Shown here in pieces: positions 1-64,000 of a stretch of DNA of 64,000 bases. The position numbers and the translations under genes were made by a program. This DNA comes from Algiphilus aromaticivorans DG1253 (GTDB lineage Bacteria; Pseudomonadota; Gammaproteobacteria; Nevskiales; Nevskiaceae). Under the pieces are notes generated by a model, which ran no database searches, was not told where the DNA came from, and was given only the letters and a program-made list of their open reading frames with translations. The stretch is taken from contig NZ_JPOG01000001.1 of the NCBI RefSeq assembly GCF_000733765.1, positions 2,046,001-2,110,000 of the forward strand. Direction: 5' to 3'. Each line of letters begins with the position of its first letter. Position 1 is the first letter of the stretch.

Positions 1-315
1 CGATGTCGCGAAGCGACGAGCCGTTCCGCCTTCCCCCTTGGTGGCGCGGCGGCTAGCGGCGCACGCAGGGGAGGATCGGCCCGGACGGCCGATCCAGCCG
101 TGACGGGACAGGATGTCCCTTCACGGCGGCCCCGAGCACGCCACCAGCCGCCGGGACTCCAGGCCGCCGCAGGCGGGCCGGAGCTCCACCTCGGGGTGTC
201 CTCTCTTTGGTTCCTTGCTCTGGACAAGCAGAGAAAGGAACCCGCGCCAGTCGCGCGGCTACAAGCGATAGCGCAGAGGTTATGGGGCGCGGAACTCACG
301 AGCAGGGACGGGAAT
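1..315 (+). repeat. Non-coding repeat family, copy D (left edge may be cut)
   Basis: No credible gene lies here. The block begins with a motif (positions 1-23) that is identical to the reverse complement of part of copy A (around 32,273-32,296). It contains a hairpin at 209-242 (GGTTCCTT arm, GGAACC return arm), followed by CCCGCGCC and GTCGCGCGG, and ends near GGCGCGGAACTC. The same order of landmarks is seen at 31,850-32,625 and 51,760-52,095. It is the most diverged copy. Short open frames across it look like chance high-GC frames. Confidence 0.6.
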
Positions 316-338
316 AGAGCCGCCCTAGCGCCACAACC

Positions 339-1487
339 TCAGGCCGAAGCAGACACCTCGGCCCCAGCCCGCTGCTCAGCCAACACGGCACCCAGCGCCT
401 TCAGGCAGAAGTCCACATGCGCCTCGTCGGCGCACTGCCCCATCAAGCCGATGCGCCAAACCTCGCCGGCGAGATCACCCAGGCCGGCGCCGATCTCGAG
501 CCCATGCTCGTTGAGCAGACTGGCGCGCACGGCGGCCTCGTCGATGTCGTCGGGCACGATGACGCTGTTGAGCTGCGGCAGGCGCTCGGCCTCGGGCACC
601 AGAAGCTTCAGCCCGAGCTCGGCCAGGCCGGCGACCAGGCGCTCGTGCGCGGCACGATGACGCGCCCAGCTTTGCTCCAGCCCGGTCTCGTGCAGCATCA
701 ACAGGGCTTCGTGCAGACCGTAGAGGGCGTTGATAGGCGCGGTGTGGTGATAGGCGCGCTTGGCGCCGCCCTGCCAATAACCCATGACCAGGCGCAGGTC
801 CATGAACCAGCTCTGCACCTCGGTCTGGCGCTCGGTCACCCGCGCCACGGCGCGCGGCGAGAAGGTCACCGGCGCCAGCCCGGGCGGGCAGGAGAGGCAC
901 TTCTGCGTGCCGGAATAGACAGCGTCCAGTCCCCAGGCGTCGACCTCCAGCGGCATGCCGCCCAGCGAGGTCACGGTATCGACGATGGTCAGCATGCCGG
1001 CGGCCTGCGCCAGCTTCGCCAACGCTTGCGCATCGCTGGCCGCGCCGGTGGAGGTCTCGGCGTGCACGAAGGCCAGCACGCGGGCGTCGGCATTGTCCTT
1101 GATGGCCTGCTCGACGGCCGACACGTCCACGGCGCGCCCCCACGGGCTGTTCACCATGACCACCTCGGCCCCGCAGCGCTCGGACATCTGCTTCATGCGG
1201 CCACCGAAGACGCCGTTGGCGCAGACGATGATCTTGTCGCCCGGCTCCAGTAGGTTCGCGAAGCAAGCCTCCATGGCGACGGAGCCGGGGCCGGAGACCG
1301 GGAAGGTCAGAGCGTTTTCAGTGCGGAAGGTTTGGCGCAGCAGCGCGCAGATTTCATCCATCAGGCCGACGAAGGCGGGGTCGAGATGACCGATCGTCGG
1401 GCGCGCCATGGCTTGCAGGACGCGGGGATGGACATCGGAGGGGCCGGGCCCCATCAGCGTGCGCCGGGGCGCTTCGAAGCTCTTCAT
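339..1487 (-). CDS. Class V aminotransferase (alanine/serine-glyoxylate type)
   Basis: PLP-dependent fold-type I aminotransferase of the alanine-glyoxylate/serine-glyoxylate/phosphoserine branch. The N-terminus carries the family signature LMGPGPSDVHPRVL. The PLP-binding lysine is in SGTQKCLSCPPG at about residue 196 of the 382-aa product. IVDTVTSLGG supplies the aspartate that contacts the pyridine ring. Length matches the family. I chose the ATG at 1487; a GTG at 1505 is in frame and neither has a strong ribosome site. The preferred amino donor (serine, alanine or another) cannot be read from sequence. It stands alone, with a repeat element downstream. Confidence 0.88.
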   Translation of the reverse strand: MKSFEAPRRTLMGPGPSDVHPRVLQAMARPTIGHLDPAFVGLMDEICALLRQTFRTENALTFPVSGPGSVAMEACFANLLEPGDKIIVCANGVFGGRMKQMSERCGAEVVMVNSPWGRAVDVSAVEQAIKDNADARVLAFVHAETSTGAASDAQALAKLAQAAGMLTIVDTVTSLGGMPLEVDAWGLDAVYSGTQKCLSCPPGLAPVTFSPRAVARVTERQTEVQSWFMDLRLVMGYWQGGAKRAYHHTAPINALYGLHEALLMLHETGLEQSWARHRAAHERLVAGLAELGLKLLVPEAERLPQLNSVIVPDDIDEAAVRASLLNEHGLEIGAGLGDLAGEVWRIGLMGQCADEAHVDFCLKALGAVLAEQRAGAEVSASA

Positions 1488-1582
1488 AGCGATTGGCCGT
1501 CGCACCTTTTCAGCGCGCGGCGAGGATTAAGAGACACTTGGGGCGCGCGAGTATAGAGGAGGCGGCGCGCAATCTCATCCAC

Positions 1583-2401
1583 TCAGGGCGCGGTAGCGGC
1601 CAGATTCCGCCGGGCGGCGTCGAGATCCGGGTCGAGTGCCAGCGCTCGCCGCCAGGCGCCGCGTGCGGCCTCGACCTCGCCACGTGCGCGACGGGCATTA
1701 CCCAGCGCCGCGTGCGCCAGTGCCGACTCGGGCCAACGCGCGACCGCGGCCACGTAGGCGGACTCTGCCAAGGCGATCTGACCCGCGCTCTCGGCCGGCG
1801 CAGCGGCACTCAGCCACTCACGCGGCGACGCGAACACCGGCACCTCCTGCGGGTCCGCGGCGACGACGGCCCAGCGCCCGGCATAGGACCAGCTGCGCAT
1901 GAAATCGGCCGAGTGCTCGAAGCGCCGCCGCTCGGTGCCGGAGCGCAGCACGACCCGCTCCTGCTCGGGATCCAGTCCCACCACCACCGCGTAGTGCCAA
2001 ACCGGCGTCCACGGTGTGCCCAGGTTCTGCAGCACCAGCACCGGGTAGCCGGCGTCCAGCGCGTCGGCGATGGCCTGCATGCGCGTATCCAGCTGTAGCG
2101 GAATGCGACCGTACTGGCGCGTGCTGGCGATCAGCTCGGTCTTCAGGCTACCGCCGCGTTCCGGAAGGAAGAGGCGCGGCTCCAGCTCGGCGGGCGGCAC
2201 GCGCACGCCCTCGGCACCCAGCACCGTGGCCAAAGCCGCCGGCCCGCACTGCAGGGCGGTCTGAGGGTGAAAGGGCGTTGCCACCAGCTCGACCGGCGCG
2301 CGCTCGATCACTGCGCCGAGTGCCGGCGCACGCCCTGCGCAGCCGGCGAGCAACGCCGCCGCAATCAACGCTGCGGCGCAGCACTGCGCGCTGCGCGCCA
2401 C
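1583..2401 (-). CDS. PA2778-family cysteine peptidase lipoprotein with TPR tail
   Basis: 272 aa. A lipoprotein signal (LLAGC, Cys about 21) is followed by a C39-like papain-fold domain: QTALQCGPAALATVL holds the catalytic Gln and Cys, and WHYAVVVGLD the His. Residues about 200-270 form TPR-like helices ending in RRALALDPDLDAARRNL. It follows the PA2779-type gene by 5 nt, the same pairing I know from Pseudomonas, where the two are named together. An envelope-anchored peptidase acting on a partner peptide is the likely role, but substrate and pathway are unknown. Confidence 0.85.
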   Translation of the reverse strand: MARSAQCCAAALIAAALLAGCAGRAPALGAVIERAPVELVATPFHPQTALQCGPAALATVLGAEGVRVPPAELEPRLFLPERGGSLKTELIASTRQYGRIPLQLDTRMQAIADALDAGYPVLVLQNLGTPWTPVWHYAVVVGLDPEQERVVLRSGTERRRFEHSADFMRSWSYAGRWAVVAADPQEVPVFASPREWLSAAAPAESAGQIALAESAYVAAVARWPESALAHAALGNARRARGEVEAARGAWRRALALDPDLDAARRNLAATAP

Positions 2402-2406
2402 GCCGC

Positions 2407-2781
2407 CTAGATACCTTTGAAGACGTCGATGACGCCCACGGCCTCCAGAATCAGCAGCACGACGAAAACCACGCCCACGACCCCGATTACCGAGCCACCC
2501 GCAGGGGCCGACTCGATGTTGTTGGCGAGCTCGGCCATCTCGTCGTCCGAGAGCGCCGCCAGCCGCGCGTCGACGGCTGCAGGATCGACACCCATCGCAG
2601 CCATCTGGCTGCGCACTTCCTGGCGTGCCAGCTCAGCGTCCACCGTCGCGCGCGCCTCGCTCTGGGGAGCACTTTCGGCCAGCATGGCCTCGGTGCCGAC
2701 GGTGCCGGCCAGCGCGCTACCCTGAACGCCCAGCGACAGCGCCAGCAGCGGAATCACGAAGACGCGAAGAATGTGATGCAT
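2407..2781 (-). CDS. PA2779-family small membrane protein
   Basis: 124 aa with an N-terminal signal or membrane segment (ILRVFVIPLLALSLGVQG) and a C-terminal hydrophobic helix (VIGVVGVVFVVLLILEAVGV). Between them is a polar helical stretch rich in Ala, Glu and Asp. The ATG at 2781 has AGGGAG eight bases upstream; an in-frame ATG at 2814 lacks such a site. It precedes the PA2778-like peptidase in the same operon. The family has no established function to my knowledge; it could be substrate, chaperone or anchor of the peptidase. Confidence 0.82.
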   Translation of the reverse strand: MHHILRVFVIPLLALSLGVQGSALAGTVGTEAMLAESAPQSEARATVDAELARQEVRSQMAAMGVDPAAVDARLAALSDDEMAELANNIESAPAGGSVIGVVGVVFVVLLILEAVGVIDVFKGI

Positions 2782-2819
2782 GGGGAAGCTCCCTAAGGAA
2801 AATGGCTCGCGCACGAAGT

Positions 2820-4481
2820 CTAGGAGGTGCGCTTTAGCGCACGCTGAATCAGAGCGTCGGTGTCAGCGTCGAGATTCTCGCCCACCTCGCCCCGCAGCAC
2901 GGCATCAACCCGCTTGGCCAGCTGCTTGCCCAGCTCGACGCCCCACTGGTCGAAGGCATTGATGCCCCAAAGCACGCTCTGAACGAAGGTACGGTGCTCA
3001 TAGGCCGCCAGCAGCGCCCCCAGGTGCCAGGCGTCCAGCCGTGGCAGCAGCAGCGTCGCCGACGGCCGGTTGCCGCTGAAAACGCGATGCGGCGCCGCCG
3101 CGCGTGCGGCTTCCGGGCTCAACCCTGCCGCTTCCAGTTCGGCAACGACCGTGCTCTCGTCGCGCCCCTGCATGAGCGCGGCGGACTGCGCCAGACAGTT
3201 GGCGATCAGCAGCCGCTGCTGCTGGGCATCGTCGTGATCAGCTGCCAGCGGCAGGATGAAATCCACCGGATGCGCGCGCGGCGCTTGGTGCAGCATCTGG
3301 AAGAAGGCGTGCTGGGCGTTGGTGCCGACATCGCCCCACAGCGCAGGCGTTGTTGGGCCAGGCACAGCACTGCCGTCCAGCGCCACCGATTTTCCGTTCG
3401 ACTCCATCTCCAGCTGCTGCAGCCACCCGACGAAGTGCTTCAGACGCTGCGCATACGGCACCACCACCTGCGACTCGGCGCCGAGCAGATTCCGGTTCCA
3501 GACGCCGATCAGCCCCATCAGCACCGGTAGGTTCGCCTCCGCAGGGGCGCTACGGAAATGCTCATCCATGGCGTGCGCGCCGGCCAGCATCTGCTCGAAG
3601 CCACTGCGGCCGAACGCCACGCCGATGGGCAGGCCGACCGCGGACCACAGCGAGTATCGGCCGCCCACCCATTCCCAGAAACCGAAGACGCGATCCTCCG
3701 GAATACCGAAGTCGCGCGCCGCCGCCAGATTGGTCGAAACGGCCGCGAAATGGGCGCCGACTGCCGCCTCGCCTAGGGCGTCGACCAGCCAAGCGCGCGC
3801 GCCGGCGGCATTGGCCATCGTCTCCTGGGTCGTGAAGGTCTTGGAGGTAACGATGATCAGCGTGCGCGCCGGGTCGCAGCGCGCCAGCGCCGCCTCGCGC
3901 TCGGCGGCGTCGACATTGGCGATGAAATGCGTGCGCGGCCCGTCGGCCAGCGGTGCCAGCGCCTCGCAGACCATGCGCGGCCCCAGATCAGAGCCGCCGA
4001 TGCCGATGTTGACCACATCTGTGATTGCTCCGCCATCGGCCGCGGCCGCCTGCCCCGAGCGCAGGGCCTCGGCGAAGTCGAGGAAGCGTTCACGCGTAGC
4101 GTGCACTTCCTTATCCACAGGCTCATCCAGCGCCTGCCAGCGCTGGCCGGCGGGCGCACGCAGCGCCATGTGTAACGCGGCGCGTCCCTCCGTCGGATTT
4201 ACCATTTCGCCAGCAAAGAGCGCGGCAATGCGCCCTTCCAGATCGCAGCGCCGCGCGAAGCCAAGCAGCGCGTCCAGTGCGCCATCGTCCACGCGCTGCT
4301 TGGCGTAGCTGTAGTGCATACCCGCGGCCTCGATCCGGTAGCGCTCGGCACGCTGAGGATCGTTGGCAAAAAGCTCGACAAGCGATTGCGGCGCCAACGT
4401 TTCAGCGGCGGTTCGCAGCTCGGGATCGTGGCTCGGGCCAGGACTCGGGCTAGGGGTCGGATCGGAGGGTGACGCGGTCAT
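2820..4481 (-). CDS. pgi: Glucose-6-phosphate isomerase
   Basis: Interconverts glucose 6-phosphate and fructose 6-phosphate in the cytoplasm. 553 aa, the usual bacterial size. Both family signatures are visible: WVGGRYSLWSAVGLPIG in the middle and FDQWGVELGKQLAK near the C-terminus. GPTTPALWGDVGTNAQHAFF is the active-site loop region. The first 20 residues are a Pro/Ser-rich extension (SPSDPTPSPSPGPS) of unknown use. It follows the 2OG-oxygenase-like gene at 4521-5168 by 39 nt on the same strand. Confidence 0.97.
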   Translation of the reverse strand: MTASPSDPTPSPSPGPSHDPELRTAAETLAPQSLVELFANDPQRAERYRIEAAGMHYSYAKQRVDDGALDALLGFARRCDLEGRIAALFAGEMVNPTEGRAALHMALRAPAGQRWQALDEPVDKEVHATRERFLDFAEALRSGQAAAADGGAITDVVNIGIGGSDLGPRMVCEALAPLADGPRTHFIANVDAAEREAALARCDPARTLIIVTSKTFTTQETMANAAGARAWLVDALGEAAVGAHFAAVSTNLAAARDFGIPEDRVFGFWEWVGGRYSLWSAVGLPIGVAFGRSGFEQMLAGAHAMDEHFRSAPAEANLPVLMGLIGVWNRNLLGAESQVVVPYAQRLKHFVGWLQQLEMESNGKSVALDGSAVPGPTTPALWGDVGTNAQHAFFQMLHQAPRAHPVDFILPLAADHDDAQQQRLLIANCLAQSAALMQGRDESTVVAELEAAGLSPEAARAAAPHRVFSGNRPSATLLLPRLDAWHLGALLAAYEHRTFVQSVLWGINAFDQWGVELGKQLAKRVDAVLRGEVGENLDADTDALIQRALKRTS

Positions 4482-4520
4482 GGCGCAACCATCAGCTGGT
4501 ACAGCCGCGAGTGTAGCCGC

Positions 4521-5168
4521 CTACTCCCACACGAAGTTGAAGCTGAAGCTCACGCGCTCTTCCTTGACGGGATTCGGCGGGACCTCGTGGCGCAGCCAGC
4601 TCTCGAAGAGATAGAGGCGCCCGGCGCGCGCCGGAAGCAACACGTGCGGACGCAGGGCATCGGGAGCATCGGCAGCGCGCGGCGGCGCCGCCATGAAGCT
4701 GGCCAGCCTCGGGTCTTCGAAACGCAGACCGGAGGTCCCCTTGGGGGCCTGCGCATAGTAGGTACCGCTGACCACAGCCAGCGGGTGCAGGTGGCCGGGA
4801 TGCCCACAGCCCTGCCCCATGATGCTAACCCAGCAGTCGCTCATCACCAGCGAGCGCCCCTGCAGATCCCAATGCAACGCTTCCGCGTAGTGCAGCGCGT
4901 GCCGCGTCAAATGGCGCGCCAGATGCTGCACGGTCGGCGCCATCCGCTGCAGCTGATCCAGCGTTGCATAGCTGGTGTAGCCGCCCGGATAGCGACTTTC
5001 CGACCAGTCCTGACCGGCCTCGTCCGCGGCCGCGATCTGCTCGGCTTCCGCCACCAGCTCGCGATTGAGCGCTTTTACCCCGCGTGCGCCCAGCGCCGCG
5101 TCATAGATCAGCGTCGGGAAGAGCGCGCGGGTGTTGTCGGCCGGCTCAGCCGGCCCGGCACTGCTCAA
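4521..5168 (-). CDS. TIGR02466-type 2OG-Fe(II) oxygenase-like protein
   Basis: About 215 aa. The conserved core begins LFPTLIYDA and contains [16 protein letters not shown], then [16 protein letters not shown] near the end. These match the double-stranded beta-helix of the uncharacterised TIGR02466 family; the two histidine-containing segments plus the C-terminal arginine/asparagine region resemble 2-oxoglutarate/Fe(II) sites. The likely start is the TTG at 5168, which overlaps the panD stop as TTGA and implies translational coupling. Upstream in-frame sequence lies inside panD and looks non-coding. Substrate unknown. Confidence 0.78.
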
Positions 5169-5545
5169 GCGGCCTGGACGGGAATGGTATTGGCGGTGCG
5201 CACGACGTGGTTGCCCTCGTCGAGATAGAGCAGCCGCGGCTTGAAGTTGCGCGCGCTGCCCGCCTCCATCTGACCGTAGGCGCAAATGATGACGCGGTCA
5301 CCTACGCGTGCCTTGTGCGCAGCCGCACCGTTGACCGAAATCACCCGCGAGCCGGACTCGGCGCGGATGGCATAGGTCGTGAAGCGCTCGCCGTTGGCGA
5401 TGTCGTAGATATCGATCTGCTCGAACTCGAGAATGCCGGCGGCATCCAGCAGATCGCCGTCAATAGCGCAGGAGCCGTCGTAATCCAGCTCGGCGTGCGT
5501 GACACAGGCTTTGTGCAGCTTAGCCTTCAGCAGGGTCAATTGCAT
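5165..5545 (-). CDS. panD: Aspartate 1-decarboxylase
   Basis: Makes beta-alanine from L-aspartate for pantothenate synthesis. 126 aa, the expected size. The self-cleavage site is visible as DYDGSCAID, where Gly-Ser is cut to give the pyruvoyl cofactor. The N-terminus [16 protein letters not shown] and the C-terminal [15 protein letters not shown] are typical. It lies 176 nt downstream of panC; the gap holds two 25-bp direct repeats. Its stop overlaps the proposed start of the following oxygenase-like gene. Confidence 0.96.
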
Positions 5546-5572
5546 GGCGTGATCTTTCGGGAAGTCGGAAAG

Positions 5573-5649
5573 GGGTGGCCCAAAAAGACATGCACCCGTT
5601 CATTCCGTGTCGCGTTCTCGATAAGGGTGGCCCACTAAGACATGCACCC
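5573..5649. repeat. Two 25-bp direct repeats between panC and panD
   Basis: GGGTGGCCCA-NN-AAGACATGCACCC occurs at 5573-5597 and again at 5625-5649, differing at only two internal bases and 52 bp apart. Each copy starts GGGTG and ends CACCC, so it is also a short inverted repeat. Such paired end repeats can be what is left of an insertion sequence end, but no transposase lies nearby. Their position in the panD leader could also be regulatory. Confidence 0.7.
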
Positions 5650-5721
5650 ACGCGTTAGGGCCCTCTAGGGCCTCGAGCGGCGGGCAGTGTAGCCACCATT
5701 ATCCGCCACGGCAACCAGATT

Positions 5722-6561
5722 TCAGACGGAGAGGCGCAAATTGTCGATAAGCCGCGTATTGCCAAGCCTTGCGGCAACGACGATAAGCAGCTCGCCGGGC
5801 ACCTGCGGGGGCCCGAGATCGGGACCAAGAATCCGTAGATAGACCGGCGAAAAGCACGCATGGCGAAGCCTTTCCATGCCCTGCGTCTCCAGCGCCGGAA
5901 TATCGCGACCGCCGGCGCGCAGCGCCTCGGCAAGCTCGCGCAGCGTTGCGTACAGCTTGGGCGCCACGGCGCGCTCGTCTGGGCTGAGGTACTGGTTTCG
6001 CGACGAACGGGCGAGTCCATCCGGCTCGCGCGCAATGGGGTGGCCGTGCACCGCCACCGGCATGTGCAGGTCGCGCACCATGCGCCGGATGATCTGCAGC
6101 TGCTGATAGTCCTTCTCACCGAAGACCGCGGCGTCGGGCTGGACCAGATTGAAAAGGAGGCTCACGACGGTGGTAACTCCGTCGAAATGGCCGGGCCGAT
6201 CCGCACCGCAAAGCATGTCCCCCAGCTCCGGGACGTGCACCTGCGTGATATCGCGACCGTGGGGATAAAGCGTGGCCTCGTCCGGAGCGAAGACCGCCTG
6301 GCACCCGGCTTTCCGCAACGCCGCCAGATCATCGTCGAGGGTGCGCGGATAGCGGTCGAAATCCTCGTTGGGCCCGAACTGCAGGGGATTGACGAAGATG
6401 CTGGCGATGAGGGTCTCGGCATGCGCGCGCGCCGTGTCCAGCAAGGCGATATGCCCGGGATGGAGATTTCCCATGGTCGGCACCAGCGCCACACGACGGC
6501 CGGATGCGCGCTCGGCCTCGCGCCAGGCACGGAGCGCGGACACGTCTTGCAGCAGCTGCAT
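5722..6561 (-). CDS. panC: Pantoate--beta-alanine ligase
   Basis: Joins pantoate and beta-alanine with ATP to make pantothenate. 279 aa. Nucleotidylyltransferase HIGH-like motif is GNLHPGHIALL (residues about 32-42), after VALVPTMGN. FVNPLQFGPNEDFDRYPR and FGEKDYQQLQIIRRMV are the pantoate/ATP-binding segments, with SSRNQYLS the KMSKS-equivalent. It starts 8 nt after panB, so the two are one operon. Confidence 0.97.
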   Translation of the reverse strand: MQLLQDVSALRAWREAERASGRRVALVPTMGNLHPGHIALLDTARAHAETLIASIFVNPLQFGPNEDFDRYPRTLDDDLAALRKAGCQAVFAPDEATLYPHGRDITQVHVPELGDMLCGADRPGHFDGVTTVVSLLFNLVQPDAAVFGEKDYQQLQIIRRMVRDLHMPVAVHGHPIAREPDGLARSSRNQYLSPDERAVAPKLYATLRELAEALRAGGRDIPALETQGMERLRHACFSPVYLRILGPDLGPPQVPGELLIVVAARLGNTRLIDNLRLSV

Positions 6562-6569
6562 GGCTGCGC

Positions 6570-7382
6570 TCAGAAGCAGTGCTCGGAGGCCGGGTAGCTG
6601 CCGTCACGCACGGCCGCGACATAGGCACCCAGAGCAGAAGCGATATCGGGCTGGTCCTGCATGAAGTTGCGCACGAAGCGCGGCGGCCGACCGCTGCGCG
6701 CCTGCGCCGAGATGCCGAGGATGTCGTGCAGAACCAGGATCTGGCCGTCGACCTCGGCGCCGGCGCCGATCCCGATCACCGGCACTCCGGCGGCCTTGGT
6801 GATGCTCGCTCCCAACGCGGCCGGCACACACTCCAGCAGCAGCATGTCGGCGCCCGCATCCTCAAGAATGCGTGCGTCGCGGCGCATGGCCTCGGCGGCG
6901 GCGTCCTCGCGGCCCTGCACGCGGAAACGGCCCATCTTGTGGATGAGCTGCGGCTGCAGGCCGAGATGCGCGCAAACCGGCACGCCGCGCGCAGCGAGGA
7001 ACTCGACGATCTTGGCCTGCTCGCGCCCGCCCTCCAGCTTGACCATGGCCGCACCGCCCTCCTGCATCAGTCGCTGTGCAGCGTCGAGCGCGCGCGAGCG
7101 CGTGCCGAAAGAGAGGAAGGGCATGTCCGCGACAAGGAAGGCACGCGACAACGACGGCGCAACGCAACGCGAGTGATAGACGATGTCGTCCACCGTGACA
7201 GCAGTGGTAGTGCTACGTCCCTGGATAACCATTCCCAGGGAGTCGCCTACCAGCACGACATCGACGCCGGCGGCGTCCATGACGGCGCCGAAGCTGGCGT
7301 CGTAGGCGGTCAGGCAGGCGATACGCTGGTCCTGCTCGCGCATGGCGCGCAGCACAGCGATATTGACGGGGGCATCAGTCAC
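6570..7382 (-). CDS. panB: 3-methyl-2-oxobutanoate hydroxymethyltransferase
   Basis: Transfers a hydroxymethyl group from methylene-tetrahydrofolate to ketoisovalerate, the first committed step of pantoate synthesis. 270 aa TIM-barrel. Visible motifs: CLTAYDASFGAVMDAAGVD, LVGDSLGMVIQG (metal and substrate binding), VKLEGG and GIGAGAEVDGQILVLHDILG. Upstream is folK (27 nt), downstream panC, making a folK-panB-panC block that shares the folate theme. Confidence 0.97.
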   Translation of the reverse strand: MTDAPVNIAVLRAMREQDQRIACLTAYDASFGAVMDAAGVDVVLVGDSLGMVIQGRSTTTAVTVDDIVYHSRCVAPSLSRAFLVADMPFLSFGTRSRALDAAQRLMQEGGAAMVKLEGGREQAKIVEFLAARGVPVCAHLGLQPQLIHKMGRFRVQGREDAAAEAMRRDARILEDAGADMLLLECVPAALGASITKAAGVPVIGIGAGAEVDGQILVLHDILGISAQARSGRPPRFVRNFMQDQPDIASALGAYVAAVRDGSYPASEHCF

Positions 7383-7409
7383 GGCGGCGGGCTCCGAAAG
7401 ACTCAGCGC

Positions 7410-7910
7410 TCATGGTAATTCAGGCCAGACGGCGAGGCCCTCACGCCCGCAGGCGGCGGCCAACACACCGGCACGGCCGAGTCCCGGAATCTCGAGATCC
7501 GGCGCAATCTCGGCCAGCGGCACCAGCACGAAATTGCGCTCGCCGATGCCCGGATGCGGCAACTGCAGCTGTGCCGTATCCCGCAGAAGGTCGCCGTAGA
7601 CGAGCAGGTCGATGTCCAGCTCGCGCGCCAACCAGCGCGTACAGCTGCGCTGACGCCCAGCCTCGGCCTCGACGCGGTGACAGGCCGCAAGCAGCGCCTC
7701 CGGCGACAATCTCGTTTCCAGCAGGCAGGCGGCGTTGCAATAGTCGGGCTGGGGCGGCCCCATGGGCGCGCTGCGGTAGAGCCGCGAACGCGCGCTCAGG
7801 CTTGAATCAGGCAATTCAGCCAGCGCGGCAAGCGCGGCTTCAATCTGGGCGGGCGGATCACCCAGGTTCGCGCCCAGGCCGATGGCGGCAACGGTTCTCG
7901 CCGTGTTCAC
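7410..7910 (-). CDS. folK: 2-amino-4-hydroxy-6-hydroxymethyldihydropteridine diphosphokinase
   Basis: HPPK, transfers pyrophosphate from ATP to the pterin precursor of folate. 166 aa. Motifs: IGLGANLGDP at the N-terminus, YRSAPMGPPQPDYCNAACLLET, and the signature RWLARELDIDLLVYGD followed by LPHPGIGERNFVLVPLAEIAP. Starts with GTG at 7910, overlapping the pcnB stop as GTGA, which indicates coupled translation. Confidence 0.96.
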   Translation of the reverse strand: MNTARTVAAIGLGANLGDPPAQIEAALAALAELPDSSLSARSRLYRSAPMGPPQPDYCNAACLLETRLSPEALLAACHRVEAEAGRQRSCTRWLARELDIDLLVYGDLLRDTAQLQLPHPGIGERNFVLVPLAEIAPDLEIPGLGRAGVLAAACGREGLAVWPELP

Positions 7911-9253
7911 TGCCCGGCGTTGCCAGCTCCGCCCCGCCTGCGCCGCCGCCGGCGCGCCGGTGCAGCAGCAGACTCGGCCGCCGGCGGCAGATTCGCGGGG
8001 TCGTTCTGTGCATCAGTCCACCACTGCGCGATCTCGGCATCGGCTTCGCCGGCTTCGGCGCGCAGACAATAGAAATCGTAGGCGGCTCGGAAGCGCGGAT
8101 GCGCCATCAGACGTTGCGGGCGCTTGCCACGCCGGAAGGCAAAGCGCGATTGCATCATCCAGATTTCGCGCGCTGGCGCCGAGAAGCGCTTCGGAATCGC
8201 CACGCGCTCGACCTGCTGCACCAAAGCCTCGTCGGCGGCCTGGGCCAGCGCCGGCGCCGGAGGCAACTCGGCCTCCGCTTCCAGCACGGCGGCGCGGCGG
8301 CTGACCACCGGCCAGAGCAGCGTGGCGAAGAGGAAAGCCGGCGTCACCGGCTGCTCGTTGGCGATCCGCCGCGCCGTGTTGGCCAGCGCATCGTCGATGA
8401 GGCCGCGCACGGCCTTCTCGTGTATGCATTGCGCCAGCTGTGGAAACAGTTCGGGCAACAGCCCGGTATCGACGAGCCCGGCAAAATTGGCGACCGCGTC
8501 ACGGCACTGCAGCAGCTTGAGGACTTCGTCGAAGAGCCGCGCCGGTGGGACCTCCCCGAGCAACTGCGCCAGCTTCCCGATCGGCGCCAGCGTACCCGGA
8601 TCGATCGTGAACTCCAGTTTGTTGGCGATGCGCACCGCGCGCAGCATGCGCACCGGATCCTCGCGGTAGCGCAGCTCCGGATCGCCGATCAGCCGGATGC
8701 AGCGCGCCTGCATGTCCGCCACGCCACCGACGTAATCCAGGATGCTGAAATCCGAGATGTCGTAGTAGAGGCCGTTGACGGTGAAATCGCGGCGCTGCGC
8801 GTCCGAGCAGATATCGCTGCCATAGACGTTATCCGACAGGATGCGGCCCGTCTCGTCGCGCTCGTGCGAGTCGGTGAGCGCACCACGAAAAGTCGTGACC
8901 TCGATGATTTCGCGCCCGAAACGCACATGCGCGATGACGAAGCGCCGTCCCACCAGCCGACAGCTGCGGAACAGCTCCTTTACCTGCTCCGGATGCGCGT
9001 TGGTGGCGATGTCGAAGTCCTTGGGCTCGATTCCGGCCAGGATGTCGCGCACACCGCCACCGACGAGGTAGGCATCGAAGCCGGCCTCGTTGAGGGTGTA
9101 CAGCACACGCAGTGCCGCCTGTGAAATGAGCTTGCGCGATACCGGGTGGTGTTCGCGCCCGATGCGTGCTGAGTCGCTGATAGTGCTTGATCCTCGAAGT
9201 GGGCGGCCGGAAATGCCTCCGGGGGCTTGGCGCCCGGCCACCGTATGCCGCAT
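7907..9253 (-). CDS. pcnB: Poly(A) polymerase I
   Basis: Adds 3' poly(A) tails that promote RNA decay. Core motifs: LVGGGVRD, then KDFDIATNAHPEQV (the catalytic aspartate pair), RRDFTVNGLYYD and RYREDPVRMLRAVR. The C-terminal tail is basic and ends in a run of arginines (RRRRRRRGGAGNAGQ). The core begins at IGREHHPVSRKLIS, which aligns by eye to the E. coli protein after its leader. The nearest upstream ATG in frame is 9253 (used here); no ATG, GTG or TTG lies between it and the conserved core. E. coli pcnB is known to start at AUU, so a non-AUG start further in is possible. Confidence 0.9.
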   Translation of the reverse strand: MRHTVAGRQAPGGISGRPLRGSSTISDSARIGREHHPVSRKLISQAALRVLYTLNEAGFDAYLVGGGVRDILAGIEPKDFDIATNAHPEQVKELFRSCRLVGRRFVIAHVRFGREIIEVTTFRGALTDSHERDETGRILSDNVYGSDICSDAQRRDFTVNGLYYDISDFSILDYVGGVADMQARCIRLIGDPELRYREDPVRMLRAVRIANKLEFTIDPGTLAPIGKLAQLLGEVPPARLFDEVLKLLQCRDAVANFAGLVDTGLLPELFPQLAQCIHEKAVRGLIDDALANTARRIANEQPVTPAFLFATLLWPVVSRRAAVLEAEAELPPAPALAQAADEALVQQVERVAIPKRFSAPAREIWMMQSRFAFRRGKRPQRLMAHPRFRAAYDFYCLRAEAGEADAEIAQWWTDAQNDPANLPPAAESAAAPARRRRRRRGGAGNAGQ

Positions 9254-9256
9254 AAT
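9227..9256 (+). promoter_or_regulatory. Probable sigma-70 promoter of tRNA-Glu
   Basis: TTGGCG at 9227-9232 and CATAAT at 9251-9256 are separated by 18 bp. Initiation would fall near 9263, about 20 nt before the mature tRNA 5' end at 9282. The promoter overlaps the possible N-terminal codons of divergent pcnB. Confidence 0.5.
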
Positions 9257-9281
9257 GTGCGCATTGTAGGTCAACACCTAT

Positions 9282-9357
9282 GCTCCCATCGTCTAGCGGT
9301 CCAGGACGTCGCCCTCTCACGGCGAAAACCGGGGTTCGAGTCCCCGTGGGAGCGCCA
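9282..9357 (+). tRNA. tRNA-Glu (anticodon CUC)
   Basis: 76 nt cloverleaf. The acceptor stem pairs GCTCCCA with TGGGAGC, followed by discriminator G and an encoded CCA (9355-9357). The anticodon arm is TCGCC-CTCTCAC-GGCGA, giving anticodon CTC. The T-arm has the canonical GGTTCGAG loop. The sequence closely follows bacterial tRNA-Glu, including the D-arm CGTCTAGCGGTCCAGGACG. Confidence 0.96.
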
Positions 9358-9369
9358 TACGGTCAAAAG

Positions 9370-9396
9370 GGCGGAGCCACCGGTTCCGCCTTTTTT
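9370..9396 (+). terminator. Rho-independent terminator of tRNA-Glu
   Basis: GGCGGAGCC (9370-9378) pairs with GGTTCCGCC (9382-9390) with one wobble, followed by six T residues. It lies 12 nt after the tRNA CCA end. Confidence 0.85.
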
Positions 9397-9547
9397 GTTT
9401 GCAGCGGCACGACTCGAACCCCGGAGGGGTTCGACAAAATCGTCCGGTACGATTTTGGACCGCCGAAGGCGGGCCCCGGCCGAAAGGCCGGGGTGCGGCC
9501 CATGGAGGGGCCGCACAGTCCCCGTGGGAGCGCCATACGGTCGAAAG

Positions 9548-9574
9548 GGCGGAGCCATCGGTTCCGCCTTTTTT
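9548..9574 (+). terminator. Duplicated terminator, second repeat unit
   Basis: Copy of the tRNA-Glu terminator 178 bp downstream, again with a T run; one loop base is changed. Because the first terminator should stop transcription, this one may act only as backup or be a passive relic. Confidence 0.75.
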
Positions 9575-9666
9575 GTTTGCAGCGGCACGACTCGAACCCC
9601 GGAGGGGTTCGACAAAATCGTCCGGTACGGATTTGGGCCGCTGCAGCCGAGCCCCGCATCACTGCA

Positions 9667-10212
9667 TCAGTCCGCCCCTGCCCCGCTACGCATCTCCGCC
9701 TGCGGATACCAGTAGTAGCCGAAACTGAAGAGCGCGTAGTTCATCCCCGGGCTATCGCCACGAACGCTGCCGTTGGAGATGTGCAGGAAGCGCGCGCCAA
9801 GCTGTACCGGGATACGGCGAAGCCGGAACACCGCACCGATGTGCGACGCGAGATGGAAGCTGCCGCCGATGGAGCGCTCGTTGAAGATGGCGCGATTGAT
9901 ATAAGTCGGGCGCAGCCCACCCTCGACGATGACGGTCCATTCCGTCGCCGGCAAGTGCCATTGCAGGGTCGGGCCGAGCATGAGATTCAGAGCGTTCTGA
10001 TCATCGGGCTGGGCATCGATCATTCCGGCTTCGAACTCGTAGTGCAGCCGCCAGTTTGGGAGGATGTCGAGCGCCGGCAAGTCGAGCCGCGCACCCAGCC
10101 AGGCGATACTGTCGAGCTTCTGCTCGCGCACGTCACCACGCGCCACCGAGAGCGCCATCGGATCGGCGCTGCAGGTAGACAGCAACAGCAGGCAACCCAG
10201 TACCGCGCCCAC
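9667..10212 (-). CDS. PagL-like lipid A 3-O-deacylase (acyloxyacyl hydrolase)
   Basis: 181 aa outer-membrane beta-barrel candidate. An N-terminal signal (VLGCLLLLSTCSADPM) precedes alternating strands such as LDSIAWLGARLDL and WRLHYEFEAGMID. The C-terminal part has RFLHISNGS, matching the His-x-Ser catalytic pair of PagL, then SPGMNYALFSFGYYWY. PagL removes the 3-O acyl chain of lipid A and alters envelope charge and immune recognition. msrA lies upstream with 17 nt between them. Catalytic motif and length fit; activity is inferred. Confidence 0.8.
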   Translation of the reverse strand: MGAVLGCLLLLSTCSADPMALSVARGDVREQKLDSIAWLGARLDLPALDILPNWRLHYEFEAGMIDAQPDDQNALNLMLGPTLQWHLPATEWTVIVEGGLRPTYINRAIFNERSIGGSFHLASHIGAVFRLRRIPVQLGARFLHISNGSVRGDSPGMNYALFSFGYYWYPQAEMRSGAGAD

Positions 10213-10229
10213 CGGACAGAGACAGCGGC

Positions 10230-10871
10230 TTAGCCGCGCAGCTGTGTGGCGAAAGCCTTGCCCAGCTTCTCCAGCTTCGGCTGCGCAACGATGCGGATGT
10301 AGCCAGCGTCGGGATGGCGCTCGGCGTAGGCCTGGTGTTCAGGCTCGGCCGGATGGAAGGCCTCTAGCGGCTCCAGCGTTGTCGCAATGGGGGCCGGAAA
10401 TATGCCTGCCGCGTCAAGCTGGTCGATATAGGCCGCCGCGACCGCGCGCTGCGCCTCGTCGGCATAGAACACCGCCGAGCGATACTGTGGACCAACGTCA
10501 TGCCCCTGCCGATCGCGCTGCGTAGGATCGTGCGCCACTGAAAAAAAGATCTTGAGCAGCGCCCCGAAGGATATCTGCTGCGGGTCGTAGCGCAGGCGTA
10601 CTGCTTCGGCGTGACCGGTATCGCCGCCGCAGACACGCATGTAGTTCGCGGTGGCAGCGGATCCGCCGCAGTAGCCGCACTCCGAGGCAAGCACGCCAAC
10701 CACACGGCGAAAAACCGCGTCCACGCACCAGAAGCAGCCACCGGCAACCACCATCTCGGCCGACTCGACGCCGGCTTCCGGTGCGAGATCCTGCTCGGGA
10801 TCGGGAAAGCCGGACTGATCCCCTGCTCCACCCGGCCAGCGACATGTCGGACCCGCTGCTTGCTCATTCAT
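10230..10871 (-). CDS. msrA: Peptide-methionine (S)-S-oxide reductase
   Basis: Repairs the S-epimer of oxidised methionine in proteins. 213 aa. The catalytic motif is VAGGCFWCVDAVFRRVVGV, followed by SECGYCGGSAATANYMRVCGG and GHAEAVRLRYDP, all typical of MsrA. The N-terminal 45 residues before the catalytic motif are variable and may include a poorly chosen start. Divergent from the RDD gene across 139 nt. Confidence 0.96.
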   Translation of the reverse strand: MNEQAAGPTCRWPGGAGDQSGFPDPEQDLAPEAGVESAEMVVAGGCFWCVDAVFRRVVGVLASECGYCGGSAATANYMRVCGGDTGHAEAVRLRYDPQQISFGALLKIFFSVAHDPTQRDRQGHDVGPQYRSAVFYADEAQRAVAAAYIDQLDAAGIFPAPIATTLEPLEAFHPAEPEHQAYAERHPDAGYIRIVAQPKLEKLGKAFATQLRG

Positions 10872-11010
10872 TGCTGCGCTTCCCGGTACAAATGGGGCAC
10901 GGCTAACGCCGCGACTAGTGACTCGATTGTAGCGTCACAATGCGGCATCGCTATCGCCGGCACGCGCCGTTTCATGCTCCGCCGTCCGCCTGATTGCAAC
11001 GCGCGACGGT

Positions 11011-11547
11011 ATGCTTCCCCGCATGTCAGCACCATCCATTGCGCGTCCGGCTGCCCTCTGGCGTCGACTGGCGGCCTCGGCCTACGACGGCCTGCTTGTT
11101 CTGGCCATCTGCATGAGCATCACGGTAGTCGCCATACCGACGCAGGCATTCGTCGGCGGCAGCAACGACCGCGCCGTGCTGCAGGTGCTGATGGTGCTTG
11201 GCAGCTGGTTATATTTCACGCGCTCCTGGACACTTGGCGGACAAACGCTGGGCATGCGCGCCTGGCACCTGCGCCTGCGCCGCGCGGACAGCGACGCGGC
11301 GCCGAGCCTGACGCTGGCCAGCGCGCGCTTCTTCCTGATGCTGCTGCTCTGCATACTGCCACTGGTTGTCGGCGGCCTGGCCGCGATAGAGGACCGCTCC
11401 AACGCCCCGGCCTGGCTGCTACTCTGGCTGCTGCCGGCCTTCAGCATGGGGCTGGCCACCATCGGCAGCCGGCGCGCGCTGCACGATCTTGCCAGCGCCA
11501 GCGAGATGATCGCCGAGCGGCCAGCCGCCGGATCAGCCGACGCCTGA
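11011..11547 (+). CDS. RDD-family membrane protein
   Basis: 178 aa with about four hydrophobic segments: GLLVLAICMSITVVAIP, VLQVLMVLGSWLYFT, FFLMLLLCILPLVVGGLA and WLLLWLLPAFSMGLA. The pattern WRRLAASAYDGLLVL near the start and TLGGQTLGMRAWHLRL match the RDD family. A second ATG at 11023 is an equally good start. Its 3' end overlaps the 3' end of convergent acpS by 15 bp. RDD proteins are of mostly unknown function; transport of small ions or osmolytes has been proposed for some. Confidence 0.85.
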   Translation: MLPRMSAPSIARPAALWRRLAASAYDGLLVLAICMSITVVAIPTQAFVGGSNDRAVLQVLMVLGSWLYFTRSWTLGGQTLGMRAWHLRLRRADSDAAPSLTLASARFFLMLLLCILPLVVGGLAAIEDRSNAPAWLLLWLLPAFSMGLATIGSRRALHDLASASEMIAERPAAGSADA

Positions 11548-11925
11548 GGCGCGCTCGACCACAACCATCGCGATCACCTGATCGCCCTCGTCGCTCAGAC
11601 TGATGTGCGCCGCACCTGCCCCTCGCGCCGCCGCGAAAGCCTGACCGGCCGTCGACAAACGGATACCGGGCGCACCGCTGTCGGCTGCGCGCATCAGCGC
11701 GATATCACGCGCAGCGATGCCCGCCAAGCCCGTGCCCAGCGCCTTGGCATAGGCCTCCTTGACGGCCCAGCGCTTGGCGAGATCGCGCGCCGGATCGCGG
11801 GCACGGGCGTGCGCGATGGCTTCTTCTGCGGCCAACAGCCGCCTTACGGCACGGCCGCCTCGCCGCGCGAGCAACGCGCGAAAGCGCGCCACGCTGGCGA
11901 GGTCGACACCGACGCCGAGAATCAT
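11533..11925 (-). CDS. acpS: Holo-[acyl-carrier-protein] synthase
   Basis: Attaches 4'-phosphopantetheine from CoA to acyl carrier protein. 130 aa. Signature GVDLASVARF at the N-terminus (Mg-binding Asp) and KRWAVKEAYAKALGTGL in the middle (Glu and Lys) are classic. Last gene of the rpoE-to-acpS string; its start overlaps the pdxJ stop as ATGA. Confidence 0.96.
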   Translation of the reverse strand: MILGVGVDLASVARFRALLARRGGRAVRRLLAAEEAIAHARARDPARDLAKRWAVKEAYAKALGTGLAGIAARDIALMRAADSGAPGIRLSTAGQAFAAARGAGAAHISLSDEGDQVIAMVVVERASGVG

Positions 11926-12683
11926 CCGTTCGCCGCCTCGCGGCGTGCGCGCAGCATGGCGCGGCGCATGGTGGCGATGGCCGCGGGAAGCCCCTGAAAG
12001 ACCGCGTCGGCGATGATAGCGTGGCCGATATTGAGTTCCACGACTTCGGTGATGGCCGCCACCGCGCCGACGTTGCCGGTGTGCAGACCGTGGCCGGCGT
12101 GCACTTCCAACCCGGCGGCGGCCGCGGCAGTTGCAAAGGCGCGCAGGCGGCCGAGTTCGGCATCGCGCGCCGTCGCATTCGGCGCGTCGGCGTAGGCGCC
12201 GGTATGCATTTCCACCGCCGGCGCACCAATAGCGACGATGGCCTCGATCAGCGCCGGCTTCGGATCAACGAAGAGGGATACGCGTGTACCGACGGCTGCC
12301 AGGCGCGCGACCGTGTCGGTAATGGCCGCGGCGTTGCCGCGCACGTCGAGACCACCTTCAGTGGTGACCTCCTCGCGCCGCTCCGGAACCAGACAGGCGC
12401 GCGGCGGCGCCAGCCGCTCGGCGATGACGGTCATCGCCGGCACGGCGGCCATCTCCAGATTGACCGGTACCAGAGCCTTGGCGAGCAGGCGCTCAACGTC
12501 AGCATCCTGGATGTGCCGACGATCCTCGCGCAGATGCACCGTGATGCCGTCGGCGCCAGCACCCTGGGCGATCATCGCCGCCTCCACCGGATCGGGATAG
12601 CTCGTGCCGCGCGCCTGGCGCAGTGTCGCGACGTGATCAACGTTGACGCCGAGGCGCAGGCTGTGAGGGGTGTGATGCGTCAT
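11922..12683 (-). CDS. pdxJ: Pyridoxine 5'-phosphate synthase
   Basis: Last step of DXP-dependent vitamin B6 synthesis, condensing 3-amino-1-hydroxyacetone phosphate with deoxyxylulose phosphate. 253 aa TIM-barrel. N-terminal LRLGVNVDHVATLRQARG, then GADGITVHLREDRRHI, and C-terminal VHAGHGLHTGN with ELNIGHAIIADAVF. ATGA overlap with recO upstream and acpS downstream, the conserved gammaproteobacterial order. Confidence 0.97.
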   Translation of the reverse strand: MTHHTPHSLRLGVNVDHVATLRQARGTSYPDPVEAAMIAQGAGADGITVHLREDRRHIQDADVERLLAKALVPVNLEMAAVPAMTVIAERLAPPRACLVPERREEVTTEGGLDVRGNAAAITDTVARLAAVGTRVSLFVDPKPALIEAIVAIGAPAVEMHTGAYADAPNATARDAELGRLRAFATAAAAAGLEVHAGHGLHTGNVGAVAAITEVVELNIGHAIIADAVFQGLPAAIATMRRAMLRARREAANG

Positions 12684-13387
12684 GACGGTTCCTTCCGGAT
12701 AGTGCGCAGCCGGCGCAGCATGGCGGGCGTCTGCAGCGGGCGATCGCCGATCAATTCTGGCAGATGGGCTGCGAACACGGCCCGGGCGGCCGCGCGCGCA
12801 GGCGCGGTGTCGAGGGCGCCGTGCAGCGCGGCATCGAGCGCCGCGCCGAAGAAGGCGCCGTCGCCGCTGCGCGTCACGCCGCGCTGCAGGTCGTAGTCAT
12901 AGCGGCCTTCCGGATCCAGGAGCTCGCCCGCCGACGGCTGATAGCCAAGCGCCCCGAGAAGAGCCCATTCGAAGCGCCGCAGCGCAGTCTGCGCGGACTC
13001 CTCGCCGTTCGCTCCGGCCAGTGCCTCCAGCAAGGCGACATAGGCCGCAAAGATGTCCGGATGTGGATCATCCCGCGCCAACGCGCGCAGCAGCAGCTCG
13101 TTGGCGTACCACATCCAGACCACGCGCTCGCCGCCGAGCAGCCAGGGCGCACCCTGGGCGTCGGCGCCGGTGAGCGTGCCCAGTTCGCCGCGCCGCTGCC
13201 ACGCCAGCAGATAGCGTTGCAGCAGCTGCGGGCTACTGCCGCGCCGGCTGGCGCGGGCGCCGCGCGCCACCAAGCCGACGCGGCCATGCGCCGCCGTCAG
13301 GGCTTCCAGCAGGAGGCTGCTGTCGCGATAAGGGCGCCGCAGCAGCAGATAGGCCGGCTCGTCGCGGACGCGCTCGACCGCGCTCAT
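12680..13387 (-). CDS. recO: DNA repair protein RecO
   Basis: Partners RecF/RecR to load RecA on SSB-coated single strands. 235 aa. The N-terminal OB fold shows PAYLLLRRPYRDSSLLLEALT and GRVGLVARGARA. The typical zinc-binding cysteines are absent here, as in many gammaproteobacterial RecO proteins. Starts ATGA over the era stop. Identification is supported by fold pattern and by position between era and pdxJ. Confidence 0.93.
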   Translation of the reverse strand: MSAVERVRDEPAYLLLRRPYRDSSLLLEALTAAHGRVGLVARGARASRRGSSPQLLQRYLLAWQRRGELGTLTGADAQGAPWLLGGERVVWMWYANELLLRALARDDPHPDIFAAYVALLEALAGANGEESAQTALRRFEWALLGALGYQPSAGELLDPEGRYDYDLQRGVTRSGDGAFFGAALDAALHGALDTAPARAAARAVFAAHLPELIGDRPLQTPAMLRRLRTIRKEPS

Positions 13388-14268
13388 CCGTCGTCGTAGC
13401 CCAGCGCGCGCAAGGCGGCCGGATCATCGCTCCAGTTGGGGCGCACGCGGACGTAGGTCTGAAGAAAAACCTTCTTGTCGAGCTGCGCCTCGAGATCGCG
13501 GCGGGCGGCCGTACCTACCCGCTTGATGGTGCTGCCGCCGGCGCCGACCACGATCTTCTTCTGCGGCTCGCGCTCGACCCAGATCACGGCGTGGGCACGC
13601 AGCAGACCCGGCTTGTCCTCCAGCGCCTCGACACCAACGCTGAGGGCATAGGGCAGCTCTTCGTGCAGCATACGGGTCAGCTTCTCGCGCACGCATTCGG
13701 CCACCGTGAAGGCCAAGTCGTGACCCTGGATCTGTCCCGGCGGGAAGAGCATCGGCCCTTCCGGCATATAAGCGGCCAGCGCGTCGGCCAAGCCTTCGAG
13801 GTTGTCTCCGTGCGTTGCCGAGACGGGCACGATGGCGGCATAGGCGTGGCGCTCGTTGAGCTTGGCGATCTCGGGCAGCAGCTCCTGCTTCTGCGCGCGC
13901 CGATCGACCTTGTTCAGCGCCGCGATGACGGGCACACCAGCGCGCGCGGCGCGCGCCAGCGCCAGATCGTCGTCGGCGCGCCAAGCGCCGCTCTCCACGA
14001 CATGCAGCACGGCATCGACCCCTTCGATCGCACTGCTCGCCGCGCGATTCAGGAACTCGTTCAGCGTGCGGTGTTCGTGCTCGTGCAGGCCAGGGGTATC
14101 GATGAAGACGATCTGCAGATCGTCCGCGTTGTAGACACCCTGGATACGATGCCGAGTGGTCTGCGGCCGCCGGCTGACGATGGACACCTTCCGCCCAACC
14201 AGCGCGTTAACCAGGCTGGACTTGCCGACGTTAGGCCGGCCGAGGACTGCAACCATGCCGCTACGCAT
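13384..14268 (-). CDS. era: GTPase Era
   Basis: Essential GTPase that binds the 3' end of 16S rRNA during 30S assembly. 294 aa from the ATG at 14268, chosen because GGAG lies 7 nt upstream and it overlaps the end of rnc. G1 is GRPNVGKSSL, G3 DTPGLH, G4 NKVD. The KH domain near the C-terminus contains VVGAGGSTIKRVGTAARRDLE. Longer in-frame extensions into rnc are not needed. Confidence 0.97.
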   Translation of the reverse strand: MRSGMVAVLGRPNVGKSSLVNALVGRKVSIVSRRPQTTRHRIQGVYNADDLQIVFIDTPGLHEHEHRTLNEFLNRAASSAIEGVDAVLHVVESGAWRADDDLALARAARAGVPVIAALNKVDRRAQKQELLPEIAKLNERHAYAAIVPVSATHGDNLEGLADALAAYMPEGPMLFPPGQIQGHDLAFTVAECVREKLTRMLHEELPYALSVGVEALEDKPGLLRAHAVIWVEREPQKKIVVGAGGSTIKRVGTAARRDLEAQLDKKVFLQTYVRVRPNWSDDPAALRALGYDDG

Positions 14269-14929
14269 CGAGTTTCTCCAACATGGCTCGGGCGGCATTC
14301 TGCTCGGCGCCACGCCGGCTTGCTCCGTTGCCCTCGACGTGCTCGTTGCCGTCATCGAGGCGGCAGCAAACACGGAAGCGTTGCTGATGTGCGGGCCCGG
14401 AGATCTCCAGCACCTCGTACTCCGGCCGCGGGCGCGAGCGTCCCTGCAGCCATTCCTGCAGGCGCGTCTTGGGATCCTTCAGGGTGTCCGGATCGGGCAG
14501 TGTGATCAAACGCTCGCCCCACCAGCGTTCGACGCATTCGCGCGCCGTATCGATATCGGCGTCGAGCAGAACGGCGCCGATCAGCGCCTCTACCGTATCG
14601 GCGAGCACCGAACGGCGGCGGTAGACGCCGCTCTTCAGCGCGCTGCCACCGAGCTGCACGAAATCAGCAAGCCCCAGATCGGCGGCCACCGCGCCCAGCG
14701 TTTCCTCACGCACCAGCGCGGCGCGCATGCGCGTGAGATCGCCCTCGGTGGCCTCCGGAAGGCGCTGGTAGAGCGCCTGCGCGACGACGAAATTCAGTAG
14801 GCTGTCACCCAGGAATTCGAGGCGCTCGTAGTGGCCGCTGCCGGCGCTGCGATGCGTCATCGCGCGCTCCAGCAGGGCCGCGTCGCGAAAGCGGTAGCCG
14901 AGCAGGCGGTAGAGATGCTCGCGGTTCAC
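14261..14929 (-). CDS. rnc: Ribonuclease III
   Basis: Double-strand-specific endoribonuclease for rRNA processing. 222 aa. Signature ERLEFLGDSLLNFVV holds the catalytic Glu and Asp. DTVEALIGAVLLD supplies the second acidic pair. The dsRNA-binding domain occupies about 150-220 and ends with the RRGAEQNAARAMLE helix. Start GTG at 14929 overlaps the upstream gene's stop (GTGA). Confidence 0.97.
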   Translation of the reverse strand: MNREHLYRLLGYRFRDAALLERAMTHRSAGSGHYERLEFLGDSLLNFVVAQALYQRLPEATEGDLTRMRAALVREETLGAVAADLGLADFVQLGGSALKSGVYRRRSVLADTVEALIGAVLLDADIDTARECVERWWGERLITLPDPDTLKDPKTRLQEWLQGRSRPRPEYEVLEISGPAHQQRFRVCCRLDDGNEHVEGNGASRRGAEQNAARAMLEKLDA

Positions 14930-15306
14930 GGCCTCCGACCGATAGGGACGCTGTCCTCGAAGTAGAAGACGAGATCGATATTCGCGATCAGCGAGATCCG
15001 CGCTTCATAGTCGTACTCGAATATGCGGCCGCCGCCCTGCTCGCGCACCACGCGCACGTCTCGGGGGTCGAGATGGCTGATGCGCTCGATGTCCCAGTAG
15101 CGCTGTAGCGCGCCGTACAAAGCGCGACCACCGGCATCCGACATTTCGGAGTCGGTGGCTACCTTCTCCAGCGCGTTCTGCACTTTCATATCGTTGAGGT
15201 AGACGGGCACCGCCCGCATCAGCAGCAGCGCGGTGAAGGCGACCAGCGCCATCACTACCAGCAACCCCCACACCGTCATTCCCCGGGACATCGATTTCAT
15301 GGCCAC
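14926..15306 (-). CDS. DUF4845 membrane protein
   Basis: 126 aa with one N-terminal membrane helix (TVWGLLVVMALVAFTALLLM) and a periplasmic domain rich in charged residues ending FYFEDSVPIGRRP. The family sits between lepB and rnc in many Gammaproteobacteria. Function is unknown; location and size match. A role in signal-peptidase or pilin-like assembly would be speculation. Confidence 0.85.
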   Translation of the reverse strand: MAMKSMSRGMTVWGLLVVMALVAFTALLLMRAVPVYLNDMKVQNALEKVATDSEMSDAGGRALYGALQRYWDIERISHLDPRDVRVVREQGGGRIFEYDYEARISLIANIDLVFYFEDSVPIGRRP

Positions 15307-15309
15307 CCC

Positions 15310-16101
15310 CTATTCGATGATCGTGCCGATACGCGAGAAGTTGGGCCGGCCGAGCTCGCCGTTCCAGTTCATCCAGATCAGGAAGGCCCGTCCGACGAGA
15401 TTGCGCTCCGGTACGGTACCCCAGCGCCGCGAGTCGTCGCTGCCGTCGCGATTGTCGCCCATGACGAAGTACTCGCCTTCAGGGACGATGAAATCGATGC
15501 TGCGCGACGGCGCGTTGGGGTTGACGATGATCGGATGCTGCACATCACCGATACGCTCGATATAGCGCTCAACCACGCCCCCGGGCACCCCGGGTACGCG
15601 CACGACACCGCCCGGCTCCACGGGCATGTCCTGGCCGTTGATGGTCAAGCGCTTGTCGCGATAGACAATGTGATCCCCCGGCAGGCCGATGACACGCTTG
15701 ATGAAGTCCTTGCTGGGCTCAACGGGGAAGCGGAAAACGGCGACGTCGCCGCGCTCGGGATCGCTGCCTTCGGTGATCTGCCAGAAACCTACGGGGCTAC
15801 GCAGTCCATAGGCGTGCTTGTCGACGAGAATGAAGTCACCGACCAGAAGCGTGGGGATCATCGATCCCGAGGGAATGCGGAAGGGCTCGACGGCAAAACT
15901 GCGCAGCAGCAGCACGACCAGGATGACCGGAAAGAAGGAGCGCGAAAACTCGACGGCCCAGTTGCCCTTCTCGCTACCGGCCGCGCGCCGCCGCGGCGCA
16001 AAGACCAGCACGTCCAGCAGATAGATGACGCCGGTCACCAGCGCGGCGACCGTAAGAATGACCGCGAAATCCCAATGGAAATCGCTCAGGAAGACTTCCA
16101 C
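15310..16101 (-). CDS. lepB: Signal peptidase I
   Basis: Cleaves Sec and Tat signal peptides at the periplasmic face. 263 aa from the GTG at 16101, which has AGGAGG seven bases upstream inside the lepA end. Two N-terminal membrane helices (FAVILTVAALVTGVIYLLDVL and SFFPVILVVLLLRSFAV). The catalytic Ser is in PSGSMIPTLLVGD and the Lys in FIKRVIGLPGD; GDNRDGSDDSRRWG is the conserved box E. Only 4 nt separate it from lepA. Confidence 0.96.
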   Translation of the reverse strand: MEVFLSDFHWDFAVILTVAALVTGVIYLLDVLVFAPRRRAAGSEKGNWAVEFSRSFFPVILVVLLLRSFAVEPFRIPSGSMIPTLLVGDFILVDKHAYGLRSPVGFWQITEGSDPERGDVAVFRFPVEPSKDFIKRVIGLPGDHIVYRDKRLTINGQDMPVEPGGVVRVPGVPGGVVERYIERIGDVQHPIIVNPNAPSRSIDFIVPEGEYFVMGDNRDGSDDSRRWGTVPERNLVGRAFLIWMNWNGELGRPNFSRIGTIIE

Positions 16102-16105
16102 AGGG

Positions 16106-17905
16106 CTACCTCCTATCAACGTTGAGTATGGCGAGGAAGGCCGACTGCGGGATCTCGACGTTGCCAACCTGCTTCATGCGCTTCTTACCTTCCTTCTGCT
16201 TCTCCAGAAGCTTGCGCTTGCGCGAGACGTCGCCGCCGTAGCACTTGGCCGTCACATTCTTGCGCAACGCCTTGACAGTGGTGCGCGCGAGAATGCGCGA
16301 GCCGATGGCCGCCTGGATGGCGACATCGAACATCTGCCGCGGGATCAGCTCCTGCATGCGCTCGCAGAGGCCGCGTCCTCGGTCATAGGCCATGTCGCGA
16401 TGGCAGATCGTCGACAGCGCATCGACGCGCTCGCCATTGACGAGCACGTCCAGCCGCACTAGCTCGGCCACCGCGAAATGCTTGAAGTCGTACTCGAAGC
16501 TGGCGTAGCCGCGCGAAACGCTCTTCAGGCGATCGAAGAAGTCGAGTACCACCTCGGCCAGCGGCATATCCACCACCATCTGCACCTGACTGCCGTGGTA
16601 GTGCAGCTCCGGCTCGCCAGCGCGCTTCTCCATGCAGAGCTGCATGACCGCGCCGATGCAGCGCTCCGGCATGAGGATGCGGGCGGTGATAATGGGCTCG
16701 CGCAGCTCCATAATCAGACCGCTGTCGGGCAGCTCTGCCGGGTTCTGCACGCTCTTCGTCGAACCATCGTGCAGAGCGCACTCATAGACCACCGAAGGCG
16801 CGGTGGTGATGAGATCAATGTTGTACTCACGCTCCAATCGCTCCTGCACGATCTCCATGTGCAGCATGCCCAGGAAGCCACAGCGGAAGCCGAAGCCGAG
16901 GGCCGTTGAACTCTCCGGCTCGTAGGACAGCGCGGAGTCGTTCAGGCGCAGCTTGGACAGCGCATCGCGCAATTCCTCGAAGTCGTCCGAGGACACCGGA
17001 AAGATGCCGGCGAAGACGCGCGGCTGAATCTCTCGGAAACCAGGTAGGCGCTTGTCGCAGGGATGACGCGCATCGGTCAGGGTATCGCCCACCGGCGCGC
17101 CGTCGATATCCTTGATACCGGCGACGACGAAACCTACCTCGCCGGTTTCCAGAGCATCCAGCTCGTTGCGCTTGGGGGTGTTGCGGCCAAGCATGCTGAT
17201 CTCGTGATCACGACCGGTGGCCATCACCCGGATGCGCTGCCCCTTGGACAGGCGCCCGTTGACCACGCGCACCAGCGAAATCACGCCCAGATAGTTGTCG
17301 AACCAGGAGTCGATGATCAGCGCCTGCACCGGTGCCTCGGCACTGCCCTCGGGCGGCGGCACCTTCTCCACCAGCGACTCCAGTACCTCCGTCACGCCCT
17401 CGCCGGTCTTCGCGGAGATGCGCAGCGCATCGCGCGCCTCGATGCCGATGATGTCCTCAATCTCGGTGATGACCCGCTCGCAGTCCGCGTTGGGCAGATC
17501 CACCTTATTCAGGACCGTAATCACTTCCAGATCCTGGTCGACGGCCGTGTAGCAGTTGGCCACGGTCTGCGCCTCCACGCCCTGCGACGCGTCCACGATG
17601 AGCAACGCGCCTTCACAGGACGCCAGCGAGCGCGAGACCTCGTAGGAGAAGTCGACATGCCCCGGCGTGTCGATCAGATTGAGCTGGTATTCGATGCCAT
17701 CGCGCGCCGTGAAGTGCAGCGTGATCGCCTGCGACTTGATGGTGATGCCGCGCTCGCGCTCGATCGGATTATTGTCGAGCACCTGCTCCTGCATCTCGCG
17801 CTCTTCCAGCCCGTGACAGAGCTGGATGAATCGATCAGCCAGCGTCGACTTGCCGTGATCGATATGCGCGATGATCGAGAAGTTGCGAATGCGTGTCTGC
17901 TGCAT
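16106..17905 (-). CDS. lepA: Elongation factor 4 (LepA)
   Basis: Translational GTPase that remobilises stalled ribosomes and helps 30S biogenesis. 599 aa from the ATG beginning [11 protein letters not shown]1 [10 protein letters not shown]3 DTPGHVDF, G4 NKVDLPNAD. Domain II/IV and the LepA C-terminal domain are present, ending [20 protein letters not shown]. Overlaps nothing; followed by lepB. Confidence 0.98.
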
Positions 17906-17979
17906 GGGATCCCACGGCACCGGGGGCGCCAAAATAGCCTGCGATTATACGCACGCGACCGCTACCGGCCGCGCCGGCG

Positions 17980-18228
17980 TCAGCTGTCGCGCCCCATCCG
18001 CACCGCCAGCGGCTCACAGGCCAAACGATCGAAGCACACCCGGCATACTTCCCGGTCAGATTCATCGAGAAGCACCGGTATCGTGCCCCCGAAACGCTGC
18101 CTGAGCGCGGGATCCCGGTCGACGTTCAGGCGCGGAAGCTCTATCCCCGGAAAGGCTGCGTGCCACTCGGCGTGGAACTCGTCACAGAGGTCGCAGCCCG
18201 GCCGCGTCAGCAAGCAGGGGCCATTCAC
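17980..18228 (-). CDS. Glutaredoxin-like (DUF836) thioredoxin-fold protein
   Basis: 82 aa. The redox motif is RPGCDLCDEF near the N-terminus, and the cis-proline segment is GGTIPVLL. Two more cysteines occur in EVCRVCFD. Starts GTG at 18228, overlapping the mucD stop (GTGA). This small gene is commonly found between mucD/degP and lepA. Redox partner unknown. Confidence 0.88.
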   Translation of the reverse strand: MNGPCLLTRPGCDLCDEFHAEWHAAFPGIELPRLNVDRDPALRQRFGGTIPVLLDESDREVCRVCFDRLACEPLAVRMGRDS

Positions 18229-19628
18229 TCCGGGATACGCACGGCGATGAAGAGCGGTGAGCCACCGCGCTGCACCAGAAACGGCACAGAGCGACCAGGA
18301 GTCTGACGCTCGACCAGCTCGCTCAAGCGAGAGGCGGAATCGACTTCGCTCCCGGCCACGCTCAGGATGATGTCATTACGGCGAATGCCGGCGGCAGCCG
18401 CCGGCCCCTCGCGGACCTCGACCACGCGCACGCCGCTGCCCATGACACCGGCGTCCTCGCGCTCGACATCGCTGAGCGGCTGAACACGCATACCCAGCAC
18501 GCCCGCATCTACCGGCGGCTTCGGCTTGGGCGCGGCGTCGTCGCGCACAGCCGATTCCTCAAGGCGCCCCACGGTGACTTCCAGGCTGCGGCGATCGCCG
18601 TCGCGCAGCAGCTCGACCTCGGCCTCGCTGCCCGGCTTGCTCGCGCCCACCAGCGCCGGCAACGCCGCCGAGCGCGGCACCTTCTCACCATCGAAGCGGA
18701 GGATGACATCGCCCTCGCGGATGCCCGCGTCGGCGGCGGGGCCGTCCGGCAGCACGCGTGTGACCAGCGCCCCGCGCGGCCGATCGAGACCGAAGGACAT
18801 CGCCAAGTCGCGCGTGACCTCCTGGATCACCACGCCCAGCCAGCCGCGCGCGACGCTGCCTTCGTCGCGGAGCTGCTCGGCGACACTGATCGCCATGTCG
18901 ATCGGGATGGCGAAGGAAATGCCCTGGAAGCCGCCGGTCTGGCTGTAGATCTGCGAGTTGATGCCCACGACCTCACCATTCAGATTGAACAGTGGCCCGC
19001 CGCTGTTGCCCTGATTGATCGCCACGTCCGTCTGGATGAAGGGCACGTACTGGCCGCTCGACAGGCTGCGCCCCTTGGCAGAGACGATACCGGCGGTGAC
19101 GGTCTGCTCGAAGCCGAAGGGCGAACCAATAGCCACGACCCAGTTGCCGACTTCCAGCGCTTCGCTGTTACCAATGCGCACGGGCTGAACGTTGTCGGCA
19201 TCGAGCTTTAGCAGAGCCAGATCGGAACGCTCGTCCGAGCCCACAACCTCGGCTTCCAGCTCACGCCGGTCGGCCAGGCGCACGATGATCTCGTCGGCAT
19301 TACGCACGACGTGATGATTGGTCAGGACATAGTCATCCCACAGCACGAAGCCGGAACCCAGCGAACGCGAGGGCCGGTCTGCCCCCTCATCGCCGAAACG
19401 GTCGCGGAACCAATCTCCGAAAGGCGATTCCTCAAGCCCGAAAGGCAGCCCTCCGGATGCCGCGTCGCCATTGCTCCGGCTGATCGTCGCGATGTTGACC
19501 ACCGATGGGCCGGCGTCGCGGGCGATATCCGAAAAATCGGGCAGCCCGGAGGTCGTCGGCTCGGAGGACGAGCAGGCAGCCAGCGTCAGAGCCGCTGCCG
19601 CTGCGAGGCAAGCATTGCGTGCGCGCAA
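18225..19628 (-). CDS. mucD: MucD/DegQ-type periplasmic serine protease, apparently a lipoprotein
   Basis: HtrA-family quality-control protease of the sigma-E regulon. 467 aa from the TTG at 19628, which has GGGAG five bases upstream and follows the rseC stop. Catalytic triad: His about 106 (LTNHHVV), Asp about 136 (SDERSDLALL), Ser about 209 (GNSGGPL). Two PDZ domains follow (about 265-350 and 370-465), with RGWLGVVIQEV and RVVEVREGPAAAAGI. The N-terminus ends LTLAAC-SSSEP, a clear lipobox with Cys about 19, so the protease is probably lipid-anchored. An upstream start at 19670 would overlap rseC and spoil the signal peptide. Confidence 0.93.
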   Translation of the reverse strand: MRARNACLAAAAALTLAACSSSEPTTSGLPDFSDIARDAGPSVVNIATISRSNGDAASGGLPFGLEESPFGDWFRDRFGDEGADRPSRSLGSGFVLWDDYVLTNHHVVRNADEIIVRLADRRELEAEVVGSDERSDLALLKLDADNVQPVRIGNSEALEVGNWVVAIGSPFGFEQTVTAGIVSAKGRSLSSGQYVPFIQTDVAINQGNSGGPLFNLNGEVVGINSQIYSQTGGFQGISFAIPIDMAISVAEQLRDEGSVARGWLGVVIQEVTRDLAMSFGLDRPRGALVTRVLPDGPAADAGIREGDVILRFDGEKVPRSAALPALVGASKPGSEAEVELLRDGDRRSLEVTVGRLEESAVRDDAAPKPKPPVDAGVLGMRVQPLSDVEREDAGVMGSGVRVVEVREGPAAAAGIRRNDIILSVAGSEVDSASRLSELVERQTPGRSVPFLVQRGGSPLFIAVRIPE

Positions 19629-19642
19629 GATATCTCCCAATT

Positions 19643-20116
19643 TCAGTATTCGTCGTTGAGGCGCGGGCAACTGTCCGCGCCGAAGCGGTCGCGCCGGAGC
19701 ACGACGGGACGGAACTGGCTGGCATCCACCGATTCGCTCTTCCAGCGGACATAGAGCAGGCCGCCAGCCAGCCCCGCCACGGCGAAGGCTGCCACCAGCA
19801 GATCGCCGGCGCCCAGGCCCAGGCGCGCGACCGCGCCCATGCCGATCATGCCGACCAGGGGCATCAGATAGACCATGACCGAGGCACGCAGCAGTGCATC
19901 GCTGCCGATGCCGACAACCACCGGATCGCCGGACTGCAGGTCCGCGATCTTCGTGGTCACCGGAATCGCATGTCGCCTGTGCCGGCCGAGGCGGCCGAGC
20001 AGGCCACCGCCACAGCCACGGCCCTCGGCGCAGCGCTTGCAGTTACCCATGTTCAGCGCCTGCACATAGACCTGGTCGGCGTCGATGCGCGTGACGATAG
20101 CGCGCTCTTCAATCAT
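19643..20116 (-). CDS. rseC: SoxR-reducing/RseC family membrane protein
   Basis: 157 aa. N-terminal soluble part with the Cys-rich motif NCKRCAEGRGCGGG, then two membrane helices (SVMVYLMPLVGMIGMGAV and LLVAAFAVAGLAGGLLYVRW). RseC modulates sigma-E signalling and belongs to the family that includes the SoxR reducing-system component. It overlaps mucB by 8 nt in the rpoE operon. Confidence 0.93.
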   Translation of the reverse strand: MIEERAIVTRIDADQVYVQALNMGNCKRCAEGRGCGGGLLGRLGRHRRHAIPVTTKIADLQSGDPVVVGIGSDALLRASVMVYLMPLVGMIGMGAVARLGLGAGDLLVAAFAVAGLAGGLLYVRWKSESVDASQFRPVVLRRDRFGADSCPRLNDEY

Positions 20117-21146
20117 CGCCAGCTTCTCCGACAGGCTCCGGCAATGGCTCGAAGGCAGCTGCCGTGTCGCTTTGCGCCGACTCCAGGCTCAAGCGGTCGA
20201 CCACCCATTGCACAGTGACCGCCGGCACCTCGCCGACTACCGTGACCTGATGGCCATCGATGACGCGGGAGGCAACGTTGAGCGCTCCCATTCGGGAACT
20301 CTGCGGCGCCATGTCGTCCAGCCGACCGTCGGCCGCATTCGCGCCATAGACCGAGATGGTGGCCAAGCCGTCGGAAAACAGGAAATGTTCCACCGGCACG
20401 CGATCGTCTGCACCCTTGCGCACCGAGTGGGAAATCTTGCGGAAGCCGGGCGGCGACTCGCGCAGCGACCAGCGCGCCGGGACACGCAACCGCGGCGATT
20501 CGTCGGCGTGGCGGATAACGCGATAGTCGTCGCTCGCCGAATCGCGCTCGAAGCGCGCATCGTCGAAATGCTCGCCGAAGGTAATGTCGGTGAACATCAT
20601 CTCCTCGATGCGTTCGCCGTCGGGGTTCAACACGATCACGCGTAATGGCAGGCTGGTTTCGGCATCGAGCCAGTACTCGTAGCCGTAGCGCATGTCATCG
20701 CGCGGAGAAACACGCACGCCCTCGCACATCCGGCCGGCGATGCGCTTCTCCCCGAGATGTTCGAAGCGGTAGCGATCGGCCATGGCCGTGATGTTGTCCT
20801 GCCGCAGCGAAGGCAGCAGACTCGCTGCTTGGTGCGCGCGGCGATCAACGGTGATGATCTTCTGCTCCGGCAGGACGCAGATCACTTCCTCGTTGTTGCG
20901 GTAGATCTCGCGCGCGTCACCGGTCAACGAACTGAGTCGCTCACGCACCTCACCGTTGCGGAACTCATGCAGCACACGCAGCGTTTCCATGCGCGCATCA
21001 CTGCTATAAACCACGGTTCCGGAATAGGTCTGCGTGCGGACCGCCTCGCTCATCCGGGCAATGAGCTCCGCCGGCTCCGGGCTCTCGGCCCAGCCCCACA
21101 GCGGCAGCCCGAGAAGGACGAGAAAGCCGAGCTGGCGCCGCATCAT
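20109..21146 (-). CDS. mucB: Sigma-E regulatory protein MucB/RseB
   Basis: Periplasmic sensor that binds the anti-sigma factor RseA and protects it from DegS cleavage until envelope stress appears. 345 aa with a signal peptide (LGFLVLLGLPLWGWA). The N-terminal LolA-like domain includes TYSGTVVYSSD and the C-terminal domain PVEHFLFSDGLATISVY. Overlaps rseA and rseC at its ends. Confidence 0.95.
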   Translation of the reverse strand: MMRRQLGFLVLLGLPLWGWAESPEPAELIARMSEAVRTQTYSGTVVYSSDARMETLRVLHEFRNGEVRERLSSLTGDAREIYRNNEEVICVLPEQKIITVDRRAHQAASLLPSLRQDNITAMADRYRFEHLGEKRIAGRMCEGVRVSPRDDMRYGYEYWLDAETSLPLRVIVLNPDGERIEEMMFTDITFGEHFDDARFERDSASDDYRVIRHADESPRLRVPARWSLRESPPGFRKISHSVRKGADDRVPVEHFLFSDGLATISVYGANAADGRLDDMAPQSSRMGALNVASRVIDGHQVTVVGEVPAVTVQWVVDRLSLESAQSDTAAAFEPLPEPVGEAGDD

Positions 21147-21769
21147 CGCGGCTGGGCGCTTGGAATGTCCGCGTTGTGCGCGGCGTAGCGCGCGTAACCG
21201 AGCGGGCCGCCGATGCCTTGGGCCGAACGATGGCTCGCGTACTCGATGAAATAGGTATTGAGGATTTCTTCGCGCACCCTGTGCGCGGGCTCGCCGGCGG
21301 CGAGCCGGGTCTGCGTCGTGGAGCTACTACTAGACTGCTCCGCAACGGCTCCGTCGTCGGCAACGCGGGCAACCACGGCACCGCCGGCTACGTCTGCGGC
21401 CGGCTGCAGTGGCGCGCCTTCCTGCATCACCGTGGGTAGCAGCAAGACAGCCAGCGCAATGCTCGCAGCGGCCGCCAGTCCGGTAGCGGGTAGCGCCCAG
21501 CGGCGGCGCATTCGGCGTTGCTCGCGCGCCGCACCGAGGCTGGACACGCGGGGCCGAAGCGGCTCGGCATCGATGGCGGCACGTACGCCGCCGAGAATGC
21601 TGCCGGGGCTACTGCCCTGGCCGCGCATGCCCGCGCCGATAGCGCTCCAGCGAGCCGCAGTACCGGCGGCCCCAGGCTCCCGGTCGAGAGCCTCAATCAG
21701 GGTGTCGATTTCGTCAGGCGCCAGCTCGCCGTCGAGTAGTGCCGAGAAAAGCTCGTCGTTCTGCTGCAT
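21143..21769 (-). CDS. rseA: Anti-sigma-E factor RseA/MucA
   Basis: Inner-membrane anti-sigma factor that sequesters RpoE. 208 aa from the ATG at 21769, which gives the expected cytoplasmic anti-sigma domain starting ELFSALLDGELAPDEIDTLI. A single membrane helix (ALPATGLAAAASIALAVLLL) lies about residues 90-115, followed by a periplasmic tail that MucB would bind. Gap of 89 nt after rpoE. Confidence 0.93.
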   Translation of the reverse strand: MQQNDELFSALLDGELAPDEIDTLIEALDREPGAAGTAARWSAIGAGMRGQGSSPGSILGGVRAAIDAEPLRPRVSSLGAAREQRRMRRRWALPATGLAAAASIALAVLLLPTVMQEGAPLQPAADVAGGAVVARVADDGAVAEQSSSSSTTQTRLAAGEPAHRVREEILNTYFIEYASHRSAQGIGGPLGYARYAAHNADIPSAQPR

Positions 21770-21858
21770 GCCGCCTAAATCCTCGCTGAACACGCGAATA
21801 CGCATGATGATGTCAGATATACCACGCTGCCGCGATAAAGTTCCGTCGCCCCGGCCAT

Positions 21859-22452
21859 TCAGCCGCTGCGCTGGGATGGCTTGTCGATGAGCGGTGCCAG
21901 CACCTCGTCTACCACGGCGCGCGCCCGGAAGATTCGCGAGCGCACGGTACCGATGGGGCAATCCATGGCCTCGGCGATCTCCTCGTAGGACAGGCCCTCC
22001 AGCTCGCGCAGGGTGATGGCCTGCTTGAGATCCGGTGGCAATTCGTCGATGGCGTTGATGACCGCCTGCTGGATCTCGCCGGTGAGCAGCTGAGCCTCGG
22101 GGGTGTCGATGTCGCTCATCTGCTCGGTATGACCGTAGAGCTCGGCATCCTGAGCGTCGATGTCCTGGGCCTGCGGGCGGCGCTTGCGCGAAACGAGCTG
22201 ATTCTTCGCCGTGTTGATGGCGATGCGGTAGAGCCAGGTGTAGAAGGCCGAGTCGCCCTTGAACTTGGGCAGCGCCCGGTAAGCCTTGATGAAGGCCTCC
22301 TGTGCAACGTCGGGGGCATCACCCTCGCCCACGAAGCGCGAGACGAGCTGCACCACCTTCGCCTGGTGGCGCATGACGAGCAGATCGAAGGCGCGCGGTT
22401 GCCCGTCCTGCGCGCGTCGCACCAGCTCTTCGTCTAGTAGTTCTTCGGTCAT
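21859..22452 (-). CDS. rpoE: RNA polymerase sigma-E factor (AlgU/RpoE)
   Basis: ECF sigma factor for envelope stress. 197 aa. Region 2 shows FDLLVMRHQAKVVQLVSRFV and DVAQEAFIKAYRALPKFKG; region 4 shows LPPDLKQAITLRELEGLSYEEIAEAMDCPIGTVRSRIFRAR. Heads the rpoE-rseA-mucB-rseC-mucD operon. I looked for a GAACTT/TCTGA self-promoter upstream but found only a TCTGA without a matching -35 box. Confidence 0.97.
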   Translation of the reverse strand: MTEELLDEELVRRAQDGQPRAFDLLVMRHQAKVVQLVSRFVGEGDAPDVAQEAFIKAYRALPKFKGDSAFYTWLYRIAINTAKNQLVSRKRRPQAQDIDAQDAELYGHTEQMSDIDTPEAQLLTGEIQQAVINAIDELPPDLKQAITLRELEGLSYEEIAEAMDCPIGTVRSRIFRARAVVDEVLAPLIDKPSQRSG

Positions 22453-22603
22453 TTAGGCGCGGTTCACGGTGCGCGCGACCCGCGCATCAACGTGTTACAG
22501 GACATGTCAGACTGCACGACCAAAAACCCCGGTATCGTGCCGGCGGAGTGTAGCAAGTCGCAGGCCGGCGCCCGACCCGGCCGCCCATGGGGATATCTCG
22601 ATC

Positions 22604-24223
22604 GTGCAGAAAGCTGAAGTGCTCATCCTGGGCAGCGGCGCGGCAGGACTGGCCTGCGCGCTCCGTCTCGCGGAACAAGGGGTACGCAGCACCGTAGTCT
22701 CCAAGACCGAGCTGTGTTCCGGCGCCACGCTCTGGGCACAGGGTGGCATATCGGCCGTGCTGGACGCGGCGGACTCGCTGGAGTCGCATGTCGCCGACAC
22801 CGTCCAGGCCGGCGGCGGGCTTTGCGACCCGGAGCTGGTGCGCCGAGTAGTCGCGCGCGGTCCCGCCTGCATCGAGTGGCTGGTCGAACGCGGGGTGGTC
22901 TTCACTCCCGACGAAACCGGAGGCGACGGCCGACTGCACCTGACGCGCGAAGGCGGGCATTCCTTCCGCCGCATCGTGCACGCCGCCGACGCCACCGGCG
23001 CTGCCGTGGCCACGACACTGGCCGATCTCGTGCTGGCGGAACCGCTGATCACGGTCCGCGAGAATGCCTTCGCCGTGGACCTCATCCGCGACGCGCACGG
23101 CAAGCGCGTCGTCGGCGCCTACTTGATGGATGCGCACAGCCACGAGGTGGTGGCCGAGCCCGCAGCAGCGGTGGTGCTGGCTACCGGTGGCGCCAACATG
23201 GTTTACCTCTACTCCAGCAACCCCAGCGGCGCCAGCGGCGACGGCATCGCCATGGCCTGGCGCGCGGGCTGCCGGGTGGCGAACATGGAATTCATGCAGT
23301 TCCACCCGACCTGCCTCTTCCACCCTACCGCGCGCTCGCTGCTGATCAGCGAGGCACTGCGCGGCGAAGGCGCCGTGCTCCAGCTTCCCGATGGCACGCG
23401 CTTCATGCCGCGCTTCGATGAGCGCGCGGAACTGGCGCCACGCGACATCGTGGCGCGGGCCATCGATCACGAAATGAAGCGCCTGGGTGCGGACCATCTC
23501 TGGCTGGATATTTCGCACCGTGACGCCGATTTCATCCGCAGCCACTTCCCCTCCATTCATGCGCGCTGCGCCGAGCTGGGCATCGACATCACGCGCGAAC
23601 CCATCCCCATCGTGCCGGCAGCGCACTACACCTGCGGCGGCGTGCTCAGCGACGCCGCCGGACGCACCGACCTCGCCGGCCTCTATGCCATTGGCGAGGT
23701 CGCCTGCACCGGCCTGCACGGCGCCAACCGCATGGCCTCCAACTCTTTGCTCGAATGCCTGGTCATGGCCGAGGGCGCGGCAACAGACATCACAGAACGG
23801 CGACCGGCGCCCGACGGAGCTTCGCTGGCGCCGTGGGACGCATCGCGCGTCACCGATTCCGACGAGGACGTCGTCATCTCGCACAACTGGCAGGAGCTGC
23901 GCCGCTTCATGTGGGACTACGTCGGTATCGTGCGCACCGACAAGCGGCTGAGTCGGGCCGCGCACCGCGTTGCGCTGCTACAGAGCGAGATCGAGGAGTT
24001 CTACGGCAACTTCCACATCAGCCCGGATCTCATCGAGCTGCGCAACCTGGTGACGGTCTCGGACCTGATCGTGCGCTCGGCGCGAGTCCGGGACGAGAGT
24101 CGCGGCCTGCATTACACCCTCGATCACCCGGCACCGCATCCCGATGCGCGCTGGAGCCTGCTCGCCCCCGGCGAAGAGACACCGAAACTGCTGCCAATCG
24201 CCGAGAGCAGGCTCGCCAGCTAG
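22604..24223 (+). CDS. nadB: L-aspartate oxidase
   Basis: FAD enzyme that oxidises aspartate to iminoaspartate, the first step of NAD synthesis. 539 aa from the GTG at 22604, which places [19 protein letters not shown] at the N-terminus as expected. Other motifs: [29 protein letters not shown], and [20 protein letters not shown]. Divergent from rpoE. Its stop shares the palindrome CTAG with the stop of the convergent lipocalin gene. Confidence 0.96.
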
Positions 24224-24801
24224 TCGCAGCGCGGCTTTGACGCGTCGCCGGGCCCCATGCTGCCGTCGACCTCGGGCCAGCGCTGCGGCACCATGCGCAG
24301 CGCGCTGCGCTCGTACCCCATGCCCGCTATTCGCTGCAGCGCCGCCTCCAGCGCCTGCGGGGGCATGGCTGCTTCGCGGTGCATCAACCACACGTAGTCG
24401 CGCGCGCTGCGCGCGATGATCGTGGTCTGGTAATCCTCGCCCAGCCAGGCGACGATGTACTCGGCGCGGAAGGGCCAGAGGAACTGCATGCCCCACTCAG
24501 CGTAACCGCTTCCGGCATCCGGAAAGCCGGTGGGGCGCAGGATCTCGCGCTGGCCGTCGAAGCCGCGCTCGCGGAAGCGAAAAACCGTAGCGACGCGTCC
24601 ATCGGGGCACAAGCCATAACGCTCCACGGCGTTGAAGGCGTCGCGCTCGGGTGCCGTCGGGGCATGAGCGATGACGTACCAGTCGCCCATGAAGCGATCG
24701 ATATCCACTGCCTCGGCACGCGGCAACGGCGGCACGCCCTTGGGCGCCGAGGCGCAGGCCGCCAGCAGCGCTGTCGCGACGATCAGCAGTGCGCGCCTCA
24801 T
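24220..24801 (-). CDS. Lipocalin-family lipoprotein (Blc-like)
   Basis: 193 aa. Lipoprotein signal LLAACASAP, then the lipocalin GxW motif in [12 protein letters not shown]. Later strands include [17 protein letters not shown] and [14 protein letters not shown]. Similar to bacterial Blc outer-membrane lipocalins that bind lysophospholipids or fatty acids. The tail end overlaps nadB by 4 bp; the start overlaps the YgfX-like gene. Confidence 0.9.
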
Positions 24802-25247
24802 TGCGCTCGCTCGCCGTCGTGGGCTTCGGTAGCGAGACGCATGCGCAGCCGGTGCAGTGGCTCCGGCTCGGCTTCGTCGCCGAGCAGCACACGCGCCACG
24901 CGACCGCCACCGGTACGGAAGCGCAGAACCGGTACCGGTCCGCGCACGACGCTCATCGGCAACAGTTCGGCCGGCTGCAGCTCGCCGTCGGAAAAGGCCA
25001 GCTGCCAGCTGCCGTCCTCACGCCAGAGCAGGCGGCTCGGCGAACGGCTGCCGAAGCCCAGCGCCGGATGCCGGCGCGCGTACAGCCAGGAGGCAGCCAC
25101 GCCCAGCGCCGCCAGCGCCATACCCACGCCGTCCGGCATGGCCAGCATGAGCAGGATCAGCGCGCCGGCGTGCAACAGGCTGAGCGCAGCAACGCCGCGC
25201 ACGCTGTGGCCGAGAGCGACGTCAACGGTAGGCACGGAGCGCATCAA
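24798..25247 (-). CDS. ygfX: YgfX/CptA-like membrane protein
   Basis: 149 aa with two closely spaced membrane helices near the N-terminus (GVAALSLLHAGALILLMLAM and GMALAALGVAASWLYARR) and a cytoplasmic tail with SRLLWREDGSWQL. This arrangement and its overlap with the sdhE 3' end match YgfX (CptA), usually co-transcribed with sdhE. Reported roles elsewhere differ (cytoskeleton-targeting toxin versus flavin/SDH-related), so the job is open. Confidence 0.75.
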   Translation of the reverse strand: MMRSVPTVDVALGHSVRGVAALSLLHAGALILLMLAMPDGVGMALAALGVAASWLYARRHPALGFGSRSPSRLLWREDGSWQLAFSDGELQPAELLPMSVVRGPVPVLRFRTGGGRVARVLLGDEAEPEPLHRLRMRLATEAHDGERAQ

Positions 25248-25467
25248 TCAGCTCGCTCATGGCCCCTTCCGGTGCCGGGGCGTAGCCCATCAGCCACGAC
25301 CAGATATCCGGGTCCTCTCGCAGCAGCAGCTCGTCGAAGGCCGCGCGATGGACCTCGGAGGCCGAAAGATAGTTGGCCTCGGCCCAGCGCGTCAGCACCA
25401 GGTCGAGCTCCTTCATGCCCCGGCGCATACGCCAGTGCAGATGCTTGGGAAGGGCGGTCTCACTCAT
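25222..25467 (-). CDS. sdhE: FAD assembly factor SdhE
   Basis: 81 aa. Promotes covalent flavinylation of SdhA and FrdA. The hallmark RRGMKELD is present (WRMRRGMKELDLVLTRW), with the helical bundle ending DIWSWLMGY. I chose the ATG at 25467 (SETALPKHL), since the longer frame adds an unlikely Pro/Arg-rich leader. Overlaps ygfX by 26 nt; the sdh operon lies 1.8 kb away. Confidence 0.92.
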   Translation of the reverse strand: MSETALPKHLHWRMRRGMKELDLVLTRWAEANYLSASEVHRAAFDELLLREDPDIWSWLMGYAPAPEGAMSELIDALRAYR

Positions 25468-25514
25468 GGGTGGCAGTATATCGGCCGCGCTCGGCGCGCT
25501 GCCCGCCCGAGGCC

Positions 25515-26654
25515 TCAATCGTCGAAGCGGATCACCTGCCGCACGGCCTCGGCACGCGCCAATCGGTCGAAGGCTGCGTTGATACCGTCCAGAGCGAGCT
25601 CGTGCGTGAGCAGCTTATCCACCGGCAGCCGGCCGGCACGGTAAAGCGAGAGAAAACGCGGCACGTCGCGCGAGACCACCGCCGAGCCCATGTAGCTGCC
25701 ACGCAGTGTGCGTTCCTCGGCAACCAGGCTCACCGCCGGAATGCTGAGCATGCGCTCGGGATGCGGCAGGCCCACCGTCACGGTCTGACCGCCGCGCACG
25801 GTAGCGAAATAGGCCTGCTCAAGCACCTTCTCACTGCCCACCGTCTCGACGGCGTGCGCGGCACCGCCGCCGGTATGCGCGCGCACTGCCTCGACGGCAT
25901 CCTCTGCGGTGGGGTCGACCACATGCGTCGCGCCCAGCGACAGCGCCAATTCGCGCTTGGCGGCGACCGGATCAACCGCCACCACCGGCCAGGCACCGGC
26001 AGCGATCGCGCCGAGCAACGCGGCGAGCCCGACGCCCCCCATGCCGAAGACCGCGACCGACTCGCCGGGACGAACAGCGGCGGTGTTGACCGCGGCACCG
26101 ACGCCGGTCATGACCGCGCAACCGAAGAGCGCGGCAATCTCCACGGGTAGATCGGGGTCGATGCGCACAGCCGAGCGCGTGGAAACCACTGTGCGCTCGG
26201 CAAAGGCCGAGACGCCGAGGTGGTGGTGGCACTCCGCGCCGTCACTATCGCGCCAGCGGCGGGCGCCGGAGAGCAGCGTCCCGGCGCTATTGGCGGCCGC
26301 GCCGGGAACGCAGAGAACAGGCCGCCCTTCGGCGCAGTAGGAACATGTACCGCAGGCCGGCACGAAGGAAAAGACCACGCGGTCGCCCGGTGCGAAGTCG
26401 GCGACATCCGGGCCGACGGCCTCGACGTCACCGGCAGCCTCGTGCCCCAGCACCATCGGCATCGGCCGGGGCCGCGAACCGTTGACCACCGACAAATCCG
26501 AGTGGCAGATACCGGCGGCGCGCACACGGACCTGAATCTCCCCCGGGCCCGGCGGCGCCAGTTCCAGGGTCTCGATCTTCAGGGGCCGGGTTTCGGCATA
26601 GGGCTGCGCAGCCCCCATCTCGCGCAGCACGGCGCCACGAGTGATGGTCGTCAT
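25515..26654 (-). CDS. Zinc-dependent alcohol dehydrogenase (MDR, class III-like)
   Basis: 379 aa. Catalytic zinc site: [12 protein letters not shown] and [12 protein letters not shown]. Structural zinc loop: [15 protein letters not shown]. Rossmann motif: [18 protein letters not shown]. The ATG at 26654 fits the family N-terminus; upstream frame is the neighbouring thioesterase in another frame. It overlaps that thioesterase gene by 4 nt. Likely oxidises or reduces a medium to large alcohol or aldehyde with NAD(H); substrate unknown. Confidence 0.92.
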
Positions 26655-27103
26655 CGCGTTTCCTCGCTGCCGTGCGAAATCTGTATCGCGGACAGCGCTG
26701 CACGCAGTGCCTCGGGCATGGTCACCGGCCGGCGGCTGGAGCGGTCGACGAAGACGTGCACGAAACGACCGGTGGCCGCCGCCGTTTCCTTGCCTTCGGC
26801 GAAGAGGCCGATACCGTAGTGCACACTGCTGTTGCCGAGCTTGGTGACACGCAGACCGGCAGTCACCGTTTCCGGAAAGGCAAGCGAGGCCATGAAGGCA
26901 CATTCCGAGGCCACGCAGAGGCCGATGATCTCGCCGCGATGAATGTCGAGCCCGCCCTCGGCGATCAGGTAACGATTAATTACCGTATCGAAGAAGCTGT
27001 AGTACTCGACATTGTTGACGTGACCATAGACATCGTTGTCCTTCCATCGGGTGGGAATGGACAAGCGATGAGGGTACTCGACCAGCAGCTCGCCTCCGGA
27101 CAC
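26651..27103 (-). CDS. Acyl-CoA thioesterase, hotdog fold (YbgC/4HBT type)
   Basis: 150 aa. The 4-hydroxybenzoyl-CoA thioesterase motif is [21 protein letters not shown], where the Asp acts on the thioester. GTG start at 27103 has GGAGGAG eight bases upstream. Paired with the alcohol dehydrogenase. Substrate chain unknown; tolerant short-chain or aromatic acyl-CoA hydrolysis is the usual activity. Confidence 0.88.
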
Positions 27104-27174
27104 CTGTGCGTCTCCTCCTGGATATCTCAGGGCATCCTAGCGGAGACCGTTGCACGGCGCCGTCAACGCCGTAT

Positions 27175-27206
27175 TAAAAAATGCCGGCTCGCGAACGGGC
27201 CGGCAT
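27175..27206 (-). terminator. Rho-independent terminator of the sdh operon
   Basis: On the minus strand ATGCCGGC (27206-27199) pairs with GCCGGCAT (27188-27181) around a 10-nt loop and is followed by a run of T. It lies about 32 nt after the sdhB stop. Confidence 0.9.
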
Positions 27207-27238
27207 CCGGACTTGGAGACGATCCGAGCGACGCGCGC

Positions 27239-28012
27239 TCAGGTGCGGCGCTCGACCAGCATCTTCTTGGTCTCGGCGATGGCCTTGGCCGGGTTGAGGC
27301 CCTTCGGACAGGTCTTCGCACAGTTCATGATGGTGTGGCAGCGATAGAGCTTGAAGGGATCCTCCAGCGCATCCAGCCGCTCGCCGGTGGCTTCGTCTCG
27401 GGAGTCGGCCAGCCAGCGGTAGGCCTGCAGCAGCACGGCAGGTCCGAGATAGCGGTCGCCGTTCCACCAGTAGCTCGGGCAGGACGTCGAGCAACAGGCG
27501 CAGAGGATGCATTCGTAGAGACCGTCGAGCTCGGCGCGATCCTCGGGGGTCTGCAGACGCTCGCGCGTCGGCGCCGGCGTGTCGGTCTTCAGCCAGGGCT
27601 CGATGGATTCGTACTGGGCGTAGAAGTGCGTCAGGTCCGGCACGAGGTCCTTGACCACCGGCATGTGCGGCAGCGGATAGATGCTGACCTCGCCGGCGAC
27701 CTCGTCGTGGCCCTTGAGACAGGCCAGCGTGTTGGTGCCGTCGATGTTCATCGCGCAGCTGCCGCAGATGCCCTCGCGGCAGGAGCGGCGGAAGGTCAGC
27801 GTGGGGTCGATCTCGTTCTTGATCTTGATCAGCGCGTCCAGAACCATCGGACCGCAGCTGTCCATGTCCACCTCGTAGGTGTCCACACTCGGATTGCCGC
27901 CGCCGTCGGGATCATAGCGATAGATCTTGAAGGCGCGCTTGTTGGCGGCCTTCGAGGGGAAAAACTTGCCGGGCTGCGGGCGCGAGCCCTTGGGAAGCTT
28001 GAATTCGGCCAT
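27239..28012 (-). CDS. sdhB: Succinate dehydrogenase iron-sulfur subunit
   Basis: Carries electrons from SdhA flavin to quinone in complex II. 257 aa. 2Fe-2S cluster: [22 protein letters not shown]. 4Fe-4S and 3Fe-4S ligands: [17 protein letters not shown] and [17 protein letters not shown]. Last gene of the operon, followed by a terminator. Confidence 0.98.
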
Positions 28013-28025
28013 CTGCTTCTCCTGA

Positions 28026-29813
28026 TCAGTAGACGCGCTTCTGGGGCGCGATGACGTCGATCTCGTCGTCGATGGTGTACATGTGTACCGAGCGATACTC
28101 GATGCGCGCCTCGGTGTCGCTCTCGCGCCAGCAGAGGCTGTGCTTCATCCACTCGTTGTCGTCGCGGTCCGGGAAGTCCTCGCGCGCATGCGCGCCGCGC
28201 GACTCCTTGCGGTTCTGCGCGCTGGAAAGCGTTGTCAGCGCACAGCCCATCAGATTGTCCAGTTCCAGCGTCTCGACGAGATCGGAGTTCCAGATCAGCG
28301 AGCGGTCCGACACGGCGATGTCGTTGAAGCTCGAAGCCGTCTTGCGCAGCTTGTCCATGCCCTCGTCCAGCGACTCGCCGGTGCGGAAGACCGCGGCGTG
28401 GTCCTGCATGACCTTCTGCATCTCGGCGCGCACTTCGGCCGTGCCCCGGCTGCCGTCGGCGTTGCGCAGACGGTCGAAGCGGTCGAGGATCTTCTCCTCG
28501 CAGGCGCCGGATATGGGCTTGTGCGCCTGGTTCGGCTTCATGGTCTCGGCACAGCGCTGCGCCACCGAGCGGCCGAAGACAACCAGATCCAGCAGCGAGT
28601 TCGAGCCCAGGCGATTGGCGCCGTGGACCGAGACGCAGGCCGCCTCGCCCGCCGCCATCAGGCCCTCGACGACCTTGTTCTCGTCGCCGCCCTCTGAGGT
28701 AACGACCTCGCCCGTGTAGAGCGTCGGGATACCACCCATGTTGTAGTGCACCGTCGGCAGCACTGGGATGGGCGCCTTGGTGGCGTCGACACCGGCGAAT
28801 ATCTGTGCGGTCTCGGTAATGCCGGGCAGGCGCTCGTGCAACACTTCCGGGCCGAGATGCTCCAGGTGCAGGAAGATGTGGTCCTTGTTCGGGCCGACGC
28901 CGCGGCCTTCGCGGATCTCGATGGTCATCGACCGGGAGACAACATCGCGCGATGCGAGATCCTTGCGGCTGGGCGCGTAGCGCTCCATGAAGCGTTCGCC
29001 TTCCGAATTCGTCAGGTACCCGCCCTCGCCGCGCGCGCCCTCCGTGATGAGGCAACCGGCACCGTAGATGCCGGTGGGATGGAACTGCACGAACTCCATG
29101 TCCTGCATGGGCAGGCCCGCGCGCAGCACCATGCCGTTGCCGTCGCCCGTGCAGGTGTGCGCCGAAGTCGCCGAGAAGTAGGCGCGGCCGTAGCCGCCCG
29201 TCGCCAGAATGACGCGGTGCGCGCGGAAGCGGTGCAGCGTGCCGTTGGCCAGGTCCCAGGCGATGACGCCGCGACAGACACCATCCTCGTCCATGATCAG
29301 ATCGAGCGCGAAGAACTCGACGTAGAACTGAGCGCGACACTTGAGGGACTGCTGATACATCGCGTGCAGCATGGCGTGACCGGTACGGTCGGCCGCCGCA
29401 CATGTGCGCTGGGCGGTGCCCTCACCGTAGTGCGTGGTCATGCCGCCGAAGGGCCGCTGATAGATCTTGCCTTCCTCGGTGCGCGAGAAGGGCACGCCCC
29501 AGTGCTCCAGCTCGACCACGGCCGGGATCGCCTCGCGGCACATGTACTGCACGGCGTCCTGATCGCCCAGCCAGTCCGACCCCTTGATGGTGTCGTACAT
29601 GTGCCAGCGCCAGTCGTCGTCGCCCATGTTGGACAGCGCCGCCGAGATCCCGCCCTGCGCCGCCACCGTGTGGCTGCGCGTAGGGAAGACCTTGGTGATG
29701 TTGGCGGTCTTGAAGCCGGCCTCGGCCAGCCCGACAGTGGCCCGCAGGCCAGCGCCGCCGGCTCCGACAACGACCACGTCGTATTCGTGATGGATCAGCT
29801 CGTAGGCAGCCAT
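28026..29813 (-). CDS. sdhA: Succinate dehydrogenase flavoprotein subunit
   Basis: Oxidises succinate to fumarate with covalent FAD. 595 aa. FAD-binding [18 protein letters not shown]; the flavinylated His is in [15 protein letters not shown]. Active-site [21 protein letters not shown]. Follows sdhD by 27 nt, precedes sdhB by 13 nt. SdhE (25222) and SdhAF4 (30685) are encoded close by as its assembly factors. Confidence 0.98.
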
Positions 29814-29840
29814 GCGAAAAAGCTCCTGGAGTGTCGGCGC

Positions 29841-30221
29841 TTAGGCGCCGAGGGAAATCTTGAGAATGGCGACGATGCCAAGCACCGCGGCGACGATGAG
29901 CACGAAGCGTGTAGCGATCAGCGCCGCCATCTTCTTGCCCTCGGAAGCTACGTAGTCCTCGATGACGACCTGTGTGCCGAGCAGCGCGTGGTGGAAGAGC
30001 GTGGCGATCAGCACCAGCAGCAACGCCGTGTTCAGCGGGCTGGCCACCCAGCCGCGGACGGCGACATAGTCGCTGCCGGCCAGCGCAGCGAGGCTGAAGA
30101 GCAGCCAGAGCATGAGCGGCGCCATGGCGACCGCCGAGATGCGCTGGATGAACCAGTGGTGGGTGCCTTCCTTGGCGGCACCGAGGCCGCGCGCCTCGGA
30201 GAGCGGGGAACGAAGACTCAT
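29841..30221 (-). CDS. sdhD: Succinate dehydrogenase membrane anchor subunit
   Basis: 126 aa with three membrane helices (ISAVAMAPLMLWLLFSLA, LNTALLLVLIATLFHHALLG and FVLIVAAVLGIVAILKI). HHALLGTQVVIEDYV carries the heme/quinone-side His and the conserved Asp-Tyr. Position between sdhC and sdhA confirms the call. Confidence 0.94.
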   Translation of the reverse strand: MSLRSPLSEARGLGAAKEGTHHWFIQRISAVAMAPLMLWLLFSLAALAGSDYVAVRGWVASPLNTALLLVLIATLFHHALLGTQVVIEDYVASEGKKMAALIATRFVLIVAAVLGIVAILKISLGA

Positions 30222-30249
30222 GTTGTCAGCTCCTAGACTTGATGCGGCG

Positions 30250-30642
30250 TCAGAGCAGCACGACCAGCCAGACGATGGCGGTCAGCAGCAGCGATCCGGC
30301 AATCACGGCGTAGCCGGTGCGGTAGACAGTGGACAATTCGAAGCCGCGCCCGGTGTCCCAGAACAGGTGCCGGATGCCGTTGCAGAGGTGATAGCTCAGC
30401 GTCCAGCTCCAGCCGAAGAGCAGGATCAGGCCGTACCAGGCACCGGCGTGCCCCATGAAGGTGGCGTACGCCTGCGGACCAGCGGCAATCGCCAGCAGCC
30501 AGCCGACGAGGCCGAGGGAGCCAACAACATTGATCACACCGGTGATGCGGTGAGTGATCGACATCATCGACGTCAGCTGCGGGCGGTAATAAGGCCCGAT
30601 CATGAAGGGCGACAACGGCCGCTGTGGAGTATTAGCGCTCAT
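30250..30642 (-). CDS. sdhC: Succinate dehydrogenase cytochrome b556 subunit
   Basis: 130 aa from the ATG at 30642. RPLSPFMIGPYYRPQLTSMMSITHRITG is the family signature region; the heme ligand His lies in LSYHLCNGIRHLFWDTG. Three membrane helices. An in-frame ATG at 30675 would add an atypical leader. Confidence 0.95.
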   Translation of the reverse strand: MSANTPQRPLSPFMIGPYYRPQLTSMMSITHRITGVINVVGSLGLVGWLLAIAAGPQAYATFMGHAGAWYGLILLFGWSWTLSYHLCNGIRHLFWDTGRGFELSTVYRTGYAVIAGSLLLTAIVWLVVLL

Positions 30643-30684
30643 GGTGCCTCTCGATCCCTTGTTCTCGATGTTCAACGCCGCCGC

Positions 30685-30876
30685 TCAGAAGTCGATGCAG
30701 CGCCCCTTCTTTTCCCAGTCGCCGTAGCGCGTCGGCTCGGGGCCCTTGCGCCCACCCAGCTCCCGGGGGCGCGCATTATCGCCGCTTTCGGCTTTCGGAG
30801 TCGTTGGCGTATCCGAAGCGGCCGCTTCTGCCTCGGCTTCGGGATGGTTTTCGGTCTTGTCGTGGTGTTCGCTCAT
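30685..30876 (-). CDS. DUF1674/SdhAF4-like succinate dehydrogenase assembly factor
   Basis: 63 aa. The C-terminal signature GPEPTRYGDWEKKGRCIDF is diagnostic of DUF1674, the family of mitochondrial Sdh8/SDHAF4 that binds flavinylated SdhA. The N-terminal half is acidic and low complexity. It leads the sdhCDAB operon, 42 nt upstream of sdhC, which supports the assembly role. The ATG at 30876 is preferred over 30954. Confidence 0.87.
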   Translation of the reverse strand: MSEHHDKTENHPEAEAEAAASDTPTTPKAESGDNARPRELGGRKGPEPTRYGDWEKKGRCIDF

Positions 30877-30932
30877 GGCATCCTGATGATGATGCAGTTC
30901 CTGCACTGCAGCAATTCGTGTAGAGAATCCTA

Positions 30933-31787
30933 TTGAATATCCCAGCGCTAACAAGCCCCCCGCCCCATCGCGCGCTGCTGCGCGTGGAAGGCGAAGACGC
31001 CCAGAGCTTTCTCCAGGGCCAGCTCAGCAACGACATGCGCAAGCTCGCGCCCGAGCGCGCCGCGCTGAGCAGCCTGAACTCACCCAAAGGCCGCGTTCTC
31101 GCCACGCTGATCGTTTTCCCCACGCAGAGCGGCTACGGCCTGTTGATCGCGCCCGATATTGTGGAGGCTATGCAGCGACGCCTGCAGATGTTCGTTCTCC
31201 GCTCGAAGGTACAGCTGATTCCATCCGAAGAAGCCGTGCGGGGGTATGTGGGCGATGCGCCCCCCGGGGTGGAATGGCAGATCCAGCAGGGCTCCGACGA
31301 CCTGCGTATCCGCGCGCCCGGCACACCAACGCGCAGCTGGCTGGTCGGTGGCGGGAGCGATGCGCCGGCCGACGAGAGCGCCTTTGCCGCCGCCGACATC
31401 GCCAGCGGGCTCCCCTGCGTCGGCGCCGCCCAGAGCGACGCGCACATCGCCCAGCATCTGGGCCTGCAGCATTTCGGCGCGCTGTCCTTCGACAAGGGCT
31501 GCTTCACCGGCCAGGAGGTCATCGCGCGCATGCATTATCGCGGCGGCATCAAACGCATGCCGCTGCGGCTGACCGGCAGCGGCGCCCCACCCGAGCCCGG
31601 CCTGACGCTGCGCAGCGGCGACGGCAACGCACTGGCCGAAGTAGTCAACAGCGTCGCCACGAGCGACGGCTGCGAGATGCTCGTCGTCTGGCGCGGGCTG
31701 GAGGCGCCGGAGGTCGTGGAATGTGATCAGGGGCGGTTTGAGGTTCGGGCCTTTGAGGCACGGGACAAGGAGGCTTCGCCGAGTTAG
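30933..31787 (+). CDS. ygfZ: Folate-binding YgfZ/CAF17-type protein
   Basis: 284 aa. The diagnostic motif is DKGCFTGQEVIARMHYRG. GcvT-like fold. YgfZ helps Fe-S enzymes and tRNA thiolation, which fits beside the Fe-S-rich sdh operon. The start is TTG at 30933: an in-frame TAG lies four codons upstream and no ATG or GTG occurs between it and the conserved N-terminus. Divergent from the SdhAF4 gene across 56 nt. Confidence 0.92.
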   Translation: MNIPALTSPPPHRALLRVEGEDAQSFLQGQLSNDMRKLAPERAALSSLNSPKGRVLATLIVFPTQSGYGLLIAPDIVEAMQRRLQMFVLRSKVQLIPSEEAVRGYVGDAPPGVEWQIQQGSDDLRIRAPGTPTRSWLVGGGSDAPADESAFAAADIASGLPCVGAAQSDAHIAQHLGLQHFGALSFDKGCFTGQEVIARMHYRGGIKRMPLRLTGSGAPPEPGLTLRSGDGNALAEVVNSVATSDGCEMLVVWRGLEAPEVVECDQGRFEVRAFEARDKEASPS

Positions 31788-31849
31788 GGTTCGGGGTGGG
31801 AGCCACGCAATCTGCGCGCAGACGGTTGAATACCCCGCCGCGCAGTGGT

Positions 31850-32308
31850 TCCGCGCCCTTATAGCACTGAGCTGCCGAACTGACGTTTGAGCGAGGCGCG
31901 GCTTACTTTTTCTATTGCGCGATAGAAAAGTAAGCAAAAGACCGCGCCCCGACACCAGCGCCGGGCGTGCTCGGGGGCGAGCAGCGACCGAAGTGCCAGT
32001 GGCACTTCGCAGCGCTGGGAGCGCCCGGACAGGGATTTCCGGGCCGGGGGTTGTTGGGGCACCAAGGCCGCGCCATGGATGGCGGGCAGCACGTGGTGGA
32101 ACTCCGAGGAATAACTGCCGCAGTCACTAGATTCGGTCTTCCGGACCTCATCAAGTGACCCTGGCTGGGCCTTCCCTGGCCCAGCCGTGATGCGCGCTGC
32201 GACTTGCCACCGGCAAGTCGGTCGCGCATCACCCCGGCACTCCGGCGCTGGTGTAGGGGCAACCTGGACGGCTCGTCGCTTCGCGACATCGCTGCAGAAG
32301 GCAGAAGC
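31850..32308 (-). repeat. Non-coding repeat family, copy A (reverse)
   Basis: Part of the 900-bp gene-free stretch after ygfZ. Read on the minus strand it starts with the shared block (CGATGTCGCGAAGCGACGAGCCG), contains GAGCACGCCC, then the hairpin at 31,901-31,935 (GCTTACTTTT...CTAT / ATAG...AAAAGTAAGC), and ends GCGCGGAACC near 31,848. It is longer than copies B and C because of an extra GC-rich middle section with several short palindromes. Long frames across it have no protein-like features. Confidence 0.7.
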
Positions 32309-32625
32309 GCTTCTGCGCGATGCCGCGAAGCGGCGAGCCAGAACGATCCGTGCCCTTTGAGGGTGGCCGGCTCGGATGGCGCGCGCAGTGGGTCGCGAGG
32401 CATGGATGCCGAGCGAGGGCGACCAGGCCAGGGATGGCCTGGTCGCCCGTGCCCCGAGCACGCCATCCGAGACGGGAACCTGTCGCGGCGTAGCCGCGGC
32501 AGGCCACCCGGTGGGCACCATGGCTTTGGGTACTTTGGCCAAAACCAAAGTACCCCGCGCCGGTCGCGCGGCAACATTCGTTGGCGCCGTTGCTATGAAG
32601 CGCGGAACCCGCGAGCAAGACGGGG
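32309..32625 (+). repeat. Non-coding repeat family, copy B (head-to-head with A)
   Basis: Joins copy A at a perfect 16-bp palindrome GCAGAAGCGCTTCTGC (32,301-32,316). Roughly 85-90% identical by eye over about 320 bp to the reverse complement of copy C at 51,760-52,095. Hairpin at 32,528-32,555: GGGTACTTTGG / CCAAAGTACCC. Ends in CGCGGAACCCGCGAGCA about 32,625, then unrelated sequence up to the IS at 32,702. Confidence 0.75.
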
Positions 32626-32697
32626 CCAATAAGAACCGTGGTGCCCTGAAGCGACAATCCGCAAGTCAGAGCACAGACTGCTTACAGCTACCGGGAG

Positions 32698-32701
32698 CTA
32701 A
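32698..32701. repeat. Left CTAA target-site duplication of the IS
   Basis: CTAA directly abuts the left terminal inverted repeat; the identical tetranucleotide abuts the right end at 33,865-33,868. Confidence 0.88.
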
Positions 32702-33864
32702 GGAATGTCTGATCAAAGTCGGATGAGTGACCGCGAAGACATTGCAGGCTGCACACCGGGTGAAATGAAGGCTGTTTCGGGGGGCTTCAGCCTCTGCAGA
32801 AGCCCGATTTCGTTGTCATTGGACGCACCTATCCTGCCGCCAGCAGCTGTCTTCGGGCCGCCACGAGGTTGGCCATGGCAAACAGGCTGTGCAGGTGCGC
32901 GGTGTTCTTGGTCAGGCCGCGATAGCGGACCTTGGTGTAGCCGAACTGGCATTTGACAATCCGAAACGGATGCTCGACCCGGGCTCTCAGAGACGCCAGA
33001 CGTCGGTTGGCGGCGCGCTGCCATTCCAGCAGCGCCTTGCCGGCACTGCGCACGTAAGGCGTGACGATGCGCGGTCCACTATCGGGCGCCGGGGCATCCA
33101 GGCTGCGGCCCGTGCGTCGATAGCCGGCATCGCCCAGCACGATGCGTTCTTCGCCGTGCAGCAGGGCTTCGGTCTGGGTGATGTCGGCGACTTTGGCCGT
33201 TGTGCCGATAACGGTGTGCACGAGGCCACTGTGGGCATCGGCGCCGATATGCGCCTTGCAGCCGAAGTACCACTGGTTGCCCTTGCGCGTCTGACTCATG
33301 TCGGGATCCCGCGTACCGCTCTGGTTCTTCGTCGAGCTGGGCGCGTGGATCAGCGTGGCGTCCACCAGCGTGCCTTCGCGCAGCATCAGGCCCCGCTCGC
33401 GCAGGTGGGCATTGACCTCGGCAAAGATCTGCTCGGCCAGCCCGTGCCGCTCCAACAGCCGCCGGAACTGCAGGATCGTGCTCTCGTCAGGCACCGCCTC
33501 ATCCGTCAGCGTGATGCCGGCAAAGCGGCGCATGGCATCGGAGTCGTAAAGCGCCTCTTCGGCGCCTGGATCCGACAGCCCGTAGAACTGCTGCAGGCAG
33601 TAGATGCGCAGCTTGGTGGCCAGCGACAGCGGCCGGCGCCCCGGCTTGCCCGCCTTGGGCTTCGGGTAGTGCGGCGCAATCAACGCCTCCAGGCGCGACC
33701 ACGGAATAACCGCATCCATCTCCGCCAGAAACTTCTCGCGGCGCGTCACCTTCTTCTTGTGCGCCTGCTCAAGATCCGCGAACGTCCGCTGCTTCATCGA
33801 CTGGCTCACCATCGTCTCCGTGCCCCGGCATCATCCCAGATCGGGGCGATTGATCAGAGTTTCC
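32702..33864 (-). mobile_element. IS5-family insertion sequence (IS5 subgroup), complete
   Basis: 1,163 bp. Ends are imperfect inverted repeats: left GGAATGTCTGATCAA, right end reverse complement GGAAACTCTGATCAA. Both flanks carry CTAA (32,698-32,701 and 33,865-33,868), the YTAR-type target duplication expected for the IS5 group. It encodes one transposase on the minus strand. It sits 5 bp after the duplicated CTAA and immediately beyond the lysS stop, so the insertion probably replaced or displaced the lysS terminator. Confidence 0.95.
32829..33797 (-). CDS. IS5-type DDE transposase
   Basis: 322 aa, full length for the family, from the ATG reading KQRTFADLEQ. Very similar by eye to E. coli IS5 InsH: LYDSDAMRRFAGITL, EGTLVDATLIHAPSSTKN (first Asp), KGNQWYFGCKAHIGAD, VLGDAGYRRTGR (second Asp), and RARVEHPFRIVKCQFGYTKVRYRGL (the Glu of DDE). 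No stop or frameshift, so potentially active. Confidence 0.96.
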   Translation of the reverse strand: MKQRTFADLEQAHKKKVTRREKFLAEMDAVIPWSRLEALIAPHYPKPKAGKPGRRPLSLATKLRIYCLQQFYGLSDPGAEEALYDSDAMRRFAGITLTDEAVPDESTILQFRRLLERHGLAEQIFAEVNAHLRERGLMLREGTLVDATLIHAPSSTKNQSGTRDPDMSQTRKGNQWYFGCKAHIGADAHSGLVHTVIGTTAKVADITQTEALLHGEERIVLGDAGYRRTGRSLDAPAPDSGPRIVTPYVRSAGKALLEWQRAANRRLASLRARVEHPFRIVKCQFGYTKVRYRGLTKNTAHLHSLFAMANLVAARRQLLAAG

Positions 33865-33868
33865 CTAA
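33865..33868. repeat. Right CTAA target-site duplication of the IS
   Basis: CTAA follows the right terminal repeat of the IS and lies 5 bp from the last base of the lysS stop codon. Confidence 0.88.
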
Positions 33869-33873
33869 GGTCG

Positions 33874-35370
<1,497 letters not shown>

Positions 35371-35371
35371 T

Positions 35372-36470
35372 TTAGAGTCCCTGCTTGAGGCTGGCTTCGA
35401 TGAAGGGGTCGAGATGACCGTTGAGCACCTTTTGGGTATCGCTGATCTCGACCCCGGTGCGCAGATCCTTGATGCGCGACTGGTCCAACACATAGGAGCG
35501 GATCTGACTGCCCCAACCGATATCGCTCTTGCTGTCCTCGACAGCCTGTTTTTCGGCGTTACGCTTGGCCATCTCCAGTTCGTAGAGCTTGGCGCGCAGC
35601 ATGTTCATGGCCTGGTCGCGGTTCTTGTGCTGACTACGCTCGTTCTGGCAGGCGACGACCACGCCGGTGGGCAGATGCGTCAGACGCACCGCCGAGTCGG
35701 TCTTGTTGACGTGCTGACCACCCGCGCCGGCCGAACGATAGGTATCAACGCGCAGATCAGCCGGGTTGACCTCGATCTCGAAGCTATCGTCGACCTCGGG
35801 CGAGACAAAGACCGCCGCGAAGGAGGTATGCCGGCGCGCGCCGGAATCGAAGGGTGACTTTCGCACCAGGCGATGCACGCCGGTCTCGGTGCGTAGCCAG
35901 CCGAAGGCATAGTCGCCGCGCACCATGACGGTGGCGGACTTGATGCCGGCCACATCGCCCGCCGAGCATTCCAGCAGCTCGTGCTCGAAGCCATGCTCGT
36001 CGCACCAGCGCAGATACATTCGCAACAGCATCTCCGCCCAGTCCTGCGCTTCGGTGCCACCGGAGCCGGACTGGATGTCGACATAGGCGTTGTTGGCGTC
36101 CATGTCACCGGAGAACATGCGCCGGAACTCCAGCTTTTCGGCAGCAACGCGGTGGCGGCGGCAGTCCGCGGCGATCTCCGCGATGGTGGCTGCATCGTCT
36201 TCGGCCGCGGCCATCTCGAGCAGCTCGCGCGCGTCCTGCAAGCCCTTGTCCGCGTCCTCGATGGGCGCGACGGTCTCAACCAGCCGCGCACGCTCGCGTC
36301 CCAGGGCCTGTGCCTGTTCGGGCTGGTTCCAGATCTCGGGATTCTCGAGCTCGCCGTCTATCTCAGCGATGCGGTCGCGCTTTTCCGCGCAGTCAAAGAT
36401 AGCCCCGCAGCGCGTCGAAACGCTGCTGCAGGGCCGTAATCTCCTCGTCAAGCTGCTGGACTTCGCTCAT
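35372..36470 (-). CDS. prfB: Peptide chain release factor 2 with programmed +1 frameshift
   Basis: Terminates at UGA and UAA. The N-terminal 25 codons starting [10 protein letters not shown] run from the ATG at 36470 to CTT TGA; a +1 shift there joins GAC and restores the reading frame, giving 365 aa, the same length as E. coli RF2. Visible motifs: GGQ at [17 protein letters not shown] and the codon-recognition region around [15 protein letters not shown]. Autoregulated by its own UGA. Followed directly by lysS. Confidence 0.97.
36390..36410 (-). promoter_or_regulatory. prfB programmed frameshift site
   Basis: Minus strand reads CGGGGCTATCTTTGAC. The slippery CTT (36,398-36,396) is followed by an in-frame TGA (36,395-36,393) and C; the GGGG just upstream can act as the internal Shine-Dalgarno that promotes the +1 shift. 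Low RF2 favours shifting and so raises RF2. Confidence 0.95.
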
Positions 36471-36633
36471 CCTCGGACTCGGGCGCGCGTCATGGGCCGC
36501 GCAGTGTACGCAAGCACGATCCCTGGCGCAGCCTCGTGCGGCGATCAGGACGACACAAGAATCACGGGCGCTGATATAGTTTCGCCAACGCGTTGTCGCT
36601 TGGCGCGCGCGGTCAAAACACAGGGGAGAGTTC

Positions 36634-37866
36634 ATGTTGAAACGAATCAGCACGGCGCTTATCGCGTTTGCCGGCTTGGGGCTGGCAACATCCGCCGCAG
36701 CCCAGATCGAAGACAAGCGCTTCTATATCGCGCCCAGTTTTTCCTATTCCATCGCTGACGGCGACCGGCTCACCGATAACGGCCTCGGTGGCCAGATCGG
36801 TATCGGCAAGCCGCTGACGAGCAATCTGTCGGCCGAGATCACCGGATTCTTCAGCAGCTACGACGGCGAGTTCTCGGATAACTCCGGGGAATTCAAGGGC
36901 ATCGGCCTTGCCATGAACATCTTTCCTGTGGCGGATCGCCCGGACTACTACCTGCGTACCGCTCTGCACTACGGCGAGACCAGCGACGCTCCCTGCCAGC
37001 CACAGACAGGTTTCTCGACCTGCAAGAACGCCTACGACAGCATCGTCTTCGACTTCGGCGTAGGCGCGCTGATCCGCCCGGCATTCCTGGAGGTTCTGGG
37101 CGAGGGCACCGCCTTCCGCGCCGAGGCTGTCTACCGCATGGACTCGCACGAGGAGGACTCGGCGGGCCGCGGCGGCAACGATGCCTTCTACGACGGCGTC
37201 TTCACCGTCGGCCTGCAGATCCCGATCGGCTCGGTCTACGAAGAGCCCAAGGAAGACGAGTCGGCCAAGGTAGTGGACGCCGAGCGGCCGGAATGCCCGG
37301 ATTACGACGGCACGATTCCGCAGGATGTCGCCGTCGACTCCGACGGCTGCCCCTTCGACGACGACAACGACGCCGTTCCGAACTTCGAGGACGAGTGCCC
37401 CGGTACGCCGGCAGGAACGCCGGTGGACGAGGTCGGTTGCGCGCTGCCGCTCTCCGAATGCCGCCCACCCTTCCCGGGCGAATCGGTGGATGCACGCGGC
37501 TGCGCTCCGGGAGATACGGTTGTCCTGCGCGGTGTCACCTTCGACTTCGATAGCAGCCGGATTACGCCGAATGCGCGCGTGATCCTCGACCAGGTAGCCG
37601 ACACGCTGCTGAGCGCCGAAGGCCTCACGGTTGAGATCGGTGGCCACACCGACAGCCAAGGCCCCTCCGCCTACAACCAACGGTTGTCGCAACAACGCGC
37701 CGAGGCCGTGGTCGACTTCCTCACGGAGCGCGGCGTCTCCGCCGAGCAGCTCGAAGCGCGCGGCTACGGTGAGGAAGAGCCGATGGCCACCAACGACACC
37801 GAAGAGGGGCGCGAGCTCAATCGTCGGGTTGAGTTGCGCATTCTCGACATCGACGACAACGTCTAA
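36634..37866 (+). CDS. OmpA-family outer-membrane protein
   Basis: 410 aa. Signal peptide (ALIAFAGLGLATSAAA-Q). N-terminal beta-barrel about 25-200. A linker of calcium-binding TSP3-like acidic repeats follows (DSDGCPFDDDNDAVPNFEDECPGTP). The C-terminal OmpA peptidoglycan-binding domain (about 300-410) shows VTFDFDSSRITP and IGGHTDSQGPSAYNQRLSQQRAEAV. ATG preceded by GGGGAGAG. Likely anchors the outer membrane to peptidoglycan; terminator follows. Confidence 0.95.
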   Translation: MLKRISTALIAFAGLGLATSAAAQIEDKRFYIAPSFSYSIADGDRLTDNGLGGQIGIGKPLTSNLSAEITGFFSSYDGEFSDNSGEFKGIGLAMNIFPVADRPDYYLRTALHYGETSDAPCQPQTGFSTCKNAYDSIVFDFGVGALIRPAFLEVLGEGTAFRAEAVYRMDSHEEDSAGRGGNDAFYDGVFTVGLQIPIGSVYEEPKEDESAKVVDAERPECPDYDGTIPQDVAVDSDGCPFDDDNDAVPNFEDECPGTPAGTPVDEVGCALPLSECRPPFPGESVDARGCAPGDTVVLRGVTFDFDSSRITPNARVILDQVADTLLSAEGLTVEIGGHTDSQGPSAYNQRLSQQRAEAVVDFLTERGVSAEQLEARGYGEEEPMATNDTEEGRELNRRVELRILDIDDNV

Positions 37867-37892
37867 CTCGCACTTCTACGAAGCGCTACATA

Positions 37893-37917
37893 GGCCCCGC
37901 TTCGGCGGGGCCTTTTT
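37893..37917 (+). terminator. Rho-independent terminator of the OmpA-family gene
   Basis: GGCCCCGC-TTCG-GCGGGGCC hairpin with a UUCG tetraloop followed by TTTTT, about 27 nt after the stop codon. Confidence 0.95.
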
Positions 37918-37968
37918 CGTTGCGCAGCCACACTTGCCGCCGGCCCCTTCCCGCGCCATGCTGGGGGC

Positions 37969-38454
37969 ATGCAGGCGAGCCCACCGAAAGACAGCCTCAG
38001 CGCGCAGCTCAGCGCCTTACTGGCTGAGTGCGAGACCGCGCGCAGCGTCTTTATGGAAGGCGATCCCAGCGCATCACAGCCGGCATGGCTTCCGGAAGGC
38101 GTCCTGCGCGACAGCGAGGTGGGCGCCATCGCAAAGCGTCTGGAACCACCGCGTGCCGCCCTGGCGATACTCAGCGCGGACTGGCTGCAGGCCGCTGCCA
38201 AGGCGAGGCGCCTGGAACGCGATCTGGCCTCGCTGCGCGACCTCTACGCCGAGGGCATCGTCGCCATCGCAGACACGGAGTGCCCGCTGGCCCCATCCCA
38301 GTGGCGCGCACTGGGCTTCCGGCCCTGGTGGCACGATGCCGACAGCGGCATCACCTTGCAGGGTTTCAACCTCTACGACTACAAGCAGCGGCCGGACTGG
38401 CTAAACGCCAAGTACTGGGCCAACCCGGAGCTGTGGGACGTCTACCGCTGGTGA
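37969..38454 (+). CDS. Uncharacterised protein, DUF6231-like
   Basis: 161 aa, soluble, no signal peptide. Conserved-looking end: DYKQRPDWLNAKYWANPELWDVYRW, and a middle strand-loop VAIADTECPLAPSQWRALGFRPWW. I recall similar C-termini in the small gammaproteobacterial family DUF6231, but this is from memory. No catalytic motif visible. Stand-alone gene between two convergent blocks; about 200 bp without a gene follow, where I see only a short GTCGGGCTTCAGCCCCCCGA-type palindrome. Confidence 0.6.
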   Translation: MQASPPKDSLSAQLSALLAECETARSVFMEGDPSASQPAWLPEGVLRDSEVGAIAKRLEPPRAALAILSADWLQAAAKARRLERDLASLRDLYAEGIVAIADTECPLAPSQWRALGFRPWWHDADSGITLQGFNLYDYKQRPDWLNAKYWANPELWDVYRW

Positions 38455-38660
38455 GCGACAGGACAGGCGCCAGGGGAAGCGATCACGGAGCGCGTGCGGG
38501 TTCCTAGGGTCGGATTCCGTACCACCCGGATAGGTCGGGCTTCAGCCCCCCGAGAGACAAGCTCGCTTACAGAGACTAGCCACTGGTGGCGCTGCTGATT
38601 CTGAAAGGATCGGTGTCAATCATCCGCAGAATCTTCGCTTCGTCGTGTTCCTCCGCGGCC

Positions 38661-40157
38661 TCAGCCCTTGCGCTTGAAGACGCTGGTGACCTTGATGAGG
38701 CCGTTGATGCCGCTGACAACCGCATCCGGCACGACGATCGGCCGGTCAAACATCGAGCCCATCATCTTCTTGTACTTGTCGCTGTACGGCGGGAACATCA
38801 TGCCCGGATCGCCCACGGGTGGGCCTTCCTCGATGATGGAGCGCTGGTTGGAGCATTCCAGGAAGGTATAGTGCCCACCGATACGCCCGATGCCGCTGGC
38901 GTTCACACCGCCGAATGGCAGATTGGCATTGGTGCCGGACTGGATCATGTTGTTGTTGACCACAGTGCTGCCCGAAGTCGTGTGCGTGATGAACCAGTCG
39001 ATGGCCTCGCGTTCGCGCGCATAGACATACAACGCGAGCGGCTTCGGGCGGCGGCGGATTGTGGCCAGCACTTCCTCGCGCTCGGACCAACCGACAATGA
39101 CGATGGCCGGGCCGAAGATCTCCTCCTGCATGATGCGCATATCTTCGGTGACGTCGGTCACAACCGTCGGCGCGATGAAACGCGTCTCGCGGTTGCGCCC
39201 GCCGCTGCCGATCAGGGTCGCGCCCTTCTCCGCGGCGTCATCAAGCAGGCCGGCAATCCGGTCGAAGTGCCGCTCGTTGATGATGCAGGGATATTCCGGG
39301 TTGGCCTCGAAACCGATATCGCCCGGGTTGTACATCTCGTTGATGGCCCGAACCAGCGCCTCGGTGAAGGGCTGCTTCACCGACTCGTGCACCAGCGCGT
39401 ACTCCGGTGCAATGCAGACCTGCCCCGCATTGCTGAGCCGGCCCCAGGCGATCTTGCGCGCGGTGGCCTCGATGTCGGCACTGGCATCGATGATAGTCGG
39501 GTTCTTGCCACCCATTTCCAGCGTCACTGAGGCGAAATGATCCGCCGCCGCCTTCATGACCAGTCGGCCGACCTGATGCCCGCCGATGTAGAAAATATGA
39601 TTGAAGGGCTGGGCGAGCAGCTCCTGCGCAATCTCTGGGCCACCCTGCAGCACGGTGAAGACATCCGGCTCACATGCGCGCGCGACGATCTTCGCCAGCA
39701 CCTCGGCCGATTGCGGCGCCAACTCCGAAGGCTTCAGCAGCACGGCATTGCCCGCCGCCAGCGCACCGATGCTCGGCACTAGGCCGATGGCATAGGGCGC
39801 ATTCCAGGTCGCCAGATTGAGCACCACGCCCTTGGGCTCATAGCGGATGTAAGACTTCTTGGCCAGGGTCATCAAGGAGCCCTTGACCGGCTTCGCCTTC
39901 ATCCATTCCGCAAGGTGCTTGCAGGCGAACTCCACCTCGGCCTTCACCATGAGCAACTGCTGGTCGACATCTGTATCGCAAAGACCCAGCTCACCACGCG
40001 CGGCTTCGCGGATCTCCTCGCGCGCCGCAAGAGTTTCCTTGAGCAGCCGTTGCAGGCGGTCGATCCGCTGTTGCGCCGTCTCTTCGATCAGAGATGGTGC
40101 GCGGGCAGCGAGCGCACCGAAGGCGCTCTGGACATCGCTGATGGCGTTATCGGGCAT
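38661..40157 (-). CDS. NAD(P)-dependent aldehyde dehydrogenase (coniferyl-aldehyde type)
   Basis: 498 aa. Catalytic Cys 248 in SNAGQVCIAPEY and Glu 214 in VTLEMGGKNP; cofactor loop LKPSELAPQSAEVLAKI. The N-terminus and ATWNAPYAIGLVPSIGALAAGN fit the class that lacks the first 30 residues of classical ALDH, close to coniferyl aldehyde dehydrogenases. C-terminal 60 residues with YKKMMGSMFDRP may help membrane contact. Overall it is the last gene of the sterol-type island and could oxidise a long or polycyclic aldehyde. Confidence 0.92.
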   Translation of the reverse strand: MPDNAISDVQSAFGALAARAPSLIEETAQQRIDRLQRLLKETLAAREEIREAARGELGLCDTDVDQQLLMVKAEVEFACKHLAEWMKAKPVKGSLMTLAKKSYIRYEPKGVVLNLATWNAPYAIGLVPSIGALAAGNAVLLKPSELAPQSAEVLAKIVARACEPDVFTVLQGGPEIAQELLAQPFNHIFYIGGHQVGRLVMKAAADHFASVTLEMGGKNPTIIDASADIEATARKIAWGRLSNAGQVCIAPEYALVHESVKQPFTEALVRAINEMYNPGDIGFEANPEYPCIINERHFDRIAGLLDDAAEKGATLIGSGGRNRETRFIAPTVVTDVTEDMRIMQEEIFGPAIVIVGWSEREEVLATIRRRPKPLALYVYAREREAIDWFITHTTSGSTVVNNNMIQSGTNANLPFGGVNASGIGRIGGHYTFLECSNQRSIIEEGPPVGDPGMMFPPYSDKYKKMMGSMFDRPIVVPDAVVSGINGLIKVTSVFKRKG

Positions 40158-40162
40158 AGCGG

Positions 40163-41029
40163 TCAGACCTTGGCCGAGGGAATCTTGTAGACGTTGCGGA
40201 TCATCGACTCGAAGGGGCCGGCTGGCATCAGACGATACATAACACCGAGAGGCCGGGCGTCCTTGCCGACGCAGTACCAGGCAGCCAGCTTGCGGCGCTC
40301 GGCAATCTTGAGGATCTCGTCAGTCACCTCATCCGCGGTATTGCCCTTCTTCTCGATCATCTCCGGAAGGATTTCGGTGATGCCCTTCTTGAGATACTCT
40401 GCATAGGTCTTCTGAACGCCCTCGGGTTGGGCGTTCCAAGAGCCAAGCGTGGTCTCCTTGGCATTGGCCGTCATCGCCGTCTTGACCGCCCCGGGCCAGA
40501 TCGATGTCACCTGCACACCGAAGGGCGCGAGCTCATTGCGCAGAGTCAGCGTCAGCCCGTGCACGGCGTGCTTGGACATGGTATAGGGCCCGGCCATGGG
40601 CGGCGCGACGAGCACGGCACCCGATCCGAAGTTGAGGATCTTGGCCGGCTTCTCGGCCCGACGGAGCATCGGCAGAAAGCTCTGGCAAACGCGAAGCTGA
40701 CCGAAGGTATTGATCTCGAAGAGGCGGCGCACATCCTCCATCTTCGCGCCCTCGATCACCGCCGAGCCGACATTCGCCACACCCGCGACGTTCATCAGCA
40801 GATCGAGGCCGGCGCTCCCGAGGGCTTCATCGACGGCCTTCGCACTGGCGAGAACCGAAGCGTCGTCGGAGACGTCCTGCTCGATGACCGTGACACCGGC
40901 TACCTCGCGGAGATCGGTCTCGGCGCCCGGCAATACGCCGCCGAAGACGCGCCAGCCCCGGTCCACCAGCTTCTTGGCCAGCATGTTGCCCTGGCCGATG
41001 GCGGCTCCCGTAATGAATGCGGTCTTCAT
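40163..41029 (-). CDS. Short-chain dehydrogenase/reductase
   Basis: 288 aa classical SDR. Cofactor motif TGAAIGQGNMLAKKL, NVAGVANVGS (the NNAG-equivalent), and the catalytic Ser and Tyr-x3-Lys in NFGSGAVLVAPPMAGPYTMSKHA. Five nt upstream of the ALDH gene. Substrate unknown; a hydroxysteroid or secondary alcohol would fit the island but is inference. Confidence 0.9.
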   Translation of the reverse strand: MKTAFITGAAIGQGNMLAKKLVDRGWRVFGGVLPGAETDLREVAGVTVIEQDVSDDASVLASAKAVDEALGSAGLDLLMNVAGVANVGSAVIEGAKMEDVRRLFEINTFGQLRVCQSFLPMLRRAEKPAKILNFGSGAVLVAPPMAGPYTMSKHAVHGLTLTLRNELAPFGVQVTSIWPGAVKTAMTANAKETTLGSWNAQPEGVQKTYAEYLKKGITEILPEMIEKKGNTADEVTDEILKIAERRKLAAWYCVGKDARPLGVMYRLMPAGPFESMIRNVYKIPSAKV

Positions 41030-41072
41030 GCCTTGTCCCTGTCGTTGATATGGGCTGTGCCGCAACGGCGGC

Positions 41073-42470
41073 TCAGCGGCCCCGCCGCGAAAGCGCCTCG
41101 GGCGAGAACTGCGAGGGTTCGAGTTCGCGGTTGATCTTCCACCAGTTGTCCTCGCCCGCCTCGTTGACCAGATAACCGGCCTCGAAGGTACCGGCGGTCA
41201 GGTCGTGGTAGACCGAGACCCCGCGATGGAAGGCCCAGGATTCCGGCGAGTAGAAATAGGCGACGTAATTCGGACGCCAAAGATTGCCGCGCTTGTCATA
41301 GTTATCGGCCCAGAGCGCGAGCCAGCTGTCCTCGTCGACGTAGACCACGCGCTTGCCGTAGTTGTGGCGCACGCCATCCTTGAGGGTGCCCTCGATGACC
41401 CAGACGCGATGCAGCTCATAGCGCACATGCTCCGGATTAACCGTACGCTCGCCGATGAGGTCCTCCTCGTAGCTCAGCGCCGGATCGTTGATCTTGAAGT
41501 TGTGATACGGCACGTAGTACTCGCGCTTGCCGACCAGCTTCCAGGTAAAGCGCTCGGGTGAACCGTTGAAGAGATAGTCATCGTCCACGTTACGCATGCC
41601 GGCCGGCGGCACGGGGTAGTCGAAGCCAACCTCCGGCGCCTGACGCACGCGGCGCAGCCCCGGCTGGTACTGCCAGGAGTTGGTAGCGTCGTCGGAGAAG
41701 TTGTTGGGCTGGTACCCCACCGCCGTGAAACCGGCATCACGCGCCGGCAGCAGGAACTTCTGATAGAAGTAGGCGTTGATCTTGTCGGTATAGGAACCGC
41801 GCTCGTCCGGATCGGGATGGTTGCTCGGGTTGAGCGTCTTGAATTCCGCCCTGCCCCAGGCAACGCTTCCGTTGTCGTAGACATTGGCGATGTCGTAAAC
41901 CGTCTGCTCGGTCCAGGCGCGGTGAGGATTGATGACGTTCCAGATCGCCTCCAGGCCGCTCTGCGGCATGGGGAAGGGGGGCGCGCCGGTGGTACCGGTC
42001 ACACCCAAGCCATCGTCGGTAATCTCCGATTCCACGGCGTTCTTCTTGGCGACATCGCAGACCCAGTCGCGATTCTTGAAATCGCGATGGGTCGGATAGA
42101 CCTTCATGTAGAACTCGTCGGGGTATTCCTTCATCAGCGCCTTCTGCCCCGGGGTCAGCTTGTCGGCGTATTCGTCCATGTTGGAGGCGTTGATGGTGAA
42201 GCGCGGCTCTTCATCCGCGTACGGCCCGGGCTTGTAGCCGGCTGGACCGTCACCCTTCATGCCGGGCCAGCTGCCCTGGAACTTGCCGGAATACTCCGGG
42301 ATCGTGCCGCTTTCGTTGCCGGCGCGCTCGGCTCCCAGGCAAGTGTACTTTTCGCCCCCCAGCTCCTCGGCCTTCTCGGGAGAAACGGCCGCCTGCAGCG
42401 TCCCGCTGCCGACGGCGCCTGCCAGACAGAGCCCCGCCAGCAGGCGGCCGTATGAACGTCCTGTATACAT
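41073..42470 (-). CDS. DUF1329 envelope protein (copy 1)
   Basis: 465 aa from the ATG at 42470, which yields a signal peptide (LLAGLCLAGAVGSGTLQA-A). Secreted or outer-membrane associated LolB-like fold expected for DUF1329. Motifs shared with the second copy at 63,171: VGYQPNNF, DYPVPPAGMR, FNGSPERFTWKLVGKRE, NPEHVRYELHRVWVIEG and YLVNEAG. DUF1329 proteins accompany hydrophobic-compound catabolism clusters; uptake or export of the substrate is a reasonable inference. Confidence 0.88.
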   Translation of the reverse strand: MYTGRSYGRLLAGLCLAGAVGSGTLQAAVSPEKAEELGGEKYTCLGAERAGNESGTIPEYSGKFQGSWPGMKGDGPAGYKPGPYADEEPRFTINASNMDEYADKLTPGQKALMKEYPDEFYMKVYPTHRDFKNRDWVCDVAKKNAVESEITDDGLGVTGTTGAPPFPMPQSGLEAIWNVINPHRAWTEQTVYDIANVYDNGSVAWGRAEFKTLNPSNHPDPDERGSYTDKINAYFYQKFLLPARDAGFTAVGYQPNNFSDDATNSWQYQPGLRRVRQAPEVGFDYPVPPAGMRNVDDDYLFNGSPERFTWKLVGKREYYVPYHNFKINDPALSYEEDLIGERTVNPEHVRYELHRVWVIEGTLKDGVRHNYGKRVVYVDEDSWLALWADNYDKRGNLWRPNYVAYFYSPESWAFHRGVSVYHDLTAGTFEAGYLVNEAGEDNWWKINRELEPSQFSPEALSRRGR

Positions 42471-42595
42471 CTGCGTTGCCTCCGAAATCCGCCTCTTCAG
42501 GGCGACTTGCATGGAATGTGAGCGGCCGGTGCCTGAACACCGTTGCGCCCGATGGTGTGGCGACCGCCGCGCGCCGTCATCGTCCGAACTGATGA

Positions 42596-43078
42596 TCAGC
42601 GATAGTCGTCCAGGAAACGACAGCCTGCCTTGACTTCGTCGGCGGCGCGACTCTCCATGTCGGAAGCGACGAATTTCTCCAGCTTGCGGCCGACAACCGG
42701 CACGCTTGCCTTGATCTCCCAGTCGTAATGCACCACGCAGGCGTCGTCGCCGTCGTCGACGATGCGCGCGTCACACCACATCTCCAGGGGCATCCCCTTC
42801 GGCTCGGCGCTAATCGCTGCCGTACCGGCTTCCAGGTCCCAGTCCTCTGTATGCACCACGCGGCTGCTGCCGGAGGCCTTCTTCAGCCCGGGCAGGTTCA
42901 CCGGGACGTCGCGTGCCACCTTGATGCGGAAGCGACCATCCTCAGCGCTGTGCTCCAGCACCTCGAAACTTTCGATGCCCATGTGCGTCAGTTTCCGCTC
43001 ATGGAAAGCACGGTCCGCGAACATACGCAGTACCACGGCCTTGGAAGCCGGGTACCGCGACTGCATGCTGTGCTTCAT
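42596..43078 (-). CDS. DUF2505 (START/SRPBCC-like) protein
   Basis: 160 aa. DUF2505 pattern with ASKAVVLRMFADRAFHERKL at the N-terminus and a helix-grip-like fold ending EKFVASDMESRAADEVKAG. No catalytic motif seen. The fold usually binds a hydrophobic ligand, so it may carry the island's substrate. Downstream of rubredoxin and P450 on the same strand. Confidence 0.82.
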   Translation of the reverse strand: MKHSMQSRYPASKAVVLRMFADRAFHERKLTHMGIESFEVLEHSAEDGRFRIKVARDVPVNLPGLKKASGSSRVVHTEDWDLEAGTAAISAEPKGMPLEMWCDARIVDDGDDACVVHYDWEIKASVPVVGRKLEKFVASDMESRAADEVKAGCRFLDDYR

Positions 43079-43108
43079 TGTCGTCTCTCTCTTCTGGCAG
43101 TGGCCGGC

Positions 43109-43273
43109 TCAGCCGACGAAGGGCTCGAAGGCCGATTTAGGGGAGCCGCACTCCGGGCAGGCCCAGTCATCAGGCAAGTCCTCGAAACGTGTGCCAGGGG
43201 CAATGCCGTGATCCGGCATGCCCTCGGCCTCGTCGTAGATGAACCCGCAGATGACGCAGATCCACTGCTGCAT
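43109..43273 (-). CDS. Rubredoxin
   Basis: 54 aa from the ATG reading QQWICVICG. The iron ligands are CVICG and CPECG, with [14 protein letters not shown] in the usual spacing. One base separates it from the P450 stop, so the two are co-transcribed; rubredoxin is not the usual P450 partner (ferredoxin is), but alkane and some hydroxylase systems use it. Confidence 0.95.
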
Positions 43274-43274
43274 C

Positions 43275-44555
43275 TCAGGCGGCCTTGCGGCCGGCACCGC
43301 GATTCGTCTTCACGCGCAGGCGATTGATGCGACGCGCGTTGTGATGGCTGTAGTCATAGTCAATATCGCCGTCACCATTCGCCAGCTCGGCGTCGGGGAA
43401 GCGCTTCAGGAACTCGCTGATCATCAAGCCGCCCTGCACGCGCACCAGGTAGGTGCCAATGCAGAAGTGCGCGCCGGCGCCGAAGACGAGACTGCCGTCG
43501 AGATTGCGCTCGATATCGAGCTTGTGCGGTTCGGGGTACTTGTCGGGATCGTTCCAGGCCGCAGTCAGATTCACCAGAATGCACTTGCCCTTGCCGATGC
43601 GCTGACCACCGAAGTCGATATCCTCGGACGCAAAGCGAAAGAAGGGCAGCTTGCCCATGGAGCCGTGGCGCAACAGCTCGATGATGGCGTTCTCCATCAG
43701 CTCGGGCTTCTCGCGCAGCTTCGCCATCTGATCCGGGTTTTCCAGAAGGCCCTTGATGGCGAAGGTGTGCAGGTCGGTGGCCGTGTCCGAGCCGGCGGCG
43801 ATCAGCGCGAAGATGACGGCCAGGATGTCGTAGTCGTCTAGGCTATCGCCATCCTCACTGGCACCCACCAGGCTGCCCAGGAAGTCGTCGCCGGGATGCT
43901 CGCGCGCAAGCCGCTCGTTGATCAACTCCTTGAACAACGCGAAACCGGGCAGCGTGCCCTGTATCGCCTCTTCACGCTTGGCCGGGCTGAGGTTGGGGCG
44001 CGTGGCCTGAATGAGGTTGACCGCGAAGTCGTGGAAAAAGGCCTCACGATCGGTGGGCACCCCCACCATGCGCGCGATGGCGCGCACCGGCAGCTTGTTC
44101 GCAATGGCGTCGTAGACGTCGAACTCCTCGGCGTCACCGATATCGTCGAAACACTCGGTAACCAGATCCTCGATCTTGCCGTAGATCTTGCCCATCACCG
44201 GCTTGGAGAATGCCGGCATGGTCAGCTTGCGCAGCTTCAGGTGCTGCTTCTGGGAGACCGTGAACAGCGAATGGTCGAAGGCCTTGTCGAAATCGTTCTT
44301 CTCGGCTTCCGGCTTCTCCGGAGGCGCGTGCTCCCACATGCGGAAGTTCGGCGTGAAGCGGTTGTCCTTGAGCATGGCGCCGCAGAGCTCGTGGCTGTTG
44401 ACCACCCACATCTGCAATTCCTTGTGCCAAGCGATGGGATAGTCCTGCAGCAAGCGCTGCCAGGTCTCGTGCGGCTGCTGCACGAAATCGGGCGAGAAAG
44501 GATTGAAGACGGTGCTGTCGATCTCGATCAGCTGATTGGACGCGTTATCGCTCAT
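43275..44555 (-). CDS. Cytochrome P450, bacterial class I
   Basis: 426 aa soluble P450. I-helix oxygen-activation motif [17 protein letters not shown]-helix ELLRHGSM in place of the more usual ExxR spacing; heme ligand Cys 365 in [16 protein letters not shown]-terminus [16 protein letters not shown] is typical of bacterial families. Subfamily cannot be set by eye. Immediately preceded by TetR (ATGA overlap) and followed by rubredoxin. Confidence 0.93.
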
Positions 44556-45334
44556 GATGCGGTCTCCTGCTGTGCCGCCTGCTCGGCGGTCTGGATGTCA
44601 AATGCGGGGTTGTCGCACAACCCCACGGGAAGCGTTTCGCCGCGCGCCTGCGCGAAGCCGTGCAGCATGGGAAGCAGCGCCGCGCGCCAGTGGGCGCGAT
44701 TACCGGCGCCGTAGCAGGCCAGGCCACGCGCGACATGGGGATAGGCGCCCGCCCCGGCCTCGTCCAGGGCGCGCTGCATGCCGGCCACCATGCGGACGCC
44801 TCCGCCGACGGCCTGTGCGCCGGCGGCGCCCGCCGCGGCGCCGATGGCAAGCATGGCCACCGCGTTGTGCAGGCGCATACCTTCCGCGGCCTCGACGCCG
44901 GCCTCGGACAAACGGGCCAGAAAAGGCTCGAGGAAGATGATTTCGGTCTCGGGTGGCAAGCGGCCCGCGGCCAGCTCTCCGATGAGCTGCGGCTGGCCGC
45001 TGAAAACCTCGACCAGACTATCCGCATAGGCGCAGACAACATCTGCCCAATGCGCCGGAACGTCAGTCTCGCCGATCGCGCTCTGGCGCGACAGCGCCAG
45101 CCGGAAGCTGGCCATGCGCACCAGCTCATCGCGCCCGCTGACGTGGCGATACAGCGTGGCGACGCCGACACCGAGCTTCTGCGCGACGCGGCGCAGGGTC
45201 ACCTGGCCGAGACCGATGGCAATGGCGGTATCGAGAATCTGCTCGATCTGCACGCGTGCCGGGCGGCCTGAGCGACGCGGCTTATCCGCCTCGGCCGCGC
45301 TGTCCGTGCCGATGTTGATCTCGCTGGATTCCAT
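44552..45334 (-). CDS. TetR-family transcriptional regulator
   Basis: 260 aa. N-terminal HTH about 25-80: ILDTAIAIGLGQVTLRRVAQKLGVGVATLYRHVSGRDELV. The ligand domain is Ala-rich and ends near the P450 start, overlapping it as ATGA. Best candidate local regulator of the P450-rubredoxin-DUF2505 unit, perhaps sensing the pathway substrate or acyl-CoA. Confidence 0.9.
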   Translation of the reverse strand: MESSEINIGTDSAAEADKPRRSGRPARVQIEQILDTAIAIGLGQVTLRRVAQKLGVGVATLYRHVSGRDELVRMASFRLALSRQSAIGETDVPAHWADVVCAYADSLVEVFSGQPQLIGELAAGRLPPETEIIFLEPFLARLSEAGVEAAEGMRLHNAVAMLAIGAAAGAAGAQAVGGGVRMVAGMQRALDEAGAGAYPHVARGLACYGAGNRAHWRAALLPMLHGFAQARGETLPVGLCDNPAFDIQTAEQAAQQETAS

Positions 45335-45426
45335 GCGAGGCGCCGTCTCCGGTTAATTTCGGAACAGACGTTCGCAAATCGCTTGCGCCCGCGCCTACTG
45401 CACGCGGACGAGTACGCGAAGAGGAT

Positions 45427-45750
45427 TCACGCCTCCGGCGCGATCTCCACCGAGATGCCGGAAAGCTGATCATCGAAATCGATCTGGCATGCGAGCCGCG
45501 ATCCCGGCCGCAACTCGACGAAATCCTGCAACGCCTCCAGCATCATGGCCTCGTCCTCGCTGCGCTCGGGCAGCTTTTCCACCCATTCGGCAGCGACGTA
45601 GACGTGGCAGGTACCGCAGGAGCACATCCCCCCGCATGTGCCCTCGACGCCCGTATCGGCATCGCGCAGTACTTCCATCAGCGGGCTGCCACCCGCGGCT
45701 TCCAGCGTGCGGCTGCTGCCGTCGCGCATCAATACTTCCACTGTGGGCAT
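45427..45750 (-). CDS. 2Fe-2S ferredoxin, plant/vertebrate type
   Basis: 107 aa. Cluster ligands: Cys-x5-Cys-x2-Cys in GTCGGMCSCGTCHVYV, plus a fourth Cys in SRLACQI. Adrenodoxin/putidaredoxin-like. It follows the Rieske oxygenase by 75 nt and is the likely electron donor for it or for the P450s. Confidence 0.93.
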   Translation of the reverse strand: MPTVEVLMRDGSSRTLEAAGGSPLMEVLRDADTGVEGTCGGMCSCGTCHVYVAAEWVEKLPERSEDEAMMLEALQDFVELRPGSRLACQIDFDDQLSGISVEIAPEA

Positions 45751-45825
45751 GGGATTCGTTGTTCTGGGGGGCGGAAACAGGAAGGCCGGGACCGGAATGC
45801 ACCGGCCCCGGCCCGAGAATAACCG

Positions 45826-46839
45826 CTAGATCTTGGCCAGCGTTTCTTCGTCGGTTACGTAGAACTGCTTGAACCACTTGCGGAACTGCAGCACCGGGCC
45901 GTCACCGTCGCAGAGCAGCGGGTTCGGACGATACTTCTTGTGGTTCCAGACGATGAAGTCGACGCTCTCGAAGCCGGCGCTTTCCTCGCCCTCCGCCTCA
46001 CCGATCATGTGATCGACGATTTTCTTCGCAATCGTGAGCTCCTGCGATCCTTCCGGATAATCCTTGTAGCGGAAGCTCATGTTCATCTGGCTCTTGTCGA
46101 GATCGATCGGCTGGGTATAGCTGATCATCGTCGCCGACACGCCGTTCTGCGTGAAGTAGAAGACGTTCAGCCCTGGACCGTAGCCCCGGCCGACGATGTA
46201 GCCTTGGGCCATGTCGATATCGATGATGTGGCCGTCGAATTTCACCTCGGCCGGAGGGATCTGCTCGGCACCGTGCAGGAACTTGAGGTGCGCGAAGTCG
46301 ACGCCGTTCTCGGCGATTTCCTGGATGGCCGTACTGGCGGTCCAGCTGCCGTGGCGGTCGCCGGACCAACCCTCGGCGTCTTCCATCTCCGGAATATAGG
46401 GCAGCTCCCAGCTCGGCGCTTCGCACTTCGGGTGGTACCAGGCCCAGATCTGGCCATACTTTTCGACCACTGGAAGCGTGCGCAGGATCGCCTGCTTCTT
46501 GGTAATGGGCGGCGCGACCTTGCCGTAGGGAATATTCTTGCACCAGCCTTCCGGGTCGTACTCCCAGTGGTGGAAGGGGCAACGGATGTTCTCGCCGACC
46601 ACCTTGCCGCCGTGACCAATGTGCGCGCCCAGGTGCGGGCAGTAGGGATCGGTCATGCCGACCTTGCCGGACTCGCTGCGGAAGAGCACCCACTCCTGAC
46701 CGAAGATGTAGACGTTGCGAACTTCCTCGGTCGCCAGACTGCTCGACCAGTCCACGAAGAACCATCCGGCCGGGATCGGGAAAGGGCAGCGCTCAAGCTG
46801 CTGTGATTCGAGCAACTGCTGAAGATTGATGGCACCCAT
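45826..46839 (-). CDS. Rieske non-heme iron oxygenase, KshA/SdmA-like
   Basis: 337 aa from the ATG at 46839, which has AGGAGG upstream. Rieske ligands Cys67, His69, Cys87, His90 (CPHLGAHIG ... CPFHHW). Mononuclear iron site Asp181-x2-His184-x4-His189 in ENGVDFAHLKFLHG. The C-terminal domain and size fit KshA-type steroid hydroxylases and, by memory, bacterial sterol C4-demethylase SdmA. Substrate therefore likely steroid-like, but not proven. Confidence 0.85.
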   Translation of the reverse strand: MGAINLQQLLESQQLERCPFPIPAGWFFVDWSSSLATEEVRNVYIFGQEWVLFRSESGKVGMTDPYCPHLGAHIGHGGKVVGENIRCPFHHWEYDPEGWCKNIPYGKVAPPITKKQAILRTLPVVEKYGQIWAWYHPKCEAPSWELPYIPEMEDAEGWSGDRHGSWTASTAIQEIAENGVDFAHLKFLHGAEQIPPAEVKFDGHIIDIDMAQGYIVGRGYGPGLNVFYFTQNGVSATMISYTQPIDLDKSQMNMSFRYKDYPEGSQELTIAKKIVDHMIGEAEGEESAGFESVDFIVWNHKKYRPNPLLCDGDGPVLQFRKWFKQFYVTDEETLAKI

Positions 46840-46946
46840 TGAAAATCGCCTCCTGCTGCGAATGGCTAATAGTGCGCGGATACGTGGTCCACGCGGCATG
46901 ACATGAACCGATAGTGCGTTTGATGCGCGCCCGTGTCCTACTCCAT

Positions 46947-48380
46947 TCAGGTGATGGGCGCGACACCGCGTCGCCACACTCCTTCGGGTCGCACGCTGGC
47001 GAGCGCAGCACGCGCCGCCGCCCAGCTCCGGTCGAGCAGAATCAGATCCGCCGGCGCACCCGTTGCCAGCGGCCGCCAGGCGCGCGCCGGATCATCCGGC
47101 GGGCCGGCAAAGCCGGCATAGGCCGCCTCCGGCGTCAGGGCCTCACCAGCGCCGAGAATAGCCCCAGCCGACGTGCGGCGCGACACGGCGGCGGCCATCG
47201 CCGCCCAGGGATCAACGTTGCCGTAAGGGGCGTCACTGCTCAGCGCCAAGCCGATGCCGGCCGCGCGCAGCCCAGCCAGCCGATAGAGATAAGACTGATC
47301 TTCGGCGTCGACTTCGGTGAGATAGCGATCACCGCGCTCGGCGACCAGCGCGGGTTGGGTCACCACGATCACGCCCAGCGCCGCCAGCTCCGCCACCGCC
47401 TCGGGCGGGGCGACCGAGGCGTGCTCGATGCGATCGCCGGGACGCGGCCCGGCCGCGCGCAAGGCCGCCAGCGCGAAGGGTAGATCGACACGGCTGACGC
47501 AGTGCACGGCCACACCCCGCCCCGCGGCGTGCGCCGCGCGCATGGCAGCGCTCAGCGCGTCGATATCGGGCAGCGCATTGTCGTGCAGATGGAACTTGCG
47601 CTCCCCACGCGTCAGCCGTGGCCGCGAGGCGTCCGTATTCGCCTCGGCGGGCACCGCATCCAAGGCGGCGCTGCCCATCACGCGCAGATCCTGCAACAGT
47701 GCACCTTCGGCCTGGGCGGCGGCGAAGGCCTGCCAATCATCGGCGTCGTTGGCATGGCTGCAGTCGGTGAGCGCGGTTACTCCCATCGACCACAAACTAC
47801 GGCTAAGGCCGGAAAGATCTGGACGTTGCGAGCCCCTGCGCGCGCGCAGCCAAGCGTCGGCGTCGTAGAGCCGACCCGTCGCCCGAGCATTCTCTGTCTC
47901 CAGCGGTGCCTCTGCGTGCTCCGGGTCGACCCCCAGCGCCCGCAGTGCCGCGCTGTTGAGCAGCCACATGCGACCGCTGCGGTGCTGAAGCCGCACCGGC
48001 CGATCCGGCAGCACACCATCCAGCCAGGATCGGTCGGCCGCCTGCCCGCTGCCCGCCAGCGAGGCCTCGTCGAAGCCGACGCCGCGTAGCCATTTGCCCG
48101 CCGGCAGACCGGCTTCGGCGGCGCGCAGCGCCTGCACCAGCGCCGCCTCGTCGGCACAGGCGGCAGGTCTGCAATCCACGGACGCCGCGGCGGCGGCGGT
48201 GGCCTGCAGATGGATATGGTGATCGCAGAGGCTGGGCATCAGCGCTCGCCCCTGCGCATCAAGACCCTCTTCTCCCGCATGCCGCTGGAGCCGCGGTGCG
48301 ATCTCTGCCACTACCCCGCCCGCCAGACGGACGTCGGCCCGCCGGGCCCCGAAATCCAGCTCCGCGTCGCGGATCAGCAC
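46947..48380 (-). CDS. Amidohydrolase-superfamily hydrolase (YtcJ-like)
   Basis: 477 aa metal-dependent TIM barrel. Metal-binding HxH motif in CDHHIHLQAT at about 54; later metal His in GVAVHCVSR and DRIEHASVAPPE; catalytic Asp in ALSSDAPYGNVDPW. YtcJ-like deacetylase or amidohydrolase family with an N-terminal beta-sandwich. Substrate unknown; could hydrolyse an amide or cyclic intermediate of the island pathway. Confidence 0.85.
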   Translation of the reverse strand: MLIRDAELDFGARRADVRLAGGVVAEIAPRLQRHAGEEGLDAQGRALMPSLCDHHIHLQATAAAAASVDCRPAACADEAALVQALRAAEAGLPAGKWLRGVGFDEASLAGSGQAADRSWLDGVLPDRPVRLQHRSGRMWLLNSAALRALGVDPEHAEAPLETENARATGRLYDADAWLRARRGSQRPDLSGLSRSLWSMGVTALTDCSHANDADDWQAFAAAQAEGALLQDLRVMGSAALDAVPAEANTDASRPRLTRGERKFHLHDNALPDIDALSAAMRAAHAAGRGVAVHCVSRVDLPFALAALRAAGPRPGDRIEHASVAPPEAVAELAALGVIVVTQPALVAERGDRYLTEVDAEDQSYLYRLAGLRAAGIGLALSSDAPYGNVDPWAAMAAAVSRRTSAGAILGAGEALTPEAAYAGFAGPPDDPARAWRPLATGAPADLILLDRSWAAARAALASVRPEGVWRRGVAPIT

Positions 48381-49723
48381 GACGCGACCAAGTTCTCCAG
48401 CACGCGCTGCGTGTCGGCCCCCAGCGCACCGGCCCTGCCAGCCGGCCGCCGGGCACGCGGCGGCTGTGCCGTGACGCCGGCCGCCTCGATCTCGGCCTGC
48501 CAGGCGCCGGCCCGCGCCCGCACGGCGGCAGGCGAATTGTCACCCGCCGAGGCGATGCAGTGGGCAACGACGTCGCGCAGGGGCAGCGACCACAAGCCGC
48601 CCTCACCGTCCAGCCAGGCCGACCAGGCACAGAGCGCAGCGTGCAGCCCGGTCAATGGATCAGCGATGGCGTCACCCACGAAGCCCGGCGCACCATGCGC
48701 GCAGGCCATCATCCAGGCCAGACCGGCCGCCGCACCGGCGTCGTCGCCGTAGGCTGCGCGCATACCGGCCTCGCCCTCGCGCCCGTAGCCGGTAAGGCTG
48801 ATCCAGCTCAGTCCGGGCTGCTCGGCCACGCAACGCTCGGCATCGATGCCGAGCTGCTTCAATGCGCGCGGACGCGCCGCCTCGATGACGATGTCGGCGC
48901 GCGCAATCAGCGCCCGCAGCTGATCGATGCCCTCGGCGCTGCCGAAGTCGAGCGCCACACACTCCTTGCCGGCGTTGAGCAGATCGAAGAACTCGGCGTT
49001 GCCGGTGCGCGCACCGTCCGGCCGCTGCCGGGACTCCAGCTTGATGACACGCGCGCCCATCGCCTGCAACAGATGGCTGCACAGCGGGCCGGCCCAGAGG
49101 CTGGACATATCCAGTACTAGCGGCGGACGCACCGACGTATCCACACGCCGTGGCGCGCGCACCAACCGACGATACCAAGCCGTGGGCGCACGCGGCGGCA
49201 CACAATCGGCCGCCGCCAGACCGAGCAGGGCCGCGCGCTCGGCCAGGGGTGCAGCCGCACACTGCCGCAATACGCGACTCAGCCCTTCCCAATCGCTAAC
49301 ACTTTCGTCTTCCAGCCAGGCCGGCAGAAGCGCCCAGTCGTCTTCGCGCGAGAGTTGCACGGCCAGCCAGCCGTCGGCGCAGGCGAGCAGGCGGCAGCCG
49401 CCCCCCGGCGAGATATCACCGGCGCGCGACAGTCCATTGCAGGCGGCGCGCTCACCGAGCAGCGCCGCCGCGTCCAGACCGGCCAGCGCCGCGCCGCCAG
49501 GCAGCGCGGCCAGCGCCGCCAGCGCCCCCTGTGCGCAGCTCGAGAGCGGTGCCGGCGGCATGCGCGGGGACGCGTCGCCAGGGCCGGTCAGCGCCTGAAG
49601 CCCGCAGCGCGCGTTGGCGAGCGCCGGGCTGTCGATAGACGCTTTCGGCTCGGCCGCAATATCCAGCGCGCGCAGCAGCGACCGGGCATAACGCCCGGCA
49701 AAGCCAGCTTCCGCCGCGCTCAG
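48374..49723 (-). CDS. CaiB/BaiF-family CoA-transferase, probable CTG start
   Basis: About 449 aa. The family III domain begins about residue 200 with VLDMSSLWAGPLCSHLLQAMG and continues with RQRPDGARTGNAEFFDLLNAGK and SWISLTGYGREGEAGMRAAYG, where GDDAG holds the likely catalytic Asp. The first 200 residues look like a degenerate half of the same fold. No ATG, GTG or TTG starts the frame suitably: the best start is CTG at 49723, with AGGAG five bases upstream and a CTGA overlap with the preceding stop. It overlaps the amidohydrolase start by 7 nt. Confidence 0.75.
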   Translation of the reverse strand: MSAAEAGFAGRYARSLLRALDIAAEPKASIDSPALANARCGLQALTGPGDASPRMPPAPLSSCAQGALAALAALPGGAALAGLDAAALLGERAACNGLSRAGDISPGGGCRLLACADGWLAVQLSREDDWALLPAWLEDESVSDWEGLSRVLRQCAAAPLAERAALLGLAAADCVPPRAPTAWYRRLVRAPRRVDTSVRPPLVLDMSSLWAGPLCSHLLQAMGARVIKLESRQRPDGARTGNAEFFDLLNAGKECVALDFGSAEGIDQLRALIARADIVIEAARPRALKQLGIDAERCVAEQPGLSWISLTGYGREGEAGMRAAYGDDAGAAAGLAWMMACAHGAPGFVGDAIADPLTGLHAALCAWSAWLDGEGGLWSLPLRDVVAHCIASAGDNSPAAVRARAGAWQAEIEAAGVTAQPPRARRPAGRAGALGADTQRVLENLVASC

Positions 49724-50178
49724 CGCGACTCCTGTCGCTGCTGCCACAGGGCTTCGGCGCGCTTGGCCACGCCTGCCGTCATGCCGTCGAAGCCGGCGCG
49801 CAGACGACGCCCGAGCAGAGAACGCACCAGCGGCATGAGCCAACCCCGGAGCTCGAAATGCGAGACGTAGCGACAGCGCTGCTCGTCGAGGGGCGCAATG
49901 TCATGCCAGCGCGCGCTCGACAGCGCGCCCGCCGGAACCGGCTTCATGCGGTAACTGAAACCCCGCCCTTCGCGGTACTCGGTGATCCACTCGCGCTGCT
50001 GCTGCGGCTTCTTCATCAAGTGCACGGTCATGTCGATGGCGTCGCCGGGCTGCAGCGTGGATTCGCACTTGGAGACGAAGGGATTCCACTCGCCGTAGCG
50101 CGAGAGATCCGAGATCACCTCCCAGACGACCTCGGCGGGGGCGGCAATCTCGCGGGTTTCTTCGATCACGAAAGCCAT
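49720..50178 (-). CDS. SRPBCC (polyketide cyclase/START-like) protein
   Basis: 152 aa. Helix-grip fold pattern: AFVIEETREIAAPAEVVWEV at the N-terminus, GEWNPFVSKCES, YVSHFELRGWLMPLV and the C-terminal helix FDGMTAGVAKRAEALW. Binds hydrophobic ligands in known members. Lies between the acyl-CoA ligase (9 nt) and the CoA-transferase (overlap). Confidence 0.85.
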   Translation of the reverse strand: MAFVIEETREIAAPAEVVWEVISDLSRYGEWNPFVSKCESTLQPGDAIDMTVHLMKKPQQQREWITEYREGRGFSYRMKPVPAGALSSARWHDIAPLDEQRCRYVSHFELRGWLMPLVRSLLGRRLRAGFDGMTAGVAKRAEALWQQRQESR

Positions 50179-50187
50179 GGCCTTTCC

Positions 50188-51696
50188 TCAGGCAGCGACG
50201 GCGTCGGCCATCTCGTCGCGGATGACGCGACGAAGCAGCTTGCCCATCTCGTTGTAGGGAAGCGCATCCCGGAAGAGGATACGCTGCGGCACACGCGAGG
50301 AGCGCAGCTGATCGCGCACGCATTGCTGCAGCTCGGATTCGCTCACCGACGCGTCGGGCGCCAGCACCACGGCCGCGCCCACGCCCTCACCCCACTGCGG
50401 GTCGGGCACCGCGACAACAGCGACGTCGGCCACGGCCGGGTGCGCCAGCAGCACATCCTCGATCTCGCCGGGCGAGATGTTCTCGCCGCCGCGCACGATG
50501 ACGTCGTCGGCGCGACCGTCGAGGAAGAGATAGCCCTCGGCGTCGAGATAGCCGCGGTCGCGGGTCGGGAACCAGCCCTCGGCGTCAAGCTGGCTGCCCA
50601 ATGACAGGTACTCGCCGGAGACCTGCGGCCCGCGCACGAAGACGAAGCCGGCCTCCTCGGCATCGAGCACGCGCTCGTCCTCGTCGCGGATCTGGATCTC
50701 CACCGCGCCGGTGGGCTGACCCGCCGAAGCGAGCCGCCGCCGGACCTTCGGATCCTCGCTGGACATCGCCAGGCGATGGTCATCCGGGCCCAGAACGGCC
50801 ACGGTGGAGCTGGTCTCGGTCAGGCCGTAGGCATTGGTGAAATCGACCTGTGGCAGCAGCCCCATGGCGCGCTCGATGGTCTGCTGCGGCATGCGGCCGC
50901 CGCCGTAGGCGATGGCGCGCAGGCTGGGCAGCCCTTCGCCGCCCTCGGCGTCGAGCACCTCGATGATGCGCGCCAGCATGGTGGGCACGACGAAGGCGTT
51001 GCTCGCGTTCTCGCGGCGGCAGGCCTCGACCCAGCGCTGGGCGTCGAAGGCCCCGATCATCGCCATGCGGCGACAGGCGTAGGTCGACGACAGGATCGCC
51101 GATATCCCGGCGATATGGTATGGCGGCACGCTGACCAGATTGGCGTCGACCTCCTCGGCCGCACCGAATTCCACCGTGCCGATGATGTAAGAGGAAAGGT
51201 TCTCGTGGCGCAGCACGGCGGCCTTGGGCTTGCCGGTCGTGCCGCTGGTGAAGAGCTGCACGGCGATCTCCGCCGGATCCTCCGCGGCCGTGGACTCGGC
51301 GTCGACACGCTCGGCTGCAGCAGCGAGAAACTCGGCGCGCGAGATCGTCTCGATGCCATCGCGCGCCGGCAGACGACCCTCGGCCTCCGGCCCGACCACT
51401 ACGAGCGCCGGGCTGATCCGGTCCACCAGCTCGGCCAGCTCGGCGTCGGTCAGACGATAGTTCAGCGGCACATACGGAATCGCCGCGTGCGCGGCCCCGA
51501 AGGCGGCGATGGCAGTCGCCGGCGAGTTGACATCCAGCAACGCCAGATGCGCCGCGCCGCGCTCGCGCACGAACTGCGCAGCGCCCAGGGCGCGGCTCTT
51601 GAGGTCGGCGAAGGAGAGCTGCTCGCCCTCGTAGGAAATCGCGACACGGTCGCCGAAGGCCTCGGCGCTCATGTCGAGCAGCATGGTGATGTTCAT
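50188..51696 (-). CDS. Acyl-CoA synthetase (class I adenylate-forming)
   Basis: 502 aa. P-loop-like ATP motif QLFTSGTTGKPKAAVLRHEN; NAYGLTETSSTVAV; hinge region DRGYLDAEGYLFLDGRADDVIVRGGENISP; catalytic Lys in PYNEMGKLLRRV near the C-terminus. Activates a carboxylic acid with ATP and CoA. In this island it would start side-chain degradation of a sterol or terpenoid acid; substrate inferred only. Confidence 0.93.
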   Translation of the reverse strand: MNITMLLDMSAEAFGDRVAISYEGEQLSFADLKSRALGAAQFVRERGAAHLALLDVNSPATAIAAFGAAHAAIPYVPLNYRLTDAELAELVDRISPALVVVGPEAEGRLPARDGIETISRAEFLAAAAERVDAESTAAEDPAEIAVQLFTSGTTGKPKAAVLRHENLSSYIIGTVEFGAAEEVDANLVSVPPYHIAGISAILSSTYACRRMAMIGAFDAQRWVEACRRENASNAFVVPTMLARIIEVLDAEGGEGLPSLRAIAYGGGRMPQQTIERAMGLLPQVDFTNAYGLTETSSTVAVLGPDDHRLAMSSEDPKVRRRLASAGQPTGAVEIQIRDEDERVLDAEEAGFVFVRGPQVSGEYLSLGSQLDAEGWFPTRDRGYLDAEGYLFLDGRADDVIVRGGENISPGEIEDVLLAHPAVADVAVVAVPDPQWGEGVGAAVVLAPDASVSESELQQCVRDQLRSSRVPQRILFRDALPYNEMGKLLRRVIRDEMADAVAA

Positions 51697-51759
51697 CGTT
51701 GTCTCTGTCAGTCAGTACGGAGTTCTTGCGAAGCTTTCAGGTGCGAAGCTGCATTGAGA

Positions 51760-52095
51760 GACGCGGTATTGGCGCCGTCGTGCCCGCGAGTTCCGCGCCT
51801 CATAGCAATGGCGCTATCGAATGTCGCCACGCGACCGGCGCGGGTTCCTTTGGTTTCGGCCAAAGGAACCAAAGCCATGGTGCCCGCCGGGTGGCCTGCC
51901 GCGGCTGCGCCGCGGCAGGTTCCCGTCTCGGATGCCGTGCTCGGGGCACGGGCGAACAGGCCATCCATGGCCTGGTCGCCCTCGCTCGACTTCCTGTCTC
52001 GCGACCCCTGTGCGCGCCATCCGAGCCGGCCACCCTCAAAGGGCACGGATCGCTCTGGCTCGTCGCTGCGCGACATCGCCGAAGCATTGACTCGG
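51760..52095 (-). repeat. Non-coding repeat family, copy C (within the island)
   Basis: Reverse orientation. Read on the minus strand: GCGATGTCGCG block, CCCTTTGAGGGTGGCCGGCTCGG, GCCCCGAGCAC, hairpin at 51,843-51,870 (GGTTCCTTTGG / CCAAAGGAACC), CCCGCGCC, ending CGCGGAACTCGCGGGCA. Nearly identical in order to copy B and 85-90% identical by eye. It separates the acyl-CoA synthetase from the small gene at 52,166; no gene is credible in this 470-bp gap. Confidence 0.75.
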
Positions 52096-52165
52096 CTCAT
52101 CGCCCAGAACCATCTGTACGAATCTGAGCAATCAGAGATTCTAGAAGTCACAGGATCACGGTCTA

Positions 52166-52474
52166 TCAGTCAGACGACGGCAGCTGCTTCGCCTGCTTGA
52201 CTTCCATCGGCGTGCCGTCGAGCACCAGGCTGCCTTCGCCGCCCTTGGTGCAGAGCAGCTCGATGGACTCGTCGGCGTTGACATAGCGCTTGCCCATCAG
52301 CGTGCCGCCGGAGCGCTCCGGGTCGACGCTACCGCCGCCCTCGCCGTCCGGGGGCAGCATCGGCTGGCCGCCGCATTGCAGGTCGTACTCGGCCGCGGGG
52401 GCCTTGATGACCATGACCTGGGTGTCGCAGACCGCGCTCTTGACGCGGGTACCGGCTTTGAGGGTGATGCTCAT
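52166..52474 (-). CDS. Uncharacterised 102-aa protein
   Basis: 102 aa, soluble, no signal peptide. Two possible halves: an N-terminal beta segment (TLKAGTRVKSAVCDTQVMVI) and a Cys-containing tail (SIELLCTKGGEGSLVLDGTP). Three cysteines in all, not in a recognisable motif. Start ATG overlaps the hydrolase stop (ATGA), so it is the last translated gene of the DUF35-thiolase-hydrolase unit. Function unknown. Confidence 0.7.
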   Translation of the reverse strand: MSITLKAGTRVKSAVCDTQVMVIKAPAAEYDLQCGGQPMLPPDGEGGGSVDPERSGGTLMGKRYVNADESIELLCTKGGEGSLVLDGTPMEVKQAKQLPSSD

Positions 52475-53481
52475 GATGTTGGCTCGACTCCGTGTTGTAG
52501 GGACGTCTCCCTCGCCGCCGCATACGCGGCCCAGTGCGCGAGGCGCCGGAACAGCCCGGCGCGCGACGGGAAGAGAAAGTGGCTGTGGCCAGTGGCGGGC
52601 AGCACCTGCAACGTCAGGTCGCCGCTGCCGCTGAAGGCCGCCGGCACCTGGTGCGGCGGGCCGGCCATGTCGCGGCTGCCCAGCCCGATGAAGATCGGCA
52701 CGTCGATCCGGGCGGCTTCCGGGCCGATATTGTCCGGCAGCATCGAGCAGAAGGCCGGCACCGGCAGCAGGCGCGCCCGGCAGCCGGCGAGCGCGCGGAT
52801 GCCATCGGCCTCGGCGCCGTCGCGGCCGTAGATATCGTTGTCGCCACCGCGACCGTTGCCCTCGCCCATCGCCGCGACCATCGCGCGCGCCAGCTCGACC
52901 CGCTGAGCCTTCAGGGCCTCGCGATCGGCCAGCAAAGGCTGAACGGCATCCGGCACGTATTCGGGCAAGCCGCGCGTGCTGAAGCCGAGCACGGCGACAG
53001 CTGCGTGCGGGCCATGCCGCTGCTGGGCGAGCACGGTGATCATCGCGCCCATGGAATGACCCAGGCCGATGCTCTGCAGCGCCGGCATCGCCGGCACCCC
53101 TTGTTCCAGGGTGCCGGCGCGCAGCCCCTCGCAGAGCCACTGACAGGCGGCTGCCGCCGCATCGGCGAGCGACTCCGGCGTGTGCGCGTAGACATCGCGA
53201 CCGTCATCGCTGTCGCCGATGCCGGGGTGATCCATGGCCGCCACGGCGAAGCCCTGCGCGGCCATTGCGCGCGCGAAGCTGTGGCTGTCGTTATCGGGCG
53301 CGCGCAGGTCGAAATAGCCGCGCGTCATGTGCCCACCGGGCAGACAGAAGAACAGCGTGTCCACCTGTGCGCTCGCCGGCGGCAGCCAGAGGCTCAGCCC
53401 GAGAGCCTGGCCGTCGACCTCGGGCCGCAAATCAAGCTGATGAACCGTGCTGTTCACGGCCTGACGCTGCCCCTCGCCCAT
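52471..53481 (-). CDS. Alpha/beta hydrolase
   Basis: 336 aa from the ATG at 53481. Nucleophile elbow GLGHSMGAMITVL; oxyanion region FFCLPGGHMTRGY; catalytic His probably in LPATGHSHFLF; Asp in GLGSRDMAG. No signal peptide. Four nt from the thiolase gene upstream. Would hydrolyse an ester or a cleaved ring intermediate; substrate not determinable. Confidence 0.88.
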   Translation of the reverse strand: MGEGQRQAVNSTVHQLDLRPEVDGQALGLSLWLPPASAQVDTLFFCLPGGHMTRGYFDLRAPDNDSHSFARAMAAQGFAVAAMDHPGIGDSDDGRDVYAHTPESLADAAAAACQWLCEGLRAGTLEQGVPAMPALQSIGLGHSMGAMITVLAQQRHGPHAAVAVLGFSTRGLPEYVPDAVQPLLADREALKAQRVELARAMVAAMGEGNGRGGDNDIYGRDGAEADGIRALAGCRARLLPVPAFCSMLPDNIGPEAARIDVPIFIGLGSRDMAGPPHQVPAAFSGSGDLTLQVLPATGHSHFLFPSRAGLFRRLAHWAAYAAARETSLQHGVEPTS

Positions 53482-53485
53482 CGCC

Positions 53486-54649
53486 TCAGGCGGCTCCCAG
53501 CACCGCACCGGCCATGCCGGAGGTGACCAGCACGCGCTCGGCACCGGCGACCTGATTGACCGCGCTGCCGCGGATCTGACGCACGCCTTCCGCCATGCTG
53601 TTCATGCCGTGGATGTAGGCCTCACCCAGCAGGCCGCCGTGGGTGTTCACCGGCAGGCTGCCGTCGATGCCGATCTCGGACTTCACGAAGTCCCTGGCCT
53701 CACCCCGGCCGCAGAAACCGAAGGCTTCCAGCTGCATGAAGACCTGGGGCGTGAAGGCGTCGTAAATCATTGCCGCCTGCATGTCGGCCGGCTTCAGACC
53801 GGTCTGCGCCCACAGGCGCCGGGCCGTTCCTTCGGCCTCCGGCATGACCAGCAGATCGTCGTGGTAATAGTTCGAGATGACCTCGACGTTGTAAGGGATC
53901 GACTGCGTCGCCCCGAGAATGCGCACCGGCGGCTGCTTGAGGTCCCGCGCGCGCTCCATGGAGGTCACCAGGATCGCCACACCACCGTCGGACTCCTGAC
54001 AGCAGTCCAGCATGCGCAGCACCGGGTCGACGATCCACTTGGAGTTCTGGTGATCCTCCAGCGTGATCGGCCGCTGATAGAACCAGGCGTTCGGGTTGGT
54101 CGCGGCGTAGGCACGCTGCTGCACCGACAGCGGCGCGAAATCCGCATTCGTCAGCCCGTATTCCTCCATGTAGGGACGTGCGGCAAGTGCGGCCCAGGAG
54201 CCCGGCGTCATCGCCCCGAAGGGCACGCACCACAGCAGCGAGCCGGTGCTGTTGCCGGAGGAGACCTGCTGCTGCTGGTTCTGCCCGAAGCGGTACTGGC
54301 TGCGTTCATTCATCGCGCGCCAGATCAGCACGTTCTCGCAGAGCCCGGCATCCACCAGCGCCATGGCGTGATAGAGGGTGGCGGCCGCCGCCGCACCGCC
54401 GCCAGGGATGCGGCCGGAATAGGCCAGATCCTTCACCCCCAGCGAGCGCGCGAGGCTGACCTCGTCGCTGTTGTCGATGGTGAAGGTGATCATGCCGTCG
54501 ATGTCGTGCGGCGACACGCCGGCATCCTGGCAGGCTGCCAGCGAAGCCTCGGCGGCCAGTTGCAGCTCGCTGCGACCGGACTCCTTGGAGAATTCCGTGG
54601 CGCCGATACCGGCGATAGCGGCCTGTCTTTGTACGTTCTTTGCAGTCAT
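53486..54649 (-). CDS. SCP-x/Ltp2-like thiolase lacking the nucleophilic cysteine
   Basis: 387 aa. Thiolase-superfamily fold of the lipid-transfer/SCP-x subgroup: AGIGATEFSKESGRSELQLA at the N-terminus and VNTHGGLLGEAYIHGMNSMAEG at the C-terminus. At the position of the acylated Cys (about 80-86) the sequence is GRIPGGGAAAA, without Cys. This pattern, together with a DUF35 partner gene, is what I know from Ltp2-type steroid side-chain retro-aldolases rather than from thiolytic enzymes. Confidence 0.85.
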   Translation of the reverse strand: MTAKNVQRQAAIAGIGATEFSKESGRSELQLAAEASLAACQDAGVSPHDIDGMITFTIDNSDEVSLARSLGVKDLAYSGRIPGGGAAAAATLYHAMALVDAGLCENVLIWRAMNERSQYRFGQNQQQQVSSGNSTGSLLWCVPFGAMTPGSWAALAARPYMEEYGLTNADFAPLSVQQRAYAATNPNAWFYQRPITLEDHQNSKWIVDPVLRMLDCCQESDGGVAILVTSMERARDLKQPPVRILGATQSIPYNVEVISNYYHDDLLVMPEAEGTARRLWAQTGLKPADMQAAMIYDAFTPQVFMQLEAFGFCGRGEARDFVKSEIGIDGSLPVNTHGGLLGEAYIHGMNSMAEGVRQIRGSAVNQVAGAERVLVTSGMAGAVLGAA

Positions 54650-54741
54650 GGGATTCTTTTCAGGAAGCCACGGATTTCAGAGATTCAAGCGATCTGGAAA
54701 CAGAAAGATCGCGCGCAATCTGTGCAACCCGCGACTAAAAA

Positions 54742-55158
54742 TCAGGCTGATGCGGGACGGAACACCGGCACCTTGTGGTTGTTCATGGTCGGCACGAAGC
54801 AGACCTCGACCGGCATGTCGCGCGTGATGTCCTCGAAGGCGATGTCGATGACATTCGTGACGAAGCGCACGCCCTCCTCCAGTTCGATCACTGCCACGGT
54901 GGGCGGCTCCTTGAAGCCGAAGGCCGGCGGATGCACCGGCTTGACCCAGCTCACGACCTTGCCGCGGCCGGACAGCGGCGCGACCTCGATATCGAGGCTG
55001 TGCGTCTCCGGGCACATCGGCCGCGGCGGAAACAGGAACTTGCCGGTGGCGCGGCTGCGCTGGCAGACGAACTCCTCGCGATCGGCCGCCTCCCAGAAGA
55101 ACTGGGCATCGGGCGTGACGATCGGCGCCAGCCGCGTCGGCTTTTCTTCGTTGGTCAT
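54742..55158 (-). CDS. DUF35 OB-fold protein with a degenerate zinc ribbon
   Basis: 138 aa from the ATG at 55158. OB-fold core with GRGKVVSWVKPVHPPAFG and VAVIELEEGVRFVTNV. Zinc-ribbon region FVCQRSRATGKFLFPPRPMCPETHS retains the first Cys of each expected CxxC pair but not the second (S and T instead). DUF35 proteins form complexes with SCP-x-like thiolases and Ltp2-type aldolases. Encoded directly upstream of the thiolase gene. Confidence 0.87.
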   Translation of the reverse strand: MTNEEKPTRLAPIVTPDAQFFWEAADREEFVCQRSRATGKFLFPPRPMCPETHSLDIEVAPLSGRGKVVSWVKPVHPPAFGFKEPPTVAVIELEEGVRFVTNVIDIAFEDITRDMPVEVCFVPTMNNHKVPVFRPASA

Positions 55159-55252
55159 TTTTACTCGCTCGAAAAAGGCCGCAGATTGCACGGATCGTCG
55201 GGGTTGTCAGGGAAACAATCCGCGACCATCCGTGTCATCTGTGGCTCATGAA

Positions 55253-57721
55253 TCAGGATGCCGCCCGGGTCGGCATGCGGGGCATGCCCTCGAAGCCGAT
55301 GGCGAACTGCTCTTCCATCTCGGTCATCTGCTCCTCGGTGTAGCCCATCTCGGCGAGCATCTCCTTGGTGTGCTCGCCGACGATCAGCGGCCGCTGCTGG
55401 ATGACGCCGGGCGTCTCGGACAGATCCACGAGCAGCCCGATCTGATCGAGGCGACCAACGTGCGGATGATCGAAAGAGGTCACCCAGTGCCGCTTCTGGA
55501 ATTCGGGCGTGTCGTGCAGCTGCTTCGAGAATGTCTTGGAAACGATCTCCACCGGCACCCCGGCCGCATCGAGCTTGGCAAACCAGTTCTCGGACGTATC
55601 GGTGGCCAGACGCTCGGCGATAGCTGCAGCCAGCGCCGCGTCGTTGGCCTTGCGCGCCTCGGCATCCGCAAAGCGGCTGTCGGCCGCCAGCTCGGCCAGG
55701 CCTAGCGTCGTGAACAGGCCGTCCCAGTGCGCCTCGCTGGCCAGCACGAAGCAGAGCCAGCCTTCGGCGGTGTTGTAGACGCGGTGGCCCGCCGAAAAGC
55801 CGAACTGCTGACCGTCGAGCTTGGGCCGGTCGAAACCGGTGCCGTCGGGCTTGGCCACGGCATAGGAGGTGTTGAGCAGGCCGGCGTTGACGATGGAGGT
55901 GTCGACGAACTGCCCCTCGCCGGTGCGGTCGCGATGGTACAGCGCCTGGATCACCGCCACGGCCGACAGGAAGCCGTTGCCGGTATCGCCGAAGGAGGTG
56001 AAGCTCCACAACGGCTTGCCGCCGTTGTGCATGCCGCCATCCTCGTACTGAATGCCGGTCAGGCAGGCACCCGTCTGGTCGTTACCGGGAAGCGGCTGAC
56101 GCGGGCCGGTCTCGAAGCCGCGCGTGTGGCAGTAAACGATCTTAGGGTTCACCTTCTTCAGCGATTCGTAGTCGATCTTCAGGCGCTCAGCCGCGTCGTA
56201 GCGCATGTTGTGGTGCACGACGTCGGCGTCGGCCACCAGCTTGTGCAGGACCTCCAGCGAGCGCGGGTCCTTGACGTTGAGCGTGATGCTCTTCTTGCCG
56301 CGATTCGACATGAAGGCGATATGCACGCGGTGCCAGAACATGTCGTAGAGGCCGTTGACCTTGATGACCTCCGCGCCGAGATCGGCCAGCAGCTGGCAGC
56401 CGAAGGGCCCGGCGATGGCCATGCCCAGGTCGAGCACCTTGACGCCTTCCAGCGGCGCCCCCAGCTTGCCGCCCTGCTTGCTGCCGGCCGGTGCGGGCTT
56501 GCCCTGCTTGGCCTGCGCGCGCACTTCCTCGTTGTGCTCGCCGACCGAGGCGACACGATGATCGATCGTGTTCCGGTTGGCGCTCATCTTGTAGGTCTGG
56601 CCGACGCTGCGGACTGTTCCCAGCTCAGGATCGTCGAATTCGGCGACGCAGCCATCTTTCAGGAAGAGCGGATCGGCCAGCGACTCCTCCACCGAACGCA
56701 CGTCCTGCATGGTCATGCCGCCCTGTGCGGCGGCCTCCACCCACTCGTGCGAAGAGAACTTGGCGACAGCCTCCTGCAGGATCGGGTGATAGTGCGCCAT
56801 CACCAGCAGTTCCTCGGGCCCGGTGCCGAAGCGGTCCGGGTCGTTCTGCGCCGAGAGGTCGGGGTTGGCTTCGAGCTTGTCACCCTTGGAGGCTTCGAGG
56901 ATGAAGCGCGGGTTCGGCACCCAGTTGTGGATCCAGCGCTCGTCGGCGCACTTGAAGTGCCCCTTGGGCGAACGGCTCGACAGGATCCAGGAATCGAAGC
57001 CGGGATAGTCAATGTTCTCGGCGCGCTGCCAGACGCCGGCGCAGCCGGCGAGCACCCCCTGGAAGAGCGAGGTCTCGACGCGCTGCCCGCGGCCGGTGTG
57101 CTCACGCGCGCGCAGCGCGGCATTGATGCCCATCGAGGCAGCGAAGAAGGCGCCCAGACTCGGCCAGTGCGAGGACGGCATCAGTGGGCCTTCGCGGTCG
57201 GCGCCCTGCGTCCACTCGTCCGGAATCTCGGCGTCTTCGAACGTATCCGGTCGACCGGCCAGATGATTGAGTGCCCCTTCCGGCCAGCCGCGCTGCTCCC
57301 AGAGCATGCCGGTGCGCGCCATGACCAGCGCGTCGTAGGCGGGGCGATCGCTGTGCTCGGTGTCGCGACCATAGCCGGTGATGGAGCAATAGATCAGGCG
57401 TGGGTTGCGCGCCGTGAGGGAGTCGTAGTCGATGCCGAGACGCTTGGTGACACCGGGCGCAAAGCTCTCGACCAGCACATCGGCCTGGTCGACCAGCGCC
57501 AGGAAGGTCTCCAGATCTTCGGACTTCTTGAGGTCCAGCTCGGCGCGCTTCTTGCCGCGCTGCCAGACGCGATAGCCCATCTGATCCCGGTAAGGATCAC
57601 CGCCCGGCGGCTCGATCTTCGTCACGTCGGCGCCGTGATCGGCCATCAGCATGGCCGTCATCGGCCCGGCGACGCCCCAGGAAAGGTCCAGCACCTTGAT
57701 ATCTGCGAGTACTCCAGCCAT
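55253..57721 (-). CDS. Tandem CaiB/BaiF CoA-transferase (two domains)
   Basis: 822 aa, twice the normal family length. Domain 1 (about 1-395): KVLDLSWGVAGPMTAMLMAD and DRPAYDALVMARTG. Domain 2 (about 425-822): KVLDLGMAIAGPFGCQLLAD and PGNDQTGACLTG. Both retain a candidate catalytic Asp in that second segment. A Lys-rich linker with QGKPAPAGSKQGGK separates them. Transfers CoA between acids without ATP; here perhaps from a short acyl-CoA to the pathway acid. Confidence 0.92.
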   Translation of the reverse strand: MAGVLADIKVLDLSWGVAGPMTAMLMADHGADVTKIEPPGGDPYRDQMGYRVWQRGKKRAELDLKKSEDLETFLALVDQADVLVESFAPGVTKRLGIDYDSLTARNPRLIYCSITGYGRDTEHSDRPAYDALVMARTGMLWEQRGWPEGALNHLAGRPDTFEDAEIPDEWTQGADREGPLMPSSHWPSLGAFFAASMGINAALRAREHTGRGQRVETSLFQGVLAGCAGVWQRAENIDYPGFDSWILSSRSPKGHFKCADERWIHNWVPNPRFILEASKGDKLEANPDLSAQNDPDRFGTGPEELLVMAHYHPILQEAVAKFSSHEWVEAAAQGGMTMQDVRSVEESLADPLFLKDGCVAEFDDPELGTVRSVGQTYKMSANRNTIDHRVASVGEHNEEVRAQAKQGKPAPAGSKQGGKLGAPLEGVKVLDLGMAIAGPFGCQLLADLGAEVIKVNGLYDMFWHRVHIAFMSNRGKKSITLNVKDPRSLEVLHKLVADADVVHHNMRYDAAERLKIDYESLKKVNPKIVYCHTRGFETGPRQPLPGNDQTGACLTGIQYEDGGMHNGGKPLWSFTSFGDTGNGFLSAVAVIQALYHRDRTGEGQFVDTSIVNAGLLNTSYAVAKPDGTGFDRPKLDGQQFGFSAGHRVYNTAEGWLCFVLASEAHWDGLFTTLGLAELAADSRFADAEARKANDAALAAAIAERLATDTSENWFAKLDAAGVPVEIVSKTFSKQLHDTPEFQKRHWVTSFDHPHVGRLDQIGLLVDLSETPGVIQQRPLIVGEHTKEMLAEMGYTEEQMTEMEEQFAIGFEGMPRMPTRAAS

Positions 57722-57878
57722 GTCTCCACCTAGTCGGGCAAATGACCACCGACGGCACGGACGCGCGCCGGCGGCAAGTTAGAGTGGACGCTATTAGCTG
57801 GCCGGTGCCGAGACATGCCTCAAAAGGGTGAGACTGACTCACCGGCGGTGCCAGCCGGCACCGGTGGATTGTGACCGG

Positions 57879-58886
57879 CTAGCCCTTCAGGCGCACGTGA
57901 AAGTCTTGCAGCGCCGCGTCGATGGCCTCCTCTACCGGCGCTGGCTCCCATCCCAGCTCCTGCTGCGCGCGGTCATTGCGGCAGTTGCTGAGCTGCGTGG
58001 AGCAGCGGATGGCATCGCGACAGAAACGTGTCTCGCGGCCAAGCCGCGCAGCCAGCCATCCCGAGACATCCGCCATCGCAAGCATCGGCGCCATCGGGAA
58101 GCGCAGCCGCGGGCCCGGGCGCCCGGCCCAGCCCGCCGCATGTTCGAACATCTCGCGATAGCTCAGCCAGCGCTCGGAGAAGATATAGCGCGCGCCGGAA
58201 TCACCGTGCCGGGCGGCCAGAATCATGCCGCGTGCGGCGTCCTCGATACCGACACTGCAGGAACCGCCCTCCCAGTAGAAGGGCATGCGGCCACGGCTGG
58301 CATTCAGGATCAGCTGGCCCTGCGGCGTCGGCAGCAGATCCTTGGCGCCGAAGGTGGTCGCCACGCAAGCAGCGACGCCCTCCATGCGGCTATCAGCGAC
58401 AAATTCCAGAAACAGCCGCTCGGCCTCGACGCGGCAACGCAGGTAAGGCGGCAAGGCGTCGAGTGTGTCGTAGTAGTCGTCCTCATTCGACGGGCCGCCG
58501 TCGTCACGCGGGGCAATCGTGCCGACGCTGCTCGTGAAGACGAAGCGCCGTACACCGGCCGCTTCCGCAGCGCGCAGGCTGTTGCGCAAGCCGTCGACAT
58601 TGACCCGGTACAGCGGTGTCGGATCGCGCAGCCAGGCACGAGCGTCGACAACGCAGTGATAGACGGTGTCGATGCCCTCCATCGCGCGCACGAGACTGTC
58701 GGGCTGCAGCACATCGCCGTGCACAAGGTCCACGGGCAGGCCGGCGATCACTCGCATGTCGCTCGTCGGGCGCGCGAACACGCGCAACGCGTCGCCCTCG
58801 CCGCTCAGCTGTCGCACGATATGCGCGCCGAGAAAACCGGAGCCGCCGAGTACCAGCGCCGTAGGCGCGCTCCGCACCACCGGCAT
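57879..58886 (-). CDS. NAD-dependent epimerase/3beta-HSD-like SDR with atypical active site
   Basis: 335 aa extended SDR. Rossmann LVLGGSGFLGAHIVRQL. At the catalytic site the usual Tyr-x3-Lys reads YLRCRVEAE: Tyr is present but Lys is replaced by Arg; FVFTSSVGTI supplies the Ser. The neighbourhood (cycloisomerase, CYP51, second SDR) suggests a sterol 3beta-dehydrogenase/C4-decarboxylase-like role. Substitution may mean altered or lost activity, or an unusual member. Confidence 0.83.
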   Translation of the reverse strand: MPVVRSAPTALVLGGSGFLGAHIVRQLSGEGDALRVFARPTSDMRVIAGLPVDLVHGDVLQPDSLVRAMEGIDTVYHCVVDARAWLRDPTPLYRVNVDGLRNSLRAAEAAGVRRFVFTSSVGTIAPRDDGGPSNEDDYYDTLDALPPYLRCRVEAERLFLEFVADSRMEGVAACVATTFGAKDLLPTPQGQLILNASRGRMPFYWEGGSCSVGIEDAARGMILAARHGDSGARYIFSERWLSYREMFEHAAGWAGRPGPRLRFPMAPMLAMADVSGWLAARLGRETRFCRDAIRCSTQLSNCRNDRAQQELGWEPAPVEEAIDAALQDFHVRLKG

Positions 58887-58935
58887 CAGCTCCGAGCAGC
58901 CTCAGGACCCGGCAAGGCGCGTGCCATCGCCGCGG

Positions 58936-59727
58936 CTACAGCGCGCCCACCCAGTGGGTCGCGAAGTCGAGCAGATAGAAGGTCAGCATGCTCGCGGCCA
59001 GCGCGCCGGCCGCCGTCTGGGTGAGGCTCCAGCGCCGCGCCGGCGTTTCGTCGACGAAGTAGTAGATTGGGAAGCTGGCAATGAAATAGGTGGCGTAGAT
59101 CGCCGATCCGTAGGCCAGCATCGCCTCCATGTCCCGGTAGTAGAAGCTGGAGGCCATCAACGGATTGGCCATGGCCTTGGTCTCGATCCAGGCCCACAGG
59201 TAGCCGATGACGAAGACAAAGACCGGAAACAGCAGCCCCATGGCCGGCAGGCGCAGATTCCCCAGCACGCGCAGCGCGATATTGGCCGTGGCGTGATAGG
59301 TCATGAAGAAGGCATGCGTGTAGAAGTACATGATCAGCGGCACCTGTTGCTCGCCGCTGCCCAGCAACGCCGCATCCAGGTTGGTCGTGACATTCGGGTA
59401 GACATAGACCATGCCGAGTACATCGAAGAAGTACTCGGAGCCGAAGTAGTTGCCGAAGAAGGAAAAGAGCCCGAGGTAGAGGTTCACCTTCAGCCAGTAG
59501 CTGTCGCGCCACGGTCGCTCCGAGAAGCGACCGGCCAGCAGCATCGGCAGCACGAGAATCGGCACAGCGGTGAGTACAGCGTGCGCGAGCATCGCCGTAT
59601 CGCCCCACTGCTCGCCCCATCCGGTAAGCACCATGACGGCCATGGACAGCATCCAGACCGGCGAATAAAGCAGAAAGACCTTCTCGACCCAGGCCTTGTC
59701 CGGGTTGCTGGAAAAGACGCGACTCAT
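58936..59727 (-). CDS. Cycloeucalenol cycloisomerase-like membrane protein
   Basis: 263 aa, predicted five to seven membrane helices. By eye it aligns throughout with plant cycloeucalenol cycloisomerase (CPI1), which opens the 9beta,19-cyclopropane ring of plant sterols: FLLYSPVWMLSMAVMVL, WGDTAMLAHAVLTAVPILVL, DSYWLKVNLYLGLFSFFGNY (like RYWVKAN..IFS.VGNYF), FFDVLGMVYVYPNV, MYFYTHAFFMTYHATANIAL, AWIETKAMANPLM and YATYFIASFPIYYFVDE. Eight nt from the NTF2-like gene; 49 nt from the SDR. No competing family came to mind. Confidence 0.8.
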   Translation of the reverse strand: MSRVFSSNPDKAWVEKVFLLYSPVWMLSMAVMVLTGWGEQWGDTAMLAHAVLTAVPILVLPMLLAGRFSERPWRDSYWLKVNLYLGLFSFFGNYFGSEYFFDVLGMVYVYPNVTTNLDAALLGSGEQQVPLIMYFYTHAFFMTYHATANIALRVLGNLRLPAMGLLFPVFVFVIGYLWAWIETKAMANPLMASSFYYRDMEAMLAYGSAIYATYFIASFPIYYFVDETPARRWSLTQTAAGALAASMLTFYLLDFATHWVGAL

Positions 59728-59735
59728 GACGGCGC

Positions 59736-60374
59736 CTAGCGACCGAAGGTGGCGATACGCGCCATCGCCATGAAGTTGCGCAGCTTGCGCCCTGCCGACG
59801 GCGCATCGCCCAGCTTGCGATGTCCAGCGAGCAGCTCACCCTTCGCCTGGCGGCGAATCTTGTCCTTGACCGGCTCGGACAGCGCATTCATGCCGGCCAG
59901 CTCGAAGAACAGCGCCTTGACGTTGCCCAGATCGAAGAAGTCGCGCTGCCATCCCCATTGGTAATTGCCGGCGTATTCGAACCAGGAACCGCCGATACCC
60001 TCGACACAAATGCGCGAGCCGTCCGCGCGGGTATAGGGCGACATCTGCTTCCAGAAGCCGAGCACCGTGCCGCGCCGGTCGTCAATGATGATGTCGTGGT
60101 AGGGGTACTCCCAGCCCTCGAAGCCCTCCATCTGATAGCCGAGGGCGATGTCGCAGATCTCCTTTCGACCGTTGGCAACGAACTCCTCGTGGGGCCCCAT
60201 GTTCCAGGTGTAGACCGCATCCTCGGTGTACATCGGGCCGAGATGCGTGGTCCAGTCGCGATCCTTCTCGGCATCGACATTGGCCTGCAGCCACTTTTCC
60301 ACCATGGTTTCCATCTCCTCGCGGGGATAGGCCTGATTCGGTGGCGTGATCGATGACACTCGCTTCTCGGACAT
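59736..60374 (-). CDS. NTF2/SnoaL-like protein
   Basis: 212 aa. SnoaL/NTF2-like cone fold about residues 20-150: MVEKWLQANVDAEKDRDWTTHLGPMYTEDAVYTWN, FVANGRKEICDIALGYQ and HDIIIDDRRGTVLGFWKQ. The C-terminal 60 residues are helical and basic. No signal peptide. Members of this fold isomerise ketosteroids or hydrate ring compounds, but without a recognised catalytic pair. Adjacent stop to the SDR downstream in transcription. Confidence 0.72.
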   Translation of the reverse strand: MSEKRVSSITPPNQAYPREEMETMVEKWLQANVDAEKDRDWTTHLGPMYTEDAVYTWNMGPHEEFVANGRKEICDIALGYQMEGFEGWEYPYHDIIIDDRRGTVLGFWKQMSPYTRADGSRICVEGIGGSWFEYAGNYQWGWQRDFFDLGNVKALFFELAGMNALSEPVKDKIRRQAKGELLAGHRKLGDAPSAGRKLRNFMAMARIATFGR

Positions 60375-61427
60375 TTATTGCGTCTCCCTGGCATGGCTTG
60401 TGGTCGCGAGCAGATCGCCGGCCCGCCTGGCGGGCAAATGCCCGGCCTCGGCGAGCCAACGGATCGTGTCGCTGAAGGTGTTGTCGCTGTCGCGAAAGGC
60501 AATGCCCAGATCGCGGCACGCCTTGTCGGCACTGGCCGCAGGCCAGCGCGTGACGATGCTCATCGACTCGGTGTTCAGCGAGCCCCCGAAGGGCACGACG
60601 CGGCGCGCGAGATCGGCGGCCACGCCCGTCGCACGCAGCAGCGCGCCGGGGACCCGGGGCGCGAAGACGCGCCGGCCGGTGACGCGCTCGAGCGCTTCAT
60701 GCAAGGCGGCCCAGGCGAAATAGGGCCCGCTGAGAATGTAGCGCACGTCTTCGGGCTGCGGCACAGCCTCGCGCTCGAGCAGCAGATGGTGCGCCAGCGC
60801 CACGTCGCGGACATCGACGAACTGGATACCGGTGCTGGTGCGCGGCAGCATCTGCGTCAGAAAGGACTGGATCGCGAAGTTGGCCTCGCTCAGCCGAGGA
60901 TCCTCCGGCCCGATGATGGCGCTGGGATAGGTGATGGCAATGGGGTGACCCTCGGCCTGCAACTCGCGCACCCGCAGATCCGCATCACGCTTGGAGCGCG
61001 CGTAAGCATCGCGCGGCGTGCCCAGCGGCGACGCCTCCGTGAGCGCACTCGCTCCCGGCCGGAACAGCACGCTGAGGCTGGAGACGTAAACGATGCGCTC
61101 GATACCCAGCTCGCAGGCCGTGCCGATCACCGCCTCCATGCCGCCGACATTGTTTTCGTAGGTCTGCTGCGCCTTGCGCGGGTCCAGTGACACTGCAGCC
61201 GCCGCGTGCAGCACGGCATCGCATCCGGCCATCCCGCGCCTGACGGTGTCGCGGTCGCGCATATCCGCCACCACAAAGTCATCGACAACGAAGCCGTGCC
61301 GCGCCAGATAATCGCGCGCCGGCTTTGGGTCACGCACCAGCAGGCGCAGCTCATGCCCCGCCCGCAGCAACTCGCGCGCACTGTGCGCACCTACGAAGCC
61401 GGTCGCGCCAGTCAGGAAGATTTTCAT
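60375..61427 (-). CDS. 3beta-HSD/NSDHL-like SDR (epimerase family)
   Basis: 350 aa extended SDR. Rossmann FLTGATGFVGAHSARELL; catalytic Ser in IVYVSSLSVLF and Tyr-x3-Lys in DAYARSKRDADLRV, both intact. Resembles 3beta-hydroxysteroid dehydrogenase/decarboxylases that act after C4 oxidation. Between the CYP51-ferredoxin gene (13 nt) and the NTF2-like gene (zero gap), so one operon. Substrate inferred from context. Confidence 0.86.
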   Translation of the reverse strand: MKIFLTGATGFVGAHSARELLRAGHELRLLVRDPKPARDYLARHGFVVDDFVVADMRDRDTVRRGMAGCDAVLHAAAAVSLDPRKAQQTYENNVGGMEAVIGTACELGIERIVYVSSLSVLFRPGASALTEASPLGTPRDAYARSKRDADLRVRELQAEGHPIAITYPSAIIGPEDPRLSEANFAIQSFLTQMLPRTSTGIQFVDVRDVALAHHLLLEREAVPQPEDVRYILSGPYFAWAALHEALERVTGRRVFAPRVPGALLRATGVAADLARRVVPFGGSLNTESMSIVTRWPAASADKACRDLGIAFRDSDNTFSDTIRWLAEAGHLPARRAGDLLATTSHARETQ

Positions 61428-61440
61428 GGCGGCGTCGCCC

Positions 61441-63132
61441 TTATTCCTCGACCAGCTTCAGCGCCTGAGTCGGGCAGAGCTCCACTGCCTGATCGACCTT
61501 CGCCTTGTCCCCGGGATCGACTGCCTCCTTGACGATGTGCAGCACACCGTCCGCCCCCACCTGGAAATGCGCCGGGGACTCGCCCATGCAGACGGCGTGG
61601 CCCTGGCATAGATCGCGGTCGACCGTCACGCGCAGGCTGCGTGCAGCGCTCGCGGGGGCCTCCTGCGCAGTGTGTGCAGTGTGGACAGGACAACCGGCTG
61701 CGGCCGCGTCCGGGATGGCCTCCGGCGCACCGGCCGTGCCGTAGCGTGTAGCGAAGCTGCCCGGATCACGGCGCCGGTAGCGCACCCGGCAGGGCTCCTC
61801 CGGCTGCACGATCATCTCGGAGTAGTCGTCGACGTAGCTCTCGGGCCGATCAACCAGCTCAAAGTCGTATCGGCGCAGCAGCACAGCGAAGATCGCCTTG
61901 ATCTGGAACATCGCGAAGGCGTTCCCGGAGCACTTGTGCTTGCCGCCGCCGAACGGCTGATAGGCCATGATGTTCTTGTCCTCGCGGCGCCCTTCCCCGA
62001 AGCGATCCGGGTCGAAGACCTCCGGGTTCGGAAACAGGCTCGACATGCGATGCGTCACCGGTGGCGAGGCCCAGACCATGTCCCCCGAGCGAATCGTGTA
62101 GCCCTTGAAATTGAGGTCCTCGTTGACCTGGCGCATCAGGATGATCAGCGGTGGATGCAGGCGCAGCACTTCCTTGAGCACGCAGTCCAGCACATGCATC
62201 TCGCGCATGTTCTGGTAGGTGATCTCGCCTTCGGCGCCGAGCAGTTCGTCGACCTCCTCGCGTGCCTGCTTGAGGATGTGTGGATGCTTCAACAGCTCGA
62301 GCAGCATCCAGGCGGCCGTACCGGAGCTGGTGTGGTGCCCGGCGAAGATGGCACCGATGAGCATGCCGGTGATCTCGTCCTCGGACAGCGCCGTGCCATC
62401 GGCGTAGCGCATGTCGATCAGGCTCTGGAACATGTCGTCGGGCTTGTCCGACTGCTCCGCACGCCGCCGTACGATGTCGCCGACAAGCTGCTTCAAGCGC
62501 TTGCGCGCCCGGTCGCGGCGGCGGAAGCGCGGAATCGGCAGATTGGGGAAGTGATAGGCGACCGGGTGCACGCCTTGCTCAAGGTCGTGATAGATCTCCG
62601 CGAACTCCTCGTTGAGTTCATAGCGAAACTCGCGGCCGAGCAGGCAGTGACTCGCAGTGTTGATCGTCAGCTGCTTCATGAAGGCGACCAGCTCGATCTC
62701 GCCCGCCTTCTCCCAGTTCGCGATGAGCTCCTCGACCTCCTGCACGACCTTGGTCGAATGGTTGCGCATGGCCTCCGCACGCAGCGTCGGCATCAGCATG
62801 CGCAGCTGCTCATTCTTGCGCTCGATGGGTGCGTCGAAGATGACGCCCTCGCCGAAGACGGGCGTCATCAGTTTATAGGCAGCGGACTGATCCAGCTGCT
62901 CATCCGAGCCGCGGTAGAAGACCTCGCTGGCTTCATCGCCGGTGAGCAGCACCACGCGCTGGCCGAGCAGACGGAAAGAGGCGATCTCGCCGCCTCTGCG
63001 CGCAACGTCCGAGACGAAGTGGAAGGGATTCCGGACGAAGGAGATCAGATGACCCGCCCAGGGCAGGCCACCCGGATGCGAGGGCGGATTGGGCCCGCCG
63101 CCGCGCGGTTGTGTCATCGTGTGGGTTGCCAT
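61441..63132 (-). CDS. CYP51-type sterol 14alpha-demethylase fused to ferredoxin
   Basis: 563 aa from the ATG at 63132 (AGGAG upstream). P450 domain about 1-460: AAYKLMTPVFGEGVIFDAP is the CYP51 substrate-recognition signature; I-helix FAGHHTSSGTAAWMLLELLKH; LRLHPPLIILMR; heme Cys about 405 in FGGGKHKCSGNAFAMFQIKAIF. These match bacterial CYP51 segments closely from memory. An Ala/Pro linker (about 465-500) leads to a 3Fe-4S-type ferredoxin with CQGHAVC (CxxHxxC) and CPTQALK. The same fusion is known from Methylococcus. Removes the 14alpha-methyl of sterols in known enzymes. Confidence 0.92.
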   Translation of the reverse strand: MATHTMTQPRGGGPNPPSHPGGLPWAGHLISFVRNPFHFVSDVARRGGEIASFRLLGQRVVLLTGDEASEVFYRGSDEQLDQSAAYKLMTPVFGEGVIFDAPIERKNEQLRMLMPTLRAEAMRNHSTKVVQEVEELIANWEKAGEIELVAFMKQLTINTASHCLLGREFRYELNEEFAEIYHDLEQGVHPVAYHFPNLPIPRFRRRDRARKRLKQLVGDIVRRRAEQSDKPDDMFQSLIDMRYADGTALSEDEITGMLIGAIFAGHHTSSGTAAWMLLELLKHPHILKQAREEVDELLGAEGEITYQNMREMHVLDCVLKEVLRLHPPLIILMRQVNEDLNFKGYTIRSGDMVWASPPVTHRMSSLFPNPEVFDPDRFGEGRREDKNIMAYQPFGGGKHKCSGNAFAMFQIKAIFAVLLRRYDFELVDRPESYVDDYSEMIVQPEEPCRVRYRRRDPGSFATRYGTAGAPEAIPDAAAAGCPVHTAHTAQEAPASAARSLRVTVDRDLCQGHAVCMGESPAHFQVGADGVLHIVKEAVDPGDKAKVDQAVELCPTQALKLVEE

Positions 63133-63170
63133 GGCTGCACTCCTGTCTGCTCGCTGTGGGGATTGCCGGA

Positions 63171-64000
63171 CTAGCGGCCCGCCCGGGCGGCCGCCTCCGG
63201 CGCGAACTGCTGGGGCCGCATCGGCTGATTGAGACGCCACCAGCCGTCGCCGGCCTCGTTGACCAGGTAGTCCGCCTCGTAGGCGCCCGAGGTCAGGTCG
63301 TGGAAAAGCGAAACGCCGCGCTGGTAGGTCCCCGATTCCTGCGAGTAGAAGTACAGCACCCAGTTGCTGCGCCAAATATTGCCGCGCGTGTCGTAGTTAT
63401 CCGACATGTGCGCCAGCCAGGTGTCCTCGTGCGCATAGATACGCCGCTTGCCGTAGACGTGGCGGTACTCCTCCTTCAGGTAGCCGTCGATGACCCAGAC
63501 GCGATGCAGCTCCCAGCGCACATGCTCGGGGTTGATGGTCTTGGACTGAATGAGCTCGTCGTAGCTGATATCGGGGTCGTTGACCCGGAAGTTGTGGCGC
63601 GGGATGTACATCTCCTTCTTGCCCACCAGCTTCCAGCTATAGCGCTCCGGCGAGCCGTTGAAGATGTAGTCATCGTCGGAGGTCCGCATGCCGGCCGGCG
63701 GCACGGGATAGTCGTGACCGATCTCGGGGGCCTTGCGCACGCGGCGGGTGCCAGGGTTGTACTGCCAGGCCTGCGTCGAGTCGTTGGCGAAGTTGTTCGG
63801 CTGGTAGCCGACGTTGATCTCGCCGCGGTTGCTCGGTGGCGCCAGCAGTTCGATGAAGAGATAGCCGCCAACCTTGTCGCTGAAATAACCGCGCTCGTCC
63901 GGATCGGGATTGGCGCCCGCGTTCATGGTCGTGAAGTCCCATTTCCCCCACGAAACAGTGCCGTCGCCCTGCACGACCGCGATGTCGTAGATCGCGTGTT
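63171..64000 (-). CDS. DUF1329 envelope protein (copy 2), 5' end outside the window
   Basis: Partial; at least 276 aa of the C-terminal part. Strongly similar by eye (about 60% identity) to the 41,073-42,470 product: YDIAVVQGDGTVSWGKW, VGYQPNNFANDSTQAWQY, DYPVPPAGMRTSDDDYIFNGSPERYSWKLV, NPEHVRWELHRVWVIDG and YEADYLVNEAGDGWW. Adjacent to the CYP51-ferredoxin gene (38 nt). The frame is open through position 64000. Confidence 0.87.
   Translation of the reverse strand, partial: HAIYDIAVVQGDGTVSWGKWDFTTMNAGANPDPDERGYFSDKVGGYLFIELLAPPSNRGEINVGYQPNNFANDSTQAWQYNPGTRRVRKAPEIGHDYPVPPAGMRTSDDDYIFNGSPERYSWKLVGKKEMYIPRHNFRVNDPDISYDELIQSKTINPEHVRWELHRVWVIDGYLKEEYRHVYGKRRIYAHEDTWLAHMSDNYDTRGNIWRSNWVLYFYSQESGTYQRGVSLFHDLTSGAYEADYLVNEAGDGWWRLNQPMRPQQFAPEAAARAGR

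Follow-up and report, generated by a model that had tools for sequence, protein, structure and literature searches.

Plant and green-algal sterol synthesis passes through 9,19-cyclopropane sterols. Cycloeucalenol cycloisomerase (CPI) acts in this synthesis in plants, and the residues that matter in the plant enzyme were reportedly the subject of a mutational study by Rahier and Karst in 2014. In the plant pathway described in PMC12667688, CPI and CYP51 catalyze consecutive steps, numbers 9 and 10. In bacteria, a pair composed of CYP51 fused to ferredoxin (CYP51-Fd) and an 8,14-sterol reductase (8,14-Bsr) is described for methanotrophs, Mycobacteriales and others (PMC13277303). 8,14-Bsr was described in 2026 and acts directly on the product of CYP51, as shown by expression; its pocket residues, in M. 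capsulatus numbering, are Y37, Y43, Y78, Y80, D133 and D136, and homologues, often co-localised with CYP51, are reported in gammaproteobacteria and others (PMC13277303). The main text of that article makes no mention of CPI; "cyclo" occurs there once and "cycloartenol" once, in the title of a reference. Further, among the matches listed from the open-licence PMC literature, no title or abstract opening named bacterial genes for ring opening of cyclopropane sterols.

Here we analyzed a locus of Algiphilus aromaticivorans DG1253 that resembles both systems. Its predicted CPI aligns with plant CPI1 over the full length (37% identity), shares acidic, His, Tyr and Lys positions with it and has as a neighbour CYP51, the next enzyme after CPI in the plant pathway. 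With the described bacterial pair, the locus shares the fused CYP51-Fd and the same six residues of 8,14-Bsr. In contrast to plant CPI1, which acts in synthesis, the protein is bacterial, its activity is predicted, its gene lies in a tight run with those for CYP51-Fd and a candidate 8,14-Bsr, and no cyclase was detected in 17 of the 17 alpha- and gammaproteobacterial host genomes searched. Unlike this locus, the pair of CYP51-Fd and 8,14-Bsr in two genomes of our class sample that have no CPI (G246 and G358) is accompanied by cyclase matches.

Results

A bacterial protein of the CPI family

The window, which is the whole stretch of 64,000 nucleotides that was analyzed, contains a gene that the initial annotation had called a bacterial homologue of cycloeucalenol cycloisomerase (Table 1). 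Its reading frame starts with ATG and is free of internal stops, and the motifs quoted in that annotation (YSPVW, YWLKVNLYLGLFSFFGNY, THAFFMTYH and YFIASFPIYY) are all present. A full-length alignment to Arabidopsis CPI1 (AtCPI1) confirmed the homology: in BLASTP, the proteins were 37% identical with 54% positives over 256 alignment columns (148 bits). The AtCPI1 query, the sole plant sequence in all comparisons, was entered by hand. With phmmer, AtCPI1 matched the protein at E = 2.3e-40, and there was no second match to AtCPI1 among the other ORFs of the window. When AtCPI1 was compared by phmmer with the 4751 ORFs of the window and of 74 loci, 75 ORFs matched, from every source but L118 (74 of 75), and 74 of these ORFs, one per source, matched at E < 1e-5. 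The 74 loci had been collected as relatives of the window protein, and the chance control of this search is therefore given by the approximately 4,700 other ORFs, which had no match.

Table 1. Features of the window around the CPI-like gene (functions are predicted).
Position	Strand	Feature	Basis
43275..44555	-	Second cytochrome P450	PF00067
45826..46977	-	Rieske oxygenase with KshA C-terminal domain	PF19298 and PF00355 above cut-off
50188..51696	-	Acyl-CoA ligase	PF00501
53486..54649	-	Lipid-transfer/thiolase-like protein, candidate sterol side-chain aldolase	PRK07855, 533 bits (cut-off 469)
54742..55191	-	ChsH2-like OB/zinc-ribbon partner	OB_ChsH2_C and zf-ChsH2 above cut-offs
55253..57721	-	Fused double family III CoA-transferase	PF02515, two stretches
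57879..58886	-	Second SDR, HpnA/SdmB-like, downstream of CPI	Pfam; NCBIfam matches below cut-off
58936..59727	-	CPI-family membrane protein, predicted cyclopropylsterol cycloisomerase	263 aa; similarity to AtCPI1, tree, AlphaFold model
59736..60374	-	NTF2/SnoaL-like protein, predicted bacterial 8,14-sterol reductase (8,14-Bsr)	212 aa; six pocket residues
60375..61427	-	SDR, 3-beta-HSD/HpnA/SdmB-like	Pfam Epimerase and 3Beta_HSD above cut-off
61441..63132	-	CYP51 sterol 14-alpha-demethylase fused to ferredoxin	PDB 6mcw, Fer4_15; ATG start taken at 63132
63171..63998	-	DUF1329 protein, truncated by window end	PF07044

No Pfam or NCBIfam model matched the CPI-like protein at E <= 1, and a PDB sequence search gave weak partial matches (best E = 0.17). 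In the alignment, 17 residues were identical in AtCPI1 and all 40 rows of the clade to which the window protein belongs (clade I, see below): E15, Y21, K80, Y94, Y99, Y108, Y144, H145, R153, Y176, E182, T183, Y211, Y214, D226, E227 and W233. The acidic, His, Lys and Tyr positions shared with the plant enzyme (E15, K80, H145, E182, D226, E227 and eight Tyr) were thus kept in 40 of 40 clade I rows. The AlphaFold model, built with 70 bacterial rows, had a pLDDT of 90.4 and a pTM of 0.89 and predicted a bundle of seven helices of at least 19 residues and two short ones, the helices being mostly hydrophobic. Searches with this model gave no confident fold relative among solved structures (Foldseek best E 0.41; VIA-align best Z 4.5), and EBP, of the EBP/EXPERA sterol isomerase fold, was absent among the Foldseek and VIA-align matches listed. 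No plasmid relatives of the protein were found and no viral-contig relatives were confirmed.

The CPI-like gene lies in a run with CYP51 and a candidate 8,14-sterol reductase

The CPI-like gene is the fourth, in transcription order, of five tightly packed minus-strand genes, which encode CYP51-Fd, an SDR, an NTF2/SnoaL-like protein, the CPI-like protein and a second SDR; the gaps between them are 13, 0, 8 and 49 bases. CYP51-Fd, which had previously been noted beside the CPI-like gene, was confirmed in the same run. Its best PDB match, titled "Cytochrome P450 51" (6mcw, 634 bits), covered residues 2-547 of 549 and is presumably the M. capsulatus enzyme, and Pfam placed a Fer4_15 domain at residues 488-545. 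Both SDRs that flank the CPI-like gene match models of the SdmB/HpnA type, but far below the cut-offs (for the upstream one, NCBIfam HpnA at 180 bits and SdmB at 103 bits); that the two carry out C-4 demethylation is a guess. A 55% identical copy of the second SDR adjoins the Zavarzinia marina locus.

The NTF2/SnoaL-like protein gave a SnoaL_2 match below the Pfam cut-off. It possesses Y49, Y55, Y90, Y92, D145 and D148, which correspond by spacing (6, 35, 2, 53 and 3, identical in both proteins) to the six published pocket residues of 8,14-Bsr. This spacing was present in 24 of the 4751 ORFs, namely that of the window and 23 in clade I loci. Further, two genomes with CYP51-Fd encode homologues of the protein at 58 and 65% identity, and in the homologues of G246, G358 and G098, counted from their own start codons, the residues fall on the published numbers. 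With these pocket residues in the product of the third gene, the CPI-like, 8,14-Bsr-like and CYP51 genes lie in one tight four-gene run. The earlier interpretation of the locus was partly supported; the adjacent candidate 8,14-sterol reductase, which is the best pathway marker, had gone unmentioned in it.

The CPI family in bacteria comprises two clades

The family had been regarded in the initial annotation as essentially plant and algal. This was not borne out, because one scan of a genome collection (84,980 species) gave at least 74 CPI-family loci in prokaryote records, a lower bound since two short peptide patterns were used as the query. The loci occur in Nevskiales, Zavarzinia (alpha), Spongiibacter, Ketobacter, strain HdN1, Halieaceae, some Sphingomonadales and many MAGs of Myxococcota and Deltaproteobacteria. 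CPI-family sequences were present in records titled as a Klebsiella pneumoniae MAG (L087) and an archaeal Bathyarchaeota MAG (L118, one of the 74 loci and a fragment of 57 residues only), perhaps through wrong binning. Within the order of the window, 17 of 85 genomes had a CPI relative. Besides the window itself, these comprise five with relatives of 63-73% identity and eleven with relatives of 40-45%. Of 369 evenly sampled class members, only the window genome matched the family at E <= 1e-10, indicating that the CPI-like gene is rare.

A maximum-likelihood tree of 74 rows separated 33 rows of clade II from 40 rows of clade I, including the window, together with AtCPI1 (split support 100/100). 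In this unrooted tree, AtCPI1 was placed within clade I at 91/65 on a very long branch (2.4), and an AU test did not reject its position outside clade I (p 0.188 and 0.477 in two runs, same split). Clade I proteins were on average 36% identical to AtCPI1, and clade II proteins 30%. The CPIs of two Polyangia records (L051 and L056) fell among gamma- and alphaproteobacterial rows, by transfer or wrong binning. Clade II comprises L007-L017 together with those rows from L083-L117 that fall in it; its 33 tree rows are mostly away from CYP51.

Of the 40 clade I loci other than the window, 33 had a CYP51 gene at most 6 kb from CPI, as did 2 of the 34 clade II loci; where the upstream flank was 4 kb or longer, the numbers were 30 of 33 and 1 of 28, respectively. 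These are raw counts of loci that are related and thus not independent. They omit 14 loci whose genomes occur in both collections, as well as the fragments L116 and L118; L109 and L114, which are outside the tree, were given their clade by identity, and L070 and L079, from one MAG, were counted as two loci. The clade I loci with long flanks that had no CYP51 within 6 kb were L051, L075 and L109, of which L075 has one approximately 9 kb away. In clade II, a CYP51-like match of 253-358 bits was found in five loci, two within 6 kb and three farther. Among the 85 genomes of the order, the six with CYP51 at E <= 1e-60 were exactly the six with a clade I CPI. The CYP51 match was split into two places in one genome (G067, L021) and spanned one in-frame TGA in another (G057, L018).

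8,14-Bsr was not present throughout. Ten clade I loci had CYP51 and no Bsr within 6 kb, and Bsr was missing in G044, one of the six order members with a clade I CPI. In three clade I loci (L061, L067 and L072), there was a Bsr match, but no ORF had the six-residue pattern. In a sub-group of Myxococcota and Deltaproteobacteria (L062, L066, L068, L069, L071, L078 and L079), CYP51 adjoins CPI and no Bsr match was found, and another 14-reductase may therefore follow there; L020, L052 and L053 are likewise without Bsr.

Clade II loci often contain KshA-like Rieske, P450 or SDR genes, and four of them (L026, L104, L106 and L108) encode a P450 63-64% identical to the second P450 of the window. The clade II proteins, mostly not linked to CYP51, keep most of the conserved polar residues, and the substrate is thus not fixed by family membership alone. 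This clade points to more than one function in the CPI family. The window protein might accordingly be a steroid isomerase with the CPI fold and another substrate, which, for example, shifts a double bond in an 8(14)- or delta-8 degradation intermediate; its resemblance to CPI would then reflect fold and chemistry rather than substrate. Other substrates are possible because clade II occurs apart from CYP51, in many cases close to Rieske and P450 genes, and several Myxococcota loci have CPI adjoining CYP51 but no Bsr match. However, the window protein belongs to the clade that is linked to CYP51, the enzyme that acts directly after CPI in plants, and ten positions are common to clade I and AtCPI1 and absent in clade II, with six vice versa (80%/20% thresholds). 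We therefore consider another substrate unlikely.

Sterol-degradation candidates surround the run and the genome has no detectable cyclase

The initial annotation had raised a catabolic role, and a catabolic rather than biosynthetic setting was supported by candidate sterol-degradation genes on both sides of the run (Table 1) and by a genome without a detected cyclase. The side-chain aldolase role of the lipid-transfer/thiolase-like protein is assumed by analogy with Ltp proteins. The two family III CoA-transferase domains are encoded by a single gene of 822 aa, which adjoins the Ltp and ChsH2 pair. The Rieske oxygenase had no NCBIfam match at 1e-20.

Beyond the window, at 27-35 kb from its end, the same genome contains candidate steroid ring-degradation genes (L129). 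They encode a homologue (271 bits) of the CoA-transferase alpha subunit 6co6, which we take to be IpdA, with a borderline CoA-transferase match at the place expected for IpdB; a PRK07938 match above cut-off, presumably EchA20; an IpdE2 match below cut-off; and another Ltp-ChsH2 pair. An extradiol dioxygenase in this region had 2zi8, presumably HsaC, as its best PDB match; it gave 278 bits with a biphenyl-diol model and 251 bits with HsaC, both below cut-off. HsaC-family matches were detected in 13 of 13 genomes, all under the model cut-off. Judged from sequence families, L129 is likely a steroid ring-degradation cluster, and the surroundings of the CPI run look like sterol degradation. An MMPL/RND transporter at L128:16141-18468 matched the sterol-sensing domain (PF12349) at 26.8 bits, above the cut-off of 22.3, and is a possible sterol transporter.

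In a biosynthetic cluster, the same enzyme would serve a host that makes sterols of the cycloartenol type. The genome of the window (98.9% complete) had no match to the squalene/oxidosqualene cyclase model PF13243; this was also the case for all six genomes of the order that have both CYP51 and a clade I CPI, the window's included, and 2 of 14 control genomes matched. The search was extended to 27 genomes, 26 of them with a clade I CPI and 12 alpha- or gammaproteobacterial, of which one (L055) duplicates G058. Thus, the six order members and 11 further genomes gave 0 of 17 clade I alpha- or gammaproteobacterial genomes with a cyclase. The 27 genomes gave five cyclase matches, four with the oxidosqualene-cyclase motif DCTAE and one with DDTAV. 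The genomes with DCTAE cyclases all have a clade I CPI; three are Myxococcota records and the fourth is a bacterium placed with Myxococcota by the tree, and biosynthetic use is therefore possible there. The myxobacterium Stigmatella aurantiaca is described as making sterols from cycloartenol (PMC8172173), which likewise favors biosynthesis. For the window, the lack of a PF13243 match in its own genome, in five other order members and in the 11 further genomes, together with the candidate sterol-degradation genes close by, makes a biosynthetic cluster very improbable.

Class members with CYP51 and without CPI had a cyclase match in five of six cases, including both that possess CYP51-Fd and Bsr (G246 and G358). 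The cyclase of G358 (L142) has the DCTAE motif, and in the lower-scoring one of G246 (L141) the motif was not found by script, so that L141 is a cyclase match rather than a confirmed oxidosqualene cyclase. Full cyclase matches were present in G025 and G023. The four DCTAE cyclases of genomes with a clade I CPI (L120-L123) have HGWPVSDCTAE with a glycine-alanine stretch upstream, which we take to be the place of the diagnostic Tyr or Thr in oxidosqualene cyclases. An assignment of these four as cycloartenol- or lanosterol-type was dropped, as neither was clear against the plant and animal diagnostic positions.

Discussion

We propose that the run is a module predicted to open the cyclopropane ring and remove the 14-methyl group of sterols that come from plants or algae and serve as food after uptake, and we put the probability of this reading at roughly three in four. 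Homology, the residues of the neighbour, gene order, linkage and the absence of a detectable cyclase were computed, and from these we infer the substrate, the reaction, the order of the reactions and the use of the product as food. The CPI-like enzyme would act on plant or algal sterols of the cycloartenol or cycloeucalenol type, opening their 9-beta,19-cyclopropane ring to give a delta-8 sterol. CYP51-Fd, encoded three genes upstream, would next remove the 14-alpha-methyl group and leave an 8,14-diene, from which 8,14-Bsr would form an 8(14)-sterol by reduction. This product would then enter side-chain and ring degradation, for which candidate genes lie on both sides. The SDRs are possible partners for C-3 oxidation and C-4 decarboxylation, and the Rieske oxygenase may perhaps also act on C-3 and C-4. 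Because plant CPIs are described as poor on 4,4-dimethyl substrates (PMC12667688), C-4 demethylation may come first.

A recent transfer of the gene from a plant or alga to this bacterium would account for its likeness to the plant enzyme but is scarcely credible, because the linkage is common to dozens of bacterial relatives in several classes, the G+C content of the CPI-like gene (0.61 vs 0.62 for the Bsr-like gene; 0.87 at third positions) fits its neighbours, and AtCPI1 is not nested among the close relatives of the window protein in the tree. Transfer from a eukaryote, which the initial annotation had offered as one origin, was not supported; AtCPI1 is a single long branch and one plant sequence gives no direction. 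A broader view is that bacteria own a dedicated gateway, from CPI through CYP51-Fd to 8,14-Bsr, by which sterol degraders use plant and green-algal sterols of the 14-methyl, 9,19-cyclo type, and that plant CPI, through which the cycloartenol route becomes workable, descends from this originally catabolic bacterial family. We hold this view tentatively and, on balance, doubt it.

In the proposed module for cyclopropane opening and 14-methyl removal, the run names three successive enzymes for cyclopropane sterols. Microbial transformation of cycloartenol was reportedly studied by Lee, Young and Wang in 1991, who are said to have isolated C19 steroids, and bacterial CPI is a candidate for the ring opening in such transformations. 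Further, a well-predicted model is now available for a family without a confident sequence match among solved structures, and the CPI family provides bacterial sequences with which the origin of the plant enzyme may be asked.
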